Assembly: GCA_028284945.1 (NCBI GenBank)
Contig: JANQQJ010000023.1
Location: 1 to 64,000, forward strand
DNA: 64,000 nt
Direction of reading: 5' to 3'
Origin: Alphaproteobacteria bacterium
Lineage (GTDB): Bacteria > Pseudomonadota > Alphaproteobacteria > SMXS01
Shown here: one piece after another, positions 1-64,000 of the stretch
Layout: each line of letters opens with the position of its first letter
How positions within the stretch are numbered: the first letter of the stretch is position 1
Program-made: the position numbers and the translations under genes
The notes under the pieces: generated by a model
Seen by the model: the letters and a program-made list of their open reading frames with translations, nothing else
Told to the model about the DNA's origin: nothing
Database searches by the model: none

Positions 1-771
1 ACCATGATCGAGGCGCGGAGCACCGACGTCTTCCGCAGGGGGCGCACTGCCCGCCTTGTCGAAGGAAAGCCGGCCACTTTTACGGCACCTGCAGAGCCCG
101 GCGACTACGAAATTCGCTACATACTCGCCAACAGCTACACGCTCTATCCCGGCATGCAGCAGGTCGTGCAGACGAGCGTGCCGATCAAGGTGACGCCGGT
201 CGAGGCCTCGATTTCCGGCCCCGAGACTGCCGTCGGCGGGTCAACCATCGAGGTCGACTGGGAAGGCCCGGACGGCTGGGAAGATGACATCATCTCCGTC
301 GTCGAACCAGGCGCAGAAAAATTCAACCGGGACTCCCGGGACAGGCTGGTCACCAGAGGTGAACCGAAAAAGCCCGCGACCATCCGCGTCCCCGCCATCG
401 AAGGAGACTATGAGCTGGTCTACTTCCTGCAGCCGGGCGGCAAGGCGCTTGCGCGAACACCGATCACGATCACCCGCGCCGAAGCCACGGTTGACGCCCC
501 GGATACGGTCAAGGCCGGCGAAAGCTTCGCCGTGACCTACTCAGGCGACGGGTTTAAGGGCGACCGTGTCGTGGTGGTTCCCATCGACAAGGCGGACAAC
601 TCCATGTGGAATGTAACGTTGCGCTATGGCTTCGTGGCTGAAGCAGATGGAACCGAAGGAATGGTCAAACCCTATGCCATCAGCGGCGGCCCCGGCGAAT
701 ACGAGGTCCGTTATGTTACCGGCCTGCAGCACCAGGTGCTGGCCCGCGACAAATTCACCGTTGTCGAGTAG
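1..771 (+). CDS. C-terminal part of an Ig-like repeat protein (vWA-associated type), partial
   Basis: The frame is open to the left edge, so the gene probably begins outside the window and the ATG at 4 is not necessarily the start. The 255 visible residues hold about three copies of a beta-rich module. Each has a hydrophobic opening such as ASISGPETAVGGS, an acidic W/Y-G-x-D stretch, and a close of the type GDYEIRY or GDYELVY. Repeats like these occur at the C-terminus of proteobacterial exported von Willebrand A-domain proteins, so a periplasmic or surface binding role is plausible, but no vWA domain is visible here. The stop lies 4 nt before the next gene. The domain type is fairly sure and the function unknown. 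Confidence 0.6.
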   Translation, partial: TMIEARSTDVFRRGRTARLVEGKPATFTAPAEPGDYEIRYILANSYTLYPGMQQVVQTSVPIKVTPVEASISGPETAVGGSTIEVDWEGPDGWEDDIISVVEPGAEKFNRDSRDRLVTRGEPKKPATIRVPAIEGDYELVYFLQPGGKALARTPITITRAEATVDAPDTVKAGESFAVTYSGDGFKGDRVVVVPIDKADNSMWNVTLRYGFVAEADGTEGMVKPYAISGGPGEYEVRYVTGLQHQVLARDKFTVVE

Positions 772-775
772 CGGG

Positions 776-1261
776 ATGCCGGGCGAGTTTGAGCGGGGTG
801 ACTACGAACTGGTCGAGATCACCGGCTTTGAGGGCCTGGAAGTCGGACAGCGGTTCCCGATGCCGCCGCGCTCGGTGACCGATGCCCATTTTTCGGCATT
901 TCAGACTCTGTCCGGTGACAACCACCCGATCCACTATGACCTGGAATACTGCAAAGCCCAGGGTCACCCCGGTTTGCTGGCGCATGGCTTCCAGGTGCTG
1001 AGCCTAACGGCGGCTGGCGCCGGTCTGTTCCCCCATGTGATCGGGCCGGCGTTGATCGGATTCATTGAACAATCCAGCCGGTTTCTCAAAGGGGTGTTTC
1101 CCGGCGACACGCTTTATCCCATGACCGTCGTTACCGAGCTGAAGCGCCAGAAAACCACCGGTGTGGTGACTCTGAAATCCACCATTCACAATCAGAATCA
1201 GGAGCTAGTACTGGATGGCGAGCAGAAATATCTGCTGCGTTTGGCGACGTCTACCAGCTAG
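776..1261 (+). CDS. MaoC-like hot-dog dehydratase
   Basis: This 161-residue protein matches the MaoC/(R)-specific enoyl-CoA hydratase family. The hydratase signature SGDNHPIHYD sits at residues 46-55 and supplies the Asp48/His53 pair, and GHPGLLAHGFQVLSL follows as the family's usual helix. Such enzymes add water to 2-enoyl-CoA thioesters in beta-oxidation or PHA precursor supply; the substrate here is unknown. The ATG at 776 was chosen because the upstream extension of the frame overlaps the previous gene and has no family similarity. It lies 4 nt after the preceding stop. A phaC lies about 48 kb away, so a PHA link is possible but not shown. Confidence 0.8.
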   Translation: MPGEFERGDYELVEITGFEGLEVGQRFPMPPRSVTDAHFSAFQTLSGDNHPIHYDLEYCKAQGHPGLLAHGFQVLSLTAAGAGLFPHVIGPALIGFIEQSSRFLKGVFPGDTLYPMTVVTELKRQKTTGVVTLKSTIHNQNQELVLDGEQKYLLRLATSTS

Positions 1262-1329
1262 GCCTACCCTTGTCACAGTCCGGTCACGGCCTATAACCCT
1301 GTCGACAGAAGAATTGAGGAGATAAGGGT

Positions 1330-2613
1330 ATGCACCCGAGTAAGCACCTGGCCGCCGTAGCCGTTCTGGCAGCTGGACTCATCAGCACTCAAGGCGCGTC
1401 TGCCGCTGTTTTTCCGACCATGGTGACCGATCAGGAAGCCGGTATTCGCCTGCCCGTCGGGTTCAAGGCAACCATCTTTGCCGACGATCTGGGGATCGCC
1501 CGACACATCGCCGTGCGGGAGAATGGTGACGTTTATGTCGCGCTCGCCCAACAAGTCGATGGCACCGGCGTTGTGGCCCTGCGCGATACGGATTCCGACG
1601 GTATAGCCGACGTAACTGAACGCTTCGGCGATGTTGAAGGCACCGGCATCGCGATCCATGATGACCTGCTCTACTTCGGCACGGACGTCGAAGTCGTGCG
1701 CTTTGAACTTCCCGAAGACGGCATGGTGCCAGAAGCGGGCGCCGAACTTGTCGTCGGCGACTTCCCGGCACAACGCGGCCATGCGGCCAAGACCCTCGCT
1801 TTTGATGGCGACGGCAACATCTATGTCAATGCCGGGGCGCCATCCAACGCCTGCCAGCAGCCGCAGCGGACCCCCGGTGCACCCGGACGGATGCCCTGCG
1901 ACGAATTGGAGCGGACAGGGACGATCTGGAAGTTCGACCTGGCAGCTATTCCCCATGTGCAGCGGGATGGCGAACGCTATGCCACGGGCCTTCGTCACGG
2001 CATGGCCATTGACTGGCACCCGGGCGCGGACGCCCTGTTCATGACCATGCATGGCCGTGACCAGCTCGACACCCTGTGGCCTGATTTCTATGACGCAGAC
2101 GACAATGCCGAGCTGCCAGCCGAGGAATTTCACAAGCTTGAAGCGGGCAGCAATATGGGCTGGCCCTATACCTATTGGAACGGCGTCATCGGCAAACGCA
2201 TGGTCGGCCCGGAATATGGCGGCGACGGCGAAACCGTATCAGACAATCCGGACTATCAGGACCCGCTGATCGCGTTCCCCGGCCATTGGGCGCCCAATGA
2301 CATGGTGTTCTATACCGGCGAGGCGTTCCCGGAGATGTTCCGGGGCGGAGCGTTCATCGCCTTCCACGGTTCCTGGAATCGGGCGCCGCGGCCACAGGGC
2401 GGTTATCAGGTCGCCTTTGTACCGTTTGAGGATGGCGAGGCCGCAACGGACTGGTTCACGTTTGCCGACGGATTCGCCGGTGCGGACCCGCTGGCCAGCC
2501 CGACCGATGCCGTTCACCGGCCGACCGGCGTTGGCGTAGGCCCTGACGGCGCGCTTTACATAAGCGATTCCGTCAACGGGCGAATTTGGCGCGTAACCTA
2601 TGAAGGCGAGTAG
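1330..2613 (+). CDS. PQQ-dependent sugar (glucose/sorbosone-type) dehydrogenase, exported
   Basis: The 427-residue protein has a Sec signal peptide (about residues 1-25, ending GASA) and a six-bladed propeller sequence of the soluble aldose/sorbosone dehydrogenase family. Family landmarks are TGLRHGMAIDWHP, the MHGRDQLDTLWP stretch, the ELPAEEFHKLEAGSNMGWPY segment and a closing HRPTGVGVGPDGALYISD blade. These enzymes oxidise sugars or other alcohols and aldehydes in the periplasm and need an electron acceptor. The next gene is a small cytochrome c overlapping by 14 nt, which fits that role. An AGGAG Shine-Dalgarno sequence precedes the ATG. The substrate cannot be told, and PQQ use is inferred from the family. 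Confidence 0.82.
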   Translation: MHPSKHLAAVAVLAAGLISTQGASAAVFPTMVTDQEAGIRLPVGFKATIFADDLGIARHIAVRENGDVYVALAQQVDGTGVVALRDTDSDGIADVTERFGDVEGTGIAIHDDLLYFGTDVEVVRFELPEDGMVPEAGAELVVGDFPAQRGHAAKTLAFDGDGNIYVNAGAPSNACQQPQRTPGAPGRMPCDELERTGTIWKFDLAAIPHVQRDGERYATGLRHGMAIDWHPGADALFMTMHGRDQLDTLWPDFYDADDNAELPAEEFHKLEAGSNMGWPYTYWNGVIGKRMVGPEYGGDGETVSDNPDYQDPLIAFPGHWAPNDMVFYTGEAFPEMFRGGAFIAFHGSWNRAPRPQGGYQVAFVPFEDGEAATDWFTFADGFAGADPLASPTDAVHRPTGVGVGPDGALYISDSVNGRIWRVTYEGE

Positions 2614-2986
2614 CCTTTTAATCGTGCTTGTACTGACCGGCTTCGTCGGCGGGCCCGCGCTCGCCGAGGAGACTGGTCAAGCGCTTTACGAAGCGCATTG
2701 CCTGACCTGCCATCAGGCCGATGGACGCGGCGTACCGCGGATGCAGCCGCCGATCAAGGGCAGCGAGATTGTCATCGGCAACGCAGATACGCTTGTGGCC
2801 TATACATTTCTTGGCAGCGGCGAAGACCCGGGGAACTGGGCCAATGCCATGCCGGGATTTCAGCAGCTCAGCGACGCCGACCTTGCAGCGCTGTTGACTT
2901 ATGTGCGCGAGAGCTTTGGCACCGGTGGTGTGGTAACCGAGCAATCGGTCGCGGAGATCCGGCAACAGTTCTTCGGCAGCGACTGA
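2600..2986 (+). CDS. periplasmic c-type cytochrome, acceptor for the dehydrogenase
   Basis: A 128-residue class I cytochrome c. It has a signal peptide (residues 1-22, ending PALA), one haem-binding CLTCH motif at residues 34-38 and a likely axial methionine at Met84 in the NAMPGF segment. It starts inside the end of the PQQ-type dehydrogenase gene (14 nt overlap), so the two are probably translationally coupled. The protein likely carries electrons from that enzyme toward a terminal oxidase. The length is normal for a mono-haem cytochrome and nothing is missing. Confidence 0.85.
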   Translation: MKASSLLIVLVLTGFVGGPALAEETGQALYEAHCLTCHQADGRGVPRMQPPIKGSEIVIGNADTLVAYTFLGSGEDPGNWANAMPGFQQLSDADLAALLTYVRESFGTGGVVTEQSVAEIRQQFFGSD

Positions 2987-3084
2987 CCAGCCCGCATAGA
3001 CCTTTTCATTTCCCGACAGCAGGAGCGCCGTGTTAGCGTCCCCCGACCTGTATACGCAGTAAACAGCTTGGGGAGAGCGCCCGC

Positions 3085-4341
3085 GTGTCCACGACACCCG
3101 CCGATGATGGCCGAATAGATATCACGGGCTTCAAGCTGGTTGCCCTGACCGCGATGATGCTGCTGTCGTTTGCAGCGGCCATCGCGATGCCCTTTAACAT
3201 CACAGGCATCGTCGAGGCGTTCACCGTCACCAACACGGTGGCGGGGCTGGTTGCGACCATTGAGATGGGCGGCGTGGCGATCAGTTCACTGATCTTTGCG
3301 CAGATCGCCCCGCGGCTGAACCCAAGGCGGGTCTACGTCATCGGCGTCGCGACCATTATCGCGCTCAATATCGCAACGATCTGGGCACCCACCATTGAGT
3401 TTCTCTATGTCGTGCGTGGCCTGGTTGGCCTGTTTGCCGGGGCGATGGTAGCGACGGTGATGTCCACAGCCGGCAGGAGCCGCACCCCCGAGGCGACGTT
3501 TGGTGTCATCAATAGCGCGGTTGGTGTGATGGGCATGGCGCTTTCACTGATTCTGCCACAGGCGCTGAAACTCCATACGCTCGAACTTTCAACCTATGAC
3601 CTTGGCCATGAAGGCCTTGGCCTGAGCACCGTTGACGGCCTCTATTTCGTCTATCTCTGCTGTGCCGGTCTGGCACTCCTGTTCATACGGTTTGTACCGG
3701 TTCCGCCAAAGGTTGAAGCGCCGGCCGGCGGCGAAACATCAGCGCCCGCGCTGCCCATAACCGGCTGGCTTGCGCTTCTGGGTCTTGGCATCATCTTCTT
3801 CGGCCACGGAACACTGACCATGTTCATCATCAGTGTCGGTGTAGAACAGGTCGGACTGAGCGCAGAACGCGTCGGGCTTGTCTTCATGTTCGGCGGCGTC
3901 TTTGGCATTGTCGCGCCGCTCGCGGCCGGTTACATCGGCACCAAATTCAAGGCGATGATCCCCACGCTGATCATTGTTGTCGCGGTCATGATCTTCGGCA
4001 TGTTGCTATCGCAAGCCTCCACCCCGATGGAATTTTACGCCTCTGCGCCCTTCTTCGCGATGATGCCGATTGCCATGATGCCGATCGTTCTGGGCGCCCT
4101 CGCCCGTGTCGACCCGACCGGCCGGCTGACGGGTGCGCACCCGGCCTTCATTACGCTTGGCGGTGCGCTGGCTCCACTGGTGGGAGGCGCCATTAGCACG
4201 ACCGGCAATTATTCGACCAACGGTTTCTCCGTTGTCATTTGTGGCGTGGTTGGCACCCTATTGCTGGTCGCCGCCATTCGAACCGCAGACCGGCTGCGCG
4301 ACGATGCCGAAGGCGCCCCGGTCCCGGCCCCGGGGGAATAG
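3085..4341 (+). CDS. MFS transporter
   Basis: A 418-residue integral membrane protein with about twelve hydrophobic segments in two halves separated by a short charged loop near residue 215. This is the usual major facilitator layout. The start is a GTG at 3085; a GGGGAGAG sequence about 10 nt upstream serves as ribosome-binding site. No substrate-specific motif was recognised. It is the last gene before a 94 nt gap holding a candidate operator for the next operon. It could export a metabolite or take up an organic acid. Confidence 0.75.
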   Translation: MSTTPADDGRIDITGFKLVALTAMMLLSFAAAIAMPFNITGIVEAFTVTNTVAGLVATIEMGGVAISSLIFAQIAPRLNPRRVYVIGVATIIALNIATIWAPTIEFLYVVRGLVGLFAGAMVATVMSTAGRSRTPEATFGVINSAVGVMGMALSLILPQALKLHTLELSTYDLGHEGLGLSTVDGLYFVYLCCAGLALLFIRFVPVPPKVEAPAGGETSAPALPITGWLALLGLGIIFFGHGTLTMFIISVGVEQVGLSAERVGLVFMFGGVFGIVAPLAAGYIGTKFKAMIPTLIIVVAVMIFGMLLSQASTPMEFYASAPFFAMMPIAMMPIVLGALARVDPTGRLTGAHPAFITLGGALAPLVGGAISTTGNYSTNGFSVVICGVVGTLLLVAAIRTADRLRDDAEGAPVPAPGE

Positions 4342-4376
4342 CTTGACGTTTCAGGCCTCGCGCCTATTTACGGGGT

Positions 4377-4394
4377 AGTTACTTAGTGGTAACT
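4377..4394 (+). promoter_or_regulatory. inverted repeat AGTTAC-N6-GTAACT, candidate operator
   Basis: A perfect 6-bp inverted repeat with a 6-bp spacer lies 41 bp upstream of the P450 start. Its size and TA-rich symmetry resemble TetR-family operators. No TetR-type gene is near, so the regulator would be encoded elsewhere. Seen directly; the function is inferred. Confidence 0.4.
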
Positions 4395-4435
4395 TAAAAA
4401 TCTGTTTCCCTGTCCACCAGCTGCGCGAGACCTTC

Positions 4436-5806
4436 ATGGCACTGTTCCAGACCCATACTGAAAATCGCACCATCGGTAACATTCCTGGTGAGTCCGGTGC
4501 GCCCGTCGTCGGGCTGACGCTTGAACTGCTGCGTGACCCACAGAAAGTTTCCGATAGGCTGGTCTCGAAGTACGGGCACGTCTATTGGACCTCCGCATTT
4601 GGCCGCAAGACGGTAACCCTGCTGGGCCCTGACGCGAACGAATTCGTCCTGATGGACCGCGGAAAGAACTTTTCATCCAAAGGCGGCTGGGACCCTTTGC
4701 TCGATAAGCTGTTCCCAAACGGGCTGATGCTGCGCGACTTTGACGATCACAAAGCGCATCGGCGGATCATGCAGGTGGCGTTCAAACAACCGGCCATGAT
4801 GAGTTACGTCGCGCGGCTGAACGAAGGCATCAACAAGGGCCTGCACAACTGGGAAGAAAAGGGCGACTTCCGCTTCTACCCTGCGATTAAGGAACTGACG
4901 CTCAATACAGCGGCCTCCGTTTTCCTGGGCATGCAATTAGGTCCGGAAGCCGACCGGTTGAACACCGCGTTCTATGACAGCGTTCAAGCCGCCGTCTCCG
5001 TCGTCCGTGCCCCCATCCCCGGCACCAAGATGTGGAAGGGTGTGCGCGGCCGCAAATGGATCGAGAATTACTTTCGCGAACAGATCCCCCTGCGCCGCGG
5101 CAGCGACGGGGACGACATGTTCACCCTGTTGTGCAACGCCGTCGACGATGACGGCAACCGCTATTCCGATGACGACATCGTCGACCACATGGACTTCCTG
5201 ATGATGGCCGCGCACGACACGCTGACCAGTTCCATCACCACCATGATCTACAAGCTGTGCGAGTTCCCGGAATGGCAGGAAGAGGCACGCAAGGAATGCC
5301 GCTCGCTCGGCCTGGGACCGGACGAACTTCCCTATGAAAGCCTGGCCGAACTGCAGATCGTCGAATGGTGTTTCAAAGAGGCGCTACGGATGAATCCGCC
5401 TGTCCCGTCCATCCCCCGACGAACCGTCCGTGAGGTTGAATTTGACGGCTATAAGATTCCAGCAAACACCCCGGTTAATGTCAGCCCGGGCTTTACCCAC
5501 CGCATGAGCGACATATGGACCAATCCGGACAACTTCGAACCTGACCGTTTTTCGGCCCAGCGCGCTGAAGACCGGCAGCACAAATTTGCCTGGGTGCCGT
5601 TCGGTGGTGGCGCGCATATGTGCATCGGCTTGCATTTTGCCTACATGCAGATGAAAGTCTTCATGTATCAACTTCTGATGAAGTATGAATTCAAGCTGGA
5701 TGACGGTTACGTCGCGGATTTCCAGATCATGCCGATCCCGAAACCGAAAGACGGTCTCCCCATCCATCTGCGACCGCTGAAAGAAACCGAGAAAGAGGCT
5801 GCTTAG
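4436..5806 (+). CDS. cytochrome P450
   Basis: A 456-residue soluble P450. The haem-ligand loop FGGGAHMCIG places the cysteine at about residue 396. The I-helix carries AAHDT in place of the usual AG-x-D/E-T, the K-helix has KEALR (E-x-x-R), and a PDRF motif precedes the haem loop. P450s insert one oxygen atom into unactivated carbon and need a ferredoxin/reductase, which is not encoded nearby. The acyl-CoA dehydrogenase starts 2 nt after the stop, so the pair is almost certainly an operon acting on one lipid, terpenoid or steroid-like substrate. The inverted repeat at 4377-4394 may regulate it. Confidence 0.88.
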   Translation: MALFQTHTENRTIGNIPGESGAPVVGLTLELLRDPQKVSDRLVSKYGHVYWTSAFGRKTVTLLGPDANEFVLMDRGKNFSSKGGWDPLLDKLFPNGLMLRDFDDHKAHRRIMQVAFKQPAMMSYVARLNEGINKGLHNWEEKGDFRFYPAIKELTLNTAASVFLGMQLGPEADRLNTAFYDSVQAAVSVVRAPIPGTKMWKGVRGRKWIENYFREQIPLRRGSDGDDMFTLLCNAVDDDGNRYSDDDIVDHMDFLMMAAHDTLTSSITTMIYKLCEFPEWQEEARKECRSLGLGPDELPYESLAELQIVEWCFKEALRMNPPVPSIPRRTVREVEFDGYKIPANTPVNVSPGFTHRMSDIWTNPDNFEPDRFSAQRAEDRQHKFAWVPFGGGAHMCIGLHFAYMQMKVFMYQLLMKYEFKLDDGYVADFQIMPIPKPKDGLPIHLRPLKETEKEAA

Positions 5807-5808
5807 GC

Positions 5809-7038
5809 ATGGACTTCGAAGACTCACCCGAAGAAGCAGAATTTCGCGCCCAGGCGCGCGCCTGGCTGGAGGAAAACGCCGCGGAATACAAGACGCCCAG
5901 GCCACAGCCGGGTTCAGAAGCCGAAATGGTGAAAGACGCCAAAGCCTGGCAGGCCAAAAAGGCCGCCGGCCGGTATGCAGCCATCACCTGGCCTGAGGAA
6001 GTAGGCGGCATGGGCGGTACGCCAATGCAGAAGGTGATCTTCGAACAGGAATCGGGCGCTTACCATCTACCGCCCAATGTCTTTGCCATCGGTTTGGGCA
6101 TGTGCATCCCGACCATGATGGCTTATGCGACGCCGGAACAGCTTAAGTACCACGTACCGCGCGCTCTGTCGGGCGAGGACATCTGGTGCCAGCTGTTTTC
6201 TGAACCGGCCAGCGGGTCTGACCTGGCCGGCTTGCGCACGAAGGCCGAAAAAGACGGCGACGAATGGGTCATCAACGGACAGAAGATCTGGACCTCCGGC
6301 GCGCAGATCTCAGACTGGGGCATTCTGATTACCCGTACCGACCCGACCGTGCCAAAGCACAAAGGCCTGACCATGTTCTTCCTGGACATGCATTCGCCCG
6401 GTGTTGAAGTGCGGCCGATCAAGCAGATTTCCGGCGCCCGCGGCTTCAACGAAGTCTATTTCACTGATGTGCGTATTCCAGATAGTCAGCGCCTCGGTGA
6501 GGTCGGCAATGGCTGGAAGGTCTCGCTGACGACGCTGATGAACGAGCGGCTGTCCATCAGTGAGAGCGATAATCGCGGCGTCAATATCGACACCATGCTG
6601 GAACTAGCCCGCAAGGTGGAGACCGAAAGCGGCCCGGCCATCAAGGACAAGGCCGTCCGCGAACAGTTGGCAGAGTGGTATGCGAAATATCACGGCCTGC
6701 GTAATGGCCGTTACAGGACCATGACGGCGCTGAGCCAAGGCGACACGCCGGGGCCCGAATCCTCCATCAACAAGGCCGTCAATGCGCCGATGCTGCAGGA
6801 TATGGCCGCCCTTGGCCTTGATCTGATCGATCAGGCCGGACTGCTTTACGATCCAGAGCTTGAGGGCTTCAGGCGCGCGTTCCAGGATGCCTATCTGGGA
6901 TCGCCCGGCTTGCGAATCGCCGGCGGCACGGACGAGGTGATGCGCAACATCATCGCTGAACGCGTGCTTGGCCTGCCCGGTGACATCCGTGTCGATAAGG
7001 ACGTCCCCTTCAAGGACATTCCGACCGGCAGCTCTTAA
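5809..7038 (+). CDS. acyl-CoA dehydrogenase
   Basis: A 409-residue flavoprotein of the long acyl-CoA dehydrogenase type. The FAD/substrate signature CQLFSEPASGSDLAGL and WVINGQKIWTSGA are at about residues 127-165, and the C-terminal GGTDEVMRNIIAERVLGLP segment lies near 367-386. It introduces a trans-2 double bond into an acyl-CoA with FAD and electron transfer flavoprotein. It is cotranscribed with the P450 (2 nt spacing). That pairing suggests oxidation of a hydroxylated or branched side chain rather than ordinary fatty acids, but the substrate is inference. Confidence 0.88.
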   Translation: MDFEDSPEEAEFRAQARAWLEENAAEYKTPRPQPGSEAEMVKDAKAWQAKKAAGRYAAITWPEEVGGMGGTPMQKVIFEQESGAYHLPPNVFAIGLGMCIPTMMAYATPEQLKYHVPRALSGEDIWCQLFSEPASGSDLAGLRTKAEKDGDEWVINGQKIWTSGAQISDWGILITRTDPTVPKHKGLTMFFLDMHSPGVEVRPIKQISGARGFNEVYFTDVRIPDSQRLGEVGNGWKVSLTTLMNERLSISESDNRGVNIDTMLELARKVETESGPAIKDKAVREQLAEWYAKYHGLRNGRYRTMTALSQGDTPGPESSINKAVNAPMLQDMAALGLDLIDQAGLLYDPELEGFRRAFQDAYLGSPGLRIAGGTDEVMRNIIAERVLGLPGDIRVDKDVPFKDIPTGSS

Positions 7039-7109
7039 GCCTAACCATCCACAAAGACCCAATATTGGTGCCTTGCGGACCGCGCTGGGCGCCAATGCGC
7101 TCGGCACGC

Positions 7110-7138
7110 TTGATATCGGCGTCCGGGAAGGCGATATA
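7110..7138 (+). promoter_or_regulatory. candidate promoter of hspQ
   Basis: TTGATA at 7110-7115 and GATATA at 7133-7138 are separated by 17 bp, about 50 bp before hspQ. The preceding base makes the upstream box CTTGAT, close to the CTTGAA box of heat-shock (sigma-32) promoters. A match by eye only. Confidence 0.3.
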
Positions 7139-7186
7139 TTGGGGTGTGGGCCGCCTGCAAATGTGCGGGGCCGATAGGAACAGCAG

Positions 7187-7516
7187 ATGATCAATCGTCA
7201 GGCAAAATTCGGGATCGGGCAGGTGGTAAAACACCGCTTTTATCCCTTCCGCGGCGTCATCTTCGACGTGGACCCGACGTTTTCCAACACCGATGAATGG
7301 TGGGAATCGATCCCCGAGCATATGCGCCCGGCGAAGGATCAGCCCTATTACCACCTGCTGGCTGAAAACGAAGAGTCCACCTATATTGCCTATGTCTCGC
7401 AGCAAAATCTGCTGGTCGACGATTCAGGCGATCCCGTCAGCCATCCGCAGGTGCCCGAGATGTTCGGCGAACTGGAAGATGGCCAGTACGAGACTCTGGA
7501 CGACCTGAAACACTGA
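7187..7516 (+). CDS. hspQ: heat shock protein HspQ (YccV family)
   Basis: The 109-residue sequence is typical of HspQ, also described as a hemimethylated-DNA-binding protein. It has KFGIGQVVKHRFYPFRGVIFDVDP at the N-terminus, WWESIPEHMRP in the middle and QPYYHLLAENEESTYIAYVSQQNL next. In enterobacteria HspQ modulates Lon protease and affects DnaA stability. The gene is monocistronic: 149 nt separate it from the acyl-CoA dehydrogenase, and its stop abuts the stop of the convergent fusion gene. A candidate heat-shock-like promoter is at 7110-7138. Length is normal. Confidence 0.9.
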   Translation: MINRQAKFGIGQVVKHRFYPFRGVIFDVDPTFSNTDEWWESIPEHMRPAKDQPYYHLLAENEESTYIAYVSQQNLLVDDSGDPVSHPQVPEMFGELEDGQYETLDDLKH

Positions 7517-9367
7517 CTATCGCCCGGCCTGCGGCTGCCGGTTGAACACATATTTGTTCAGCGTCCAAAGCAGAGGCACCAATAAGTAATCATATGTGAC
7601 CCGGGCAATGGTTTTGATCCCGGGTGTCGATACCAGGGCAGCCAGCCAACGGTAACGGGGCATCCGCCGCCATATCGCAATGAACGCCTCGACGCCGACC
7701 AGAATCTCGCCATCACCGTTAACGGCATGCAGACGGCGCTTTAGCTCGTCCCTTTTGACGCCCAAATGCGCCGGAACAACCGGATTGGCGTCGATATCGC
7801 AGAACCCCAGCTTGCCGCCGCGCCTGACAACCTCCCGCTGATAATGCGCGATTTCGCGGCTGCAGACCGGGCATTCGCCATTGAAATAGGCGGTCACAAT
7901 ACCCGGCTCCTCTGCGGGTGCCGGCAACAGCAAATCCTCCAGCGCGCTGCGAAGACTGAGATGTTTGAATGTGAAACCGCGCCGCGCCAGCCGGTTTGGC
8001 ACCACCCGCTGCCCGTCGAACAGAATCTGTGCCATCTGCCCCATAACAAGCCGGGCGGGCGATGCTGGGATGCGCAGCCAAACCGGGCGGCGCATCACAG
8101 CCCCAATCATCTTGTTGAAGTCACGGTTGGTCACAGGCTCCGGCGTGGTCAAGTTAAAGGGTCCCTCGGCCTGTTTGTCCTCAATCAGGCTCAGCATTGC
8201 GGCGACCGCATCCTCAATATGGATCCAGGACACATATTGACGCCCATTGCCTAGTGTTGCTCCAAGAGCAAATCGGTGCGGCATGGCAAGCCTCGGTAAG
8301 GCCCCACCATCGGCACCCAACACGACCCCGAACCGTAGATTACACACGCGGATGCCGAGAGTCTTGGCGTCGTCCGCAGCGGCTTCGCGCGCCCGGCACA
8401 GTTCAGATTGGAAAATGTCCTGCGGGCCATCGGCTTCGGTCAACACACGGTCGTCATGAAGCCCATAGAACCCGATGGCGGACGCGGCCAACAGCACGTC
8501 GGGACGCTGATATCGCGTCAACAGAAAGTCGTTCAGCGCCTTTGTGGTTTCAACACGGCTGTCCAGCAGCACTTTCCGGCGGGCCTTGGTCCAGGGGAGC
8601 CCCAATATGGGCGCGCCGGCCAGCGCAATCACCGCATCCAGTGGCTGCGAGGCCGGGATATCATCGAACGTTGTGACGATCTCCACGTGCGGGCCGAACA
8701 GGTCATCAGCTGTCTCGGGGGTCCGTGTGAAAACGATCACCTTATCGCCCCGGTGCAATAGCGCGCGCACGAGATGGTGGCCAATGAAACCCGTCGCCCC
8801 GGTAACCAGCACGGTGTGGGGCGCCTCACTCCTGCCTATCTCGATTGGATACCGTTGCCACGCCGGCGTCTGACGGCGAGTCAGGCTCACCACTGCAATC
8901 GCGTTACGAACGGCCCACAGTCCAACGCCAACACCAAACAGAGTGAGCACCCAACTAATCCAACCGTGCTCGGCGGGGACCAGCGTCGTCGGTTGCCCGG
9001 TCCACGCCAACCAAATCGGCCAGAAGGTGATCAACAGGGCACCGAAGATGATCGCCAAAATCGTATGCAGCACGCGTTCAAACGGCGGGAGCTTTCGCGT
9101 CCTGTCTTCAATGATGAAGTCCGCCAGGGTGATGCCGATCTCCAGCACCAACAGGCCGGCGAACGCCCAGGCCCATAGGCCGTGCCACTCGCTCCAGGCA
9201 AACCCGAGAAAAATCACCGCATAGATCGCCTCACGCGCAGCATGCAGCGCCAATTCGTTCCGTGCGGATGGCTTTGAGGGCAAGCGTTCGGTCACTTCGT
9301 GATGCCAGAAATTATCGATACCCCCTAATACGCCTTGAACCAGGAGCAGGATCAGCAACATGTCCAT
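7517..9367 (-). CDS. membrane/NAD(P)-epimerase (TIGR01777 type)/DCC-family thiol protein fusion
   Basis: One 616-residue frame joins three modules. The N-terminus (about 1-160) has four to five membrane segments. A Rossmann-fold SDR follows, with VLVTGATGFIGHHL at about 186-199 and a tail typical of the TIGR01777/SDR39U1 epimerase group. A DCC-family (DUF393) module begins with YFNGECPVCSREIAHY at about 494, with cysteines near 499 and 502. DCC proteins have a thioredoxin-like C-x-x-C and often occur beside or fused to membrane or redox proteins. The ATG at 9367 has AAGGA 7 nt upstream and is preferred over the ATG at 9382. A perfect palindrome shared with the neighbouring regulator lies 24 bp upstream. 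Function unknown; inferred to be a membrane-anchored redox enzyme. Confidence 0.8.
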   Translation of the reverse strand: MDMLLILLLVQGVLGGIDNFWHHEVTERLPSKPSARNELALHAAREAIYAVIFLGFAWSEWHGLWAWAFAGLLVLEIGITLADFIIEDRTRKLPPFERVLHTILAIIFGALLITFWPIWLAWTGQPTTLVPAEHGWISWVLTLFGVGVGLWAVRNAIAVVSLTRRQTPAWQRYPIEIGRSEAPHTVLVTGATGFIGHHLVRALLHRGDKVIVFTRTPETADDLFGPHVEIVTTFDDIPASQPLDAVIALAGAPILGLPWTKARRKVLLDSRVETTKALNDFLLTRYQRPDVLLAASAIGFYGLHDDRVLTEADGPQDIFQSELCRAREAAADDAKTLGIRVCNLRFGVVLGADGGALPRLAMPHRFALGATLGNGRQYVSWIHIEDAVAAMLSLIEDKQAEGPFNLTTPEPVTNRDFNKMIGAVMRRPVWLRIPASPARLVMGQMAQILFDGQRVVPNRLARRGFTFKHLSLRSALEDLLLPAPAEEPGIVTAYFNGECPVCSREIAHYQREVVRRGGKLGFCDIDANPVVPAHLGVKRDELKRRLHAVNGDGEILVGVEAFIAIWRRMPRYRWLAALVSTPGIKTIARVTYDYLLVPLLWTLNKYVFNRQPQAGR

Positions 9368-9391
9368 CGCACTTTCCTTCATTTATATCGG

Positions 9392-9415
9392 TTATTTCTG
9401 TATATACAGAAATAA
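9392..9415 (-). promoter_or_regulatory. perfect 24-bp palindrome, operator of the fusion gene
   Basis: Core ATTTCTGT-N4-ACAGAAAT extended by two more paired bases on each side. It lies between the regulator's stop and the fusion gene's start. The same 8-bp arms recur at 9983-10002, so both sites probably bind the GbsR-type regulator encoded between them. Confidence 0.75.
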
Positions 9416-9429
9416 TCTGACAAATTTTT

Positions 9430-9969
9430 TTACTTCGCCTTTGCTTTTCCACCAGGCAGCAACCGGGCAATACCGCGCCCCATCTTCATCAACCGGACAA
9501 GGGTGGGCTTAGGCAGGCTACTGACCTGTTCGTACCAGTCGTTCATGGTGTCGACAAAAGTCAGCATGGTTTCCATGCGTTGAGCGACATCGGCGGGCGT
9601 TCTATCCGACCCTGCCTCGGCGACGCACTGACGCAGCGTCATGATCGTCGGGTCTATCTCCCGCTTTTTGCGCTCTTCGACGATGGTCAGCAGAATTTCC
9701 CAGGTATCCTCCAGCGCCTGGAAATGGTCACGTCGGTCCCCCATGACGTGAATAACACGGACGAGCCCCCAGCCCTGCAGTTCTTTGAGGCTGTTGGAAA
9801 CGTTCGACCGGGCAATTCCCAGGGTTTCGGTGATTTCGTCCGCGGGCAGCGGTTTGTCGGACAGGTAGAGCAGTGCATGAATCTGTGCGACAGAGCGGTT
9901 GGTGCCCCAGCGGGTACCCATCTCTCCCCAGTGGAGAACATATTGTTCCATGGCGGGTGTTAAATTCAT
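9430..9969 (-). CDS. GbsR/MarR-type winged-helix transcriptional regulator
   Basis: A 179-residue DNA-binding protein. Its winged helix (about residues 22-90) contains RSVAQIHALLYLSDKPLPADEITETLGIARSNVSNSLKELQGWGLV, typical of the GbsR subgroup of MarR-like regulators, followed by a helical C-terminal region. GbsR of Bacillus senses choline and represses glycine-betaine synthesis; the ligand here is unknown. The gene lies 62 nt upstream of the membrane/SDR/DCC fusion on the same strand. Near-identical perfect palindromes stand before both genes, so autoregulation plus control of the fusion gene is the likely arrangement, probably as a repressor. Confidence 0.85.
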   Translation of the reverse strand: MNLTPAMEQYVLHWGEMGTRWGTNRSVAQIHALLYLSDKPLPADEITETLGIARSNVSNSLKELQGWGLVRVIHVMGDRRDHFQALEDTWEILLTIVEERKKREIDPTIMTLRQCVAEAGSDRTPADVAQRMETMLTFVDTMNDWYEQVSSLPKPTLVRLMKMGRGIARLLPGGKAKAK

Positions 9970-9982
9970 GACTATTTCCGTA

Positions 9983-10002
9983 ATTTCTGTCTAGACAGAA
10001 AT
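9983..10002 (-). promoter_or_regulatory. perfect 20-bp palindrome, operator of the GbsR-type gene
   Basis: ATTTCTGT-N4-ACAGAAAT, 13 bp upstream of the regulator's start. Arms are identical base for base to those of the site at 9392-9415, while the central four bases differ (CTAG against ATAT). This supports specific protein binding rather than chance. Confidence 0.75.
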
Positions 10003-10045
10003 ATATGAAATATGGAGCTCACGAGTCAAGCCCTCTGCATGATGA

Positions 10046-10402
10046 CTAGTGCAAATCGTTTGGATTGTTCCTGCTACGGCGTACCAGCCGACCCATCCCA
10101 CGCAAAAGTAGTCCTACCGCCCCTGCAACCGCTAGAAGCGCGCCGATAATCATGATCCAGAAAAAGGCGAAGAGCGCCCTCGAATAGTTATTGTGGTCGG
10201 GCTCGGTATACCAGTCATAAGCTAGCAACAATGGTAGCCAGACTGTGACCATTACGATGACGAATACCACGCGGCCGCCCGGGATTATCCACCAGCTGGT
10301 ACCTCTCAGGGTCGGATCAAAGCAAGAAAGAACCCAACGGCCCCCGATAGCGAGGGGGTAGATAACACCAACCGCAACGCAGATCATCATAAGTGCTTCC
10401 AT
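10046..10402 (-). CDS. small membrane protein, unknown
   Basis: A 118-residue hydrophobic protein with about three membrane helices (near residues 4-22, 43-62 and 74-100) and a basic C-terminal tail. I do not recognise a family. It begins 5 nt after the stop of the NTF2-like gene on the same strand, so the two are likely cotranscribed. No motif suggests enzymatic activity; a general membrane or signalling role is only a guess. Confidence 0.55.
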   Translation of the reverse strand: MEALMMICVAVGVIYPLAIGGRWVLSCFDPTLRGTSWWIIPGGRVVFVIVMVTVWLPLLLAYDWYTEPDHNNYSRALFAFFWIMIIGALLAVAGAVGLLLRGMGRLVRRSRNNPNDLH

Positions 10403-10407
10403 TGTCG

Positions 10408-10785
10408 TCAGTCCGGCGGATTAACCGGTCCGCCGGCATGATGGTGGACCATGCGCCAGGCACCTTCTTCGCGGACAAAGATATTGGTCGCCAGCAGATG
10501 GCCATTCGCCAGCACCTCGTAACACAGCACAATCGCCGTATCGCCATAGATGCTGACCGTGGCGTCAACGCATTCGATTTCTGGCCGGTTGGGGTTTTCC
10601 AGTATCCCCCGCCAGCTATTGATCACCTCGTCCCGGCCCGTCAGTCGCGGCCAGCCGGGGTGCAAACAGCTGATATCGGCCTCTTGCGCCCAGATCGCCT
10701 CCATCGCCTGCATGTCAGCCGCGGCAAAGGCGTCATAAAACGCCTCGTTCGCGGACAATACGGTTTCCTGATCCCCAAGTGCCAT
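10408..10785 (-). CDS. SnoaL-like/NTF2-family protein
   Basis: A 125-residue cone-shaped-barrel protein of the NTF2-like superfamily. It has the typical helix AFYDAFAAADMQAMEAIWAQEADISCLHPGW, then GRDEVINSWRGIL, and a beta-rich second half ending WRMVHHHAG. Members include isomerases, dehydratases and ligand-binding domains. The short single-domain type beginning ALGDQETVLSANEAFYDAFAAA is common in alphaproteobacteria and has no fixed function. The ATG at 10785 was chosen over 10836 because the family's first helix begins right after it and the longer form runs toward the divergent carboxyltransferase gene. Confidence 0.75.
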   Translation of the reverse strand: MALGDQETVLSANEAFYDAFAAADMQAMEAIWAQEADISCLHPGWPRLTGRDEVINSWRGILENPNRPEIECVDATVSIYGDTAIVLCYEVLANGHLLATNIFVREEGAWRMVHHHAGGPVNPPD

Positions 10786-10856
10786 GGCCTGAGTGTGCGG
10801 TTGCCCACCAGCGAGCGTCAAGGCTACTGTCGGCACCCGAAATCAGAGGGACTGCA

Positions 10857-12407
10857 ATGAGCTGGGAAAAAGAAGCCGACGACATCAAACAACGGCGCAA
10901 GCTAGCGAAGGCACAGGGCGGGCCGGACGGGATCGCGCGGCAGCATGAAAAAGGCCGGCTGACCATCCGCGAGCGGGTCGCGGCGCTGACCGAGGATGGT
11001 GTTTTCGATGAAGCCGGCGAGGCTGCCGGCAAAGCTGAATATGACGACGACGGCAATCTGGTCGCGGTCAGCCCGCCCAACTATGTGCTCGGCTTCGGCA
11101 AGGTAAACGGCCGCCGCACCGTGATCGGCGGCGAGGACTTTACCCTCAAAGGAGGCTCTCCCAACGCATCAGGCCTGCGCAAGAGCGTCTATGCCGAAGA
11201 TATGGCAATCAAATACCGGGTGCCACTGGTTCGTTTCCTGGAAGGCGGCGGCGGCAGCGTCGCCGGATCGAAAGGGACCGGCCTGTCCTTCCCGCCGGTC
11301 TATGAACGTGCGCGGTTTAGGTCGCTGGCAGATGTGATGGGCGTGGTGCCGGTGGCCGCCGCCGCCTGCGGGCCGGTTGCCGGTTTCCCAGCGGCTCGCC
11401 TGGCAGGCTCCCACTTTTCGGTCATGACCAAGGATATCTCCCAAGTGCTAGTCGCCGGGCCCGCCGTTGTTGAACGGGCCTTGGGCGTCTCGATGACCAA
11501 GGAGGAGCTAGGCGGATGGCAGGTGCACCTGAAGAACGGGACCGTCGACAATTTGGCCAACAGCGAACAGGACGCAGCGGATCAGATCAAACAATTCCTC
11601 AGCTATATGCCTCAAAATGTCTGGGAACTACCGCCGGTTACCGAAACGGACGATGATCCGAACCGGGCCGATGAGGAGCTGATTTCGCTGATCCCGCGGG
11701 ACCGGCGCAAACCCTATAACGGGCGCAAGCTGATCAAACATGTGGTGGATCAAGGCTCGTTCTTCGAAATCGGCAAACGCTATGGGCCAGGGCAAATCGT
11801 CGGCCTAGCCCGCATGAACGGCCAGCCCGTCGGCGTCTTTGCCTCGGACTGCAAATACGCGGCTGGATCGATGACGGCCAATGGCGCCCAAAAAGTGCGC
11901 CGCTTCATCGATCTGTGCGACACATTTCATTTGCCCATTTTGAGCTTCGTCGATGAGCCCGGCTTTATGATCGGCCCCGATGCCGAAAAAGCCGGCACAA
12001 TCCGCTATGGCACCGCCTTCGTGATGGCGGCCATGCAGAGCCGGGTGCCCTGGGCCTCTGTCGTGGTGCGCAAAAGCTTCGGCGTTGCCGCCGCCGGGCA
12101 CTTTTCGCCTGAGGGGCTGGTGCTGGTCTGGCCGTCCGCCGAAATGGGCGCCCTACCGGTAGAGGGCGGTGTCGCTGTTGCGTTCCGCAAACAACTGGCC
12201 GAAGCAGACGACCCGGATGCGCTGCGTGCCCAACTGGAAAAGCAAATGGCAGCAGCCAACGCGCCCTTCCCGCGTGCCGAAGAGTTCGCCGTGCATGATG
12301 TTATCGACCCGCGCGAAACCCGCGCGCGGCTGTGCCAGTGGCTGGAATGGGTTCAGCCGGTCCTGGAGGACCAGAAAGGCCCCACCGGTTATGCCATCAG
12401 GCCTTAG
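10857..12407 (+). CDS. acyl-CoA carboxylase, carboxyltransferase (beta) subunit
   Basis: A 516-residue biotin-dependent carboxyltransferase of the propionyl/methylcrotonyl-CoA carboxylase beta type. Two crotonase-like halves are visible: the first with the glycine-rich FLEGGGGSVAGSKGTG stretch, the second with DQGSFFEIGKRYGPGQIVGLARMNG and VDEPGFMIGPDAEKAG. It transfers a carboxyl group from carboxybiotin to an acyl-CoA. The biotin carboxylase/BCCP partner is not adjacent, so it must be encoded elsewhere or this is a stand-alone paralogue. The ATG at 10857 follows a CAGAGGG ribosome-binding site. Substrate not determined. Confidence 0.85.
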   Translation: MSWEKEADDIKQRRKLAKAQGGPDGIARQHEKGRLTIRERVAALTEDGVFDEAGEAAGKAEYDDDGNLVAVSPPNYVLGFGKVNGRRTVIGGEDFTLKGGSPNASGLRKSVYAEDMAIKYRVPLVRFLEGGGGSVAGSKGTGLSFPPVYERARFRSLADVMGVVPVAAAACGPVAGFPAARLAGSHFSVMTKDISQVLVAGPAVVERALGVSMTKEELGGWQVHLKNGTVDNLANSEQDAADQIKQFLSYMPQNVWELPPVTETDDDPNRADEELISLIPRDRRKPYNGRKLIKHVVDQGSFFEIGKRYGPGQIVGLARMNGQPVGVFASDCKYAAGSMTANGAQKVRRFIDLCDTFHLPILSFVDEPGFMIGPDAEKAGTIRYGTAFVMAAMQSRVPWASVVVRKSFGVAAAGHFSPEGLVLVWPSAEMGALPVEGGVAVAFRKQLAEADDPDALRAQLEKQMAAANAPFPRAEEFAVHDVIDPRETRARLCQWLEWVQPVLEDQKGPTGYAIRP

Positions 12408-12411
12408 CCCA

Positions 12412-12843
12412 TCAGCTCACAACGTCATCGGCGCATTGGGCTGGGCGAAATACATAATATTTGCACGCAATGAAAAACACACCTGTATAGGCGATCATCG
12501 CTATGGCCTGAGCCACAAGTCGCATATCGACTAGCGTCCCAAGCGCAACTGCCAGCACAATCAGATTAATGGCATATGCCAGGATGAATGCCAGAACGTA
12601 CCGGGTGAAACCGCCTGAGCCTGAAACCTCACTTTGGAAAGTCAGTCTTCTATTCAAAACGAACCCCATGGCTAGTCCAACCGCATAGCCCATGGCATTG
12701 GACGTCCAGGGTGACCAGCCAAGCCCCTCCATGAACAGGATGATCGTGCCGTACCCGACAATGGTGTTGGCCAGGCCAACCAGTCCAAACAAGATCACCT
12801 GATTTCGGGATTGGCGTAGTGCCGCCTTACCGGTGCCGGTCAC
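12412..12843 (-). CDS. GtrA-like membrane protein
   Basis: A 143-residue protein with four membrane helices and the GtrA/DPMS signature: FGLVGLANTIVGYG, NAMGYAVGLAMGFVLNRRLTF and a closing ACKYYVF. GtrA-type proteins are thought to help flip polyprenyl-phosphate sugars across the inner membrane. The GTG at 12843 overlaps the preceding methyltransferase stop as GTGA, which supports this start over the longer frame. It is the third gene of a GT2/methyltransferase/GtrA operon, consistent with modification of a cell-surface glycan or lipid. Confidence 0.8.
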   Translation of the reverse strand: MTGTGKAALRQSRNQVILFGLVGLANTIVGYGTIILFMEGLGWSPWTSNAMGYAVGLAMGFVLNRRLTFQSEVSGSGGFTRYVLAFILAYAINLIVLAVALGTLVDMRLVAQAIAMIAYTGVFFIACKYYVFRPAQCADDVVS

Positions 12844-13559
12844 GCCCGGCCCCAGATGAAGTACTGCGCACCCAGCGGCAACCACGACAGATATTGTTCC
12901 ATGGGCCGCAGTGCCGACAATGCGGCCGGAAAAAACACGCAGTAGTCTCGCCTTAACCGGCTGAACCCGGCTTCCCGGATACGGGAATACATCCTTGGCG
13001 CCCGGATCAACACGGCGTCCTCATCAAATTCGCACGTATTGACAGCACGCACGGTGAGCGGGTTTAGCGGATTGTGTTCGAACAGAAAAAAATGACCGCC
13101 AGGCTTCAGGATACGCTTGATGTTCGCCAATGCTCCTGCATGGGCATCCGCATCAATGTGGTGAAAGACGCACGCGGCGAAGACCAGATCCACAGCGTTG
13201 TCCTCCAGCGGGATGTGATCACCGTCATAGTGCAGGAACGATATGCCTGGCCCATGGACAGCCCGAGACTGCGCCAGACTTGCTTCAGAAACGTCCAGGC
13301 AGGTCAGTTTCGCGTCGGGCAGATACTGCTGAAAAAACGGGACACTCGCGCCAACGCCTGAACCGAAATCGACAACTGATCCGATTTTCTCGTCACCAAC
13401 AAGCCGATCAACAACACGCACCTTGTATTCAGCGAAATAGGCCGGTTCCTCGCCTGATATAGAAATATTGCGGGCATGGAGGTCCTGATAGTCACCAGCG
13501 AAAGCATCGAACTCAGCAGCCTGATCCGCGGTCTTGGTTTCCTGCTTGAGCTTGGTCAT
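12840..13559 (-). CDS. class I SAM-dependent methyltransferase
   Basis: A 239-residue methyltransferase. Motif I is VVDFGSGVGASVPF near residue 64, followed by LTCLDVSEASL, the post-II segment AVDLVFAACVFHHID, and ILKPGGHFFLFEHNP. The fold is that of small-molecule methyltransferases. Its place between a polyprenyl-phosphate-type GT2 (10 nt upstream) and GtrA suggests a glycolipid or surface-saccharide substrate, which is inference. The start at 13559 is favoured because the longer frame would overlap the end of the glycosyltransferase gene. Confidence 0.82.
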   Translation of the reverse strand: MTKLKQETKTADQAAEFDAFAGDYQDLHARNISISGEEPAYFAEYKVRVVDRLVGDEKIGSVVDFGSGVGASVPFFQQYLPDAKLTCLDVSEASLAQSRAVHGPGISFLHYDGDHIPLEDNAVDLVFAACVFHHIDADAHAGALANIKRILKPGGHFFLFEHNPLNPLTVRAVNTCEFDEDAVLIRAPRMYSRIREAGFSRLRRDYCVFFPAALSALRPMEQYLSWLPLGAQYFIWGRA

Positions 13560-13569
13560 AAAATGCGGC

Positions 13570-14547
13570 TCAACCGGTTCCACGCGCCGCGTCACGCGCC
13601 ACGGCAGCCGGTTGGGAAACATCGCCGGCACGGATCACCTGGTCGATCAGGAAAATGGGGCGCCGTTTTGCCTCAAGAAAGGTTCGGCCGACATATTCGC
13701 CCATGACGCCGAGCACAAGAAGCTGCAGGCTGCCGAGGATCAGAACCGTAGTCATGACACTGGGCCAACCCGCTTCGGTCTCGAAGTAGAACCACCCCAG
13801 TAGCGTATAAACAATCCCCATCAGCGCCAGGACCGCGAAAATAAACCCCAGATAGGTTGCGATTTTCAGCGGTTTGGTGGAGAAGCCGGTGACCGCGTCA
13901 ATGCCGAGCGCCAGCATTTTCCCAAGCGGGTATTTGGTCTCACCAGCAAAGCGTTCATCCCGCTCATAGTCGAGCGGAACCTGCTTGAACCCAACCCATG
14001 ACACCATGCCACGAATGAAGCGGTGCTGTTCGGGCATCTGCCGTAACAGATCGAGTGATTTGCGGCTCATCAGGCGGAAGTCCCCGGTATCCAAAGGGAT
14101 TTCGATGTCCACAAGTCGGCGAAGAACCCGATAGAAGATAGCCGCCGTCGCCCGCTTGAAGACCCCCTCTCCCTTCCGCTGGGTTCGACGCCCGTAAACC
14201 ACATCCGCCCCTTCATCCATTAATGTCATCATTTCCGATAACAGTTCGGGCGGATCCTGCAGATCAGCATCGATAATCAAAATGCGGTCACCGGCGGCAA
14301 CTTCCAATCCGGCGCTTAACGCCAGCTGGTGTCCGTGATTACGCGTCAAGCGAACCAGTACGATGTGCGGATCCTTGGCCGCCAGCTCGAGCATTAATGG
14401 CCAGGTGCCGTCCTTCGACCCATCGTCGATCAAAACAATTTCGTGGGCATTGCCGCAGACGTCGAGGCAGGCGGCGCTGAGCCGTTCATGCAGCGCAACA
14501 AGCGTTTCCTCTTCGTCGTAACAGGGAACAACCGCTGACAGCACCAA
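13570..14547 (-). CDS. GT2 glycosyltransferase of the polyprenyl-phosphate (GtrB/DPM1) type
   Basis: A 325-residue enzyme with a GT-A catalytic domain (about 1-225). It has VPCYDEEETL, the nucleotide/metal motifs VLIDDGSKDGT and LIIDADLQDPPE, and a DTGDFRLMSRK stretch. Two C-terminal membrane helices (about 232-295) follow. This is the layout of GtrB and dolichyl/undecaprenyl-phosphate sugar transferases, which load glucose or mannose onto a lipid carrier at the cytoplasmic face. The downstream GtrA is the usual flippase-like partner, and the interposed methyltransferase may modify the sugar. Confidence 0.85.
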   Translation of the reverse strand: MVLSAVVPCYDEEETLVALHERLSAACLDVCGNAHEIVLIDDGSKDGTWPLMLELAAKDPHIVLVRLTRNHGHQLALSAGLEVAAGDRILIIDADLQDPPELLSEMMTLMDEGADVVYGRRTQRKGEGVFKRATAAIFYRVLRRLVDIEIPLDTGDFRLMSRKSLDLLRQMPEQHRFIRGMVSWVGFKQVPLDYERDERFAGETKYPLGKMLALGIDAVTGFSTKPLKIATYLGFIFAVLALMGIVYTLLGWFYFETEAGWPSVMTTVLILGSLQLLVLGVMGEYVGRTFLEAKRRPIFLIDQVIRAGDVSQPAAVARDAARGTG

Positions 14548-14567
14548 AAGCCCCTATGCCTAGTTGA

Positions 14568-14601
14568 ACTAACGTTCGTCGCTCGGTGGTCTATCGTTAG
14601 T
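14568..14601 (-). promoter_or_regulatory. spaced inverted repeat ACTAACG-N20-CGTTAGT upstream of the GT2 operon
   Basis: Perfect 7-bp arms 20 bp apart, about 20 bp upstream of the glycosyltransferase start and inside the 96 bp gap to the hydrolase gene. Two helical turns between arm starts would suit two protein contacts on one DNA face. Could be chance. Confidence 0.25.
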
Positions 14602-14643
14602 CCAAACTATGCATATTGGGCAAGCCCAACGGCCGATTCGCCT

Positions 14644-15567
14644 CTATCCACCCCGGTCGGGACGCGAATGACGCCACTCGGCGAGCAACGTGCGCAAAGC
14701 GGCAACAAAGGCGAGCGGCTGATCAAGAAACAGGTGGTGATCTGCTTCCGGGATCGACACGAAAGGCACCGAACTGTCCAGCACCTCGAACATGTAGTCA
14801 GCGATGTCCTGGGTAAAGAGCTGGCTCTTTTCGCCGTAGATGACCCCGACCCGGCACGCCAGGCTGGCCAATACCTCTGACTGATTAACGAAGCGAAACT
14901 TGCGAAAGAGCTGATCGTCGAACTTCCAGGTCCAGCCGCCCTCGGCCTCAGTGATCGAATGCCGGCCGATATAGTCCAGCACATAGTCATTGTCGCAGCC
15001 TTGTGGCGGCATCAGCCGGAACCGGCCCAAGGCTGAGTCGAAGTCCGGATAGATCTTTTTCGGTCTCACCGGGGCGCGGTTGCGCTGCCGTTGCCACTCA
15101 TAGTCTGGCGGCCGCACCGGTGAATCCACCAGCACAACACCGGTCAACTTGTCGCCATGCTCGTAACCGGTATTCAAGGTGACAAAGCCACCGAAACTGT
15201 GTCCAACAATGATCGGCTTGCCGTCGAACCCGGCATCGTCACAAACCGCCATGACCTCGGCAGAGAACAAATCCGCTGAATAAGCATCACGCCGGCCGCT
15301 ATCCCCGGCCCCGGATAGATCAATTGCCGCCACGCTGTAATGATCGCGGAAAAACGGTGCAAGAAACGTCCACCAGTGAGCATGTGCGCCGCCGCCATGG
15401 ACCAACAGCAAGCCTGGCTTGCCGCGGCCACCCCAGTGCAGATAGTGGATCGGGCATCCCTCAACCTCCACTGTGCGGTCGACATAGGGAACCTTCAGCG
15501 CTTTGGTAAACCACTCCGGAGCATCCGGCGGCACCACCGCGGACGTATTTTCAGCCGTGGAGCTCAT
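14644..15567 (-). CDS. alpha/beta hydrolase
   Basis: A 307-residue alpha/beta-hydrolase. The oxyanion stretch is LLLVHGGGAHAHWW, the nucleophile elbow is GHSFGG (serine), and a C-terminal PEADHHLF supplies the catalytic histidine. Residues LSGAGDSGRRD match the usual strand-4 loop. Likely an esterase or C-C hydrolase; the substrate is unknown. The ATG at 15567 lies 7 nt after the stop of the PPOX-family gene, with which it forms an operon, and the longer frame would overlap that gene. Confidence 0.8.
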   Translation of the reverse strand: MSSTAENTSAVVPPDAPEWFTKALKVPYVDRTVEVEGCPIHYLHWGGRGKPGLLLVHGGGAHAHWWTFLAPFFRDHYSVAAIDLSGAGDSGRRDAYSADLFSAEVMAVCDDAGFDGKPIIVGHSFGGFVTLNTGYEHGDKLTGVVLVDSPVRPPDYEWQRQRNRAPVRPKKIYPDFDSALGRFRLMPPQGCDNDYVLDYIGRHSITEAEGGWTWKFDDQLFRKFRFVNQSEVLASLACRVGVIYGEKSQLFTQDIADYMFEVLDSSVPFVSIPEADHHLFLDQPLAFVAALRTLLAEWRHSRPDRGG

Positions 15568-15574
15568 GCGGCGT

Positions 15575-16057
15575 TCAGGCAGCCGGGCGCCAGACACGGG
15601 GCGGCTTACCCGTCGCCACCTCTTGAATCGACCAGACTTCGACGCGCCATGGCTCCAGCTTCAGCAAGCCATAGGTCGGGTCGTCGACCGACTCCCAGAA
15701 TGTCTTGAGGTCATAGCCATAGGGTTCCGGATACTCTCCGAACAAATCCCACAGGCGCCGCTTTTCCGCCATGTCCTCAATGAACTCTGTCTTGCAGTCG
15801 GCCATGACCTGTTGATGTTCAGGCGTCCAGTATGTCAGCGAAACATGGGGGTTACCCTCCAGATGTTTTGCTTTCAGGCTCTGACGGCCGGTAGCGATCC
15901 AGCCCACTGCGCCCTCGTCGGTGACTTCCCAGATCGGGTGCAGCATGCGCGCGCGGGTGCGGCCCTTGGTATCGACCGTGGCGACCGACGCCCAAACGAT
16001 GGAAGACACCCGGTCCTCGAATTCTTTCCTGATATCGGCAAATGACTCTACGTCCAT
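15575..16057 (-). CDS. pyridoxamine 5'-phosphate oxidase-fold flavoprotein
   Basis: A 160-residue split-barrel protein with SIVWASVATVDTKGRTRARMLHPIWE at the N-terminus, GWIATGRQSLKAKHLEGNPHVSLTYW in the middle, and a C-terminal extension with YGLLKLEPWRVEVW. Proteins of this class bind FMN or F420 and include oxidases, reductases and haem-degrading enzymes. It heads an operon with the alpha/beta hydrolase. A general role in detoxification or cofactor-dependent reduction is inferred. Confidence 0.78.
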   Translation of the reverse strand: MDVESFADIRKEFEDRVSSIVWASVATVDTKGRTRARMLHPIWEVTDEGAVGWIATGRQSLKAKHLEGNPHVSLTYWTPEHQQVMADCKTEFIEDMAEKRRLWDLFGEYPEPYGYDLKTFWESVDDPTYGLLKLEPWRVEVWSIQEVATGKPPRVWRPAA

Positions 16058-16169
16058 GAAACTCTCCTCGTGTTAGCGCGCCAGTGAACTGGAAGCCCGG
16101 GGCCAGGTCAAGCTTGCGGACGGCCCATGCTGTGCAATGATGGCGCAAATTTTTCATGAGGTGGAAACT

Positions 16170-16934
16170 ATGGGACGCGTTGAAGGCAAAATTGCACTGA
16201 TCACCGGTGCTGGTTCGGGGTTGGGCCGCGCGGCCGCCATTCGGCTTGCAGGTGAAGGCGCAACCCTGGTCGTTACCGATGTGAATGCCGACGGTGCCCG
16301 GGAAACGGTCCAACTGATCGAAAATGCGGGTGGATTTGCATGGTGCCAAAAGCAGGATGTCACCCAGGAAGCGGAGTGGACCGCGCTGATCGACGAGATC
16401 ATGGAACGGCACGGCCGTATCGACATTCTGGTTAACAATGCCGGGATCATCATCGTGAAGCCGATTGCTGCGATGACACTGGAGGACTTCAGGCGGCAAA
16501 ACGCAATCAATGTCGATGGCGTCTTTCTCGGCATCAAACATGGATCGGCAGCCATGGCGCAAAACGGCACCGGGTCAATTGTGAACCTGTCATCTGTCGC
16601 TGGATTGCGCGGCTCGGCCAATACGATCGGCTATTGCGCCAGCAAGGGCGCCGTGCGGCTGATGACGAAGGCGGCTGCCAAGGAAATGCAGCTGATGAGC
16701 CTCGATATCCGCGTCAATTCCGTGCATCCCGCCCTCATTTCAACGCCCATGGCAGAGTCGATTATCGATCAGGTCGGCGGCGACACCGAAGGTGTCGGCC
16801 GTATGGCAGCACGCCAGTCCGGCCGCTATGGCACGCCTGAAGAAGTCGCTGACGCGATCCTTTATCTGGCATCAGATGAATCAAGTTTTTGTACCGGCAG
16901 CGAACTGGTGATCGACGGCGGGCAAACAGCCTAG
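16170..16934 (+). CDS. SDR-family oxidoreductase
   Basis: A 254-residue classical short-chain dehydrogenase. TGAGSGLGRA is the nucleotide-binding loop, DVNADG follows strand 2, and NNAG, a serine in NLSSVAG, and the Tyr/Lys pair in YCASKGAVRL make up the active site. A GSELVIDGGQTA tail is present. It probably interconverts a secondary alcohol and ketone with NAD(H). The ATG at 16170 has GAGGTGG just upstream and is preferred over 16137. The stop overlaps the convergent hydrolase stop by four bases. Confidence 0.85.
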   Translation: MGRVEGKIALITGAGSGLGRAAAIRLAGEGATLVVTDVNADGARETVQLIENAGGFAWCQKQDVTQEAEWTALIDEIMERHGRIDILVNNAGIIIVKPIAAMTLEDFRRQNAINVDGVFLGIKHGSAAMAQNGTGSIVNLSSVAGLRGSANTIGYCASKGAVRLMTKAAAKEMQLMSLDIRVNSVHPALISTPMAESIIDQVGGDTEGVGRMAARQSGRYGTPEEVADAILYLASDESSFCTGSELVIDGGQTA

Positions 16935-17821
16935 GCTAGACCCGCCACGTCAAGGATCGCCTGCCGAACCACGTCTGGCTTTTCCATCGGCAGAAAGTGG
17001 GTAGTCCCCAGCACTTCGGTCACATGCCAGTCCGGCTGAAGGCGTTTGACCAGCTCGGCCGTTTGGGGCCGCATGGTCGACCCCTCCTCGGCATAAAGCA
17101 GCGAGACAGGGCATTCGATGCGCCGAATAATCCGACCCAGCATGCTGCCTGCGGAACCAAAAGTGGCGGCTTCCCAGGCCGGCGCACAGGCCAGCTGCAC
17201 CTCACCATTCGGCAGGTCTATTGACCCCCCGGTGATGTAATCCCGCAGCACCTGATCCGGCCATGTCTTAAAGGCACCCCGACCCTTATAGGCGTCGAAC
17301 ATCATCTCGCGGGTTCCATAGACCGCACGGCGGCGGGACGCACCTCTGACCAGATCGCTCGCGCTTGGCAAGCCAAGCAGCCGCCGAAGCCGCATGATCC
17401 GTGCCGCAGCGGCCGGAATCATAACCGGATCGGCAGGAACAAGTCCCAGCACCCTATCTGGAATTTTTGATGCCGCCATCATTGCCACTGCACCTCCCAG
17501 AGAGTGACCGGACAGATAAACGGGTTCATCCAGATCGCGCAGCAGCGCAACCACGTCTTTTGGATAAACATTCCACGATTTGAGCCTATTTGGATCGGCA
17601 GGCGCCGTCGTCATGCCATGGCCACGCAGGTCGACAGCCAGCACCCGGAACCGTGTGGTGAGTGGTGTTAAGAGGGTTTTATAGGTCTCAGCGTTAAAGC
17701 CGGTCGCGTGGCAGAAGAGGAGCACCGGGTTGTTCGTGTCACCGGTCCAGCGGAGCAGAGAAAAGGTGCCTCTTCCCGGCAGGTCCACCATTTCACGGAT
17801 GGGCGCAATTGGCTCACTCAT
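16931..17821 (-). CDS. alpha/beta hydrolase
   Basis: A 296-residue alpha/beta hydrolase. It has LLFCHATGFNAETY in the oxyanion region, VDLRGHGMT, the nucleophile elbow YLSGHSLGGAVA (serine) and a late TTHFLPMEKP that supplies the histidine. The ATG at 17821 overlaps the stop of the AI-2E transporter gene by 8 nt, arguing for an operon and for this start. It resembles small ester and lactone hydrolases; the substrate is unknown. Confidence 0.8.
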   Translation of the reverse strand: MSEPIAPIREMVDLPGRGTFSLLRWTGDTNNPVLLFCHATGFNAETYKTLLTPLTTRFRVLAVDLRGHGMTTAPADPNRLKSWNVYPKDVVALLRDLDEPVYLSGHSLGGAVAMMAASKIPDRVLGLVPADPVMIPAAAARIMRLRRLLGLPSASDLVRGASRRRAVYGTREMMFDAYKGRGAFKTWPDQVLRDYITGGSIDLPNGEVQLACAPAWEAATFGSAGSMLGRIIRRIECPVSLLYAEEGSTMRPQTAELVKRLQPDWHVTEVLGTTHFLPMEKPDVVRQAILDVAGLA

Positions 17822-18911
17822 CAGAGTCGCGCCTGAAACCTGAAACATCGCCGTCGACCGACAAGAGCACCGCGACGGGCCGCGTCTGACTGAAATTGGC
17901 AAAGATGATCATCAGAATCACCATGATCGGGACGCTGAGGAACATGCCGGCGACACCCCAGATGCTGCCCCATACGGCCAATGCCAGGATTACCACAAGC
18001 GGGCTTACGTTCAGTGAACCGCCCATCAGCTTCGGTTCTACGATGTTGCCAACCACGATCTGAATCGTCGCCAATATCGGTGTGACAACCAAAAACGGAC
18101 CGAAACTGTCGAACTGCACCAATGTCAGCAGCGACGGGAAGATAATGCCCAGCAATGACCCGATGGTTGGAATATAGTTGAGCAGGAAAATCACAAAGCC
18201 CCAAAACGCGGCATAATCGACCCCTGCGGAGACGAGAACAACATAGCTGAGACCGCCGGTGATCAGGCTCATCAACGTCTTGATCCACATATATTTGCGG
18301 ATGTCCTGATTAATCTGCGCCAGGATATTGCGCACCCGTTCGCGGCGCCCGGTGGCCGGAAACAGCCGCCGAACCTTGGCATCGAAGGTGCTTTCTTCCA
18401 AAAACAGGAACAGCATGTAGATCAGCACCAGACCGGCATTACCGGCCAGACTGGCCAGTGTTCCGGCCAGATTTCCGATCAACGGCCCCAGCTCAATTGA
18501 CGAGAACATCGAGTCGAAACTGAAAACATCGTCTAACCCCAGCCAGGTGGCTGCCTCAAGCATACGCAGTTCAAGATTCTGCTGGTAAATCGGGGCGGCC
18601 TGATTGACCCCGGCAAGGTTCTGGGTTGCCAGGTTTATCCCCCCTATCGCCGCGCCCAGCACCAAGATAAGCGCCGCTGTTACTGTTGCCCAGCGTGGCG
18701 GCCGCCAGTCGCCGACGGTGATGCGCTCGAACCCATCGGCCACGGCATCCACCAGAAACCAGGCCAGAACAGCGACAGCAAAGGGCACCAGCAAACTGCG
18801 CCCTTCGACGAGCAACACAACGGTCAGCGCAGCGATTGCAAACGCAGCGGCGTAGTAGAAAACCCGGGGGATGTTGCTTGAATCGGCCATGAGGGCGGCG
18901 ATTGTCATCAT
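17814..18911 (-). CDS. AI-2E-family transporter-like membrane protein
   Basis: A 365-residue protein with about eight membrane segments and the AI-2E exporter family features LVDAVADGFERI near the N-terminus, IKTLMSLITGGLSYVVL, GFVIFLLNYIPTIGSLLGIIFP, and GNIVEPKLMGGSLNVSPLVVILALAVWGSIWGVAGMFLSVPI. Members export autoinducer-2 or serve as Na+/H+ antiporters, and no luxS is visible here. The start was set at 18911; an internal ATG at 18890 is also possible. It overlaps the hydrolase downstream. Confidence 0.82.
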   Translation of the reverse strand: MMTIAALMADSSNIPRVFYYAAAFAIAALTVVLLVEGRSLLVPFAVAVLAWFLVDAVADGFERITVGDWRPPRWATVTAALILVLGAAIGGINLATQNLAGVNQAAPIYQQNLELRMLEAATWLGLDDVFSFDSMFSSIELGPLIGNLAGTLASLAGNAGLVLIYMLFLFLEESTFDAKVRRLFPATGRRERVRNILAQINQDIRKYMWIKTLMSLITGGLSYVVLVSAGVDYAAFWGFVIFLLNYIPTIGSLLGIIFPSLLTLVQFDSFGPFLVVTPILATIQIVVGNIVEPKLMGGSLNVSPLVVILALAVWGSIWGVAGMFLSVPIMVILMIIFANFSQTRPVAVLLSVDGDVSGFRRDSDE

Positions 18912-19009
18912 TGCACTGCCGTCCGTCAATGGAAGGCACCGGCAATGTTGGGCCGTGACAAGCTGCGGCCCCGGCTGCAATAAAGTCAGACGCGAATACG
19001 GGGCAGCTT

Positions 19010-19915
19010 GTGAGCCAGGTTGGACAAACAGATCCGCACGAAAACCAGACTCTTGGCATCATTCTGATGCTGGGGGCGTTCCTGGCCTATACGGGGATCG
19101 ACGCACAATCGAAGGTGATGGCGGAAATCGGCTATCACGCGATATTCATCACCTGGGGCCGCCTGGTCGCGCAACTGGTCTTGATGGTGCCCTATATGAT
19201 CCGAACCGGCCTGCCCGGCCTGAAGTCCCGGCGGCTTGATCTGCAAGTGGCACGCGGGCTCTGCATGCTAATCGCGGGCGTCCTGTTCGTCATGGGGCTG
19301 GCCCATCTGCCGCTGGCGACCATGACGGCGATCAACTTCGTCTCGCCCTTTATCATCACGATTCTGACGATGCTTGTGCTGAAGGAGGCGGTTGGCATTC
19401 ATCGCTGGCTTGCCATCATCATTGGCTTTACAGGGGCGATGATTGTGATTCGGCCAGGCACGGAAGCCTTCACCGTGGCCTCGCTGTACGGCCTAGGGGC
19501 CGCGCTATTCTGGGCCACATCGATCATCGTGACCCGCGTGGTGCAGCGCTACGATTCCAGCATGCTGACGATTTTCTACACGATCATCGTCGGGATCGGC
19601 GGCTCGTCATTTCTGGTTATCGAATATTGGCGGGAGGTCGACCTGCTCGCCATGGTCTTCCTCTTCGGTATGGCCGTGTGCAGCACCGTCGGCCAGTTGC
19701 TGATGAACGGGGCCCTGAAACAGACCAGCCCGGCGGTTCTGGCGCCGCTGAACTACAGCCAACTGATCTGGGCGGGGTTGGTCGGTGCGCTCGTTTTTTC
19801 CGAGTTCCCCGACCAGTGGACCTGGGTCGGCGCCGGAATCATCGTCCTGAGCGGGCTTTACGTCTGGCACCGGGAGCGGCAACCCGCCACCCCTAGGCCC
19901 AGACCAGCTGAATAG
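19010..19915 (+). CDS. DMT-superfamily (EamA) transporter
   Basis: A 301-residue, ten-helix protein with two EamA repeats. LGAFLAYTGIDAQSKVMAEIG is in the first helix, FVSPFIITILTMLVLKE is in helix 4, and the matching half ends LNYSQLIWAGLVGALVFSEF. Such carriers move amino acids, drugs or metabolites, usually outward. The start is a GTG. It is transcribed divergently from the AI-2E-like gene and convergently with the SDR gene, whose stop is 4 nt away. Confidence 0.82.
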   Translation: MSQVGQTDPHENQTLGIILMLGAFLAYTGIDAQSKVMAEIGYHAIFITWGRLVAQLVLMVPYMIRTGLPGLKSRRLDLQVARGLCMLIAGVLFVMGLAHLPLATMTAINFVSPFIITILTMLVLKEAVGIHRWLAIIIGFTGAMIVIRPGTEAFTVASLYGLGAALFWATSIIVTRVVQRYDSSMLTIFYTIIVGIGGSSFLVIEYWREVDLLAMVFLFGMAVCSTVGQLLMNGALKQTSPAVLAPLNYSQLIWAGLVGALVFSEFPDQWTWVGAGIIVLSGLYVWHRERQPATPRPRPAE

Positions 19916-19919
19916 CCGC

Positions 19920-20681
19920 TTAACGCGGCGCCATCCGGATCGCGCCATCCAGACGGATGGTCTCACCATTCATCATGGTGTTTTCGCACAGCTCGCGCGC
20001 CATGGTCGCGAACTCTTCCGGCTTACCCAAACGCTGCGGGAACGGAATGCTCTTAGCCAATGAGTCGAGCACGTTATCCGGTGCGCGCAGCATCAGCGGC
20101 GTGGCAAAAATGCCCGGGCAGATCGTGTTACAGCGAATGCCGACATTGGCGAGATCGCGCGCGATGACCAATGTCATGCCGACGATCCCGGCTTTGGACG
20201 CCGTATAGGCAATCTGACCAACCTGACCGTCAAACGCCGCGACAGAAGCCGTCTGAACAATCGCGCCGCGTTCACCATCTTCCAACGGTTCGAGCGTCTG
20301 AATTTCAGCGGCAACCAGCCTGGAGCAGTTGAAGTGCCCGATCAGGTTCGTGTTGATCACCTGCATGAAGTGGTCGAGTTCCATGGGACCGTCGCGGCCA
20401 ACAATCTTGCCGGCGCGGCCAATGCCGGCACAGTTGATCAGAATGCGCGGCGTACCATGGGCTGATTTCGCAACCTCGATACCGGCCTTTACATCCTCTT
20501 CCGAGGCCACATCGACTTTGGCGAAGGCGCCGCCGATCTCGCCGGCCAGCTCGTTACCCAGTTCCTCATTGAGGTCCCAAAGCGTGACCTTCATACCCTT
20601 GGCAGTCAATTCACGCGCGGTCGCCGCGCCCAGTCCCGATGCGCCGCCCGTGATGATGGCGGAATGCCCTTCCAGCTTCAT
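19920..20681 (-). CDS. SDR-family 3-hydroxyacyl-CoA dehydrogenase type II-like protein
   Basis: A 253-residue SDR close to the HSD17B10/type II 3-hydroxyacyl-CoA dehydrogenase group. It has ITGGASGLGAATAREL, DLNEE, NCAGIG, VQTASVAAFDGQVGQIAYTASKAG (Ser/Tyr/Lys catalytic residues) and FPQRLGKPEEFA near the end. These enzymes use NAD+ to oxidise L-3-hydroxyacyl-CoAs and some steroids. The assignment rests on overall pattern, and another SDR substrate cannot be excluded. It is monocistronic and divergent from the ABM gene. Confidence 0.78.
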   Translation of the reverse strand: MKLEGHSAIITGGASGLGAATARELTAKGMKVTLWDLNEELGNELAGEIGGAFAKVDVASEEDVKAGIEVAKSAHGTPRILINCAGIGRAGKIVGRDGPMELDHFMQVINTNLIGHFNCSRLVAAEIQTLEPLEDGERGAIVQTASVAAFDGQVGQIAYTASKAGIVGMTLVIARDLANVGIRCNTICPGIFATPLMLRAPDNVLDSLAKSIPFPQRLGKPEEFATMARELCENTMMNGETIRLDGAIRMAPR

Positions 20682-20824
20682 GATAATCCCCTGACTATTG
20701 GTGGTTGTTGTTTCGATGCGGCCCAGGGATTAGCCGGTTGCCGGGCCAGAGGCAAGCCGCCCTGTTGACTCAGCGCGCCGGCCCCGCCACGGTTGCCGCC
20801 GAAATTCAAACAGGGGAAAATTTC

Positions 20825-21139
20825 ATGATTGTACTCGCAGGCATCATCACCGCCTCACCCGCCGACATCGACAAGCTAGCGGACGACATCCGCACCATGG
20901 TGACCGCATCCAACGCCGAAGAAGGCTGCCACGCCTATTCCTTCGCGCAGGACCTGAACGACGCCGGCACGATCCGGGTGTTCGAGTGCTGGGAATCCGA
21001 CGAGGCGCTGGCCGAGCATTTCCAGACACCGCATATGGCCACGTTCCAGGCTGCGATGACCGGCGTGACCGTCACCGGTATGGACATCAAGAAATACGAA
21101 ATCAGCGGCGTTGCGCCATTCACCGGTGCGGGGAACTAA
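20825..21139 (+). CDS. ABM-domain (YgiN-type) monooxygenase-like protein
   Basis: A 104-residue antibiotic-biosynthesis-monooxygenase fold. IVLAGIITASPADIDKLADDI opens strand 1 and helix 1, GCHAYSFAQDLNDAGTIRVFECWESDEALAEHFQTPHMATF holds the core, and a short tail ends KKYEISG. The ATG at 20825 was chosen because the longer frame has no family sequence and GGGGAAAA precedes this ATG. The next gene begins 1 nt after the stop, so the two form an operon. The family includes quinone and haem-related oxygenases. Confidence 0.8.
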   Translation: MIVLAGIITASPADIDKLADDIRTMVTASNAEEGCHAYSFAQDLNDAGTIRVFECWESDEALAEHFQTPHMATFQAAMTGVTVTGMDIKKYEISGVAPFTGAGN

Positions 21140-21140
21140 G

Positions 21141-21689
21141 ATGCCAATCCCAGGCCCCGCCCGCATCGAGCCGCTTCCGGACGACCAGCTGCCGGAGTGG
21201 GTCACCGAAAACAAAGACATCCCGCGCGTTAATGTCGTTAAGACCCTGGCGCGGCACGAAAGCCTGATCAAACCTTGGAATCGATTTGCCGCCAACGTTA
21301 TCGGCGACCGCAGCACCCTGTCGGGCCGGGAACGGGAAATCGCCATCCTGCGTACAGGCTGGAACCACCAGTCGGACTATGAATTCGGCCAGCACCGTAT
21401 CATCGGCATGCGTCAGGGATTGAGTGAGCAGGAGGTCGAAGACATTGCCCGCGGGCCAGACCACGGCAACTGGCCAGAACGCGAGCGACTGATCATGGTG
21501 GCCGCTGATGAACTGTTCAAAAACTCAGAGATCAGCGACGAAACCTGGGCAGACCTCACCGAGTTCTATGACGATAAGCAAATGATCGACATCATCTTTG
21601 CGGTCGGCCAGTACACTTTGGTCTGCTTCGCGCTGAAATCGATCCGGGTGCAGCTCGACGAGGGCGTCGGCGGGTTGCCGGAGGTTTAG
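21141..21689 (+). CDS. carboxymuconolactone decarboxylase-family protein
   Basis: A 182-residue alpha-helical protein of the CMD/AhpD superfamily. LSGREREIAILRTGWNHQSDYEFGQHRIIGMRQGLSEQEVEDIARG is its clearest segment. The C-x-x-C pair of AhpD-type peroxidase members is absent, so it belongs to the decarboxylase-like subgroup rather than the thiol peroxidases. It starts right after the ABM gene; the two may act together on an aromatic or lactone intermediate, which is inference. The ATG at 21141 is favoured over 21111, which lies inside the ABM gene. Confidence 0.8.
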   Translation: MPIPGPARIEPLPDDQLPEWVTENKDIPRVNVVKTLARHESLIKPWNRFAANVIGDRSTLSGREREIAILRTGWNHQSDYEFGQHRIIGMRQGLSEQEVEDIARGPDHGNWPERERLIMVAADELFKNSEISDETWADLTEFYDDKQMIDIIFAVGQYTLVCFALKSIRVQLDEGVGGLPEV

Positions 21690-21707
21690 AACCTCAAAAC
21701 TAGCCGT

Positions 21708-21730
21708 CATTCCCGCGAAGGTTGGAATGA
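21708..21730. repeat. short palindromic intergenic repeat (TCATTCC...GGAATGA)
   Basis: A 7-bp inverted repeat around a CGCGAAGGT core in the gap after the CMD gene. It resembles the short CGTCATTCCCGCGAA-type palindromes scattered between genes in many alphaproteobacteria. A related longer element lies at 37919-38001. Confidence 0.45.
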
Positions 21731-21753
21731 TTGCTTGGGAAGAAACCAAAGAA

Positions 21754-21785
21754 AAAGGGCCGCGGGGTAAACCCCACGGCCCTTT
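21754..21785 (-). terminator. rho-independent terminator of groESL
   Basis: A strong hairpin with AAAGGGCCG/CGGCCCTTT outer arms and an inner GGGG/CCCC pair around a four-base loop. On the minus strand it is followed by a T-rich run. It lies just past the groEL stop. Confidence 0.85.
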
Positions 21786-21811
21786 CGCATTCTTGCGCTG
21801 AATGGCGGAAC

Positions 21812-23494
<1,683 letters not shown>

Positions 23495-23809
23495 CTAAGC
23501 CGCAGCCTTGGTGGCAGCGGCGTCTTCGATGATTCCCATAATGTCCGACTCTTTCATGATCAGAAGGTCTTCGCCTTCGATCGTGACTTCGGTACCGGAC
23601 CATTTGCCAAACAGCACACGGTCGCCGGCCTGGACTTCGAGGGGCTGGATTTGGCCCTTCTCGTCACGGGCACCCGGGCCTGTTGCTACGATCTCGCCCT
23701 GAGACGGCTTTTCCTTGGCCGTGTCGGGAATGATGATGCCGCCTGCGGTCTTTTCCTCTTCTTCGAGGCGCCGAACGACGACACGATCCTGAAGCGGTTT
23801 GAAGTTCAT
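23495..23809 (-). CDS. groES: 10-kDa chaperonin GroES
   Basis: A 104-residue co-chaperonin with [35 protein letters not shown], the mobile loop in this region, and the roof and barrel sequence [33 protein letters not shown]. Seven copies cap the GroEL cavity. It is the first gene of groESL, with a candidate promoter at 23899-23927 and tandem CIRCE-like sites at 23913-23972. Confidence 0.97.
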
Positions 23810-23898
23810 AGGGTGTCACTCCTCACGTGGAAGCTTGATGGGAAGCGAAAAAATGTTGTGATAAAAGCGCTTGCTCCCCTTTGGAGCGCTTCGCGCGC

Positions 23899-23927
23899 TA
23901 TGTAATGAAGTGTTGGCACTCTTTCAA
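23899..23927 (-). promoter_or_regulatory. groES: promoter of groESL
   Basis: On the minus strand TTGAAA (23927-23922) and TACATA (23904-23899) are spaced by exactly 17 bp. The first box is preceded by C, giving CTTGAA, which is also the upstream box of heat-shock sigma-32 promoters. It lies about 90-118 bp upstream of the groES start and overlaps the first CIRCE-like site. Confidence 0.6.
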
Positions 23928-23939
23928 GGGGACTGCCAA
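23913..23939 (-). promoter_or_regulatory. CIRCE-like operator 1
   Basis: TTGGCACTC-N9-GACTGCCAA. Arms match each other at eight of nine positions and the spacer is the canonical nine bases of the HrcA-binding CIRCE element (TTAGCACTC-N9-GAGTGCTAA). It covers part of the groESL promoter spacer and -35 box, where bound HrcA would block transcription. Confidence 0.7.
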
Positions 23940-23945
23940 AGTTTT

Positions 23946-23972
23946 TTGGCAGCCGTTGGATAAGAGTGCTAA
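23946..23972 (-). promoter_or_regulatory. CIRCE-like operator 2
   Basis: TTGGCAGCC-N9-GAGTGCTAA. One arm is a perfect CIRCE half-site; the other matches six of nine. Spacer again nine bases. It starts 33 bp after operator 1, about three helical turns, so both could be bound on one face of the DNA. Confidence 0.6.
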
Positions 23973-24067
23973 CAAACTGATTCTAATGAAGAAAATTTTT
24001 TACTTCTGTTGCGGTCATCAAAAATCTGGGGCAGACTTTTCAGCCATAGTCAAAAAAGAGGATGGCC

Positions 24068-24355
24068 ATGGCACCCAGGCACGCGCACGACTACCGTGAA
24101 ACTGAACTCGTTTTGAAGGGATACCGGCTTGCAACTGCCGAAATTCTCTACCGCATGCCTGACAATCTATCCTTGCTACAGACCTTCGTCTGGCAGGATT
24201 TTGATATTGCGCCCCGCTTTCCCGTCCTGACCGGGTTTTTGAAATTCTGGGAAGACAATCTGGATGGCCCCCTGCATTCGGTGCGCGTTGCCAGCTCACA
24301 ACTGTTGACCCCCACCGAATATCGCGCCGTCGATGGGGTCATTCGTTTGCACTGA
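24068..24355 (+). CDS. usg: Usg-family protein
   Basis: A 95-residue protein matching the alphaproteobacterial Usg family. Landmarks are LVLKGYRLATAEILYRMPDNLSLLQTFVWQDFDIAPRFPVL, LKFWEDNLDGPLHSVRVA, and the ending FRAVDGxIRLH-like (here YRAVDGVIRLH). The family was named for a gene upstream of trpF in Caulobacter, and its function is unknown. The ATG at 24068 has GAGG 7 nt upstream, while the earlier ATG at 24062 is too close to that site. It reads away from groESL with the CIRCE region between them. Confidence 0.85.
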   Translation: MAPRHAHDYRETELVLKGYRLATAEILYRMPDNLSLLQTFVWQDFDIAPRFPVLTGFLKFWEDNLDGPLHSVRVASSQLLTPTEYRAVDGVIRLH

Positions 24356-24457
24356 CCCCCACCGGCTTGTCCAATCCGACAAGTTGACGTACCCTCCGGC
24401 CCACCGGGGGCACGTTTTCGGGGCGCAGGCCCCATCTAGATCGAGGGGATCGTCTCA

Positions 24458-24808
24458 ATGGACTTCCAGACCGCTGTTAAGACCTGCCTGAACAAATATG
24501 TCGACTTCAATGGCCGCGCACGCCGGTCGGAGTTCTGGTATTTTGTGCTTTTCCAGGTCGCTGTCGGCATTGTGGCATCCATCGGTGATGCGCTCATCTT
24601 CGGAGGTATTCTCTACTGGGTCGTCGTATTGGCTCTTTTGTTGCCCGCGCTGGGCGTCGCCGTCCGCCGCCTGCACGATACCGACCGGACCGGCTGGTGG
24701 CTTCTGATCGGCTTGATCCCTCTGGTTGGTCTCATTGTCCTTCTTGTCTTTTATGTTCAGCCCGGCACCGCTGGCGATAATCAATACGGCGCAGATCCCA
24801 AAGCCTGA
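24458..24808 (+). CDS. DUF805-family membrane protein
   Basis: A 116-residue protein with the DUF805 pattern. The N-terminal YVDFNGRARRSEFWYFVLFQVAV is followed by two more hydrophobic segments and VRRLHDTDRTGWWLLIGLIPLVGLIVLLVF. These inner-membrane proteins are widespread and uncharacterised. The start has GAGGGGA about 9 nt upstream. The 102 nt gap before it carries small hairpins (for example CTTGTC-N6-GACAAG at 24366-24383), which may end the usg transcript. Confidence 0.85.
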   Translation: MDFQTAVKTCLNKYVDFNGRARRSEFWYFVLFQVAVGIVASIGDALIFGGILYWVVVLALLLPALGVAVRRLHDTDRTGWWLLIGLIPLVGLIVLLVFYVQPGTAGDNQYGADPKA

Positions 24809-24885
24809 CTCAGTCGGCCTCAGATGATTTGGGTGTTCTCACCCGCCTAAACGGCATTCCAACACCAGCCAGGGTATAGTTGCCT

Positions 24886-27573
24886 ATGGGTTCGATAGGC
24901 ATATTCCTCGGTCTTGGCGTCGTTATCGCCGCATTTGTGATGGCAACATCGGCGATGAGCCGGGCGGCCCGCGCAGAACGACAGGCTTTCGAACTTCGGC
25001 AATTGGTACAGCGCCTGCTGGATCAGACAAATGCACCCCCCTCACCACCCGATCCCCAATTCGAGCCATCGCCTGAGGAGACAAGATCCGAGCCGGAGGC
25101 CCCTCCCCAACCCGTAGCCTTAGAACCCGCGCCACCTGAACCGGTGGAGGCGCCACAAAAGGAACAAGAGCCCCAACGCACCGACCAACCACCTCTGCCG
25201 CCGGAACCTACGACGCCCTCACCTGCCGCCGGACAGGCGACGGCGGCAGAAAGCGCCTTTACCTCTCAATGGATGGTTTGGATCGGCGGGCTTTCTCTCG
25301 CGCTCGGCGGGGTATTTCTTGTCAAATACTCCATCGATCAGGGACTGCTCAGCCCCTCGATCCGCATTTTGCTCGGAATCGTGGCGGGCGCGGCGATGTT
25401 GGCGGTTGGCGAATACACGAGGCGCCATTCACTTCCGATCAATTTGAGTTTTGCGCAACCCGACTATATTCCCGCGACGGTTAGCGCCGCGGGTGTCGTC
25501 ACATTGTTTGCCGTGACCTATGCCGGGTACGCGCTCTACGACCTGGTCCCCTCGATCATCGCCTTTGCCCTTCTGGCCGGCATCGCTTTGGGAGGACTGG
25601 CGCTGTCACTTCTGCACGGTGCGGCCCTGGCCATTCTGGGCCTTGCTGGATCGCTGCTGGTGCCATTGTTGGTTGCCAGCGACCAGCCCAGCGCCATTGC
25701 ACTTTTCGCCTATCTGGCCGTTGTTGTTGCGCTGATGGGGGCGACGGGCCGATTGCGCGCCTGGTGGTGGCTCGCCTGGGCCGCGATCTATGGCGGTGCG
25801 ATCTGGGTGATGATCTGGCTAGCGACGTCAGAAAGTGGGTCAGGCACACTGGCGCTGTCGGCCTTCATTCTCTTTCTGGGATTGCTGCCACTTTGGGTCG
25901 CGCCCAAGCCGGACCGGGAGATCGGTCTGTTTGGCTTCGACGCCATGCCGGTGCCTGAGTATTTTCTTTGGACAAGCTGCTCGATCGCAACTGTGCTCAG
26001 CGTCTTCCTGATCCGCGCCGATGATTACAGCCTTACGACGCTTTCGGTCTTGGGCCTGCTATCGGCTGCCTATCTGGCAGTGTCATGGCGGGAACCCGGG
26101 CGCCATATTCCGATGATCGTAGCGGGTGCCGCCGCGCTTGCCGTGTTGGCGACTTGGCCCGTGCCCCAAATGGCCGATCCCATTGTCAGCGACCCCGACC
26201 TCGCCCGACTTAACCCGATTGCAACGCCGGAGTTTTCCCGATTCACCACTATTGCAGCGGTCTTTGCGGTTCTCTTTGGCGTCACAGGGTTTCTGGCGGC
26301 TGGGCGATCCGCGATGGCAGGGCTTTGGGCCGGCCTGTCGTCGGCGATACCCTTCCTGACCCTGTTCATTGCCTATTGGCGGTGGACCGATTTCGAGTCC
26401 GATGCGCTTTGGGCACTCAGTGGCGTCGCGCTTGCGGGTGCAATGACCTTTGCCGCAGAGCGCAGGGCGAACAACCAGGCTGCACTTGCCGCTTATGCCG
26501 TAGTCGCGGTCGCCGCGCTGAGCTTGGCGCTCGCCATGGTTCTACGGGAGGCGTGGCTGACGGTGGCGCTTTCTATTCAGCTTCCTGCAATCGCTGCAAT
26601 CCATCGCCGTATCAACCTGAAACCGCTGCGCTATGTGGCCCTGATAATCGGCGGCGTCGTGCTGGCGCGGCTGCTACTCAATCCGTCTCTCCTGGACTAT
26701 GACCTGGTTGAGACACCGATCCTGAACTGGTTGCTCTATGGCTATGGATTGCCAGCCGCAGCGTTTTATTTCGCGGCGAAATGGTTCCTGCAGGACCGCG
26801 ACGACCTGACCGTGCAGGTGCTGGAAGCGGGTGCGATTGCTTTTTTCACCTGCCTCGTATCGTTCCAGATCAGACACCTTATCGGTGGCCAACTCAATTC
26901 CCCTTACGACAGCTTCGTCGAAATGAGCCTGCAGACAGCCGCATGGCTCGCGCTCAGCTACGGCCTTTATGCCAAACAAGCACTGCAGCGGCGGCCGGTG
27001 TTGCGCTGGGCCAGCGACATTTTGAGGATCGCCGGGGCAGCACACCTGCTCGCATTCCAGGTGCTGATCTACAACCCGCTGTTCAGACTAATCGATGTCG
27101 GCGACTGGCCATTGTTCAATCTGCTCGGCCTGGCCTATCTGGTGCCCGCAGTATTTGCTGCGCTTTACGCCCGCATCGCAATCCAGCGCGGCGAACGCCT
27201 GCTCGCCCGGGTGGCCGGCCTTTTTGCCCTTGGCCTGCCGCTTCTTTACCTGACGCTCGAAGTCCGGCATCTGTTCCAGGGGCCCTATCTGAATGGCGGT
27301 GATGCCAGTCAGGCCGAGCACTATGCCTATTCGGCAGCATGGCTGGCTTATGCGGCCTTACTGCTGGCACTAGGCCTGTGGCGCCGGAGCCGCGAGCTGC
27401 GCATCGCCTCCCTGGCTGTGCTGATGCTGGCAACAGCCAAAGTATTCCTGTTCGATATGAGCAGCCTGGAAGGGGTGCTGCGCGCCCTGTCCCTGTTGGG
27501 ATTGGGCGCGACCCTGGTCGGGATCAGCTTCCTGTACCGGCGATTGGTGCCACCAGCCACGCCTGCCGATTAA
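24886..27573 (+). CDS. DUF2339-family polytopic membrane protein
   Basis: An 895-residue protein. After one N-terminal membrane helix comes a proline/glutamate-rich cytoplasmic linker (about residues 45-125), then more than twenty hydrophobic helices. The start of the membrane core, SQWMVWIGGLSLALGGVFLVKYSIDQGLLSP, is the mark of DUF2339 proteins, which have no known function. The ATG at 24886 was preferred over the TTG two codons earlier. Its stop overlaps the convergent enoyl-CoA hydratase stop by four bases. A role in envelope homeostasis or transport is only a guess. Confidence 0.82.
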   Translation: MGSIGIFLGLGVVIAAFVMATSAMSRAARAERQAFELRQLVQRLLDQTNAPPSPPDPQFEPSPEETRSEPEAPPQPVALEPAPPEPVEAPQKEQEPQRTDQPPLPPEPTTPSPAAGQATAAESAFTSQWMVWIGGLSLALGGVFLVKYSIDQGLLSPSIRILLGIVAGAAMLAVGEYTRRHSLPINLSFAQPDYIPATVSAAGVVTLFAVTYAGYALYDLVPSIIAFALLAGIALGGLALSLLHGAALAILGLAGSLLVPLLVASDQPSAIALFAYLAVVVALMGATGRLRAWWWLAWAAIYGGAIWVMIWLATSESGSGTLALSAFILFLGLLPLWVAPKPDREIGLFGFDAMPVPEYFLWTSCSIATVLSVFLIRADDYSLTTLSVLGLLSAAYLAVSWREPGRHIPMIVAGAAALAVLATWPVPQMADPIVSDPDLARLNPIATPEFSRFTTIAAVFAVLFGVTGFLAAGRSAMAGLWAGLSSAIPFLTLFIAYWRWTDFESDALWALSGVALAGAMTFAAERRANNQAALAAYAVVAVAALSLALAMVLREAWLTVALSIQLPAIAAIHRRINLKPLRYVALIIGGVVLARLLLNPSLLDYDLVETPILNWLLYGYGLPAAAFYFAAKWFLQDRDDLTVQVLEAGAIAFFTCLVSFQIRHLIGGQLNSPYDSFVEMSLQTAAWLALSYGLYAKQALQRRPVLRWASDILRIAGAAHLLAFQVLIYNPLFRLIDVGDWPLFNLLGLAYLVPAVFAALYARIAIQRGERLLARVAGLFALGLPLLYLTLEVRHLFQGPYLNGGDASQAEHYAYSAAWLAYAALLLALGLWRRSRELRIASLAVLMLATAKVFLFDMSSLEGVLRALSLLGLGATLVGISFLYRRLVPPATPAD

Positions 27574-28346
27574 CGCCCCTTGAACACCGGCTTGCGCTTT
27601 TCGGCAAAGGCCAGCATGGCCTCTTTTGAATCCTCCGTCTTGCCAAGCTGGCCGGTCATCGATTGCTCGAAACGGTAACCATCGCGCAGGCTCATTTCCT
27701 CGATCTGATTGAGCGCATGCTTGGCCAGCTTGATTGCAACGGGGCTCTTGGACGCGACTTCCCGCGCCAGTTCCATCGCCGCATCCATGAGTTCCTCAGG
27801 TGCGACGCAGGCTTCGACAATACCAAGCCGATAGAGTTCGGGTCCAAACACGCGGTAGCCGGTCAACATCATCCGGCGGTGCAGCGAGTGGCTGAACAGG
27901 CGCTGTGCGTGCCGCCCGCCACCCAGCAGGCCAACATCGATCTCCGGCAGCCCAAGGCAACCCTTTTCCGACGCGATCAGAATGTCACAGGAGGCGGCAA
28001 AGGCCAGCCCGCCACCCAGTGCCGCGCCGTTGATCGCGCCGATCACCGGCTTCTGACATTCCATCACGCTGTGATAGGCCTCCCGCGCGCGGCGGCTGCC
28101 TTGCCAGTGATCGCCCGGCTGCGGCACCTTGCCGGCCCGGGACTTGATGTCGGCACCGGCGCAGAACACCTTGCCTTTGCCGGTCAAGATCACGACGCGA
28201 ACGTCATCCCGGTCGCTCACTGAATCCATCACATAGGCAATTTCGTCCAGCACCTGCATGCTGTGCGCGTTTACCGGCGGGTTGTTAAAGCTGACGATGG
28301 CCACGCCGTCTGCGTCGACTTCAAGATCAATAAGTTCAACTTCCAA
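27570..28346 (-). CDS. enoyl-CoA hydratase/isomerase-family protein
   Basis: A 258-residue crotonase-fold protein with VVILTGKGKVFCAGADIKSR in the oxyanion/CoA region, VIGAINGAALGGGLAFAASCDILIASEKGCLGLPEIDVGLLGGGRHAQRL in the core, and a C-terminal VAIKLAKHALNQ helix. Glu in the LPEIDVGL segment fits a catalytic base of hydratases. It handles an acyl-CoA thioester of unknown structure. Its start lies 11 nt inside the end of the transporter gene, so it is the last gene of a PPOX/DMT/ECH operon. Confidence 0.83.
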   Translation of the reverse strand: MEVELIDLEVDADGVAIVSFNNPPVNAHSMQVLDEIAYVMDSVSDRDDVRVVILTGKGKVFCAGADIKSRAGKVPQPGDHWQGSRRAREAYHSVMECQKPVIGAINGAALGGGLAFAASCDILIASEKGCLGLPEIDVGLLGGGRHAQRLFSHSLHRRMMLTGYRVFGPELYRLGIVEACVAPEELMDAAMELAREVASKSPVAIKLAKHALNQIEEMSLRDGYRFEQSMTGQLGKTEDSKEAMLAFAEKRKPVFKGR

Positions 28347-29274
28347 AATCGCCTCCCTTGGCTTGCTGTTGTGTACGGGCGAACCCTTCGCGCTGCAGCT
28401 TAGCTTCCCTGTAGGTCAAGTACAGCGTACTTGCGAAAACAATTGCGCCGCCCACCAGGGTGGCGACCGTCGGCACCTGAGAAAAGAAGATGAACCCGAC
28501 CAGGCCGGCCCAGATCAGCTTGATGAAATCATAGGGCATGAGCGCGCTGGTCTCCGCCAACCGCAGCGCTTGTGAGACACCCAGCGCGCCAATGGTGCCG
28601 AGACAGCCGATCAACGCCAGCCAGGCGTATTCCTCTGGAGTCGGCCAGCGCCAGACGGAAAGCGCGAAGGGAAAGGACAAAACGGCCAGAAGAATCGATG
28701 CCCACGCCGTAATCGTGACCGCGGAATCGGTCCGGCCGATCACTCGAATAACCAATAACGCAATCCCCCAGATCGCAGATCCGGCCAGCAGCAGATAAGC
28801 GCCGATATTCATCTGTCCCGTCCAGGGCTGCACAATAATCAGCGCCCCGATCAAACCTACTCCCAGGGCCGTCAACCGCCGGGCGCGCAAGCGCTCTTTC
28901 AGAAAAATCGCCGCATAAACGGTCACAAAAAGCGGCAGGGTGAACCCCAGAGACGCGACTTCTGCCAACGGCGTGATCTGGATCGCGTAGAAAAAGCACA
29001 TCATTGAAATGACGTTGATCAGCGCACGGGCGCCATGGAGATGGAAGACGGAAGTTTTCAATGGCGTTAGCCCGTTGCGCAGAAAGAACGGGGTAAGCGC
29101 AACCAAGCCGAAGACGTTGCGAAAGAACGCCACCTCAAATGCATGCAGATTCTGCAAATACTGAATGACAGCGTTCATCAGATTGAACGACAGGGACGCG
29201 CCCACCGTGAGCAACACGGCGCGAAGAAAAACCCGGTCCGGCCCGGATGCGATGGTCAGAATGCGGCGGGGCAA
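28336..29274 (-). CDS. DMT-superfamily (EamA) transporter
   Basis: A 312-residue carrier with ten helices in two EamA repeats. LLTVGASLSFNLMNAVIQYLQ is in the first helix, FRNVFGLVALTPFFLRNGL follows, and the second repeat ends YDFIKLIWAGLVGFIFFSQVPT. The apparent start is a TTG at 29274, 4 nt after the PPOX gene stop. It may export or import a small metabolite handled by the neighbouring flavoprotein and hydratase, though nothing identifies the substrate. Confidence 0.78.
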   Translation of the reverse strand: MPRRILTIASGPDRVFLRAVLLTVGASLSFNLMNAVIQYLQNLHAFEVAFFRNVFGLVALTPFFLRNGLTPLKTSVFHLHGARALINVISMMCFFYAIQITPLAEVASLGFTLPLFVTVYAAIFLKERLRARRLTALGVGLIGALIIVQPWTGQMNIGAYLLLAGSAIWGIALLVIRVIGRTDSAVTITAWASILLAVLSFPFALSVWRWPTPEEYAWLALIGCLGTIGALGVSQALRLAETSALMPYDFIKLIWAGLVGFIFFSQVPTVATLVGGAIVFASTLYLTYREAKLQREGFARTQQQAKGGDFGS

Positions 29275-29278
29275 ATGT

Positions 29279-29689
29279 CTAGCGAATCACGCCATAGACA
29301 CGCTCCGGATGAACGCGGATGATCACGCGGTCCTGGCTTTCCAGCCAGCCTTCCAGGTCTTCCGGTTCAGTGAAGCCGGAGTCTGCGATGGCTGCGAAGA
29401 CGAGCCGCGTCATCTCGACCAGATTGTCTTTCTCGATGGTCGCGCGCCCCTCGACAGTGACGAAGTTGAACGGCATGGAATCGCTGCTGCAACAGACAGT
29501 GATACGCGGATCAGCCTCAAGCGTTCGGCGTTTCAGAGTGCCGCCCGGTGTTGAAATGATCAGTGTGTCGCCATCACGCGCATAGGCAATCCAGGAGCTG
29601 GAGGCGGTGCCATCCTTACGCAATGTCGTCACGACCGCCCAGCGATGGTCCGTAATGAACTGATCAAATGTCTCGTTATCGCCAATCAT
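29279..29689 (-). CDS. PPOX-class (F420/FMN-binding) split-barrel protein
   Basis: A 136-residue protein of the PPOX class. FDQFITDHRWAVVTTLRKDGTASSSWIAYARDGDTLIISTPGGTLKRRTLEADPRITVCC gives the flavin/deazaflavin-binding half, and MPFNFVTVEGRATIEKD follows. Members reduce substrates with F420H2 or flavin, and bind haem in some cases. It heads an operon with a DMT transporter and an enoyl-CoA hydratase. Whether this organism makes F420 cannot be judged here. Confidence 0.8.
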   Translation of the reverse strand: MIGDNETFDQFITDHRWAVVTTLRKDGTASSSWIAYARDGDTLIISTPGGTLKRRTLEADPRITVCCSSDSMPFNFVTVEGRATIEKDNLVEMTRLVFAAIADSGFTEPEDLEGWLESQDRVIIRVHPERVYGVIR

Positions 29690-29802
29690 TCCTGTTCCCC
29701 TGGTCTGAATGCACTACCTCACCATCAATAGCCGAAGCTGATCGACACCGAAACAGCAGCCTGTGATCGAGGTCAAGGCATCACGGCCACAACCGGCCTA
29801 AC

Positions 29803-29831
29803 TTGTCACCAACTGGCATAAAGGCCAGAAT
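29803..29831 (+). promoter_or_regulatory. candidate promoter of the second P450 gene
   Basis: TTGTCA (29803-29808) and CAGAAT (29826-29831) are separated by 17 bp and end 29 bp before the ATG. A match by eye, moderately close to sigma-70 boxes. Confidence 0.3.
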
Positions 29832-29860
29832 GCAGAAAAATTTGAAACGTGGAGTTAAAG

Positions 29861-31153
29861 ATGAGCACAGCCGTCGACAACGATGTGGACCTGTCCGATA
29901 TCCATCTTTTTGATATCGAGACCCTGATCGACCCGTGGGACGCCTACACACGTCTACGCGACAACGCACCGGTGTTCTATGTGCCGGAAATGAACATCCA
30001 TGTCGTCACGCGCTATGAACTGCTGATGCAGGCCGCGCGGGACACGGAGACCTTTTCCAGCGGCTTTGGTGAGTTCATGAACGGCGCACGCATGCAGTAT
30101 TTCAACGCAGCGCCCCCGGAAGTCCAGGCTGAACTCATCAAGGCTTCAGAAGGTATGTTCGCCCCGGTCGACACGCTGCTGACCGCCGACATGCCGACAC
30201 ACAAGAAGTACCGCTCGCAGGTTGACCGCGTTTTCACCGCCGGCAACGTCCGCAAGATGGAGCCCTATATCAACGAGATCATCAAGGACACCATCGACGC
30301 GTTCATCGATGCCGACGGTCCGGTTGATTTCATGCAGGCCTTTGCTTTCCCGGTACCATTGCGGATTATCGGTGACCGGCTGGGGGTCGAGCCGGAGGAT
30401 CGCGAATTCTTCAATGATGCGGCCACAGTTGCCGCAGCTGGCCTGCGTCTCACCATGCCTGACCATCAAGAAGGCATTCGCCGCGCCAAGGTTATGGTCC
30501 AGTTGCAGAACTACATGGTCGAACTCGTCCACAAGCGCCGGGAAGAGCCCAAGGACGATATGGCGACCATTCTGGGTCAGGTCGAACTGGAAGACGAACA
30601 GCGCCCGCTCAACGATCCTGAGCTGTGGAGCATCATGAACCAGTTCCTGGTGGCCGGGCACGAAACCACGACCAGCACCTTTGGCTGGGGCATGCTGGAA
30701 CTCTGCAAGCACCCGGAAGTGCAGGAAGAAATCCGCGGCGACAAGAAGATGGTCCGCACCTTTGTGGAAGAGGCGTTACGGCTGGAAGCCCCGGTACAGG
30801 GCCTGCCCCGCGTCGTGACCAAGGACACCGAACTGGGCGGCTATCCGCTCAAGGCCGGTGACCTGATCATGCTGCGCTATGGTGCGGCCAACCGGGACGA
30901 GCGGCAGTTTGAATGCCCGGTCGATCTGGATGTACACCGCAAGAATGCGGGGTCACAACTGGCGTTTGGCACGGGCATCCATCACTGCGTCGGGGCACCG
31001 CTGGCGCGTCAGGAGCTTAATCTGGGATTCCCGGCGCTGTTGGACCGGATGAAGAACTTCCGCCTCGCTCCCGGTAAACCCGCGCCCAAGGCCGAACCCA
31101 GCTTCATCTTGCGCAACCTGCCTGAGCTGTGGATCGAGTTTGACCGACGGTAA
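29861..31153 (+). CDS. cytochrome P450 (bacterial class I type)
   Basis: A 430-residue P450 of the soluble bacterial type. The I-helix has VAGHETTTS, the K-helix EEALRLEAP, and the haem loop FGTGIHHCVGAPLARQE puts the cysteine at about residue 376. It needs a ferredoxin and reductase, not encoded nearby. The gene stands alone between divergent PPOX and convergent glycosyltransferase genes. It is clearly different from the P450 at 4436 (FGGG against FGTG, and a different I-helix), so the two probably have different substrates. Confidence 0.88.
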   Translation: MSTAVDNDVDLSDIHLFDIETLIDPWDAYTRLRDNAPVFYVPEMNIHVVTRYELLMQAARDTETFSSGFGEFMNGARMQYFNAAPPEVQAELIKASEGMFAPVDTLLTADMPTHKKYRSQVDRVFTAGNVRKMEPYINEIIKDTIDAFIDADGPVDFMQAFAFPVPLRIIGDRLGVEPEDREFFNDAATVAAAGLRLTMPDHQEGIRRAKVMVQLQNYMVELVHKRREEPKDDMATILGQVELEDEQRPLNDPELWSIMNQFLVAGHETTTSTFGWGMLELCKHPEVQEEIRGDKKMVRTFVEEALRLEAPVQGLPRVVTKDTELGGYPLKAGDLIMLRYGAANRDERQFECPVDLDVHRKNAGSQLAFGTGIHHCVGAPLARQELNLGFPALLDRMKNFRLAPGKPAPKAEPSFILRNLPELWIEFDRR

Positions 31154-31156
31154 TCA

Positions 31157-32197
31157 CTAAACCGTCACACCGGCCTTGGCCCAGAGGTCATAGAGCAGGT
31201 GGATGTGTTTGCGGATATCCATGCCCATTGTCCGTGTGTGCGCCCTTTCACGCATGGCAGGGTCTGGGTCTCTCTGCAGCACATCCGGGAGTTCGTCGAC
31301 GTCGTCGAATAGGACCCCGCAATTGGCTATGTATTCGTCGAGATCCGGGCGCAGCCGTTGCATGCAGACACCAACACCGGCCGCCCAGGCTTCAGCCACC
31401 GCAATCGGCCAGCCGATGCTGTTGATGCCAGGCGACCCTGGATAGACCAACCAAGTGTGCTTTTTCCATTCGGCGAGCATGACGCTGTGTGCGACAGGCT
31501 GGCGAATTTTAACGTTGCCCTGATAGTCGTCGTTTAGCCTGCCAATCTTTTCCCGGCGTATCGCCAACGGATAAACGGAAAACGGCCGATCAGGCACCAA
31601 GCCGGATAGTGCATAGTAGTCAGCAAAGCCCTTTTTCGGCCTAACGGCGCTGGTGAAGATGACCCCTGGTCCATTCGGGCCAAGGTCGTCAAAGCGCTGG
31701 GCATCCACGACCGGCGGCGCATCGACCAGCTTGTCTTCCTTAAGCCCCAATCGCAAAAGCCTTTCACGAAGGAAAGGAAAAGCCAGGACGCCCGCACAGT
31801 CGGTCTCGTTGCACCGGCGAATATTGGCGGCAAGCTCTTCGTCAGAACGCTCCATAATGTCAAAGGAGTGGGTCCGGATGGTCCACGGCACATCACAGGC
31901 CCGCGCCGCCCGTCTCGCCGGACCGGCCATATGCATCCAATGCGCGTGAACCAGGTCAGGCGCTGCGCGACGCGCATCAGGCCCAATGCGGAAGGCCCGG
32001 GTGCGGCCGCGGCCCAACCATTCCGTGAGCCACCATTTGTGCAGCCGGTAAGGCAGATGGTCCGGGTTTTCCAGGTTCGCAGGAAGTAAGGCCAACAGGA
32101 AGGTCTCAGCGCGTTCGTGCACAATCCTGCGCTCAGTTTCGATATAAGTCTGGCTAAGCTCTGGATATGCGTTCGCCACGTAGAGGACTTTTGCCAC
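31157..32197 (-). CDS. GT4-type glycosyltransferase
   Basis: A 346-residue GT-B glycosyltransferase. The N-terminal half has VLYVANAYPELSQTYIETE and DLVHAHWMHMAGPARRAARACDVPWTIRTHSFD. The C-terminal half has GVIFTSAVRPKKGF and IAVAEAWAAGVGVCMQ, the sugar-nucleotide-binding segment with a glutamate. It likely adds a sugar to a polysaccharide or glycolipid acceptor. It follows the Nudix gene by 42 nt and the GT92 gene upstream, so a three-gene saccharide operon is likely. Confidence 0.8.
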   Translation of the reverse strand: MAKVLYVANAYPELSQTYIETERRIVHERAETFLLALLPANLENPDHLPYRLHKWWLTEWLGRGRTRAFRIGPDARRAAPDLVHAHWMHMAGPARRAARACDVPWTIRTHSFDIMERSDEELAANIRRCNETDCAGVLAFPFLRERLLRLGLKEDKLVDAPPVVDAQRFDDLGPNGPGVIFTSAVRPKKGFADYYALSGLVPDRPFSVYPLAIRREKIGRLNDDYQGNVKIRQPVAHSVMLAEWKKHTWLVYPGSPGINSIGWPIAVAEAWAAGVGVCMQRLRPDLDEYIANCGVLFDDVDELPDVLQRDPDPAMRERAHTRTMGMDIRKHIHLLYDLWAKAGVTV

Positions 32198-32239
32198 CTA
32201 TTGCTACTCCGACTTTGAGGCCGCCCCCGGCCCAAGTAT

Positions 32240-32812
32240 TCAACGCTCGGCTTGGCCCCGCAACCAATAGAGCCCGAGCAGTGTTTTCGCGTCTTTGATC
32301 TGGCCGGATTCAACCGCCTCTAATGCATCCTGTAAGGTCATCTCGAGCAGTTCAATATCTTCATGACCATCGCCAGGCGCATGGCCAGGCTCGCCATCGA
32401 CGTCGACCAAAAACAGGTGCATCCGCTCGGTCGTATAACCGGGTGAGATGTAAAAAGTCCCCACCGATTCTACGCTCAGCGCCTGATATCCGGTTTCCTC
32501 GGTCAGTTCGCGGCGCATGGCCTGTTCTGCGTTTTCGCCCGGATCAATCTTGCCAGCGCAAAGTTCAACAAGCCATGGATCTCCGTGTTCTGCAGCGGCG
32601 GCCCGAAACTGGTGGACGAAGACCAAAGTGCCCCGTGACCGGTGCCTGACCAGCGCCGTCGACGCATCGTCGCGCCCAACGATCTCTTTTGTGATGACCG
32701 GGCTCGTCCCGCCCGCGAACAAGTCGTGGGTCAGGTCGACGCGGTCAACCTTGACGAAACCGTCATGGACGCGCTGACGGGACAATTCCTCGAAGCGGCG
32801 CGGGCCTGTCAT
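32240..32812 (-). CDS. Nudix hydrolase, ADP-sugar pyrophosphatase type
   Basis: A 190-residue Nudix protein. The Nudix box GKIDPGENAEQAMRRELTEETGY follows the expected GX5EX7REUXEEXGU pattern. The beta-rich first half, with IVGRDDASTALVRHRSRGTLVFVHQFR, and the overall length match NudF-like ADP-ribose/ADP-sugar pyrophosphatases. Its ATG overlaps the GT92 stop as ATGA, so it is translationally coupled. Placed between two glycosyltransferases, it may control a nucleotide-sugar pool, though a housekeeping role is also possible. Confidence 0.85.
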   Translation of the reverse strand: MTGPRRFEELSRQRVHDGFVKVDRVDLTHDLFAGGTSPVITKEIVGRDDASTALVRHRSRGTLVFVHQFRAAAAEHGDPWLVELCAGKIDPGENAEQAMRRELTEETGYQALSVESVGTFYISPGYTTERMHLFLVDVDGEPGHAPGDGHEDIELLEMTLQDALEAVESGQIKDAKTLLGLYWLRGQAER

Positions 32813-33684
32813 GATGGCTTCTGTGCTGGAGGTCGATCCGGCTGACTGCTCAGGATCGGATCAAAGACCTCGTTGCGGTCATGGTAGCGAAAAAACACTC
32901 GATCATATTTGCCCGTACCAAATCGGGTCCGTTTCTCACGATATTCGGCCAGCGATTTGATGACATAGTGATTGATCCGCAGCCGCTCGGCACGAACCCC
33001 CGATGTAGAAAATGTGGTCGCGGCATAGGGGTCAACCGGGCAGCCGGGCCAGAAAGGCAATAACAACTTACCGAGCCGGCGCTGCCAACGGCTTGCGGGT
33101 CCGGGCACAGCATGTCGGAACGCCTCATCAACCGCGGTTTGACCGTCAACATAGGTGAAGAAGTGAGGCCCTCGCGGTGCCAAAGTCTTTCGGGGATCGA
33201 CGATGGATTTGACCCGCCGGTTTCGCACCCAATCTGTTTTCGCACGGTTCTGAAACCGATCCCGGACCAGCCCGTCGCCGGCCTCGGCCCGACCGGATGA
33301 TCCGTAGCACTGCCAGTGCACGACAATCCCGCAGTGGTCTTCGTAATCTGCAAGCACAGTTGGCAACGGACTGACCGGACTGAACAGAAACTCATCAATA
33401 TCGATAAAGGCCAGCCACCGAAATCGTTCGCCGAAATTGTCCAGCCCATGTTGATAGGCCGGTTCCTGCGCGCCGGACCAGCCCTTATGCAGCCAATCTA
33501 CGACGGTAACACGGCCGGATTCCTCATAAGGCAGAAGAACCGCACGGCCGTCGTCCGAACTGCCGTGGTCATAGAGCATGAAGTGATCCACGCCCTGTGC
33601 CAAATGGAAGTCGAGCCATTCCGTGAGATAACAGCCTTCATCACGGAAAATCGCACAGATACCCAGGTAGTGCAGTGCCGCCAT
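32809..33684 (-). CDS. GT92-type (DUF23) glycosyltransferase
   Basis: A 291-residue protein with the GT92/DUF23 pattern: CAIFRDEGCYLTEWLDFHLAQGVDHFMLYDHGSSDDG at the N-terminus, WLAFIDIDEFLF with the metal-binding D-x-D-like motif, HWQCYGSSGR, and INHYVIKSLAEYREKRTRF near the end. These enzymes transfer galactose or similar sugars. The gene opens a GT92/Nudix/GT4 operon; an aldo/keto reductase gene ends only 33 nt upstream and may be part of it. Confidence 0.82.
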   Translation of the reverse strand: MAALHYLGICAIFRDEGCYLTEWLDFHLAQGVDHFMLYDHGSSDDGRAVLLPYEESGRVTVVDWLHKGWSGAQEPAYQHGLDNFGERFRWLAFIDIDEFLFSPVSPLPTVLADYEDHCGIVVHWQCYGSSGRAEAGDGLVRDRFQNRAKTDWVRNRRVKSIVDPRKTLAPRGPHFFTYVDGQTAVDEAFRHAVPGPASRWQRRLGKLLLPFWPGCPVDPYAATTFSTSGVRAERLRINHYVIKSLAEYREKRTRFGTGKYDRVFFRYHDRNEVFDPILSSQPDRPPAQKPS

Positions 33685-33717
33685 GCCGGCTTCTCTAGAC
33701 CGAAGACATGGCGATGA

Positions 33718-34821
33718 CTATTTCTTCCCCTGTTTTTCGCGCCAGGCCTCAATGTTGCTGATGGTCTCACGTGCGGCCTCATGCACCTGCTGGCTCGTTG
33801 CCCGGCGGCGCAGAGTCTTGTCGCCGATTTCCGGTGCGACATAGCCATCATCGTCCGTGCTGATATTGATGCCGGGCGGGCAGATTTCATCGATCGCGTC
33901 CATGACTTCGTCGCTGAGCACCACATCGGCCCCGTCCAGCAATCCTTCCAACTGGTCCATGGTGCGCGGCCCGATGATAGCCGAGGTAATCGCCGGGTGC
34001 GCGCAAACGAATGCAATCGCCATATGCATCAACGAGATACCCGCAGCGTCGGCGACGGCCGCAAGCTCCTCGATCTTGTCGAGCTTCATCTGATTGACCG
34101 GTCGATCCATGTCATAGAGATGCGGCTGGAGGTTCTGCCGCTGTGTATCATTAGGGGTGGCGCCCCGCCGCCATTTGCCGGTCAGCCAACCCTGGCTCAG
34201 CGGGCTCCACACCACCACACCCATGCCATAGCGCTGGCAGGTAGGGAGAATGTCGGCCTCGATGCGCCGCGCGAAAATCGAATAGGGCGGCTGTTCGGTG
34301 CGGAACCGCTCACGGCCCCATTTCTCCGAGGTCCAATGGGACTCGACAATCTGTTCGGCCGGGAACGTCGATGACCCGATCATCCGCACCTTGCCCTGCC
34401 GGATGAGGTCGGAAAGCGCGCCGAGGGTCTCATCAATGTCGGTCGTTACGTCGGGGCGGTGTACCTGATAGAGGTCGATATAGTCGGTATCGAGGCGGCG
34501 CAGGCTATTCTCCACCTCCTCCATGATCCAGCGGCGCGAATTGCCACGGTGATTGGGGTTGTCGTCCATCGGCAGCGAAAACTTCGTCGCCAGGATCACA
34601 TCCTGTCGCTTCCCCTTCAGCGCCTTGCCCAGAATGGTCTCAGATTCGCCATGGGAGTAAACGTCAGACGTGTCGAAATAGTTGATCCCGGCATCGATCG
34701 ACCGGTCGACCATACGGGCGCACTCGGCCTCATCCGAATTGCCGAAATAGCCGAACATACCCGCGCCGAAACAAAACTTGCTGACGGTTACGCCTGTGCG
34801 CCCCAAAACCCGCATTTCCAT
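33718..34821 (-). CDS. aldo/keto reductase
   Basis: A 367-residue NADPH-dependent reductase of the AKR fold. The catalytic tetrad is visible as FDTSDVYSHGE (Asp, Tyr), ATKFS (Lys) and LYQVHRPD (His), and the cofactor-binding C-terminus has AIIGPRTMDQLEGLLDGADV. It reduces aldehydes or ketones. The ATG at 34821 has AGGGGAAG 4-5 nt upstream and is preferred over 34887. It is divergent from the metallophosphoesterase gene and probably cotranscribed with GT92. Confidence 0.85.
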   Translation of the reverse strand: MEMRVLGRTGVTVSKFCFGAGMFGYFGNSDEAECARMVDRSIDAGINYFDTSDVYSHGESETILGKALKGKRQDVILATKFSLPMDDNPNHRGNSRRWIMEEVENSLRRLDTDYIDLYQVHRPDVTTDIDETLGALSDLIRQGKVRMIGSSTFPAEQIVESHWTSEKWGRERFRTEQPPYSIFARRIEADILPTCQRYGMGVVVWSPLSQGWLTGKWRRGATPNDTQRQNLQPHLYDMDRPVNQMKLDKIEELAAVADAAGISLMHMAIAFVCAHPAITSAIIGPRTMDQLEGLLDGADVVLSDEVMDAIDEICPPGINISTDDDGYVAPEIGDKTLRRRATSQQVHEAARETISNIEAWREKQGKK

Positions 34822-34918
34822 TGAACTTCCCCTGAGATGACCCTTGATTGCGGCCGCGATTAGAACAGGTAAGGCCGCAACCCTCAACAGTAAGAACCAA
34901 ATGGACTAGGTTGCAGCA

Positions 34919-35770
34919 ATGCACACGCTTATTCAGATATCAGACACGCATCTGAGCCCGGTTCAGGCGTTCTTCTATGACAATTTCCGGGTGGTGACGG
35001 CGGCGATCAATGCGGCGCGGCCGGACGCCGTGGTCAATACGGGGGATATGTCGGTCAATGGGCCCAAGAAAGAAGACGATCTGGAGTTCGCCCGCTGGTG
35101 CCACAACTGGATCGACGCACCGGTCTATACGCTGCCTGGCAATCACGATATTGGGGAAGAACCGGGCGGTGAAAGCCTGAAACAGATGGTGACGGAAGAC
35201 CGGCTCAACGCCTTCTACCGGCATTTTTCTGCCTGCCGGTTTCATTTCGATCTGGGGAATTGGCGGCTTGTGGGCGTGAACAGCCAGTTGTTCAACACGG
35301 GCCTGCCGCATGAAGACGACCAGTGGGCCTGGCTGGAGACCGCGCTGGATCATGACGGGCCGGTTGGCATCTTCCAGCATAAGCCGATGTTTGCCCGGAC
35401 GCCGGACGAAGAACCGCTGCCACGGATCAGCATCTCACCCGCCGTGCATGACCGCCTGCAGGGGCTGTACCGCGAGGGCGGAGTCCGGTTCATTGGCAGC
35501 GGCCACATTCACCTGCACCGGCAAGTGGAACATGACAATGTGGCCCACATCTGGTGCCCGTCCACCGCATTTCATCCAAGCAATCTGCCCGAACAGTTCG
35601 ACGGCAGCCTGGGCTATGTAGAATACAGCTTCGACGGCGATGACTTCTCCGCACAATTAGTCACGCCGGAGGGCCTGCACCATCGTTCACTGGCCGATGT
35701 AAAGGAAAACGGGCGGTATAAGTTCCTGAAAGACGTGCCAACCGAAGCGGTGGAGGTGGACTGGCGCTAG
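34919..35770 (+). CDS. calcineurin-like metallophosphoesterase
   Basis: A 283-residue phosphoesterase with the full metal-ligand set: ISDTHLS (Asp9, His11), NTGDMS (Asp43), PGNHDIG (Asn75, His76) and GSGHIHLHRQ near residue 195. The layout matches class III cyclic-nucleotide phosphodiesterases of the CpdA type and related enzymes; the substrate is not certain. It is monocistronic, with the stop 3 nt from the convergent eutC stop. Confidence 0.85.
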   Translation: MHTLIQISDTHLSPVQAFFYDNFRVVTAAINAARPDAVVNTGDMSVNGPKKEDDLEFARWCHNWIDAPVYTLPGNHDIGEEPGGESLKQMVTEDRLNAFYRHFSACRFHFDLGNWRLVGVNSQLFNTGLPHEDDQWAWLETALDHDGPVGIFQHKPMFARTPDEEPLPRISISPAVHDRLQGLYREGGVRFIGSGHIHLHRQVEHDNVAHIWCPSTAFHPSNLPEQFDGSLGYVEYSFDGDDFSAQLVTPEGLHHRSLADVKENGRYKFLKDVPTEAVEVDWR

Positions 35771-35773
35771 GTA

Positions 35774-36511
35774 TTATTCCAGCGTCAGCGCCTCGCCCTC
35801 ATCCTTGAGATCAATGCCCGTCACTTGCCGCCTGCGCGCTTCGTGCATCAGCCAGACCAACCGGGAGGCCGCCGCCTCATACCCCATGCCGTCAGGCGGG
35901 TGGATATTGGAGAGGCAATTCCGCTCTGCGTCGTTGCGGCCGGTCTCAGGCGCCCAGGTCAGGTAAATACCCAGACTGTCGGCGGCCGACAGGCCCGGCC
36001 GCTCACCGATCAGCATCACCACCATTTTGGCGCCCAGGCGCGCACCGACATCGTCACCCAGGGCCACGCGCGCGCCGGTGGCGACTACAGGTGGCGCTAT
36101 GGACCAACTTTCCAGCTTGGAGAGAGTCGCGCGCAGGACCGGCACCGCATGGGCCATCACACCGGTCGCCGATAGGCCGTCGCCGATGACAAAAACAACA
36201 TCCCAGTCGCCGGATGCAAGTCGAGATGCGTCGTTCGTATTTATCAGACGGCCCAAGTCGGGGCGGCGAAGATAGGTCATTCGGTCCGGCGCTTGGCTGG
36301 ATAGCGTAATCGGTTCAAGACCGGCCAGCTCAGCCGCAAGCGTGTTCACGTCAAACGGCATGTGAACCGCGTCACGCGCTCTGGCATGCGCAAGTTGGAA
36401 CGCAAGCGACGCCGCCAGCGGTTCCGCGTCCCCCGCCCGGCCGAGGCCGATCCGCGCCTTGGTATATTGCCGCAGCGGCGCCCAGGGGTCTTTCGCGGGC
36501 AGATCGCTCAT
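35774..36511 (-). CDS. eutC: ethanolamine ammonia-lyase, small subunit EutC
   Basis: A 245-residue EutC. PWAPLRQYTKARIGLGRAG opens the N-terminus, LASGDWDVVFVIGDGLSATGVMAH gives the cobalamin-binding region, and VVMLIGERPGLSAADSLGIYLTWAPETGRNDAERNCLSNIHPPDGMGYEAAA is the clearest family block. With EutB it forms the adenosylcobalamin-dependent enzyme that splits ethanolamine to acetaldehyde and ammonia. It overlaps eutB by ATGA. No microcompartment shell, eutA or aldehyde dehydrogenase gene is present, so the acetaldehyde must be handled by enzymes elsewhere. Confidence 0.95.
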   Translation of the reverse strand: MSDLPAKDPWAPLRQYTKARIGLGRAGDAEPLAASLAFQLAHARARDAVHMPFDVNTLAAELAGLEPITLSSQAPDRMTYLRRPDLGRLINTNDASRLASGDWDVVFVIGDGLSATGVMAHAVPVLRATLSKLESWSIAPPVVATGARVALGDDVGARLGAKMVVMLIGERPGLSAADSLGIYLTWAPETGRNDAERNCLSNIHPPDGMGYEAAASRLVWLMHEARRRQVTGIDLKDEGEALTLE

Positions 36512-37902
36512 ACGCCCATGCTTTCAAGCAAACGCATGGTTGCGCCACGATCCGGCGGAATTTCGGGTATCTGGCCGTCTGCGTCTGCAATGCCAGCGTG
36601 TTGTAGCCAGGCCTCGAACTCCGGCGCAGCGCGCAGGCCAAAAGTCCGGCGGATATAGAGCGCGTCATGGAAGGACGTGCTCTGGTAATTGAGCATGATG
36701 TCATCAGCGCCTGGAACGCCCATGATGTAGGTAACGCCTGCGGCCGCCAACAGCGTCAACAAATTGTCCATATCGTCCTGATCGGCTTCGGCGTGGTTGG
36801 TGTAACAGACGTCCACCCCCATCGGCAGGCCGAGCAGCTTGCCGCAGAAATGGTCTTCCAACCCGGCGCGGATGATCTCCTTGCCGTCATAGAGATATTC
36901 CGGGCCGATGAACCCAACGACCGTGTTGACCAGCAGCGGGTCGTAAGCGCGGGCCACCGCATAGGCCCGGGCCTCAATCGTTTGCTGGTCGCAACCATGA
37001 TGTGCCTCCGCGGAGAGCGCGGAGCCCTGCCCGGTTTCGAAATACATGACATTGTCACCGACAGTGCCGCGTTTTAGGGACAGCGCCGCGTCGCGCGCCT
37101 CTTTCAGCACCGCAAGATTAATCCCGAAGGAGGTATTGGCTGCCTGAGTGCCCGCCACCGACTGAAAAACGATATCTACGGGCGCGCCGCGCTTGATTGC
37201 CTCAAGCGTATTGGTGACATGACTGAGCACACAACTCTGCGCTGGGATGGCCCAGCGCTCACGCAGCTCGTCCACCAGCTGCAGCAGGGCGACGGTCGCC
37301 GGTATTGAATCGCTCGCGGGGTTAATACCGATCACAGCGTCACCACAGCCCAACAGCAAGCCATCCAGAATGGCCGCCGCCACGCCTTGCGGGTCGTCTG
37401 TCGGGTGGTTGGGTTGAAGACGGACAGAGAACCGATCCTCCAAGCCGATGGTGTTACGAAAGGCCGTCACCACCGAGCATTTGCGCGCCACAGCGATCAA
37501 ATCCTGGTTCCGCATGAGCTTGGAGGCGGCGGCAACCATTTCCGGCGTGAGGCCGGGCGCAAGCGCCGTCAGCGCCTTGGTTGTTGCTTCCTCGCTCAGC
37601 AGCCAATCGCGGAACTGCCCGACGGTCATCGTGGCAACGGGTGCAAAGGCTGCCGCATCATGGGTATCAATGATCAGGCGCGTGACTTCGTCCGTTTCAT
37701 AGGGAACGAGCGCCTCACTGAGGAAGACGTCCAAGGGCAGATCAGCAAGCACGTAACGCGCGGCGACCCGCTCCTCTGCGGTTTCGGCAATAACGCCGGC
37801 CAGCGCATCCCCTGACCGCGCGGGTGACGCCTTCGCTGTTACTTCCCGAAGATCAGCGAAGCTGAATCGTGTATTCCCCAGAGCTGTCGAATAGCGCGCC
37901 AA
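36508..37902 (-). CDS. eutB: ethanolamine ammonia-lyase, large subunit EutB
   Basis: EutB of 464 residues, the catalytic barrel of ethanolamine ammonia-lyase. Blocks include RSGDALAGVIAET, VVTAFRNTIGLEDRFSVRLQPNHPTDDPQG, NPASDSIPA, AGTQAANTSFGINLAVL, CDQQTIEARAYAVARAYDPLLVNTVVGFIGPEYLYDGKEIIRAGLEDHFCGKLLGLPMGVDVCYTNHAEADQDDMDNL. The chosen start is the TTG at 37902: GGAGG (37912-37908) lies 5 nt upstream, and the resulting N-terminus aligns without gap to remembered E. coli EutB. The longer frame reads into an intergenic repeat. Coupled to eutC. Confidence 0.95.
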   Translation of the reverse strand: MARYSTALGNTRFSFADLREVTAKASPARSGDALAGVIAETAEERVAARYVLADLPLDVFLSEALVPYETDEVTRLIIDTHDAAAFAPVATMTVGQFRDWLLSEEATTKALTALAPGLTPEMVAAASKLMRNQDLIAVARKCSVVTAFRNTIGLEDRFSVRLQPNHPTDDPQGVAAAILDGLLLGCGDAVIGINPASDSIPATVALLQLVDELRERWAIPAQSCVLSHVTNTLEAIKRGAPVDIVFQSVAGTQAANTSFGINLAVLKEARDAALSLKRGTVGDNVMYFETGQGSALSAEAHHGCDQQTIEARAYAVARAYDPLLVNTVVGFIGPEYLYDGKEIIRAGLEDHFCGKLLGLPMGVDVCYTNHAEADQDDMDNLLTLLAAAGVTYIMGVPGADDIMLNYQSTSFHDALYIRRTFGLRAAPEFEAWLQHAGIADADGQIPEIPPDRGATMRLLESMGV

Positions 37903-37918
37903 ATGCACCTCCACATCT

Positions 37919-38001
37919 GTCATGCCCGCCTTGCACGGGCACCCATGTCGACGGCAAAATGGATCCCGGATCGCGCCGCTACACGGCTTGTCCGGGATGA
38001 C
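37919..38001. repeat. palindromic intergenic repeat element, about 83 bp
   Basis: Starts GTCATGCCCGCC and ends TCCGGGATGAC, giving imperfect terminal inverted repeats, with a GGCAAAATGGATCCCGGATC-like middle. This is the look of the short 'GTCAT...ATGAC' elements that litter alphaproteobacterial intergenic regions. It fills the gap between eutB and the fluoroacetate-dehalogenase-like gene. Confidence 0.65.
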
Positions 38002-38018
38002 AACCAATTATTATTGGA

Positions 38019-38897
38019 TCAAAGCAGAAACGCCAGCATCGCCGCGAGCGTTTCATCCGGTGCTTCTTCCGGCAGAAAATGCCCGCCCGGCACCGGCTGG
38101 CCGCGCACATCCTTGGCCCATTTTGACCAGGTTTTCATCGTCCGCTCGGTGTCCCAGGCGCCGCCCCGGTCGCCCCACAGAATGAGGGATGGGCACTCGA
38201 TCATGTCACCTGCATCACGGCTGGCCTGATCGATCTCGCAGTCAATGGTCGCGCCTGCGCGATAGCAGTCGCAGGTCGCCCGGATTGTCTCGGGGTCCGA
38301 GTAACATCGCACATATTCGGCCATCGCCTCGTCGGTGAAGGCCGTTGCGTTGCCGCCCCAACTGTTCATCGACCAGCGCAGATAGAATTCCGGGTCGCTG
38401 CCGATCAGTTTCTCCGGCAGAGGTGCGGGTTGGGCCAGAAAGAACCAGTGATACATGGCGACAGCTGACTTGCGGCTCGACGCCCAGCCATATTGATCCA
38501 CGGTGGGTACGATATCCATGATCACCAGCTTTTCGACGCGGTCCTTGTGGTCCAGCGCCATGCGATAAGAGACCCGCGCGCCGCGGTCGTGGCCGGCCTG
38601 TTTCCAGGTTTCGAAACCCAGCGAATCCATGACAGCCACCATGTCATTCGCCATGGTCCGTTTTGAATAGCCGGCATAATCGTCACCCGCCGGTGGTTTC
38701 GATGAGTCGCCATAGCCGCGCAAATCGGGCACCACGACCGTGAAACGTTCCGCCAAGGCGGGCGCGATCTTGTGCCACATCGCATGGGTCTGCGGGTAAC
38801 CGTGCAGCAACATAAGCGGCGGACCTGACCCGGCCATCACCAGATTGATCTGCGCGCCGACAACAGCAATGCGGCGCTGCTCGAAGCCTTCAAACAT
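38019..38897 (-). CDS. fluoroacetate-dehalogenase-like alpha/beta hydrolase
   Basis: A 292-residue alpha/beta hydrolase with an aspartate nucleophile. GHDRGARVSYRMALDH gives Asp104, Arg105 and Arg108; IMDIVPT gives Asp128; YHWFFLAQPAPLPE gives His150 and Trp151; CYRAG gives Tyr212; PGGHFLPEE gives His273. These match, with only a 5-7 residue offset, the catalytic, carboxylate-binding and halide-binding residues known for fluoroacetate dehalogenase from Rhodopseudomonas (Asp110, Arg111, Arg114, Asp134, His155, Trp156, Tyr219, His280). Family knowledge is from memory. It may split C-F or C-Cl bonds of haloacetates. It overlaps the VOC gene by 8 nt. Confidence 0.8.
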   Translation of the reverse strand: MFEGFEQRRIAVVGAQINLVMAGSGPPLMLLHGYPQTHAMWHKIAPALAERFTVVVPDLRGYGDSSKPPAGDDYAGYSKRTMANDMVAVMDSLGFETWKQAGHDRGARVSYRMALDHKDRVEKLVIMDIVPTVDQYGWASSRKSAVAMYHWFFLAQPAPLPEKLIGSDPEFYLRWSMNSWGGNATAFTDEAMAEYVRCYSDPETIRATCDCYRAGATIDCEIDQASRDAGDMIECPSLILWGDRGGAWDTERTMKTWSKWAKDVRGQPVPGGHFLPEEAPDETLAAMLAFLL

Positions 38898-39366
38898 TCA
38901 GATAGAACTCGTGGTCCGGATCGAGGATTTCCTGAATTTCAATAATATTGCCTTCCGGGTCGCGGCCATAGGTGGCGCGGATCGGCCCCTCGCCCAGTTC
39001 CTCCCGCGACGGTGGCGGGCAATTGAACGTCATACCCACGCCCTTCAGCCGCTCATATTCGGCATCGATGTCGGTCACATCGACACAGAAATGGGTATAG
39101 CCGTGGTCATTGGCCGGGCGCTTGGGGTCGACCGGTTTCCCCTCGGGCGTCAAATATTGGAAGATTTCGATATGGGCGTTGCCCGCCTTCATCATCACCT
39201 GTTTGGACGACGACCCCGGCACGCCGACGATCGTGTCGATCATGTCCGACCCCTCGGGCCAGCCGCCATGCCAGACGACTTTAAAGCCGAAGGCGTCCTC
39301 ATAAAATTTGGTCAGCCTCTCAATATTACTGGTCGACAGTGCGACGTGATGAATTCCCCGGATCAT
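38890..39366 (-). CDS. VOC-family (glyoxalase-fold) protein
   Basis: A 158-residue vicinal-oxygen-chelate protein: IRGIHHVALSTSNIERLTKFYEDAFGFKVVW at the first betaalphabeta unit, ELGEGPIRATYGRDPEGNIIEIQEI at the last. Metal ligands are plausible at the His of HHVAL, the His of HIEIFQYL, the His of YTHFCVDV and the Glu of IIEIQEI. The ATG at 39366 has AGGGGAG upstream. It is translated just before the defluorinase-like hydrolase with overlapping codons, so the two likely act on the same compound; this is inference. Confidence 0.82.
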   Translation of the reverse strand: MIRGIHHVALSTSNIERLTKFYEDAFGFKVVWHGGWPEGSDMIDTIVGVPGSSSKQVMMKAGNAHIEIFQYLTPEGKPVDPKRPANDHGYTHFCVDVTDIDAEYERLKGVGMTFNCPPPSREELGEGPIRATYGRDPEGNIIEIQEILDPDHEFYLNV

Positions 39367-39480
39367 GTGTGTTCTCCCCTGAATGTGTGTGCCTAGTGTT
39401 GGATGGGGGCCCGCAGCCTGCAACCCTTATTTGCCTATCCGGCAACGCAAGGTAAGCTGGGTGGAGAAACGGAGGAACAG

Positions 39481-40014
39481 ATGACCGGAGCTTTCAACCG
39501 CCGCGACGTCGTACAGGTTGCCTATGTGGTCGATGACGTCGAAAAATCGGCGCTTAAGATGGTAGAGGCATTTGGGGCCGGCCCGTTTTTTATCGGCGAC
39601 AGCATCCCTCTCTCACATTGCCTGTACCGCGGCAAAGAAACGCCGCTCGATCATACCAATGCCTGTGGCTGGTGGGGCGATGTGATGGTCGAACTGGTCC
39701 AGCAGAATAATGATGGGCCATCGGCGTTCCGCGACATGTATGCGCCCGGCGAAGAGGGCTTTCATCATATGGCCACCTTCGTGAAGGACTTCGATGCCGA
39801 AGTCGCCCGCTATGAAGCGTTGGGTCACCCGGCGGCCAATATTGCAACCACGGAAAATGGCGGGATTCGATTTGCCTATATCGATGCCCGGTCATTGGTC
39901 GGGCACATGATCGAATTCTATGAGGACATCCCTGCCATTCGCGGATTCTACGCCATGATCGAAGACGCCTCGAAAGGCTGGGACGGTAGCGACCCGATCC
40001 GCCGGCCGGGATGA
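39481..40014 (+). CDS. VOC-family (glyoxalase-fold) protein
   Basis: A 177-residue VOC protein with VVQVAYVVDDVEKSALKMVEAFGAGPFFIGDSIPL at the N-terminus, GEEGFHHMATFVKDFDAEVARYEALGHPAA in the middle, and SLVGHMIEFYEDIPAIRGFYAMIEDASKGWDGSDPIR at the end. It is a paralogue of the protein at 45575-46102, sharing the GAGPF and DWDG/GWDGSDPIR signatures. The ATG at 39481 follows GGAGGAAC; the upstream frame extension lies in the promoter region. The stop overlaps the next start as ATGA, so it is coupled to the MFS pump. Confidence 0.82.
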   Translation: MTGAFNRRDVVQVAYVVDDVEKSALKMVEAFGAGPFFIGDSIPLSHCLYRGKETPLDHTNACGWWGDVMVELVQQNNDGPSAFRDMYAPGEEGFHHMATFVKDFDAEVARYEALGHPAANIATTENGGIRFAYIDARSLVGHMIEFYEDIPAIRGFYAMIEDASKGWDGSDPIRRPG

Positions 40015-41234
40015 CGCGCACGCAACCCGCGCCAGCTCAGTCCCGGAGCATCATCGGGCTGACCATCCTGCTTGGCTCGCTTACGATGTTCGGGCCGATC
40101 TCCATCGACATGTATTTGCCCGCCCTGCCGGCCATCGCCGTCGATATGGACACAAATGCGGCGGGCGCACAGCGGACCCTGGCTGCGTTCCTGCTGGGCC
40201 TTGCAATCGGTCAGCTTTTCTACGGGCCATTATCCGACCGCATTGGCCGCCGGCCGCCTTTGATAATCGGAATCGCGCTCTTTATCGCGGCGTCTGTGGG
40301 CTGCGCCATGGTCGAATCGATCGAGGCCCTGACCGTCTTGCGTTTTATTCAGGCGCTGGGTGCGGCCACAGGGATGGTGATCGCCCGCGCGGTCGTGGTG
40401 GACCTGTTCCCCGAAGACGAAGCGGCACGGATGTTCTCACTGTTGGTGCTGGTATTGGGGCTGGCACCCATTCTGGCGCCGATTGTTGGCGGGCGGGTTT
40501 TGCTGGTCGCAGAATGGCCGGCGATTTTCTTTATCCTTGCGGCATTCGGCACGGCCAATCTGCTGGCCGCATGGTGCTGGCTGAGTGAATCCCGTCCGCA
40601 GGCCACGGCCGACAAGGCCCGCACGGAGTCGCCGCTACGCGCCTATCTGGCGGTGTGCCGCCAACGGCGCATTGTTGGCTTCGGCCTGTCGGGCGCGCTC
40701 GGCGGCGCGTGTTTCTTTACCTTTATCGCTGCTTCGCCCGACCTGCTGATCAACACATATGCGGTGTCGCCGCAGACCTATGGATGGATTTTCGGCGTGC
40801 TGGCGATCGGTTTCGTTTCCGCCTCGCAAGTCAATCGGCGGCTTCTGTTGCATTTCAAGCCCCATACCCTGCTGCAATGGGGCATCATCGGCGGGTTGAT
40901 CAGCGGCTTGGTTCTGGTGACCGCAGCGGCGGCAACACCCGGTACATTGTATGCTTTGCTTGTGCCGTTGCTTGGCGTGACATCGAGCCTGGGCTTCGTC
41001 ATGCCCAATGGTGTCGCGGGCGCCATGTCGGTGGACCGGGAGAGATCCGGCACAACGGCCGCTCTGGTCGGCGCGTTGCAATTCATTGCCGGGGCGACGG
41101 GTGCCGTCGCTGTTGGACTGTTTCACGATGGATCGGCAATGCCCATGGCCGTGGTCATCGCATTGGCCATGGCGCTGGCCCTTGCCATGTTGCGCGGTCT
41201 CGTGGGCTCACCGAACGGACAAGCAACGCTTTAG
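40011..41234 (+). CDS. Bcr/CflA-type multidrug MFS exporter
   Basis: A 407-residue twelve-helix exporter of the DHA1 group. Signatures are FGPISIDMYLPALPAIAVDM in helix 1, GQLFYGPLSDRIGRRPPLIIG for motif A, and RFIQALGAATGMVIARAVVVDL for the drug:H+ antiporter motif C region. It expels drugs or metabolites using the proton gradient. Coupled to the VOC protein (ATGA), suggesting a resistance or metabolite-detoxification pair. Its stop overlaps the convergent RND gene stop by four bases. Confidence 0.85.
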   Translation: MTRTQPAPAQSRSIIGLTILLGSLTMFGPISIDMYLPALPAIAVDMDTNAAGAQRTLAAFLLGLAIGQLFYGPLSDRIGRRPPLIIGIALFIAASVGCAMVESIEALTVLRFIQALGAATGMVIARAVVVDLFPEDEAARMFSLLVLVLGLAPILAPIVGGRVLLVAEWPAIFFILAAFGTANLLAAWCWLSESRPQATADKARTESPLRAYLAVCRQRRIVGFGLSGALGGACFFTFIAASPDLLINTYAVSPQTYGWIFGVLAIGFVSASQVNRRLLLHFKPHTLLQWGIIGGLISGLVLVTAAAATPGTLYALLVPLLGVTSSLGFVMPNGVAGAMSVDRERSGTTAALVGALQFIAGATGAVAVGLFHDGSAMPMAVVIALAMALALAMLRGLVGSPNGQATL

Positions 41235-44200
41235 GCTTGCGTTTCCTGCATGGATTCCAGGCGCCGTGCGACCGTCTTCGGCGAAGTCGTGTATTTGGCG
41301 AGCACGTTATAGAAGACGGGTACGACGATCAGCGTCAAAGCGGTCGCCACCAAAACACCGGCGAAAATGGCGACACCAATGGTTACGCGGCTTTCGGCAC
41401 CAGCACCAGTCGCAAACACCAGCGGCAGTGAGCCGAAGGTGGTGGAGAGACCGGTCATGATGATCGGACGCAACCTGATCTGAGCTGCTTCAAGCGCGGC
41501 GGTTCGAATATCCCGGCCGGCATCGCGCAGTTGGTTGGCAAATTCCACCAGCAAGATTCCGTTCTTCGCGGCGATCCCGACCAAAATAATAATGCCGACC
41601 TGGCTGAATATGTTCAGCGTTTCACCAGCCATCCAAAGCCCCAGCAACGCCCCCAGCAGGGCCATCGGAACACTGAGCAAGATAATGATCGGATGGACAA
41701 AGCTTTCGAACTGGGCGGCCAGCACGAGGAAGACGATCACGATGGCCAGGATGAAGGTGAAATAGATCTGCCCGCGGCCTTCCTTGTATTCAAGGGATTC
41801 GCCCTTGTAACCAATTTGCACATCCTCCGGTAACTCCGCCGCAACGATGTCTTCCAGAAAAGCCAGTGCCTCAGACAGGGTATAATCCGGTCCCAGCGCT
41901 GCACTGATCGTCACCGCACGGTACCTATTGTACCGTTCCAGCGCCTTGGCATCGGCGAATTCTCGAAGGCTGACCAGATTGGAAAGTGGAATCAGCGCAT
42001 CGGTTTGACCCGACCGAACATAGATATTCGACAAATCGGACGCATCCTGGCGGTCGTCGCGCCGGCCCTGCAGAACAACGTCGTATTCTTCGCCATCACG
42101 GATCACCGTGGTCACCTCGCGCGAGCCGATCATCGTCTCCAGGGTCCGTTGGATTTCCTCGACCCTTACACCCAGATCGGCCGCCCGGTTACGGTCAATG
42201 CTGACCTCGACCTGCGGTTTGGTTTCTTTATAGTCCCAGTCCAGCGAAACGAGGTTGGGGTTCTCTCGCGCTTTGTCCAGCACGATATCCCTGTACTTCG
42301 CCAAGTCTTCGTAGTTTCCGGCGCCAATAACGAACTGAACCGGTCGTGACGCGCCCCGGCCCAGACCAGAGCGCGGAAACAGCATGGCGCGGACGCCAGG
42401 CACGGCTTGCAGCTTCTGATTCAGGTCGGTGATGATCTCCATGGTGCTCCGCTCTCGCTTTTCCCATGGCTCGAGCACGATGATCCCGAAACCGCCGTCG
42501 AAGTTGTTGACGGAATTGAATGACGCGGGCGCCCGGATCAGGACACGGCGCGCTTCACCCGCGTCAATCAGCGGCAGCAGGATCGCCTCCACCTTTTTCA
42601 ACTGCTCGACCGTGTAGTCAAACCCGGCGCCTTCAGGACCCTGAATACGTATGAAAAAAGCGCCGCGGTCTTCTGCCGGGGCGAGCTCTTCCGGCACCTG
42701 TTTGTTCACGAAGTAGATGCTTGCAAAGACGCCGACTACGCCAAGTCCAACGAGCCACGGATAGGCCATCACCTTTTCAAGGACCCGGCCATACACCCGC
42801 GAAAGCTTGTCGAATGCACCGTCGATTATCGCACGGAACCGGCCCGTATCCTCACCAGAGGGTTTGATAATGCGCGACGCCAGCATCGGGCATAGCGACA
42901 GGGCGACGATGCTGGAGAAGATCACCGCAGCAGCGACTGCCACCGCCAGTTCGGCAAACAGGCGGCCGACATTGCCTTCCAGAAAGAGGATGGGGACAAA
43001 GACCGAAATCAACACGATGGTGGTAGCCACCACGGCGAAACCGACCTGCCGCGCCCCGCGATAGGCCGCCAGCAGCGGCGGCTCACCGCGCTGCACCCGT
43101 CGATAAATGTTTTCCAGAACGACAATGGCGTCATCGACCACCAGCCCGATCGACAAAACGAGAGCGAGCAGCGTCAATAGATTGATCGAGTAACCAAAGG
43201 CGTAGAGGACAATGAAACTGGCCAGCAGCGACACCGGCACAGTCACCGCTGGGACAATGGTCGCCCTGACATTGCCGAGAAACACATAGATAACAGCCAC
43301 CACCAGCAGGATGGCGATACCCAGGGTCAGATAAACCTGTTCAATGGATTCTTCGATAAAGACCGAGCCGTCATAGCTGTAATGAAAGGTCATACCCTGC
43401 GGCAGGGTGGGTTCAAGCCGCTTGATCTCGGCCTTGGCGCCCCGTGCGACATCCAGCGTGTTGGCTGTCGATTGCTTGACAATACCGAGCCCGATTTGCG
43501 GTTTGCCGTTGCCATTGAAGAATATGCGCGGCTCTTCAGCACCAAACTCGACCTCGGCAACCTCTGCCAGGCGGATCAGATGACCATCGCTGCCCTTAGC
43601 AACGACCAATTGTCTAAAATCATCTTCCGTCAGATAGGCGCGTTTCATGCGCAAGGTCAGATCGCGCGCGGTTGACTCCAACGCGCCTGCGGGCAGCTCA
43701 AGATTTTCTTCGCGAAGCGCCTGCTCCACATCGTCGACGGTCAGTCCGCGCGCGGCCAGCGCCACCCGGTCGAGCCAGATGCGCATGGCGTATCGCTGGG
43801 CCCCGCCAATTCGAACCCGCGCGACCCCATCCACTGCAGATAGTCGGTCCACGAGATACCGGTCGGCATAGTCGGTCAGTTCCAGCACATTCATGTTCGT
43901 GCTGTTGAGGTTGAACCACATGATGGCGTTTTCGTCGGAATCGACTTTGAAAATCTCCGGCGCGTCCACCTCGCTGGGCAGCCGGTCGATCACACGCGAC
44001 ACCCGGTCGCGGACATCATTGGCGGCGGCATCAATGTCGCGGCTGATATTGAATTCAATCTGTACCCGCGAGCGCCCATCTTCGCTAGATGAGGCAATCC
44101 AACGGATTCCTTCAATCCCCGCGACGGCATCTTCCAGCGGCTGCGTTACACGGGTTTCGACAGTCGACGCCGATGCGCCCTTATAGACAGTCAGCACCGA

Positions 44201-44335
44201 GACAACCGGCGCATCAATATCCGGATACTCGCGCACCGACAGCCGCTCTGCCGATAAAATCCCGAGCGTGATCAGCATCAGGCTCAGAACAGCGGCAAAT
44301 ACCGGACGGCGCACTGATACATCGGATAAAATCAT
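41231..44335 (-). CDS. RND multidrug efflux inner-membrane pump (HAE-1 type)
   Basis: A 1034-residue RND transporter, the usual AcrB/MexF length. MILSDVSVRRPVFAAVLSLMLITLGI opens helix 1, TM4 carries LSIGLVVDDAIVVLENIYRR with the two proton-relay aspartates, and the second half ends ILVGIAAKNGILLVEFANQLRDAGRD. It is 3 nt downstream of its adaptor gene on the same strand. No TolC-type outer-membrane channel is adjacent, so the channel must be shared from another locus. The substrate range is unknown. Confidence 0.9.
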   Translation of the reverse strand: MILSDVSVRRPVFAAVLSLMLITLGILSAERLSVREYPDIDAPVVSVLTVYKGASASTVETRVTQPLEDAVAGIEGIRWIASSSEDGRSRVQIEFNISRDIDAAANDVRDRVSRVIDRLPSEVDAPEIFKVDSDENAIMWFNLNSTNMNVLELTDYADRYLVDRLSAVDGVARVRIGGAQRYAMRIWLDRVALAARGLTVDDVEQALREENLELPAGALESTARDLTLRMKRAYLTEDDFRQLVVAKGSDGHLIRLAEVAEVEFGAEEPRIFFNGNGKPQIGLGIVKQSTANTLDVARGAKAEIKRLEPTLPQGMTFHYSYDGSVFIEESIEQVYLTLGIAILLVVAVIYVFLGNVRATIVPAVTVPVSLLASFIVLYAFGYSINLLTLLALVLSIGLVVDDAIVVLENIYRRVQRGEPPLLAAYRGARQVGFAVVATTIVLISVFVPILFLEGNVGRLFAELAVAVAAAVIFSSIVALSLCPMLASRIIKPSGEDTGRFRAIIDGAFDKLSRVYGRVLEKVMAYPWLVGLGVVGVFASIYFVNKQVPEELAPAEDRGAFFIRIQGPEGAGFDYTVEQLKKVEAILLPLIDAGEARRVLIRAPASFNSVNNFDGGFGIIVLEPWEKRERSTMEIITDLNQKLQAVPGVRAMLFPRSGLGRGASRPVQFVIGAGNYEDLAKYRDIVLDKARENPNLVSLDWDYKETKPQVEVSIDRNRAADLGVRVEEIQRTLETMIGSREVTTVIRDGEEYDVVLQGRRDDRQDASDLSNIYVRSGQTDALIPLSNLVSLREFADAKALERYNRYRAVTISAALGPDYTLSEALAFLEDIVAAELPEDVQIGYKGESLEYKEGRGQIYFTFILAIVIVFLVLAAQFESFVHPIIILLSVPMALLGALLGLWMAGETLNIFSQVGIIILVGIAAKNGILLVEFANQLRDAGRDIRTAALEAAQIRLRPIIMTGLSTTFGSLPLVFATGAGAESRVTIGVAIFAGVLVATALTLIVVPVFYNVLAKYTTSPKTVARRLESMQETQA

Positions 44336-44338
44336 CGA

Positions 44339-45415
44339 CTAGCCCTTAACACCATCGAGTGTCCGGAACTCCTGGACCGTCACCTCGCTTCCCGGTAATG
44401 CCCGGGTGGTCCCCTCGACTATAACAGTTTCACCGGCGCTTAGCCCGCTTGTGATCTCGACAAGACCCGGACGCCGGGCGCCGATGCCGACCTCGCGCCG
44501 TTCGGCGATGCCGTCATCACCGACGACGAAGACGAACTGCCGCGTTGCCCGTGGAATCAATGCTTCTTCGGGCACCACCAGCGCCTGACGCTGATCCCGA
44601 ACCAGATTAACCGTGACCAGCATCCCCGGCCGCAGCAGATTTTCATCATTCGGCACGACGGCGCGAATGGTTACCGCCCGGGTGACCGGGTCAATCCGGG
44701 AATCCAGCGCGGTTACGGTTCCCTCAAACGCCCTGTCACGATAGGCCGCGCTTTGCGCCTCGACCGTCAGGCCTGGACGCAGCACGCCCAGAAACGTCTC
44801 CGGCACCGAGAAGTCGAGTTTGATGGGGTTGATATCGTCGAGCGTGGCAATCGGGTCTCCCGGCGACACCAGGGTGCCCGGGCTGACCTGCCGGAAGCCA
44901 AGAACGCCATCAAACGGCGCGCGCACAAGCCGGTCGGCCATGCGGGCGGCAATGGCATTGATCCTGGCCTGCGCGGCATCCGTAACGCGTTGCTGTTCGT
45001 CCAGACGGGCTTCCGTCGAATTCCCGCGCGCGACCAGTCCGCGAATTCGCTCTAATTGCTGTTTGGCCTCACGGAGGGTGGCTTGCGCCTCGGCAAGTTG
45101 CGCACCTTCCTCGACCTTGGTGAACTCGACCAGGATGTCACCGCGTTCGACAACCTGCCCATCTTCGAAATTAACCTTGGTGACTTTCTCTGTGACCTGT
45201 GCCGACAGGGTCACGGATTCGTTGGCCCGCAGGGTGCCAATGGCTTCGATTCGATCGGTTAATTCTGCTTCGTCGACCACGTAGGCAATAACGGGGACAG
45301 GTCCCTGGGGGCCGCCCCGGCCTGGGCCAGCCTGACCGTCGCTTTCACTGCATGCAGAAACCAGAGCGAGGCTTAAGATGCCCACTACACTGATCGTCTG
45401 CTGAATTGGCTTCAC
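44339..45415 (-). CDS. RND efflux periplasmic adaptor (membrane-fusion) lipoprotein
   Basis: A 358-residue adaptor. A signal sequence ends in a lipobox LVSAC with Cys22 as the likely lipidation site, followed by a biotinyl-lipoyl-like module (LSAQVTEKVTKVNFEDGQVVERGDILVEF), a hairpin (EAQATLREAKQQLERIRGLVARGNSTEARLDEQQRV), beta-barrel and membrane-proximal domains. It links the RND pump to an outer-membrane channel. It is the first gene of the two-gene pump operon. Confidence 0.87.
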   Translation of the reverse strand: MKPIQQTISVVGILSLALVSACSESDGQAGPGRGGPQGPVPVIAYVVDEAELTDRIEAIGTLRANESVTLSAQVTEKVTKVNFEDGQVVERGDILVEFTKVEEGAQLAEAQATLREAKQQLERIRGLVARGNSTEARLDEQQRVTDAAQARINAIAARMADRLVRAPFDGVLGFRQVSPGTLVSPGDPIATLDDINPIKLDFSVPETFLGVLRPGLTVEAQSAAYRDRAFEGTVTALDSRIDPVTRAVTIRAVVPNDENLLRPGMLVTVNLVRDQRQALVVPEEALIPRATRQFVFVVGDDGIAERREVGIGARRPGLVEITSGLSAGETVIVEGTTRALPGSEVTVQEFRTLDGVKG

Positions 45416-45498
45416 CTGCTGTTGCCCTTACCGGGGAGCGCCACATGATCCCCTGATCACAAAAAAGTCATACGCGCATGGCGCACGCATTTAATAGG

Positions 45499-45517
45499 CC
45501 CCTTAGTCCTTAAGGGG
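45499..45517. promoter_or_regulatory. inverted repeat CCCCTTA-N5-TAAGGGG, hairpin or operator
   Basis: A perfect 7-bp inverted repeat between the VOC gene stop and the adaptor start, 84 bp upstream of the latter. It lacks a T-run after the stem, so it could be either a weak terminator for the VOC gene or a regulator site for the efflux operon. Confidence 0.4.
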
Positions 45518-45574
45518 AATCACATAATTGTTACATCCGATCAGGACCCCGGCGCTGAACGCCGAAAAATTCCC

Positions 45575-46102
45575 CTAAGACCAGTCAGCACCGCGTATCG
45601 GATCGGTGATGCCGTCCCAGTCTTCCGCGCCTTTTTTGATCACATCGAACATGCGGATATGGAGGTCATCGGCGGGCATCAGCTGAATCATGACGCCGGG
45701 TGCCTCCGGCAGATCAAGATAAGCATGCGAATCGATGTAGCGATGCGCGATCGTATAATTAAGCCCTTGATCCTTAAGATCTTTGAGCTTGGCGTCTACG
45801 TCGTCGACCCACACCGCAAGATGCTGCAGACCGCCGTCCGGATTGTCTTTCAGATAGTCGCCATAAATCGTTTCGCCGCAATCGTCATAGGGCGAAATCA
45901 ACTCGATCTGCTGGTCACCGGAATAGGCAAAAGCTGCCTGAATATGTGATTCCTGCGCATCACCATAATGTTCTGATGGCAGCCGGATATCTTCCTGCAG
46001 ATAAAACGGCCCGACACCCCGCGCAATCCAGTGTTGCAGTGCCTTCTGCATGTCCGGAACGACATATCCCTGTTGAACCACAGGCCCGAAAATCTTGCTC
46101 AT
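45575..46102 (-). CDS. VOC-family (glyoxalase-fold) protein
   Basis: A 175-residue VOC protein with KIFGPVVQQGYVVPDMQKALQHWIARGVGPFYLQEDIRLP at the start, GGLQHLAVWVDDVDAKLKDLKDQGL in the middle and FDVIKKGAEDWDGITDPIRGADWS at the end. It is a paralogue of the protein at 39481-40014. The ATG at 46102 was chosen because the long upstream frame is not family-like. It is monocistronic, ending 159 nt before the efflux operon. Function likely a dioxygenase-, isomerase- or lyase-type VOC reaction, unknown. Confidence 0.8.
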   Translation of the reverse strand: MSKIFGPVVQQGYVVPDMQKALQHWIARGVGPFYLQEDIRLPSEHYGDAQESHIQAAFAYSGDQQIELISPYDDCGETIYGDYLKDNPDGGLQHLAVWVDDVDAKLKDLKDQGLNYTIAHRYIDSHAYLDLPEAPGVMIQLMPADDLHIRMFDVIKKGAEDWDGITDPIRGADWS

Positions 46103-46151
46103 GTAAAACTCCCCTAATCCCCAGCAGGGAACCGAACCAGTATAGCGGGCG

Positions 46152-46775
46152 CTATGGCACACGCCAGTCGCCATTCCAGTGTTCATCGGCCCAGTCAAAG
46201 CGGGCCGCGCGATTACCGTCATCCGTAAGCAAGAGCCAATCCAGCCGGTCAATGGTCAGGTCAATCACCGCAAAATTGCCAAATCCCGGTTCCAGGTCCG
46301 CTTCTGTTGGGGGCTTGCCATCGTCCAGAGGCGGCAAACCGGTGCCTGGTTGATAAAGAGGGCTTCCAGGCGCTGGTTGGCGCAGATAAGCCCGCCGCGA
46401 CCAAACCGTCATGGCATCCCATAGCGACCGTGCGCGATCATCATTGTGGTGATGGACCGCTCTGCCATAGACACGCAGTTGAATGCGTGTCTTCGGGTCA
46501 TAGGTCACCGTGCCGACACGACCGCCCAACTCGTTGAATTTTGGGCTGCGAACATCGGTGAAGAAAGTCAGCGTCCTTGTTTCAGGATCGGCAGCACGCA
46601 GAGTCACCGCACGGGCATTCCCGGCTGTACCCGCCGCGCTAAACAAGAATGTCGTCCACCAAGGCGACGTTCGGTCGGCTGCTCCCTGTTCAAAGGCGCC
46701 CCATATTTCCGGCGGAAGATCATCTACGGAGAGGGTTCCGGCCTGCAGCCTGTATGGAATGGTCTCAAAAGCCAT
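46152..46775 (-). CDS. pyridoxamine 5'-phosphate oxidase-like flavoprotein
   Basis: A 207-residue FMN-binding split-barrel protein. TSPWWTTFLFSAAGTAGNARAVTLRAADPETRTLTFFTDVRSPKFNEL gives the phosphate-binding arginine region. YDPKTRIQLRVYGRAVHH and the C-terminal LDWLLLTDDGNRAARFDW are like the Alr4036-type FMN-binding domain. Full PdxH motifs at the C-terminus are not seen, so true PNP oxidase activity is doubtful. The ATG at 46775 has AGGAGGG upstream and is divergent from the HNH gene. Confidence 0.78.
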   Translation of the reverse strand: MAFETIPYRLQAGTLSVDDLPPEIWGAFEQGAADRTSPWWTTFLFSAAGTAGNARAVTLRAADPETRTLTFFTDVRSPKFNELGGRVGTVTYDPKTRIQLRVYGRAVHHHNDDRARSLWDAMTVWSRRAYLRQPAPGSPLYQPGTGLPPLDDGKPPTEADLEPGFGNFAVIDLTIDRLDWLLLTDDGNRAARFDWADEHWNGDWRVP

Positions 46776-46891
46776 CAATCCCTCCTGTCGGCGAATTTGC
46801 GATAGGTGCTCGGTTCGTACGCTCGGTTGCACTGAATTTCCATGGGGGGCCTGGTTGACGAAAACGCGCTGCGTAAGCTTAATCAAGCTCC

Positions 46892-47182
46892 ATGGCCGAC
46901 GAAACCGACATGTGCCCCCTATGCAACCGGCCACTTGGCCGCAAACGTGAGAAGCACCATCTGATCCCGCGGCTGAAGGGTGGGCGCGAGACCGTCACAC
47001 TGCATCCCATTTGTCACCAGAAGATACACGCTCTGTTTACCGAGGCACAGCTGGCACGATCCTACGCCACTATTGATGCGTTACGGGCTGAACCCGAAAT
47101 CATCAAATTTGTCCGCTGGTTGCGGGGCAAGCCTGCTGATTTTCACGCGCCAACACGGCGCGCACGCAGCAAATCCAGATAA
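46892..47182 (+). CDS. small HNH-endonuclease-like protein
   Basis: A 96-residue protein with a zinc-binding CPLC near the start, the HNH core EKHHLIPRLKGGRETVTLHPICHQKIHALFTE, and a basic C-terminal tail. The HH...CHxxIH arrangement is that of the HNH nuclease fold. Such stand-alone short HNH proteins are common in alphaproteobacterial chromosomes, and a nuclease role is not proven. Gene neighbours are a divergent flavoprotein and a 200 nt intergenic region, so it is probably monocistronic. Confidence 0.78.
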   Translation: MADETDMCPLCNRPLGRKREKHHLIPRLKGGRETVTLHPICHQKIHALFTEAQLARSYATIDALRAEPEIIKFVRWLRGKPADFHAPTRRARSKSR

Positions 47183-47283
47183 ATGACAAGACTGTGATCG
47201 GGCTATTGGCCCCATTGCGAAAACGCAAACAATCACCATGTAACGTATCCGGAGGGCCACCGAAGCAAAACGACTTAGTGGCC

Positions 47284-47314
47284 TGATCTAAATCGACAAA
47301 CGTGATCTAGATCA
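47284..47314 (+). promoter_or_regulatory. tandem CRP/FNR-family-like boxes
   Basis: A perfect palindrome TGATCTAGATCA at 47303-47314 (flanked as G...T) and an imperfect copy TGATCTAAATCG at 47284-47295, 19 bp apart. They follow the TTGAT-N4-ATCAA pattern of FNR/FixK/NnrR-type sites, the first base differing. A TAAATC box at 47338-47343 lies where a -10 element would be for class II activation. Regulation is inferred. Confidence 0.4.
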
Positions 47315-47400
47315 TACAGAGGGCGGGAGATCAGGCGTAAATCTGGATCCCGTACTCCCTAATCCTGATCGGGAGGGATTATTCCGAAAGGAGCCTCGAC

Positions 47401-47472
47401 ATGGTTCGCACATTTGGATTGATCAACGCACTGCTTGTCCTGACACTAGGTATCATCTTGTACCTAATGTAG
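47401..47472 (+). CDS. 23-residue single-helix membrane peptide
   Basis: A complete short frame, ATG to TAG, missing from standard length-limited calls. AAAGGAG at 47387-47393 gives a strong ribosome-binding site with a 7 nt gap. The peptide begins MVRTFG, then is almost wholly hydrophobic (Leu/Ile/Val/Gly to residue 20) and ends YLM, so it is one transmembrane helix with a positive N-terminus. It is followed by a strong hairpin and preceded by FNR-like boxes. I do not recognise the peptide; similar tiny proteins (for example CydX-like) are subunits of respiratory oxidases, but no oxidase gene is near. Confidence 0.55.
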   Translation: MVRTFGLINALLVLTLGIILYLM

Positions 47473-47486
47473 GCCCGCAGTGACGC

Positions 47487-47510
47487 CGCCCTCTCCCGGA
47501 GGAGAGGGCG
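47487..47510. terminator. strong hairpin terminator between convergent genes
   Basis: A 10-bp perfect stem (CGCCCTCTCC with GGAGAGGGCG) and CGGA loop, 14 bp after the micropeptide stop and 14 bp before the aldo/keto reductase stop. It has no clear T-run on either side, so it may act in both directions or need a factor. Confidence 0.65.
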
Positions 47511-47523
47511 CATTCAAATCATA

Positions 47524-48498
47524 CTAGAACGGCAATCCGCCCAGCGGCGGTGCCATGTCATTAAGTGCTGCAACATCATCGTCCGAAAGCTTGGTGCCAG
47601 CGGCAGCCGCATTGGTTGCAACCTGTTCGGGCTTGGTCGCACCGGCCATAACACTGGCAACCCCGTCCTGCGCTAGCAGCCAGCCAATCGCAACTTCAAG
47701 GACTGACAGACCGCGCTCTGCTGCGAACGCTTCCACACTTTCAACAATGTCAAAAGCCCGGTCGTTCATTTCCAGCCCGGCCAATCCGGCCATGCCGCTT
47801 GGCGCGCCGAAGCGGGTGTCTTCGCCGGGTTTCGTATCGCGCTTGTATTTGCCGGTCAACATGCCGCTGGCCAGTGGGAAATAGGGCAGGAAGCTGACGC
47901 CAAAATGCCGTGCGGCCGGCAAGCGCTCGAACTCCACATCGCGGCGCAGCAGATTGTAATAGTTCTGCATGGAGACAAAACCCTCTGCCCCCATTGCCTT
48001 TGCCGTCATCTGGACCTCTGCCAGCAGATAACCGGTATAGTTGGAGCCCCCGATGGCGCGGACTTTACCCTCCTTGATCAGTTCATTGAGCGCACCCAGC
48101 GTATCCTCGATCGGTGTAGTCGGATCAGGGAAGTGCACCTGATAGAGATCGATATAATCCGTACCCAGCCGCTGAAGGCTGGCTTCACAGGCCTGCTTTA
48201 CATAGGCGGGTGATGCACCAGCCAGGCCTTCGCCCATGGGCATGCCGAACTTGGTCGCAACAATAACGTCCTTACGCCGGTCACCCAGCGCCGCACCCAA
48301 AAACTTTTCCGAGGTGCCGACCAGCTCCGGGTCGGTCGGATAGGCATCGGCGGTATCGAAGAAGGTCACGCCGCTATCGATCGCGCCATCGATCACGGCC
48401 TGGCTCTGGGCCATGTCGCAGCGCATGCCGAAATTATTGGTACCCAGACCAATGGTCGAGATCTTGATGTCCGAATTGCCGAGTTGGCGATAGTCCAT
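47524..48498 (-). CDS. aldo/keto reductase
   Basis: A 324-residue AKR with the catalytic tetrad in FDTADAYPTDPELVGTSE (Asp, Tyr), ATKFGMP (Lys) and LYQVHFPDP (His), and a C-terminal cofactor-binding stretch VASVMAGATKPEQVATNAA. It reduces carbonyl compounds with NADPH. The ATG at 48498 has AGGGGAG about 8 nt upstream. It faces the micropeptide gene and follows phaC on the same strand. Confidence 0.85.
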   Translation of the reverse strand: MDYRQLGNSDIKISTIGLGTNNFGMRCDMAQSQAVIDGAIDSGVTFFDTADAYPTDPELVGTSEKFLGAALGDRRKDVIVATKFGMPMGEGLAGASPAYVKQACEASLQRLGTDYIDLYQVHFPDPTTPIEDTLGALNELIKEGKVRAIGGSNYTGYLLAEVQMTAKAMGAEGFVSMQNYYNLLRRDVEFERLPAARHFGVSFLPYFPLASGMLTGKYKRDTKPGEDTRFGAPSGMAGLAGLEMNDRAFDIVESVEAFAAERGLSVLEVAIGWLLAQDGVASVMAGATKPEQVATNAAAAGTKLSDDDVAALNDMAPPLGGLPF

Positions 48499-48583
48499 GA
48501 TTTCGTCTCCCCTGACAGAAAATATGGGCCGACGATGCCACGCCGTCGGCGCGGCGACAAGCACAGGTGATGGTTAGATGTCC

Positions 48584-50419
48584 TTAGCGCTGAAAAACAT
48601 ATGTGCCGGGCGCATCCTCAAGCGGCAACAAACCCTCACGCTGTCGACCCATCGCGGGCGGTTCGACCTTGGTTCCAGCACCGTGGTCTACGAGCCACGC
48701 CTGCCACGCTTCCCACCAGGAGCCATCTTTGCGTTCAGCCAGCGTCGACCATGTATCCGGGTCGATATAGGCGTCATCCTTGCCCATCAACATGATCTGA
48801 TAGTGCCGCCGCGGGTGACCTGGTTCACTGACAATCCCGGCATTGTGGCCGCCACTGGTCAGCACGAATGTCACCTCCGTATCGGTAAACAGCCGGACCT
48901 TGTAGACCGACTGCCACGGTGCGATATGATCCTTAAGCGTGCCGACAGCAAAGATAGGCGCTTTGATGTCGCCCAAATGGATGACCCGGCCTTCAACGGC
49001 ATAGCGTCCGGCCGTCAACCGATTCTCAAGGAACAGCCCCCGCAGATATTGAGAGTGCATCAGATAAGGCATCCGTGTCGGGTCGGCGTTCCAGGCCATC
49101 AGATCCGTCATCACGTCGCGGTCGCCCAGGACGTAGGTCTTGGTGATCCGAGACCACACCAAATCGTTCGACCGCAATGCGTGAAATGCACCGGCCATTT
49201 GTGTCGTATCAAGGAACCCTTGGTCCCACATCATGTCTTCCAGAAAAGTTACTTGCGCCTCGTCAATGAACAGCATCAGTTCACCGGCATCGGAGAAATC
49301 GGTCTGCGCCGCCAGCAGGGTTAAACTGGCCAGCCGGTCATCGCCGTCGCGTGCCATCGTGGCGGCCGCAATCGACAGGATGGTGCCGCCTAGGCAGTAG
49401 CCAGCCGCATGAATTTTTTGGTCCGGCACAACCTTGGAGACTGCATCCAGCGCGGCCATCACGCCGTCGCGGCGGTAATCGTCTATCCCCGTATCGCGGT
49501 CGGCTGCAGAGGGATTTTTCCAGGAAATGATGAAGACCGTATGCCCTTGGTCGACCAGATGTTTGACGAGCGAGTTGTGTGGTGACAAATCGAGGATATA
49601 GTACTTCATGATCCAAGCAGGCACGATCAGGACCGATTCAGCCTCAACGGCCTCGGATGTCGGCGCATACTGAATGAGTTCGATCAAATCGTTGCGGTAG
49701 ACCACCCGGCCCGGCGTGACTGCAACATCTTCACCCACCTTGAACCCTTCAACGCCCAGCGGGCCTTTCCCGGCAACCTGACGCTCCAAATCCCGCATCC
49801 AGTTTTGAAAACCGCGCAGGAGATTCTGGCCCCCCTCTTCGGCCGTGCGGTTCAGGATCGTCGGATTCAACCAGGGCACATTGGCCGGTGCCATCATGTC
49901 GAGGACCTGCCGCGCCAAAAACCAGACCTGCTTTTCATGTGCCGGGGCCATGCCGCGAATGCCGGTCGTCGCACTGTGCCACCATGCCTCGACCGCGTGG
50001 AAGTTCTGCTCCATCACATTGAATGGAAAGGCCGACCAAGCGGCGTCATCGAACCGGTGATCGTCATCCTGCGGAGCGGCAACCTTTTCCGCATCCTGAC
50101 CGGCTGCAGTCTGCATCGCGTACAGCCAAAGCTGAGCTGCCTTACGGGCCGCTTCCTGTGACAACGCGATCTGTTTGCCGGGCGACCGCATGAGATGAAC
50201 CATCCAATCGGTCATCGCTGCAGCAATTGAGGTGGGGGAAACGCCCTGGGTTACCCGGGCCTGCATCGCGCGCACCATCCGGTCAAGCGAGTCCATGCGC
50301 GCGCCGTCCAGCTCAGGCTTCGCCTCTGGCCGCGTATCATGAATACGCGGATCGATTGTGGGCGCCACGGTAACATTGTCGTTTGCCGGCCCGATGGCCT
50401 CTTCAACCTTGGTCGCCAC
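48584..50419 (-). CDS. phaC: class I poly(3-hydroxyalkanoate) synthase PhaC
   Basis: A 611-residue PHA polymerase, the length of class I enzymes. The lipase-like box AGYCLGG puts the nucleophile cysteine at residue 342, and PAWIMKYYILDLSPHNSLVKHLVDQGHTVFIISWKNP and the LTSGGHNAGIVSEPGHPRRHYQ block (catalytic His) are diagnostic, with Asp in GTLKDHIAPW. It joins (R)-3-hydroxyacyl-CoA units into carbon-storage polyester. phaA, phaB and phasin genes are not in the window. It is divergent from the LLM gene. Confidence 0.93.
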   Translation of the reverse strand: MATKVEEAIGPANDNVTVAPTIDPRIHDTRPEAKPELDGARMDSLDRMVRAMQARVTQGVSPTSIAAAMTDWMVHLMRSPGKQIALSQEAARKAAQLWLYAMQTAAGQDAEKVAAPQDDDHRFDDAAWSAFPFNVMEQNFHAVEAWWHSATTGIRGMAPAHEKQVWFLARQVLDMMAPANVPWLNPTILNRTAEEGGQNLLRGFQNWMRDLERQVAGKGPLGVEGFKVGEDVAVTPGRVVYRNDLIELIQYAPTSEAVEAESVLIVPAWIMKYYILDLSPHNSLVKHLVDQGHTVFIISWKNPSAADRDTGIDDYRRDGVMAALDAVSKVVPDQKIHAAGYCLGGTILSIAAATMARDGDDRLASLTLLAAQTDFSDAGELMLFIDEAQVTFLEDMMWDQGFLDTTQMAGAFHALRSNDLVWSRITKTYVLGDRDVMTDLMAWNADPTRMPYLMHSQYLRGLFLENRLTAGRYAVEGRVIHLGDIKAPIFAVGTLKDHIAPWQSVYKVRLFTDTEVTFVLTSGGHNAGIVSEPGHPRRHYQIMLMGKDDAYIDPDTWSTLAERKDGSWWEAWQAWLVDHGAGTKVEPPAMGRQREGLLPLEDAPGTYVFQR

Positions 50420-50527
50420 GAAAATCTCCTTCGATGAAAAAACAACGTCAAGCTAGGGAAGGAATTCGACAGCCGTGTTACAGTCGAGACGCAAATCCGC
50501 AGGGCAGACCAGAAGGACATGCAGAGC

Positions 50528-51406
50528 ATGAAAGTTGGAATCGTTTATCCGCAGATCGAACTGGGCGGGGACCCGGACGCTGTGCGCCGCATCGGGTTGG
50601 CGACCGAGGAATTAGGGTTCAACCACCTGCTGATGTACGACCATGTGGTCGGTGCTCTGCATGAGGGCCGCGACCCAAAACTCTGGGGCCCCTATACGGA
50701 GCAGGATCCGTTCCACGATCCCTTCGTGGCCTTCGGCTACCTGGCAGCAATCACCGAGAACATCGAGCTGGTCACCGGCATTCTGATTCTGCCGCAACGG
50801 CAAACGGTACTGGCCGCACAACAAGCAGCAGACGTGGATCTGCTGTCCGGGGAACGGCTGCGCATCGGCGTAGGAACGGGCTGGAACTACGTGGAATATG
50901 ACGCGTTGGGGCAGGATTTTTCAAAACGCGGTAAGCGCGTCGACGAACAAATCGGCTTCCTGCGGCGGCTCTGGAGCGAACCGCTGGTCACATTTGAGGG
51001 AGAGTTTGACAGCATCGACCGCGGCAATATCAATCCAAGGCCAAAACGGCAGATCCCGATCTGGATCGGCGGGTTCAGCGAGCCGGCGTTCAGGCGCGGT
51101 GGCGCGGTGGGTGATGGATTTATTTTTGCCGGGCCATTGGAGGGCAATGGCGGCGCGGTCGGTGGCGTACTGGATGGCTGGGACCGGGTGAAACATCACC
51201 TGACTGAGAATGGCCGGTCGATTGAAGGCTATGGCGCCGACTATGTGATGACAGGCGCCAACAGTCTGGATGCGGCGGTGGACACCATCAAGCGGTGGGA
51301 GGATGCCGGCGGCACCCATGCCTCCGTCGTCACCATGGGTATGGGGTTGTCAACGACAGAGGCTCATCTGGACTACATCAACGAGGTGAAGAACAAGCTC
51401 GGCTAG
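50528..51406 (+). CDS. LLM-class flavin/F420-dependent oxidoreductase
   Basis: A 292-residue luciferase-like TIM barrel. VGIVYPQIELGGDPDAVRRIGLATEELGFNHLLMYDHVVGA opens the barrel; TGILILPQRQTVLAAQQAADVDLLSGERLRIGVGTGWNYVEYDALGQDF is the canonical core. IPIWIGGFSEPAFRRGGAVGDGF follows. Members use F420 (TIGR03619 group) or FMN to oxidise small substrates. The ATG at 50528 is favoured over 50519 because of its distance to AAGGAC. Its stop overlaps the convergent GST stop by four bases. Confidence 0.85.
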   Translation: MKVGIVYPQIELGGDPDAVRRIGLATEELGFNHLLMYDHVVGALHEGRDPKLWGPYTEQDPFHDPFVAFGYLAAITENIELVTGILILPQRQTVLAAQQAADVDLLSGERLRIGVGTGWNYVEYDALGQDFSKRGKRVDEQIGFLRRLWSEPLVTFEGEFDSIDRGNINPRPKRQIPIWIGGFSEPAFRRGGAVGDGFIFAGPLEGNGGAVGGVLDGWDRVKHHLTENGRSIEGYGADYVMTGANSLDAAVDTIKRWEDAGGTHASVVTMGMGLSTTEAHLDYINEVKNKLG

Positions 51407-52137
51407 GCTGGATCGGCCCAGGCGTCCGGCGGATAGAATTCAGCTTTCATCCGGTCGCAATAGTCAACCAGCGACGTATAACTTTTGGCCACCTTGGCCA
51501 ACGGGTTGTCGATCGGGAAGTGGATGAAAGACGCAAGCTGTGAAAAGGCTCCAGCGTCGACAGCGTGTGGTTGATCACCTAGAAAATAGCGCTGGTTACC
51601 CAGCCAGTAAGTCAGGCAATCAAGGTTTTCCCGCAGAAACCCTTCAACAACAGTCTCTTCATACCGGCCCATCCGAAAGCCATGCAGCATGGCTTTAACA
51701 GATTCCAGCGACCGATCGACCGCAAAGGCCAGCTCGTCACCAGACCGATGTCGATTGACGAACTTGGCGAAGGTCTTGTAGTCGGCACCGCCAAGCCAGC
51801 GGCTGTAAATCATGATGTAGAACATATCGTTTTCAAGCAGCTTCTTGATCAAATGAGCGCGATATTTGAGTTCGTCCGGTAATGCGAGATCGCCCAGCCC
51901 GTCCCCGTGCAGTTTCTGAAGATGTTCGATGATGAGCGAGGAATCACCCATCCGCTCACCATCTTCATCGATGAATGGAATCAAATTGCGCGGACCGGAC
52001 ATCAGCATCTGGTCGACAGGCATCAACTTCGTATCGAACGGTACCCGCGCCGTGCGCATATAGGTTTCGAGCTTGTAGACATAGGGGCTGACATCGCCCA
52101 GATCGCCAAACCGCCCGCTACGGTAAAAGGTCAGCAT
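51403..52137 (-). CDS. glutathione S-transferase-like protein (FAX/metaxin-type)
   Basis: A 244-residue GST-fold protein. The N-terminal thioredoxin-like part, GDVSPYVYKLETYMRTARVPFDTKLMPVDQML...LIPFIDEDGERMGDSSLIIEHL, resembles the GST_N_4 domain found in failed-axon-connections and metaxin proteins. The C-terminal part is helical (DYKTFAKFVNRHRSGDELAFAVDRSLESVKAMLHG). The usual catalytic Cys/Ser is not obvious. A role in xenobiotic handling is inferred. The ATG at 52137 was taken; the longer frame lies in the promoter gap. Confidence 0.8.
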   Translation of the reverse strand: MLTFYRSGRFGDLGDVSPYVYKLETYMRTARVPFDTKLMPVDQMLMSGPRNLIPFIDEDGERMGDSSLIIEHLQKLHGDGLGDLALPDELKYRAHLIKKLLENDMFYIMIYSRWLGGADYKTFAKFVNRHRSGDELAFAVDRSLESVKAMLHGFRMGRYEETVVEGFLRENLDCLTYWLGNQRYFLGDQPHAVDAGAFSQLASFIHFPIDNPLAKVAKSYTSLVDYCDRMKAEFYPPDAWADPA

Positions 52138-52181
52138 GATAAGTCCCCTTGATGGGGGACCATCATGACGGTTGTGGGGAA

Positions 52182-52201
52182 TCAGGCAAGCAAATGCCTG
52201 A
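52182..52201. promoter_or_regulatory. inverted repeat TCAGGCA-N6-TGCCTGA
   Basis: A perfect 7-bp inverted repeat in the 155 bp gap between the divergent GST and SDR genes. It is placed where a regulator could control either gene. Function not tested. Confidence 0.35.
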
Positions 52202-52292
52202 ATATGGACGGGCATTTTGGATGTAATGGTGGGGAAGGTTGATATGATCCTGGCGCACTCGGATATGGGAGGGCCACGTTAGGGAGAGAAGT

Positions 52293-53054
52293 ATGTCATT
52301 GGAGGGAAGAGTCGCGATCGTCACGGGCGGCAATCGCGGCATCGGCAAGGGGATTGCTCAATGCCTGGCGAAAGATAAGGCATCCATCGCGATCAATTAT
52401 CGCGGCGATGCAGAGTCCGCCAAGGATACAGCAGAAGAACTGCGCGACATGGGGGTGGAGGCCAAGGCCTATCAGGCGGGCGTCGACAACTATGAAGAAG
52501 TCCAGGATATGGTCGCCTCGGTGATCCGCGATTTCGGCCAGATCGACATTCTGGTCAACAATGCAGGGATTGCGAGCCGTGGACTCTCCGTCGCTGATAC
52601 CGACCCGGCGGAGTTCGAGCGCGTGGTGAGCACCCATGCCTTCGGGACATTCTATATGACGCACGAGGTGATCCCGCATATGCGGCAACGGCCGCGCGGC
52701 GATATCGTCATGGTCTCGTCGGCCGCAACACGGCGCTGGATGCCCAATGGTGCGCCCTACAATGTCGGCAAGGCGGGGATCGAGGCGATTGCCTTTGGTG
52801 TCGCCAAGGAAGAACTGAAAAACAATATCCGCGTCAATATCGTCGCGCCCGGTGTGGTCGAGACCGATATGGGCCGGCGGCTGGTCAAAGCGACTCGTGG
52901 TGTGAGCGACATGCGCGATATGGATGAAGACTCACCCTTCGGCCATGTCTGCCAGCCGGAGGATGTGGGCAATGTGGTGCGCTATCTGGTCTCTGACCTG
53001 AACACCTACGTCACCGGCGAGCGAATCTATGTTGATGGGCTGGCCGGGGTTTAG
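52293..53054 (+). CDS. SDR-family oxidoreductase
   Basis: A 253-residue classical SDR. TGGNRGIGKGIAQCL is the nucleotide loop, NNAGIASRG the central motif, and VSSAATRRWMPNGAPYNVGKAG gives the Ser, Tyr and Lys residues. It ends in the usual NTYVTGERIYVDGLAG. It is likely an NAD(P)-dependent alcohol dehydrogenase or ketoreductase. The ATG follows GGGAGAGAAG. Its stop overlaps the HCCA isomerase stop by four bases. Confidence 0.85.
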   Translation: MSLEGRVAIVTGGNRGIGKGIAQCLAKDKASIAINYRGDAESAKDTAEELRDMGVEAKAYQAGVDNYEEVQDMVASVIRDFGQIDILVNNAGIASRGLSVADTDPAEFERVVSTHAFGTFYMTHEVIPHMRQRPRGDIVMVSSAATRRWMPNGAPYNVGKAGIEAIAFGVAKEELKNNIRVNIVAPGVVETDMGRRLVKATRGVSDMRDMDEDSPFGHVCQPEDVGNVVRYLVSDLNTYVTGERIYVDGLAGV

Positions 53055-53638
53055 CTGCCCAGCGCCTCTTCGACAAATTCCAGCCGGTCCTGGCCCCAGT
53101 AGAGGTCGCCGTCGACGAAGAAGCTGGGCGCGCCGAACGCCCCTCGGTCGGCAGCCTCTTGGGTGTTGTCCATCAGCTTTTGTTTGAGGCCGTCTTCGCC
53201 CATGCGCTGGGCTACGGCTTCCGGATCGAGCCCGATTTCAGCAACCAACGTCATCAGGGTTTCAGGATCCCCAATATTCGCCTGTTCGGTCCACATCGCC
53301 TTGAAGACACGGTCGATATAGGCTTCATATTTGCCCATCTCCTCGGCGACCAGCGCACCGCGCAGCGACGGCACCACTTTGACCGGCTGATGCGGGTTGT
53401 TGACGAACGCGATGCCATAGCGCTTGACCCACCGGGCCAGATCCTGCCCGACCCATTTGCCCTTGTTCGGCACCATGATCGGCGACTGGTTACCGGTGAG
53501 CTGATGCAAGCCAATGGTGTACATCGGCCGCATCATCATGCTGGCGCCGGTGCGCTCCAAGATGCCCGGCAACTGGGTATAGGCCAGATAGGTCGGCGGG
53601 CTCATGAAATCGAAAAAGAACTCAACCGTCTTGCCCAT
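53051..53638 (-). CDS. 2-hydroxychromene-2-carboxylate isomerase-like DsbA-fold protein
   Basis: A 195-residue thioredoxin/DsbA-like isomerase. KTVEFFFDFMSPPTYLAYTQLPGI has the Ser in the Cys-equivalent position of NahD-type isomerases, and FGAPSFFVDGDLYWGQDRLEFVEEAL is the conserved end. Members use glutathione to isomerise hydroxychromene-carboxylate in naphthalene breakdown. Overlap with the upstream SDR as TGATG and the operon neighbours suggest an aromatic or xenobiotic pathway; the substrate is not proven. The start at 53638 was chosen for that overlap. Confidence 0.85.
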   Translation of the reverse strand: MGKTVEFFFDFMSPPTYLAYTQLPGILERTGASMMMRPMYTIGLHQLTGNQSPIMVPNKGKWVGQDLARWVKRYGIAFVNNPHQPVKVVPSLRGALVAEEMGKYEAYIDRVFKAMWTEQANIGDPETLMTLVAEIGLDPEAVAQRMGEDGLKQKLMDNTQEAADRGAFGAPSFFVDGDLYWGQDRLEFVEEALGS

Positions 53639-54363
53639 CACCACGTCTCCTTCCAAGGACGCAGTTCAGACTCTTGCGTCCAGGCACTGCGCCGCTGACG
53701 GTGGAGATCATAGTAGTGCTCGGCGATATCATCCGGGTTGAGAACACCATCATCCGGGCGTTCTTCGAAGACCTGCGGCATGCGGCTGCGGATTAGGGGT
53801 GTGTCGATTGGCCCATCGATAACGATATGCGCGACATGAATATTCTGCGGCTGGAGCTCGCGAGCCATGGATTGTGCCAGCGCACGAAGCGCATGTTTCG
53901 ATCCGGCAAACGCCGCCATGCCGGCCTTGCCCCGCCAGGCGGACGTGGCGCCGGTGAACAGGATGGTCCCCCGCTCTCGCTCGACCATGCGTTTAGAGAC
54001 TTCGCGGCCCATCAGGAAGGCACCGAAGGTGTTAATCCGCCAGACCCGCTCATACTTGTCAGCCGGGAACTCGGTGATCGAAAAAGCTGCGCCAACCGCC
54101 GCATTATAGCAGGCGACTTCAATCGGCCCGACGTCACGCTCAATCTTGTCGACCAGATCAACGACCTCTTCCTCCAGAGTCGCATCGCAGCTATAGGCCA
54201 CCGCCTTGCCACCAGCGGCTTCGATCTCCTCCACCAATTCCGCTAACTTGTCGCCCTGGCGGCGGGCCATACAGGCGGTGAACCCTTCGCGGGCAAAGCG
54301 TTTCGCAACGGATCCGCCTGTTGCCACCCCGGCACCGATAACCAGACAAACAGGATCCGCCAT
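53638..54363 (-). CDS. SDR-family protein with phenylalanine in place of the catalytic tyrosine
   Basis: A 241-residue SDR with VIGAGVATGGSVAKRFAREG at the nucleotide loop, CYNAAVG and the serine in GATSAWRG (Ser141). The position that should be Tyr in Y-x-x-x-K is Phe152 (FAGSK), with Lys156 retained. From memory, a subgroup of SDRs with 'VAHIVIDGxID' ends shares this Phe, which would block the usual hydride-transfer mechanism. Overlaps the NTF2-like start as TAATG and the isomerase as TGATG. It is the third gene of a four-gene operon. Confidence 0.82.
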   Translation of the reverse strand: MADPVCLVIGAGVATGGSVAKRFAREGFTACMARRQGDKLAELVEEIEAAGGKAVAYSCDATLEEEVVDLVDKIERDVGPIEVACYNAAVGAAFSITEFPADKYERVWRINTFGAFLMGREVSKRMVERERGTILFTGATSAWRGKAGMAAFAGSKHALRALAQSMARELQPQNIHVAHIVIDGPIDTPLIRSRMPQVFEERPDDGVLNPDDIAEHYYDLHRQRRSAWTQESELRPWKETW

Positions 54364-54788
54364 TATTCAGCCGCCTCGGCCTGACCGGCGGCCTCAAACA
54401 GTTCGAGCATCGGGCGCGGATCGAAATAGTCCGACCAGCGAACGATCTTGCCGCCCTTTAACTTAAACACGCCGCAGATTTTTGGCGTCAGAACATCATT
54501 GCCATCCTTGTCGTAGTGATGATCGGTCCGTTCGGTCCAGACCAGATCACCAACAGCATCCATTTCGTGGATATCGACCTTGAGCTTGACAATGCCTTCG
54601 TCGCTCGACGGGTCGGAGAAGAAGAACTTCATCGTCTCCTCCTTGGTCATCGACGGCAGGCCGCTGTTCTCATAGATGCAATCTTCCGACAGATATAGTT
54701 CATACCCGTCCATGACATGTTGCTTGGTGCCGCCTTCCCACGCCTTGAAAAGCGCGATGACTATGCGGCGATTTATCTCTTCTTTCAT
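54363..54788 (-). CDS. SnoaL-like/NTF2-family protein
   Basis: A 141-residue NTF2-like fold protein. INRRIVIALFKAWEGGTKQHVMDGYELYLSEDCIYENSGLPSMTKEETMKFF, then DAVGDLVWTERTDHHYDKDGNDVLTPKICGVFKLKGGKIVRWSDYFD, resembles limonene-epoxide-hydrolase-like members. The ending FDPRPMLE is common to that group. It is second in a four-gene operon 10 nt after another NTF2-like gene and overlapping the SDR by one base. A hydratase, isomerase or epoxide hydrolase activity is possible. Confidence 0.75.
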   Translation of the reverse strand: MKEEINRRIVIALFKAWEGGTKQHVMDGYELYLSEDCIYENSGLPSMTKEETMKFFFSDPSSDEGIVKLKVDIHEMDAVGDLVWTERTDHHYDKDGNDVLTPKICGVFKLKGGKIVRWSDYFDPRPMLELFEAAGQAEAAE

Positions 54789-54798
54789 GACTGCCCCC

Positions 54799-55185
54799 CT
54801 ATTCAGCCGCGTCAGGCTGCTTGAACGCAGTCTTGACGTGTTCTGCCATGGCCATGAGAGCGTTGATCGGCCGGATCAACACCTCAAGCTGCTGTAACTT
54901 GCCGTCATCATTGACCGTGATGATATCGACGCCCTTCATGCCTACATCGCCCAGGCGCGCGGTGAACTCAAAGATAATGCGGTCGCCTTGGACCCATTCG
55001 TTCACGATTTCAAAGTCTTCGGTGCCACCGCCGACCTGGCCGAGGACCGTCAGAACGTACTCCTTGCCTTGCTTAGGCCCCCAAAAGGCTGGTGATAGAA
55101 ATGTTGCATCGTCAGCAACCAGTGCTTCGCGGTCACCCCGTCCAGCTGCTTTCCATTTTTCAAGAAAGGCGTGTGCATCCGCCAT
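54799..55185 (-). CDS. NTF2-family protein
   Basis: A 128-residue NTF2-like protein with HAFLEKWKAAGRGDREALVADDATFLSPAFWGPKQGKEYV, GTEDFEIVNEWVQGDRIIFEFTARLGD and IRPINALMAMAEHVKTAF. It is the first gene of the NTF2/NTF2/SDR/HCCA-isomerase operon. The ATG at 55185 follows AGGGGAG. Two NTF2-like proteins in tandem could act together, for example as ligand-binding or isomerase partners. Confidence 0.75.
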   Translation of the reverse strand: MADAHAFLEKWKAAGRGDREALVADDATFLSPAFWGPKQGKEYVLTVLGQVGGGTEDFEIVNEWVQGDRIIFEFTARLGDVGMKGVDIITVNDDGKLQQLEVLIRPINALMAMAEHVKTAFKQPDAAE

Positions 55186-55326
55186 CTCGTTTCTCCCCTG
55201 ATACAGTCTCACTGCATGATAGGGAGCGCAGCGGAAACAAGTCCAGCAGAGCTTGTGATTTGCCCGATCTACGCCACTTTCATAGCATGACGTCCATAGT
55301 TCGTGGGAACGATGCTTCAGGAGGGA

Positions 55327-55683
55327 ATGGTGAAACTGTTTTTGGCCTTGGCCTTTATACTATGCGCAACGCCCGTTTGGGCCGGCACCTCGATCAAGTC
55401 CAGCAGCAACGGCATCGCAGTTGAGTCTGATGCGGCGACCTATCTGAAGTGCAGCGGCGGCATCGCCTATATTTTTCACGACGGTAGATTCGCGTTGATA
55501 TCACCGGACGATGCGGCGAACCCCGTCTGTATCGACCATCGCGCGGGCGGGGTTCACAACTACGCCGGGGGCACGCAGGCCGCCGATTGCCGCGAGCACG
55601 TGATGGATGATGCGCGGTTGTGCAGTGGTCCGATCACTTGCGGCGGCACGCTCGCAAATCTGGATTTGGCGGGCTGCTGGTAA
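55327..55683 (+). CDS. secreted six-cysteine protein, unknown
   Basis: A 118-residue protein with a signal peptide (about residues 1-19, ending VWA) and six cysteines in the mature part (42, 68, 88, 99, 105, 117), which could form three disulfides. No known family was recognised. The start is uncertain: AGGAGGG lies nearly adjacent to the ATG at 55327, and a GTG follows at 55330. It is divergent from the NTF2 operon and reads toward a second six-cysteine gene 73 nt downstream. Confidence 0.6.
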   Translation: MVKLFLALAFILCATPVWAGTSIKSSSNGIAVESDAATYLKCSGGIAYIFHDGRFALISPDDAANPVCIDHRAGGVHNYAGGTQAADCREHVMDDARLCSGPITCGGTLANLDLAGCW

Positions 55684-55756
55684 TCAACAGCCCTGGACCT
55701 GGGCCAACCGAATTGGATATCGTTGAATCGATTTAGGCCAACCATGGGGGCTTCAT

Positions 55757-56020
55757 ATGATTACACGTTCTTTTTTAGTTGCTGGATTGTTGGTGCTGGC
55801 ACTAGGCGACGCGGTAAATGCACAGACCAGAAATGGCTGCATGTTTGAAGGCCGTGTTTACTCAGAGCGATGCATGGTCTGTATCTCCAGAGGGCCCGCT
55901 GTCGGCGGGCACTGGCACGTCTGTAAGGAAGGGCCCAGGCAGGGCAACAAAAAGACCTTTAGCTGGGAGAACTTCAACAGTCTTTATTGCCAGCCTGGCA
56001 AAGACCGGCCCAAATGCTAG
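55757..56020 (+). CDS. secreted six-cysteine protein, VWC-like, unknown
   Basis: An 87-residue protein with a clear signal peptide (residues 1-22, ending VNA) and six cysteines at 28, 39, 42, 56, 78 and 87. The spacing around NGCMFEGRVYSERCMVC slightly resembles von Willebrand C modules, but similarity is weak. It ends 10 nt before the convergent portal gene stop, at the edge of the phage remnant, so it could be a moron gene or a host gene. A GGGGGC sequence precedes the ATG. Confidence 0.6.
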   Translation: MITRSFLVAGLLVLALGDAVNAQTRNGCMFEGRVYSERCMVCISRGPAVGGHWHVCKEGPRQGNKKTFSWENFNSLYCQPGKDRPKC

Positions 56021-56030
56021 CCCGCATAAC

Positions 56031-56918
56031 CTAGTCCACGGATTGAAAATCTTCAGGCGGCTCGAACGCCTTGCCTGAATTCTCCAGATAGGCACCGGCA
56101 CCATCACCGACGAATTGTGCGGCCGCGCCGGTCGCAAAGAACCGCGCCCGGAAGGCCTCTGACCGCGCTTCGTTCAAATAGTCCAGCACACCTGTTATCC
56201 CTAGGCTTGTGCGCGCGCCATAGGATCCGAAGACCGATGGATTGTCTTCGATCTCCAGCGTATCGGTCAGGATTTGAAGGATCGCCTTGTTCCAGGCGCT
56301 CGCCTCATTATGCTGATCGACGGCACGAGCAGCGGCCTCGAGCGGTGACATGCCATACCAATCGTCCAGCGGGTTGAAGGTCCGTAGATGTAAGATCGGT
56401 GATTGACCGCGGAGATCTGTCGGACCAAATCGATGCTGGCGCCCGCCAACACTATACTGATATCCGCGAAGACCATCGGATCCCGGAACCACTTTCATTC
56501 GATCCGGCCGAAGCACATACAGTTCTTTAATTGGGCCTGTCTGACCCGCAACAGCTTCAAGATATGCATTGCCCGCGGTCAGGTAATGGCTGAACAATGC
56601 CTCGCGCAGGGATTGTCCCGATATCTGAGGACAAGGGCGCGCCAGTAGATCCAATATCGGATGCTGATCAACCGGCTGCGATCCCTGTAGCACCCTCCAT
56701 GGCAGTCTCGCTGTCGAGACTGCAATCAGGCGAATACATTTATAGGCGATTGGATTGAGCCGGTATCCCTCGTCAGCCAGCGAATCATATCGACGGGGTG
56801 TCCACACAGGGGCACCCGGCCGATGCACCATCACGCCAGAAACCGCGCTCTCCTTTTTGGCAAGGTCTGTTGTTGAGCCGCGGCCTAGCAACCGGCCGAT
56901 TTGATCAGATAGTGCCAT
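56031..56918 (-). CDS. phage/GTA portal protein, C-terminus not portal-like
   Basis: The first about 215 of 295 residues match HK97-type portals of the GTA kind: VWTPRRYDSLADEGYRLNPIAYKCIRLIAVSTARLP, REALFSHYLTAGNAYLEAVAG, LHLRTFNPLDDWYGMSPLEAAARAVDQHNEASAWNKAIL. After that the sequence (for example NPSVFGSYGARTSLGITGVLDYLNEARSEAFRARFF) does not look like the portal wing and stem, and the total length is well under the usual 380-400. The ATG at 56918 has GGAG 5 nt upstream. It is probably non-functional as a portal, from a fusion or deletion. Confidence 0.7.
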   Translation of the reverse strand: MALSDQIGRLLGRGSTTDLAKKESAVSGVMVHRPGAPVWTPRRYDSLADEGYRLNPIAYKCIRLIAVSTARLPWRVLQGSQPVDQHPILDLLARPCPQISGQSLREALFSHYLTAGNAYLEAVAGQTGPIKELYVLRPDRMKVVPGSDGLRGYQYSVGGRQHRFGPTDLRGQSPILHLRTFNPLDDWYGMSPLEAAARAVDQHNEASAWNKAILQILTDTLEIEDNPSVFGSYGARTSLGITGVLDYLNEARSEAFRARFFATGAAAQFVGDGAGAYLENSGKAFEPPEDFQSVD

Positions 56919-57168
56919 GTCGTCTCCAAATGGTTGCACGAGCGACAATATCCGGCTTCATAAGGCGTTGAATTCCATACCAGTCGTATGAATACAACGC
57001 TCGCCGGAACGCCACCGTGCTCATCCACTACAATTTTACCGAGAAACAATCTCTTACGGCGCGCAGCTCTTCAGGCTTTTGCCGTTCCTGAAGCCAATTT
57101 CCAGTTGAACCCGATTACAGTGCTTGGCAGAGTGCCTTTGACGAGAAGGTGTTGAGGGGGGTGCACCG

Positions 57169-57318
57169 TTGCCGATCAAGGGAATTGCTGTCATTTTGCT
57201 TATTGGTTTCGCGCTTGGCTTTGCGGCCGTTCCGCTTGCGCGCGTGATATCGCCGCAGCAACCCATTCAGGAAATACACCCGCTGTTACACGAGGCATCG
57301 GCCCAACCCAGCCTTTAA
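57169..57318 (+). CDS. 49-residue single-helix membrane peptide, possible
   Basis: A TTG-started frame with a G-rich ribosome-binding site (GAGGGGGG, ending 8 nt upstream). It encodes IAVILLIGFALGFAAVPLARV as one membrane helix, then a polar tail with QQPIQEIHPLLHEA. It reads opposite to the phage genes. Unrecognised; could be an accessory or holin-like peptide or a chance frame. Confidence 0.35.
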   Translation: MPIKGIAVILLIGFALGFAAVPLARVISPQQPIQEIHPLLHEASAQPSL

Positions 57319-57641
57319 AACGCGTGACCTCACCAGCACAACCATTGGTACAATGCGAATTTTTCATTTTTCTTGTCCCAGGTGGTCGAAATATGGTTGC
57401 GTTAATGTAAAATTCTAGGCAATGTACCACTTGGTAACCAGATTGATCTTCGTGCTGATGCCGCCACTGGTTGTATCCTTCGAAGCCTCAGCAAGATGGT
57501 TATCAGGTCGTTTTTGGGCCTCGATTAACGGTATTTGAACAGTCCCTTATACTTTCACCGCTTTTTTGCCGGCCCAAGCACTATTGCGGTGGTGGCGCAG
57601 GACAGCTAATCGGCCCAGTCCTGGCCGGGTATAGGGATTGA

Positions 57642-57675
57642 GGGGCGGCACAGTCGTTTTAGGCTGTGCCGCCCC
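57642..57675 (-). terminator. strong hairpin after the large terminase gene
   Basis: Perfect 12-bp arms GGGGCGGCACAG/CTGTGCCGCCCC with a ten-base loop, 17 bp past the terL stop. On the plus strand it is followed by ACTTATTTT, so it may also stop plus-strand transcription. Confidence 0.75.
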
Positions 57676-57692
57676 ACTTATTTTCGCCCCGG

Positions 57693-59036
57693 CTAAAGAC
57701 TGCGCACCGAGGGATCATTGCCGCGGTTGGGCAAGAGTTCTGAAACCGCCCAGACCAAAGCATCCAGGCGGTCTGGCGATGCTGCGCCACCAGGCTTTGC
57801 GCCCGCCGAAAAAGCACACATTTGATCTTCAAGCTCGTCAAGTCGACCGGCATGCCGGACACGGCCCTGCTCATAAAGAGCTGCAACTGGCTCGGCACGG
57901 AGAACCTTTCCCCGCATAGCGCGAACACCTTTGTACGAGACATCAGTATCTACCTGGCGAATAAGCGCCTCGACCATGTCGCCGCCTTGATTCACTTCTG
58001 CAACCAATCGGTCAGCGGCGAATGAGTGGTACGCTGCAACTGCTTCACATGCCCACTCGTGCGGACTTGCCCTCATAGACCTATCGGCCAAAACATAGAC
58101 CGTTCCGTCAGACGCTAACCCTGCTGCAACAATGCCGCATTCGTTCGCCTGCGGTCCGCTGGAGGCAGGTGGATCGACTGCCACGACCACACGATCCAAT
58201 TCTGGCACAATCGCGGTATGGGACGCCTCAATCACCGACCGCTGCCATAGCGCGCCGGGAACATCCTCAAGCAGTTCAGCATGGATTTCCTGACGGCCGA
58301 TTCGAGTACCCTCATAACGATTTACAATTTGTTTGAAAAAAGCCGGCGCCAGGTTCGCCGCATTATCATAACTACTGCCACGGCTGACGGCGCAATCGTC
58401 CCGCGTGAGCAGATCTTTGATCACCGGACCAGGCCGCGGTGTCGTAGTCACGACACAACGCGGTTCCGATCCCAGCCGAAGACCCAATAGCAGCATGTCC
58501 CAGGCCTCTGGATACCGCCATGCACATAGTTCATCGCACCATGCCGCATCATGCTGAGGGCCGCGCAATCGATCCGGTTCATCGGCGGAGTATGCCGTGG
58601 CGACCGCCCCGTTCGGCCATGTTAGCCGGCGCTTCGAAGACTCCCAGGCTGGCCGCTCCCACGGGGGAGAAATCGCCAGCAATCCACTTTCACCCTCAAT
58701 CATCGTATCACGCACATCCGCTGCCGTCGGCCCAACCAACGCAATTCTTGCGCTTTCGGCCCGCGCGCGCGCACGGATCCATTCTGCACCGGCTCTTGTC
58801 TTGCCGAACCCCCGGCCTGCAAGCAGCAGCCAAACCCGCCAGTTGCCAGGCGGTGGCAATTGCGATGTACGGGCCCAGAAATGCCAGTCAAAGAGCAGGA
58901 TCGCCGCTTCCAGATCCGTCAGGCTGTTCAGAAATGCTGAGCGCCGGTTCAGCGGCAGCGAGGCGACCCAGCTTGCGCTCAAGGCTGGCTTTGGCATCGC
59001 TGATGATCGTGCTGCCAGGTCCGTCAATGCCGTCAC
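57693..59036 (-). CDS. large terminase (GTA-type DNA-packaging ATPase/nuclease)
   Basis: A 447-residue terminase large subunit close to the GTA g2 type. LFDWHFWARTSQLPPPGNWRVWLLLAGRGFGKTRAGAEW holds Walker A (about residues 74-80), GPQHDAAWCDE gives Walker B (Asp168, Glu169), and VVVAVDPPASSGPQANECGIVAAGL starts the RuvC-like nuclease domain. It would package DNA into heads. The GTG at 59036 has GGAGG 6 nt upstream. The frame overlaps the small terminase by 149 nt. No disruption is seen, although neighbouring capsid genes are missing. Confidence 0.88.
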   Translation of the reverse strand: MTALTDLAARSSAMPKPALSASWVASLPLNRRSAFLNSLTDLEAAILLFDWHFWARTSQLPPPGNWRVWLLLAGRGFGKTRAGAEWIRARARAESARIALVGPTAADVRDTMIEGESGLLAISPPWERPAWESSKRRLTWPNGAVATAYSADEPDRLRGPQHDAAWCDELCAWRYPEAWDMLLLGLRLGSEPRCVVTTTPRPGPVIKDLLTRDDCAVSRGSSYDNAANLAPAFFKQIVNRYEGTRIGRQEIHAELLEDVPGALWQRSVIEASHTAIVPELDRVVVAVDPPASSGPQANECGIVAAGLASDGTVYVLADRSMRASPHEWACEAVAAYHSFAADRLVAEVNQGGDMVEALIRQVDTDVSYKGVRAMRGKVLRAEPVAALYEQGRVRHAGRLDELEDQMCAFSAGAKPGGAASPDRLDALVWAVSELLPNRGNDPSVRSL

Positions 59037-59367
59037 CAAAAACCTCCGGGCGCCGCGCTTTCAGTAGAAACATGGCCAATTGGTCGGAATAGCTGCGCGT
59101 ATTGCCGATCACCTTGCCCTGATAGTGGACCGGTTTTTCCACACCTTCGCGCGCCCGGCGCATAAGCTCTTCCTCGAGACTGTCGAGCGCGGCTGCAACC
59201 GCTTCGTCCCACGCACGGGCAAAGCTCAGATCGCGATGGCGGCACGCATAAGCCGTACTGCGCGAAACACCTGCAGCGTCTGCCGCACGGCTGACATTGC
59301 AGGTGTCTTGCAGCACCGCAAGAAAGACGGATTTTTTCGATCGCGTAAACCGCGTCGATTTTGCCAC
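58888..59367 (-). CDS. small terminase-like helix-turn-helix protein
   Basis: A 159-residue protein with an N-terminal helix-turn-helix (FLAVLQDTCNVSRAADAAGVSRSTAYACRHRDLSFARAWDEA), a helical middle that mentions SYSDQLAMFLLKARRPEVFG, and an acidic tail. It resembles small terminase or GTA g1-like DNA-recognition proteins. The GTG start at 59367 follows the 91 aa gene by 2 nt. The last 149 nt overlap terL in another frame. Confidence 0.75.
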   Translation of the reverse strand: MAKSTRFTRSKKSVFLAVLQDTCNVSRAADAAGVSRSTAYACRHRDLSFARAWDEAVAAALDSLEEELMRRAREGVEKPVHYQGKVIGNTRSYSDQLAMFLLKARRPEVFGDGIDGPGSTIISDAKASLERKLGRLAAAEPALSISEQPDGSGSGDPAL

Positions 59368-59369
59368 CG

Positions 59370-59645
59370 CTAGCGTTGTTGAACGCGGATGGCAATGGCG
59401 CGTTCCTCGGCCCGGTTCTCCGACGTGGTTATCGCATTGCTGACCCGGTACAGGATTCCCGCAATCCCGCCAGACAAAGTAACGGACGCCTGACCAGATG
59501 AATGGGTGCTTTCGTCGACGTCCAAGCCCGATGGAGTAACAGACCAGGCGCTTGCTGAAAGAGTCTCATCCTGACCCAAATAGTTTTCAGCCCAATCATG
59601 GGTGTATTTGACGACCGCCGTGGGATCCTTGGTGAAAACATTCAT
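59370..59645 (-). CDS. phage tail-associated Ig-like protein
   Basis: A 91-residue protein starting NVFTKDPTAVVKYTHDWAENYLGQDETLSASAWSVTPSGL and ending AGILYRVSNAITTSENRAEERAIAIRV. This 'KDP...YTxDW...S..W' layout with a closing 'Y.V.N.ITTS.GR....R...IRV' is frequent in tailed phages next to fibre genes, where its function is unclear. It is in an operon between the 186 aa gene and terS. Confidence 0.75.
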   Translation of the reverse strand: MNVFTKDPTAVVKYTHDWAENYLGQDETLSASAWSVTPSGLDVDESTHSSGQASVTLSGGIAGILYRVSNAITTSENRAEERAIAIRVQQR

Positions 59646-59668
59646 GGCGAATATCTCCGGGCCAGACG

Positions 59669-60229
59669 CTAGGCAGATTGAGCCGTAAGGGTGACGGTTA
59701 CATTGACCGTGTCACCATTCTGCACAGCGCGATCACCCCCCGTGAACGCAGCGACACCGACCAGTGTTCCAGCCGACCCGCCTTTGGTGTTGTCAGTGCT
59801 GACAAACGCACCGCCAATCGTGGCGGACCCATTGATGGAAAACACAGCCTTCGCGGCACTGTTATCAACAGATTGACTTGCCACTGAGCCAAGGACCAAA
59901 GCCTGCCTTGTCCCTTCTGAATAGGCCGTCACTTCAGCCCACCCGGCATGGCTGGCCATGGTATCGCCGGCGGCAACCGTTGGTGTACCATCCGACAGCC
60001 CGACAAAATGACTGGCGGAATAAACCGAGCCTTTCCAGTATTTGTCGAGAACGTCATCAAGACCGACATTCACGGTGATGTTGCTGACGACTTCGCGCCA
60101 CCGCAGACCGCCGCTGCTGTCAAAGCACTCGATTTCATAGGTATTGTTGAACGCAAGCTCTACACAGGTGTCACCTGCGCGCATCACGTCTGCGCCCGCG
60201 CCGAGACCGGCGCCAATTTCGTGTCGCAT
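59669..60229 (-). CDS. phage tail-fibre-type protein
   Basis: A 186-residue protein with WREVVSNITVNVGLDDVLDKYWKGSVYSASHFVGLSDGTPTVAAGDTMASHAGWAEVTAYSEGTRQALVLG near the middle and beta-rich repeats to the end. The TMASHAGW-type motif is known from phage proteins of unknown function near tail genes. It is 11 nt downstream of the 621 aa gene and 23 nt before the 91 aa gene. Confidence 0.72.
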   Translation of the reverse strand: MRHEIGAGLGAGADVMRAGDTCVELAFNNTYEIECFDSSGGLRWREVVSNITVNVGLDDVLDKYWKGSVYSASHFVGLSDGTPTVAAGDTMASHAGWAEVTAYSEGTRQALVLGSVASQSVDNSAAKAVFSINGSATIGGAFVSTDNTKGGSAGTLVGVAAFTGGDRAVQNGDTVNVTVTLTAQSA

Positions 60230-60240
60230 GAATATGATCC

Positions 60241-62106
60241 TTATTTGGAGTCGATGATAAGCGTTTGGCCTGTGGCCTGGACCGCGATCGTGTTGTCTCC
60301 AACCACAACCTCTATCAGATTGCCGGGCGACGTTAATGCTGCCGCCGCCGCGTACCCCAAGCTTTCGGCAATCACCACTTGGTCCTCAAAAGAAAGCCCC
60401 ACCAGTGGCTGAACGGCGGCAGACGCTCCTGCTGTGATCTCCACTTCTGCAATCTGACTTACAAGCCCTGTTGTGCCGGTCGCCAGTCCAAGATTCATGA
60501 GATGAGTCAGATCAAGAGATCTGGTTGCCTCAACGGAATGGATCGAACCTAGACCGAACGCAAATTCGAATAGTGAACCGCCGACCGCCGTCGCTGCCAG
60601 GCTCTGCGCCAAACCCGTATTGGCTTCAATCAGGGCCTGGCTGGCGGTATCCAAAATGTGGTTGAGCGAAAACGCCAGGTGACCATTGGCAATCAGGCCA
60701 CCCAATGGCACCACGCCTAACTGAGACACTAGAGAAAGAGTCACATCTGTCCTCAGTCCTCCGCCGGCTTCCAGCCCATTCGATTTCGCCAGGGCGATAA
60801 CAGTTTCCAGACCTACATGGGCATCTGATTGCGCCCCGTGCCCCGTAACAAGCGCAACCGCTTGTTCGATCGCTTCTGAACCAACGCCGATATACAGCCC
60901 GAAATACTTCCAACTTGAATTTCCAAGGTCCAACCAATTCACGGTGTGCGTAGTAGCGCCAAACGCATTGTGCTCACCCCAGTACTGAATCGATCCACCC
61001 AGGTTTTGGGTGTAGATCAGACGATCCGTGTAAGACTTGGTAAAGAAGTTCGACGTTACGACCTGATCATCCATAGCCATAAAATGGCACGCACTGTTTG
61101 CGCCGTCTGTAATGCCGAGAGCTGCTTGTTCCGGGTTCGAGCTACTGTTGTAAAGGGTGTTGGCAGCAGCAAGCTTGGTCGTGAAGATCATCGCCGCCTG
61201 CGCTTCAAAGCCGATTACGTCGTCTCGCGTCGCGGGAAGCGAAGGAAGGTCCGTATTTGTCGGAGAACCGAAGTGTTTTACGGCAATACGCGCGTTCAGC
61301 TCCAAGGCTACATAGTTAATGTCATCGCCAGACGCACCGCCATTATGTCCGGCAAGCGTAAATCCATCCGCGTCAAAACTCTGGACGCTATTCGACCAGT
61401 TTATGGTGTTGTCGACCTGCTGGCTCGCAATGCGATTGTCCCAGACCACTGCTGAAGTCTGTGCCGTCGTGATATTGTTCTGGGAAAATTTGCTATAGGC
61501 CCCTTGTTCAATGACACCCTCATTGTTCACGGCCACGCCCCAGGACATCACCAGCGGACTTTCCGATGTGACCTGGTTCGTAATGCCTGATGTGTAGAAC
61601 AGGATACAGTTTGGTTCAAAACCCAGTCCCGTCTTGGCGCTCGTGCTGCCGCTATTGGCTGCCGTGATCGTACCCATTGCAACGTTCACAACTCCGGAGC
61701 CACCCATGAGAAGCGCGGACAATGGGTGGGCGGTGGCCGGTGCGGCCGTCCAGTCGAGGGTTACTTTATCAGCACTAAAGGACGACACCTTTGCTGAGTA
61801 AACCTCCTCGACCCCGTCGTTCTTGCAATGCAATACCGGGACGGACGCTTTCACGCCCAGGTCCTGCCCTCTCCGCGTCGTGGTCGTCGCTTCGTTATCG
61901 ACGGCATAACTATTCAGGAACAGGGAATTTGCGTTATCGGATGCGCCAAAACTGACATAGTGGCCACTGAACCCGCCTCCCCCAATGCCGGGACAAAGAG
62001 CGAAAAGTGAAACCGCTGGCGTTGCGCCGTTCAAAGACCCAACATAGTCCTGGATACCCGTCGTTGTCTTCGCGGCGCCGTTGACCAGAGATACTTCCAG
62101 GCCCAT
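60241..62106 (-). CDS. phage structural protein with three repeated beta domains
   Basis: A 621-residue protein. Residues about 30-136, 160-270 and 298-407 look like three copies of one beta-rich module: each has a hydrophobic strand near its start, a small-residue strand with a G-V or S-W-G-V step, an F-x-x-D-x-F/V-T/L turn, and a hydrophobic closing strand with YVAL or YFGL. Such modules are found in fibre or tail proteins of marine phages. The final 200 residues are a different, Ala/Leu-rich region. It follows the 105 aa gene by 3 nt. Confidence 0.7.
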   Translation of the reverse strand: MGLEVSLVNGAAKTTTGIQDYVGSLNGATPAVSLFALCPGIGGGGFSGHYVSFGASDNANSLFLNSYAVDNEATTTTRRGQDLGVKASVPVLHCKNDGVEEVYSAKVSSFSADKVTLDWTAAPATAHPLSALLMGGSGVVNVAMGTITAANSGSTSAKTGLGFEPNCILFYTSGITNQVTSESPLVMSWGVAVNNEGVIEQGAYSKFSQNNITTAQTSAVVWDNRIASQQVDNTINWSNSVQSFDADGFTLAGHNGGASGDDINYVALELNARIAVKHFGSPTNTDLPSLPATRDDVIGFEAQAAMIFTTKLAAANTLYNSSSNPEQAALGITDGANSACHFMAMDDQVVTSNFFTKSYTDRLIYTQNLGGSIQYWGEHNAFGATTHTVNWLDLGNSSWKYFGLYIGVGSEAIEQAVALVTGHGAQSDAHVGLETVIALAKSNGLEAGGGLRTDVTLSLVSQLGVVPLGGLIANGHLAFSLNHILDTASQALIEANTGLAQSLAATAVGGSLFEFAFGLGSIHSVEATRSLDLTHLMNLGLATGTTGLVSQIAEVEITAGASAAVQPLVGLSFEDQVVIAESLGYAAAAALTSPGNLIEVVVGDNTIAVQATGQTLIIDSK

Positions 62107-62109
62107 CGC

Positions 62110-62427
62110 TTAAGCTGCAGCACTTGTAATCAGATCAAGCGCAGCCGCGAAGGTTGCTTTTGTCCGAAGCCCAAACCGGTCGCCTTCAGCCAGTACCATC
62201 AGGCTCTTGAGCATGGAGACAAACGCTTTCTTGTCTGCCGCCGCTGTGTACCGTCCCTTGATATAGACCCAGTCCGAATCAACCGGGTCGATATCGAATT
62301 CGGTTTCGATCTGGCCGACCGTGATGACGCCCGATAAAAATAAATCGAACGCGCTGCCCAAACGGTCAACGGCGATCGTATCGCCTTGGGCGGAATCGTC
62401 GTGAACCAGTTGCTCGAAAAATGCCAT
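62110..62427 (-). CDS. hypothetical phage-associated protein
   Basis: A 105-residue protein with mixed helical content, opening MAFFEQLVHDDSAQGDTIAVDRLGSAFDLFLSGVITV and ending in an alanine-rich helix. No family recognised. It is the first gene of the remnant operon, followed 3 nt later by the large tail-type gene. Confidence 0.6.
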   Translation of the reverse strand: MAFFEQLVHDDSAQGDTIAVDRLGSAFDLFLSGVITVGQIETEFDIDPVDSDWVYIKGRYTAAADKKAFVSMLKSLMVLAEGDRFGLRTKATFAAALDLITSAAA

Positions 62428-62545
62428 GGAACACCCTGTCGATATCGCAGGCAGCCATACGTCGCAGCGCGGTTGCTGCGTTGGCCGTCATGCATAGGAA
62501 TGTGAGGATGTCCTGAAGGTACTGTTTGCGGTGGCAGCCGTCTAA

Positions 62546-62564
62546 TCACCATATGCGGTGGTGA
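62546..62564. terminator. inverted repeat TCACCA-N7-TGGTGA downstream of the XRE gene
   Basis: A perfect 6-bp inverted repeat in the gap between the remnant and the XRE regulator, 34 bp past the regulator's stop. It has no clear T-run, so it is a weak terminator candidate; a second hairpin CGCAGC-N6-GCTGCG lies at 62464-62481. Confidence 0.3.
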
Positions 62565-62597
62565 CCCTAACTCACTGATTTTATGTAACCTATCCGC

Positions 62598-63398
62598 CTA
62601 TACACTTTTCAGAAATGCTTCCGACTGAACATCCGCCGGGAACAAAAGCTCGATGCGCAGTTCTTCGACCGTAACGTCCTGCGGCGTCCCAAACGTTGTC
62701 ACTGCGGAAACAAGCGAGACCTCGTTGCCACCAAGGTTCAAGGTCAACGGCATGACCGGACTTAGCTCATGGGTGACATCGAGCGACCACCAGTCTTCGG
62801 GGATGCCGGGGTAGTCCATCAACCTCTTGAGATTGGCTGAAGCCTGACGGTCATCCAGCGCCTCGCGGTGAACCCTTTGAATCATGTGACCCGCGGCCTC
62901 GTCCCAATTGACCACAAACGGCCGCAATCCTTCAGGGTGAAAGGTTAGGTCGAGCACGTTGATCGAGCCCTCGCGCGCGATGCGGCTAAAGTCGATCAAC
63001 CCGGCAAGGATGCGCTGCATCGCCCCGTTGCTATAGAGCAGCGTCCAGGTCCGGTCGATCACCAGCCCGGGATAGGGTTCATGATTCTCAAGAATCATAT
63101 CGACGATTTGCTTCACCTGCCGCATCTGGTCTGAGTCGATTGCCGATTCCTGATAGGGCTCTGCATAGCCGGCTGCCCGGAACAGCGTATTTCGTTCCCG
63201 CATCGGGATTTCGAGCGCACCGGAGAGGCGGACAATCATGTCTCTGGACGGATTTGACCGTCCGGTTTCGAGAAAGCTCAAATGCCGCGTGGTTGTACCG
63301 ATCAACAGAGCCAAGTCCAATTGAGAATGGCGTTTGGCCCGGCGCCAGCCGCGCAGAAGATCACCAAACACTGCTTTACCAACGGCCGCTTCGCTCAT
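62598..63398 (-). CDS. XRE-family regulator with MmyB-like ligand domain
   Basis: A 266-residue regulator. The N-terminal helix-turn-helix (LRGWRRAKRHSQLDLALLIGTTTRHLSFLETGRSNPSRDMIVRLSGAL, about 14-62) is of the XRE class, and the C-terminal part with NHEPYPGLVIDRTWTLLYSNGAM and SINVLDLTFHPEGLRPFVVNWDEAAGHMI matches the MmyB-type domain. It likely binds a small ligand. GGAGG precedes the start. It is divergent from the TPR gene. Confidence 0.85.
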   Translation of the reverse strand: MSEAAVGKAVFGDLLRGWRRAKRHSQLDLALLIGTTTRHLSFLETGRSNPSRDMIVRLSGALEIPMRERNTLFRAAGYAEPYQESAIDSDQMRQVKQIVDMILENHEPYPGLVIDRTWTLLYSNGAMQRILAGLIDFSRIAREGSINVLDLTFHPEGLRPFVVNWDEAAGHMIQRVHREALDDRQASANLKRLMDYPGIPEDWWSLDVTHELSPVMPLTLNLGGNEVSLVSAVTTFGTPQDVTVEELRIELLFPADVQSEAFLKSV

Positions 63399-63559
63399 CT
63401 CTTCCTCCAGGATTTATCGTCATCATAGAACAAAGAGTCGCTAATTCGTTTCCCTGTCAGGGAATGGAATGGCGTACGGCACCAAAGGTTGTAATCCGCC
63501 CGGCGCATCTTCTCCGCGGTTACAGGTGACGCTATGCTTGGCGAAAAAGGACATACCCC

Positions 63560-64000
63560 GTGAAATCTCATCGAGACGTGCTCGACCTGATTCTGACGTC
63601 CAGTGATCGGCAGCCCTCGTCACATCTTCCTCAGGTCCTCAACCGCTTATTCGACGAGTTGGCACAGGCAGGTGTTGGATCGTCCATCGACGAGACTGAA
63701 TCAATGATCTGGAGCGTCTGGACCGGGCACGACGACCCAGCCGCTGTTGAGGGGATGGGCCGCGCGTTGCGCATGATGAGCGCTAATTCCCTCGAGGTGG
63801 CCGAACGGGTACTGGACAAACTGGTTCAGGACTTTCCGGACTGGGCAGAAGCCTGGAACAAGCGCGCAACCCTCCACTTTATGATGGACCGCGATGAAGC
63901 CAGCACAAGCGATATCGCTGCGACGCTGCGGCTGGAGCCCCGCCACTTCGGCGCCCTGTCAGGGTTCGGCCAGATCTGCCTACGGCGGGGAGACGAAGCC
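63560..64000 (+). CDS. TPR-repeat protein, partial (cut by window edge)
   Basis: A frame open from a GTG at 63560 to the right edge (147 residues, no stop). The latter part VLDKLVQDFPDWAEAWNKRATLHFMMDRDEASTSDIAATLRLEPRHFGALSGFGQICLRRGDEA is two tetratricopeptide-like helix pairs. Such proteins scaffold other proteins. The GTG has AAGG about 10 nt upstream. It is divergent from the XRE regulator gene. Confidence 0.65.
   Translation, partial: MKSHRDVLDLILTSSDRQPSSHLPQVLNRLFDELAQAGVGSSIDETESMIWSVWTGHDDPAAVEGMGRALRMMSANSLEVAERVLDKLVQDFPDWAEAWNKRATLHFMMDRDEASTSDIAATLRLEPRHFGALSGFGQICLRRGDEA

Follow-up and report, generated by a model that had tools for sequence, protein, structure and literature searches.

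In the 64,000-nt stretch of alphaproteobacterial DNA analyzed here (the window), two near-identical palindromes flank the gene of a GbsR-like regulator, raising the question of whether they are the operators of this regulator and which genes it would control through them. The original prediction had described both palindromes exactly, with the same 16 arm bases, different centers and a longer extension at O2, and its two gene calls, the GbsR-like regulator and the membrane/SDR/DCC fusion, hold by profile matches, the MarR_2 score of the former lying above the cut-off (Table 1).

Table 1. Coordinates of the features at the regulator locus, numbered along the window
Feature	Positions	Strand	Description
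O1, putative operator	9983-10002		perfect 20-bp palindrome 5' of the regulator gene, ATTTCTGTCTAGACAGAAAT
O2, putative operator	9392-9415		perfect 24-bp palindrome, TTATTTCTGTATATACAGAAATAA, past the regulator stop and ahead of the fusion gene
GbsR-type (MarR superfamily) regulator, 179 aa	9430-9969	-	MarR_2 43.6 bits, cut-off 27; fold nearest 1KU9
Probable target: membrane-type segment + TIGR01777 SDR + DCC1-like fusion, 621 aa	7517-9382	-	profile matches
Promoter-like site of the regulator, TTGACT-N18-TATATT	10000-10029	-	10/12 matches; second hexamer overlaps O1

The regulator combines an N-terminal winged helix-turn-helix, matched by MarR_2 at residues 26-80, with a long C-terminal helical region and an MJ223-like fold, as is characteristic of the GbsR type. 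Its nearest solved structure, both by profile and by fold, is MJ223 (1KU9; fold E 7.5e-10), on which GbsR and OpuAR of Bacillus, members of the same family, were also modeled (PMC6207618). In the AlphaFold2 model (mean pLDDT 91), the recognition helix comprises residues 54-67 and Cys115 lies inside a long helix from residue 89 to 119. By analogy with the GbsR type, the protein would act as a repressor that is released by a ligand. GbsR and OpuAR regulate osmoprotectant genes in response to choline or betaine (PMC6207618); we rejected an assignment to the CudC/GbsR choline regulators (NCBIfam NF047500), as the window regulator scored 46.9 bits, far under the cut-off of 218. Its gene is flanked by the SDR-DCC fusion, HspQ and a small unknown ORF.

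Relatives of the regulator fall into two sequence groups, one with HWGEMG..A53, as in the window, and the other with HFGEMG..S53. Since the genes of the latter precede cydA in most loci read, the HFGEMG..S53 group corresponds to CydE, the autorepressor of Alishewanella sp. WH16-1 that was footprinted on TATTTCAGAAATTTCTGAAAGTTCA (PMC6096048). The cydA-linked homologues read share 44-49% identity with the window regulator across the aligned region and lack the residues W14, A53, C115, F138 and P153 of its subfamily; CydE controls cytochrome bd, whereas the window regulator is not next to cydAB. With no adjoining cydAB and the cydA-linked proteins in a separate sequence group, membership in CydE was rejected, and the regulator is a member of a distinct GbsR-type subfamily of the MarR superfamily, related to the cytochrome-bd repressors. 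As a side observation, 68 of 79 subfamily members carry Cys115, which the CydE-like set lacks; this cysteine is, speculatively, a candidate sensing residue, and thiol sensing through it cannot be universal because members of the Sphingomonas group have Leu.

The fusion scored 305.5 bits with TIGR01777 (cut-off 207.35) and 55.6 bits with the C-terminal domain DUF1731, which places its central part in the TIGR01777 SDR family (YfcH / SDR39U1), with 3OH8 and 4B4O as relatives in the PDB. Residues 499-600 match DCC1-like PF04134 (74.4 bits, cut-off 27.8), predicting a thiol-disulfide oxidoreductase-family domain. The N-terminus is a 186-aa hydrophobic segment with no Pfam match, and the same segment is fused to SDR in many regulon members. 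An alternative start of the gene is possible at 9367, after AAGGAAAG.

O1 consists of ATTTCTGT CTAG ACAGAAAT and spans 9976-10009 once the outer TTC/GAA half-sites are counted, while the core of O2 is ATTTCTGT ATAT ACAGAAAT (9394-9413), extended as a perfect palindrome by flanking TT/AA; either center is self-complementary. Short AT-rich palindromes arise by chance in AT-rich genomes. We compared their frequency with controls. The pattern ATTTCTGT-N4-ACAGAAAT with up to 3 mismatches occurs in the window only at O1 and O2, whereas the shuffled window gave 0.09 matches on average and never two (0/100 shuffles). In the genome (3.56 Mb, 44 contigs) the pattern is found three times, each time perfectly, with no further sites at 1-2 mismatches, and the reversed control pattern has zero matches in it. 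Of five sites with 3 mismatches we inspected two, one within overlapping ORFs and one between pilus-like genes; both were imperfect and were taken as chance occurrences.

We then examined 80 homologous loci, taken by protein similarity alone from at least 590 confirmed relatives; these 80 loci represent Alpha-, Beta- and Gammaproteobacteria, Planctomycetes and Verrucomicrobia. The palindrome lies within 150 nt upstream of the regulator in all 80 (0, 1, 2, 3 and 4 mismatches in 33, 33, 8, 4 and 2 loci, respectively), so that 66 have at most one mismatch and 78 at most three; among 6,687 control windows drawn from these loci, 2 come within 3 mismatches. A second copy follows the regulator stop within 120 nt at 30 of the 80 loci, and thus the comparison bears out the motif at both positions. 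Among the loci lacking this copy is a large group where the following gene begins before the regulator has ended (gap -3, across the stop codon); a single operator is then able to serve the pair. The palindrome is kept in all homologues while the flanks have diverged, and a terminator scan calls neither palindrome; together with the shuffled and reversed controls, this contradicts chance palindromes or transcription terminators, a reading to which we assign a negligible probability.

In the 63 loci left after removal of near-identical contexts, the TTTC and GAAA cores are invariant or nearly so, conservation is weak at the four central bases, and outer half-sites TTC (-7 to -5) and GAA (+24 to +26) lengthen the symmetry. 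About 17-18 bp 5' of TA-ATTT lies a TTGA-like signal, itself weakly conserved, which suggests that the operator covers the -10 region in the homologues. The promoter-like site of the window, with a TTGA-like signal at the spacing kept in the homologues, is the only sigma-70-like site between 7400 and 10500; shuffles yield 1.5, making it weak when taken alone. Separately, three subfamily members of genus g67 (L171, L173 and L174) carry, at the same position 5' of the regulator, a degenerate variant of about (G/A)TTTCAGAAT(A/T)TTC(C/G)GAA(A/T)T, perhaps reflecting a diverged specificity.

The footprinted site of CydE, TATTTCAGAAATTTCTGAAAG, has the same arm-and-spacer design as the window operators (PMC6096048), and comparison with this footprint and with the cydA-linked loci shows that the window operator matches the ATTTC-N10-GAAAT design. 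The inner bases differ, being CAG..CTG in the CydE operator and CTG..CAG in the window operators. This difference follows the protein: operator position 6 covaries with residue 59, which lies in the recognition helix, Met or Ile occurring with CAG..CTG and Asn or Thr with CTG..CAG. Of 12 Met59 or Ile59 cases among the loci read, 11 have CAG..CTG-type arms, the exception being L043; the swap is never found with Asn59 and is complete in two loci with Thr59 (L067 and L070), so that these three loci depart from the rule. Fisher's test on hand-pooled counts, which ignores phylogeny, gave p of about 5e-12 for both groups together and, with the same reservations, 0.0014 within the subfamily of the window, whose two Met59 members (L048 and L057) both have the swap, L048 at both operators. 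Since residue 59 covaries with the arm type, we suggest, from few cases, that the regulator reads the operator directly.

The palindromes could instead be the sites of another regulator that merely adjoin this gene, and CTGT...ACAG is indeed similar to the central part of LexA boxes in enterobacteria. The spacing is N4 rather than N8, however, and the sites covary with the recognition helix of the regulator. Their distribution also argues against a LexA-like box. Among 27 genomes with the subfamily we found 43 sites with at most one mismatch, 38 of them at the regulator, while the reverse control gave one. A motif common throughout the genome and unlinked to the regulator would have spoken against the original prediction; the three sites of the window's own genome and this linkage show otherwise. 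Of the five unlinked sites, four stand before cassette families (TM-SDR/TIGR01777, DCC, DUF4166), namely TM and SDR genes (L151), DUF4166 plus TM-SDR (L152), TM-SDR (L153) and DCC plus TM-SDR (L154). Conversely, G053, with DUF4166 and TM-SDR genes, and G204, with saccharopine-dehydrogenase-like genes, gave no regulator match and have no site beside those genes; the two assemblies are incomplete (85% and 69%), and the regulator may have been missed in them. Given the spacing and the confinement of sites to the regulator locus and cassette genes, we rejected a LexA-like box, and we hold sites of any other regulator to be very improbable; the palindromes are very probably the binding sites of the regulator itself. 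One further one-mismatch site, in a genome that has the regulator (L150:4009-4028, G061:C82), lies between two minus-strand ORFs and is not followed by a cassette gene.

The third perfect site of the genome, ATTTCTGT CATG ACAGAAAT at C35:186487, is unlinked to the window locus. This site, ATTTCTGTCATGACAGAAAT, lies directly 5' of a DUF4166 gene (L005:8554-9228), which is followed by a saccharopine-dehydrogenase-like gene (L005:9238-10341), and TTGACA stands 5' of the site at a promoter-like spacing. Because a perfect site precedes this pair, the regulon extends beyond the window locus, and we dropped the two-site, "small self-contained" regulon of the original prediction. The target genes recur as a cassette from taxon to taxon: among 129 downstream ORFs at 39 non-redundant loci we counted DCC1-like 15, Epimerase 15, DUF4166 12, DUF1731 9, DoxX_3 7 and DUF2269 5, which are lower bounds because the ORFs were called mechanically. 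L061 and L065 likewise have the TM-SDR-DCC triple fusion behind the regulator, with DUF4166 ahead of the fusion; in the window's genome the DUF4166 unit is elsewhere and has retained the operator. The downstream genes of many homologous loci belong to none of the recurring families.

The rest of the prediction, that is, operators, autoregulation and the fusion gene as target, is strongly supported at the level of sequence by conservation at both positions, rarity, unlinked sites at cassette genes, lack of sites where no regulator was matched, and covariation. We consider it highly likely that the palindromes are operators of a repressor that occludes promoters and that three units are co-induced. 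A regulator dimer would sit on each palindrome, a single recognition helix contacting each ATTTCTGT arm. At O1 it would cover the -10 element of its own promoter and repress its own gene, at O2 it would shut off the membrane-SDR-DCC fusion gene, and at the C35 site it would shut off the DUF4166/saccharopine-dehydrogenase-like pair. A putative inducing signal would release it, whereupon the three transcription units would be induced together. Autorepression through promoter occlusion is most likely in view of the operator position and the precedent of CydE, CioR and OpuAR, which are repressors (PMC6096048, PMC11837568, PMC6207618). CioR of Chromobacterium violaceum controls cioAB, encoding cytochrome bd, and the text searched gives no operator sequence for it. 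Alternatively, the regulator might bind the palindromes as an activator, or act both ways. The comparison shows conservation of the sites and says nothing on the sign of regulation, nor does the fusion gene have a defined promoter; yet O1 overlaps the -10 element in the window, the homologues conserve this pattern, and all characterized relatives read are repressors. We therefore regard activation or a dual role as unlikely and favor the repressor.

The kind of regulator is known, while its regulon appears to be undescribed. The window target set matches none of the neighborhood classes of PMC6207618, in which 73 of 179 homologues had uninformative contexts. In the searched literature, covering few subscription journals, we found no mention of DUF4166, no description of the regulon, and nothing relevant for TIGR01777/DUF393/DUF1731, for GbsR with the target families or for MarR with the motif.

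The correlation of residue 59 with CAG/CTG provides a testable specificity rule for GbsR-type proteins. Speculatively, the enzymes make up a redox or lipid-modifying pathway associated with the membrane. It is conceivable, though we put it at somewhat less than even, that a further functional class of GbsR-type regulators in Proteobacteria, Planctomycetes and Verrucomicrobia senses a redox or membrane signal, possibly via Cys115, and induces an undescribed membrane-associated pathway of TM-SDR (TIGR01777), DCC, DUF4166, DoxX-like/DUF2269 and saccharopine-dehydrogenase-like proteins. The operator joins DUF4166, the TIGR01777/DUF1731 SDR, DCC and DUF2269 into one co-regulated unit across phyla, unlinked loci included, and because it ties these families together, identifying what induces a single repressor would give a lead to their shared function.
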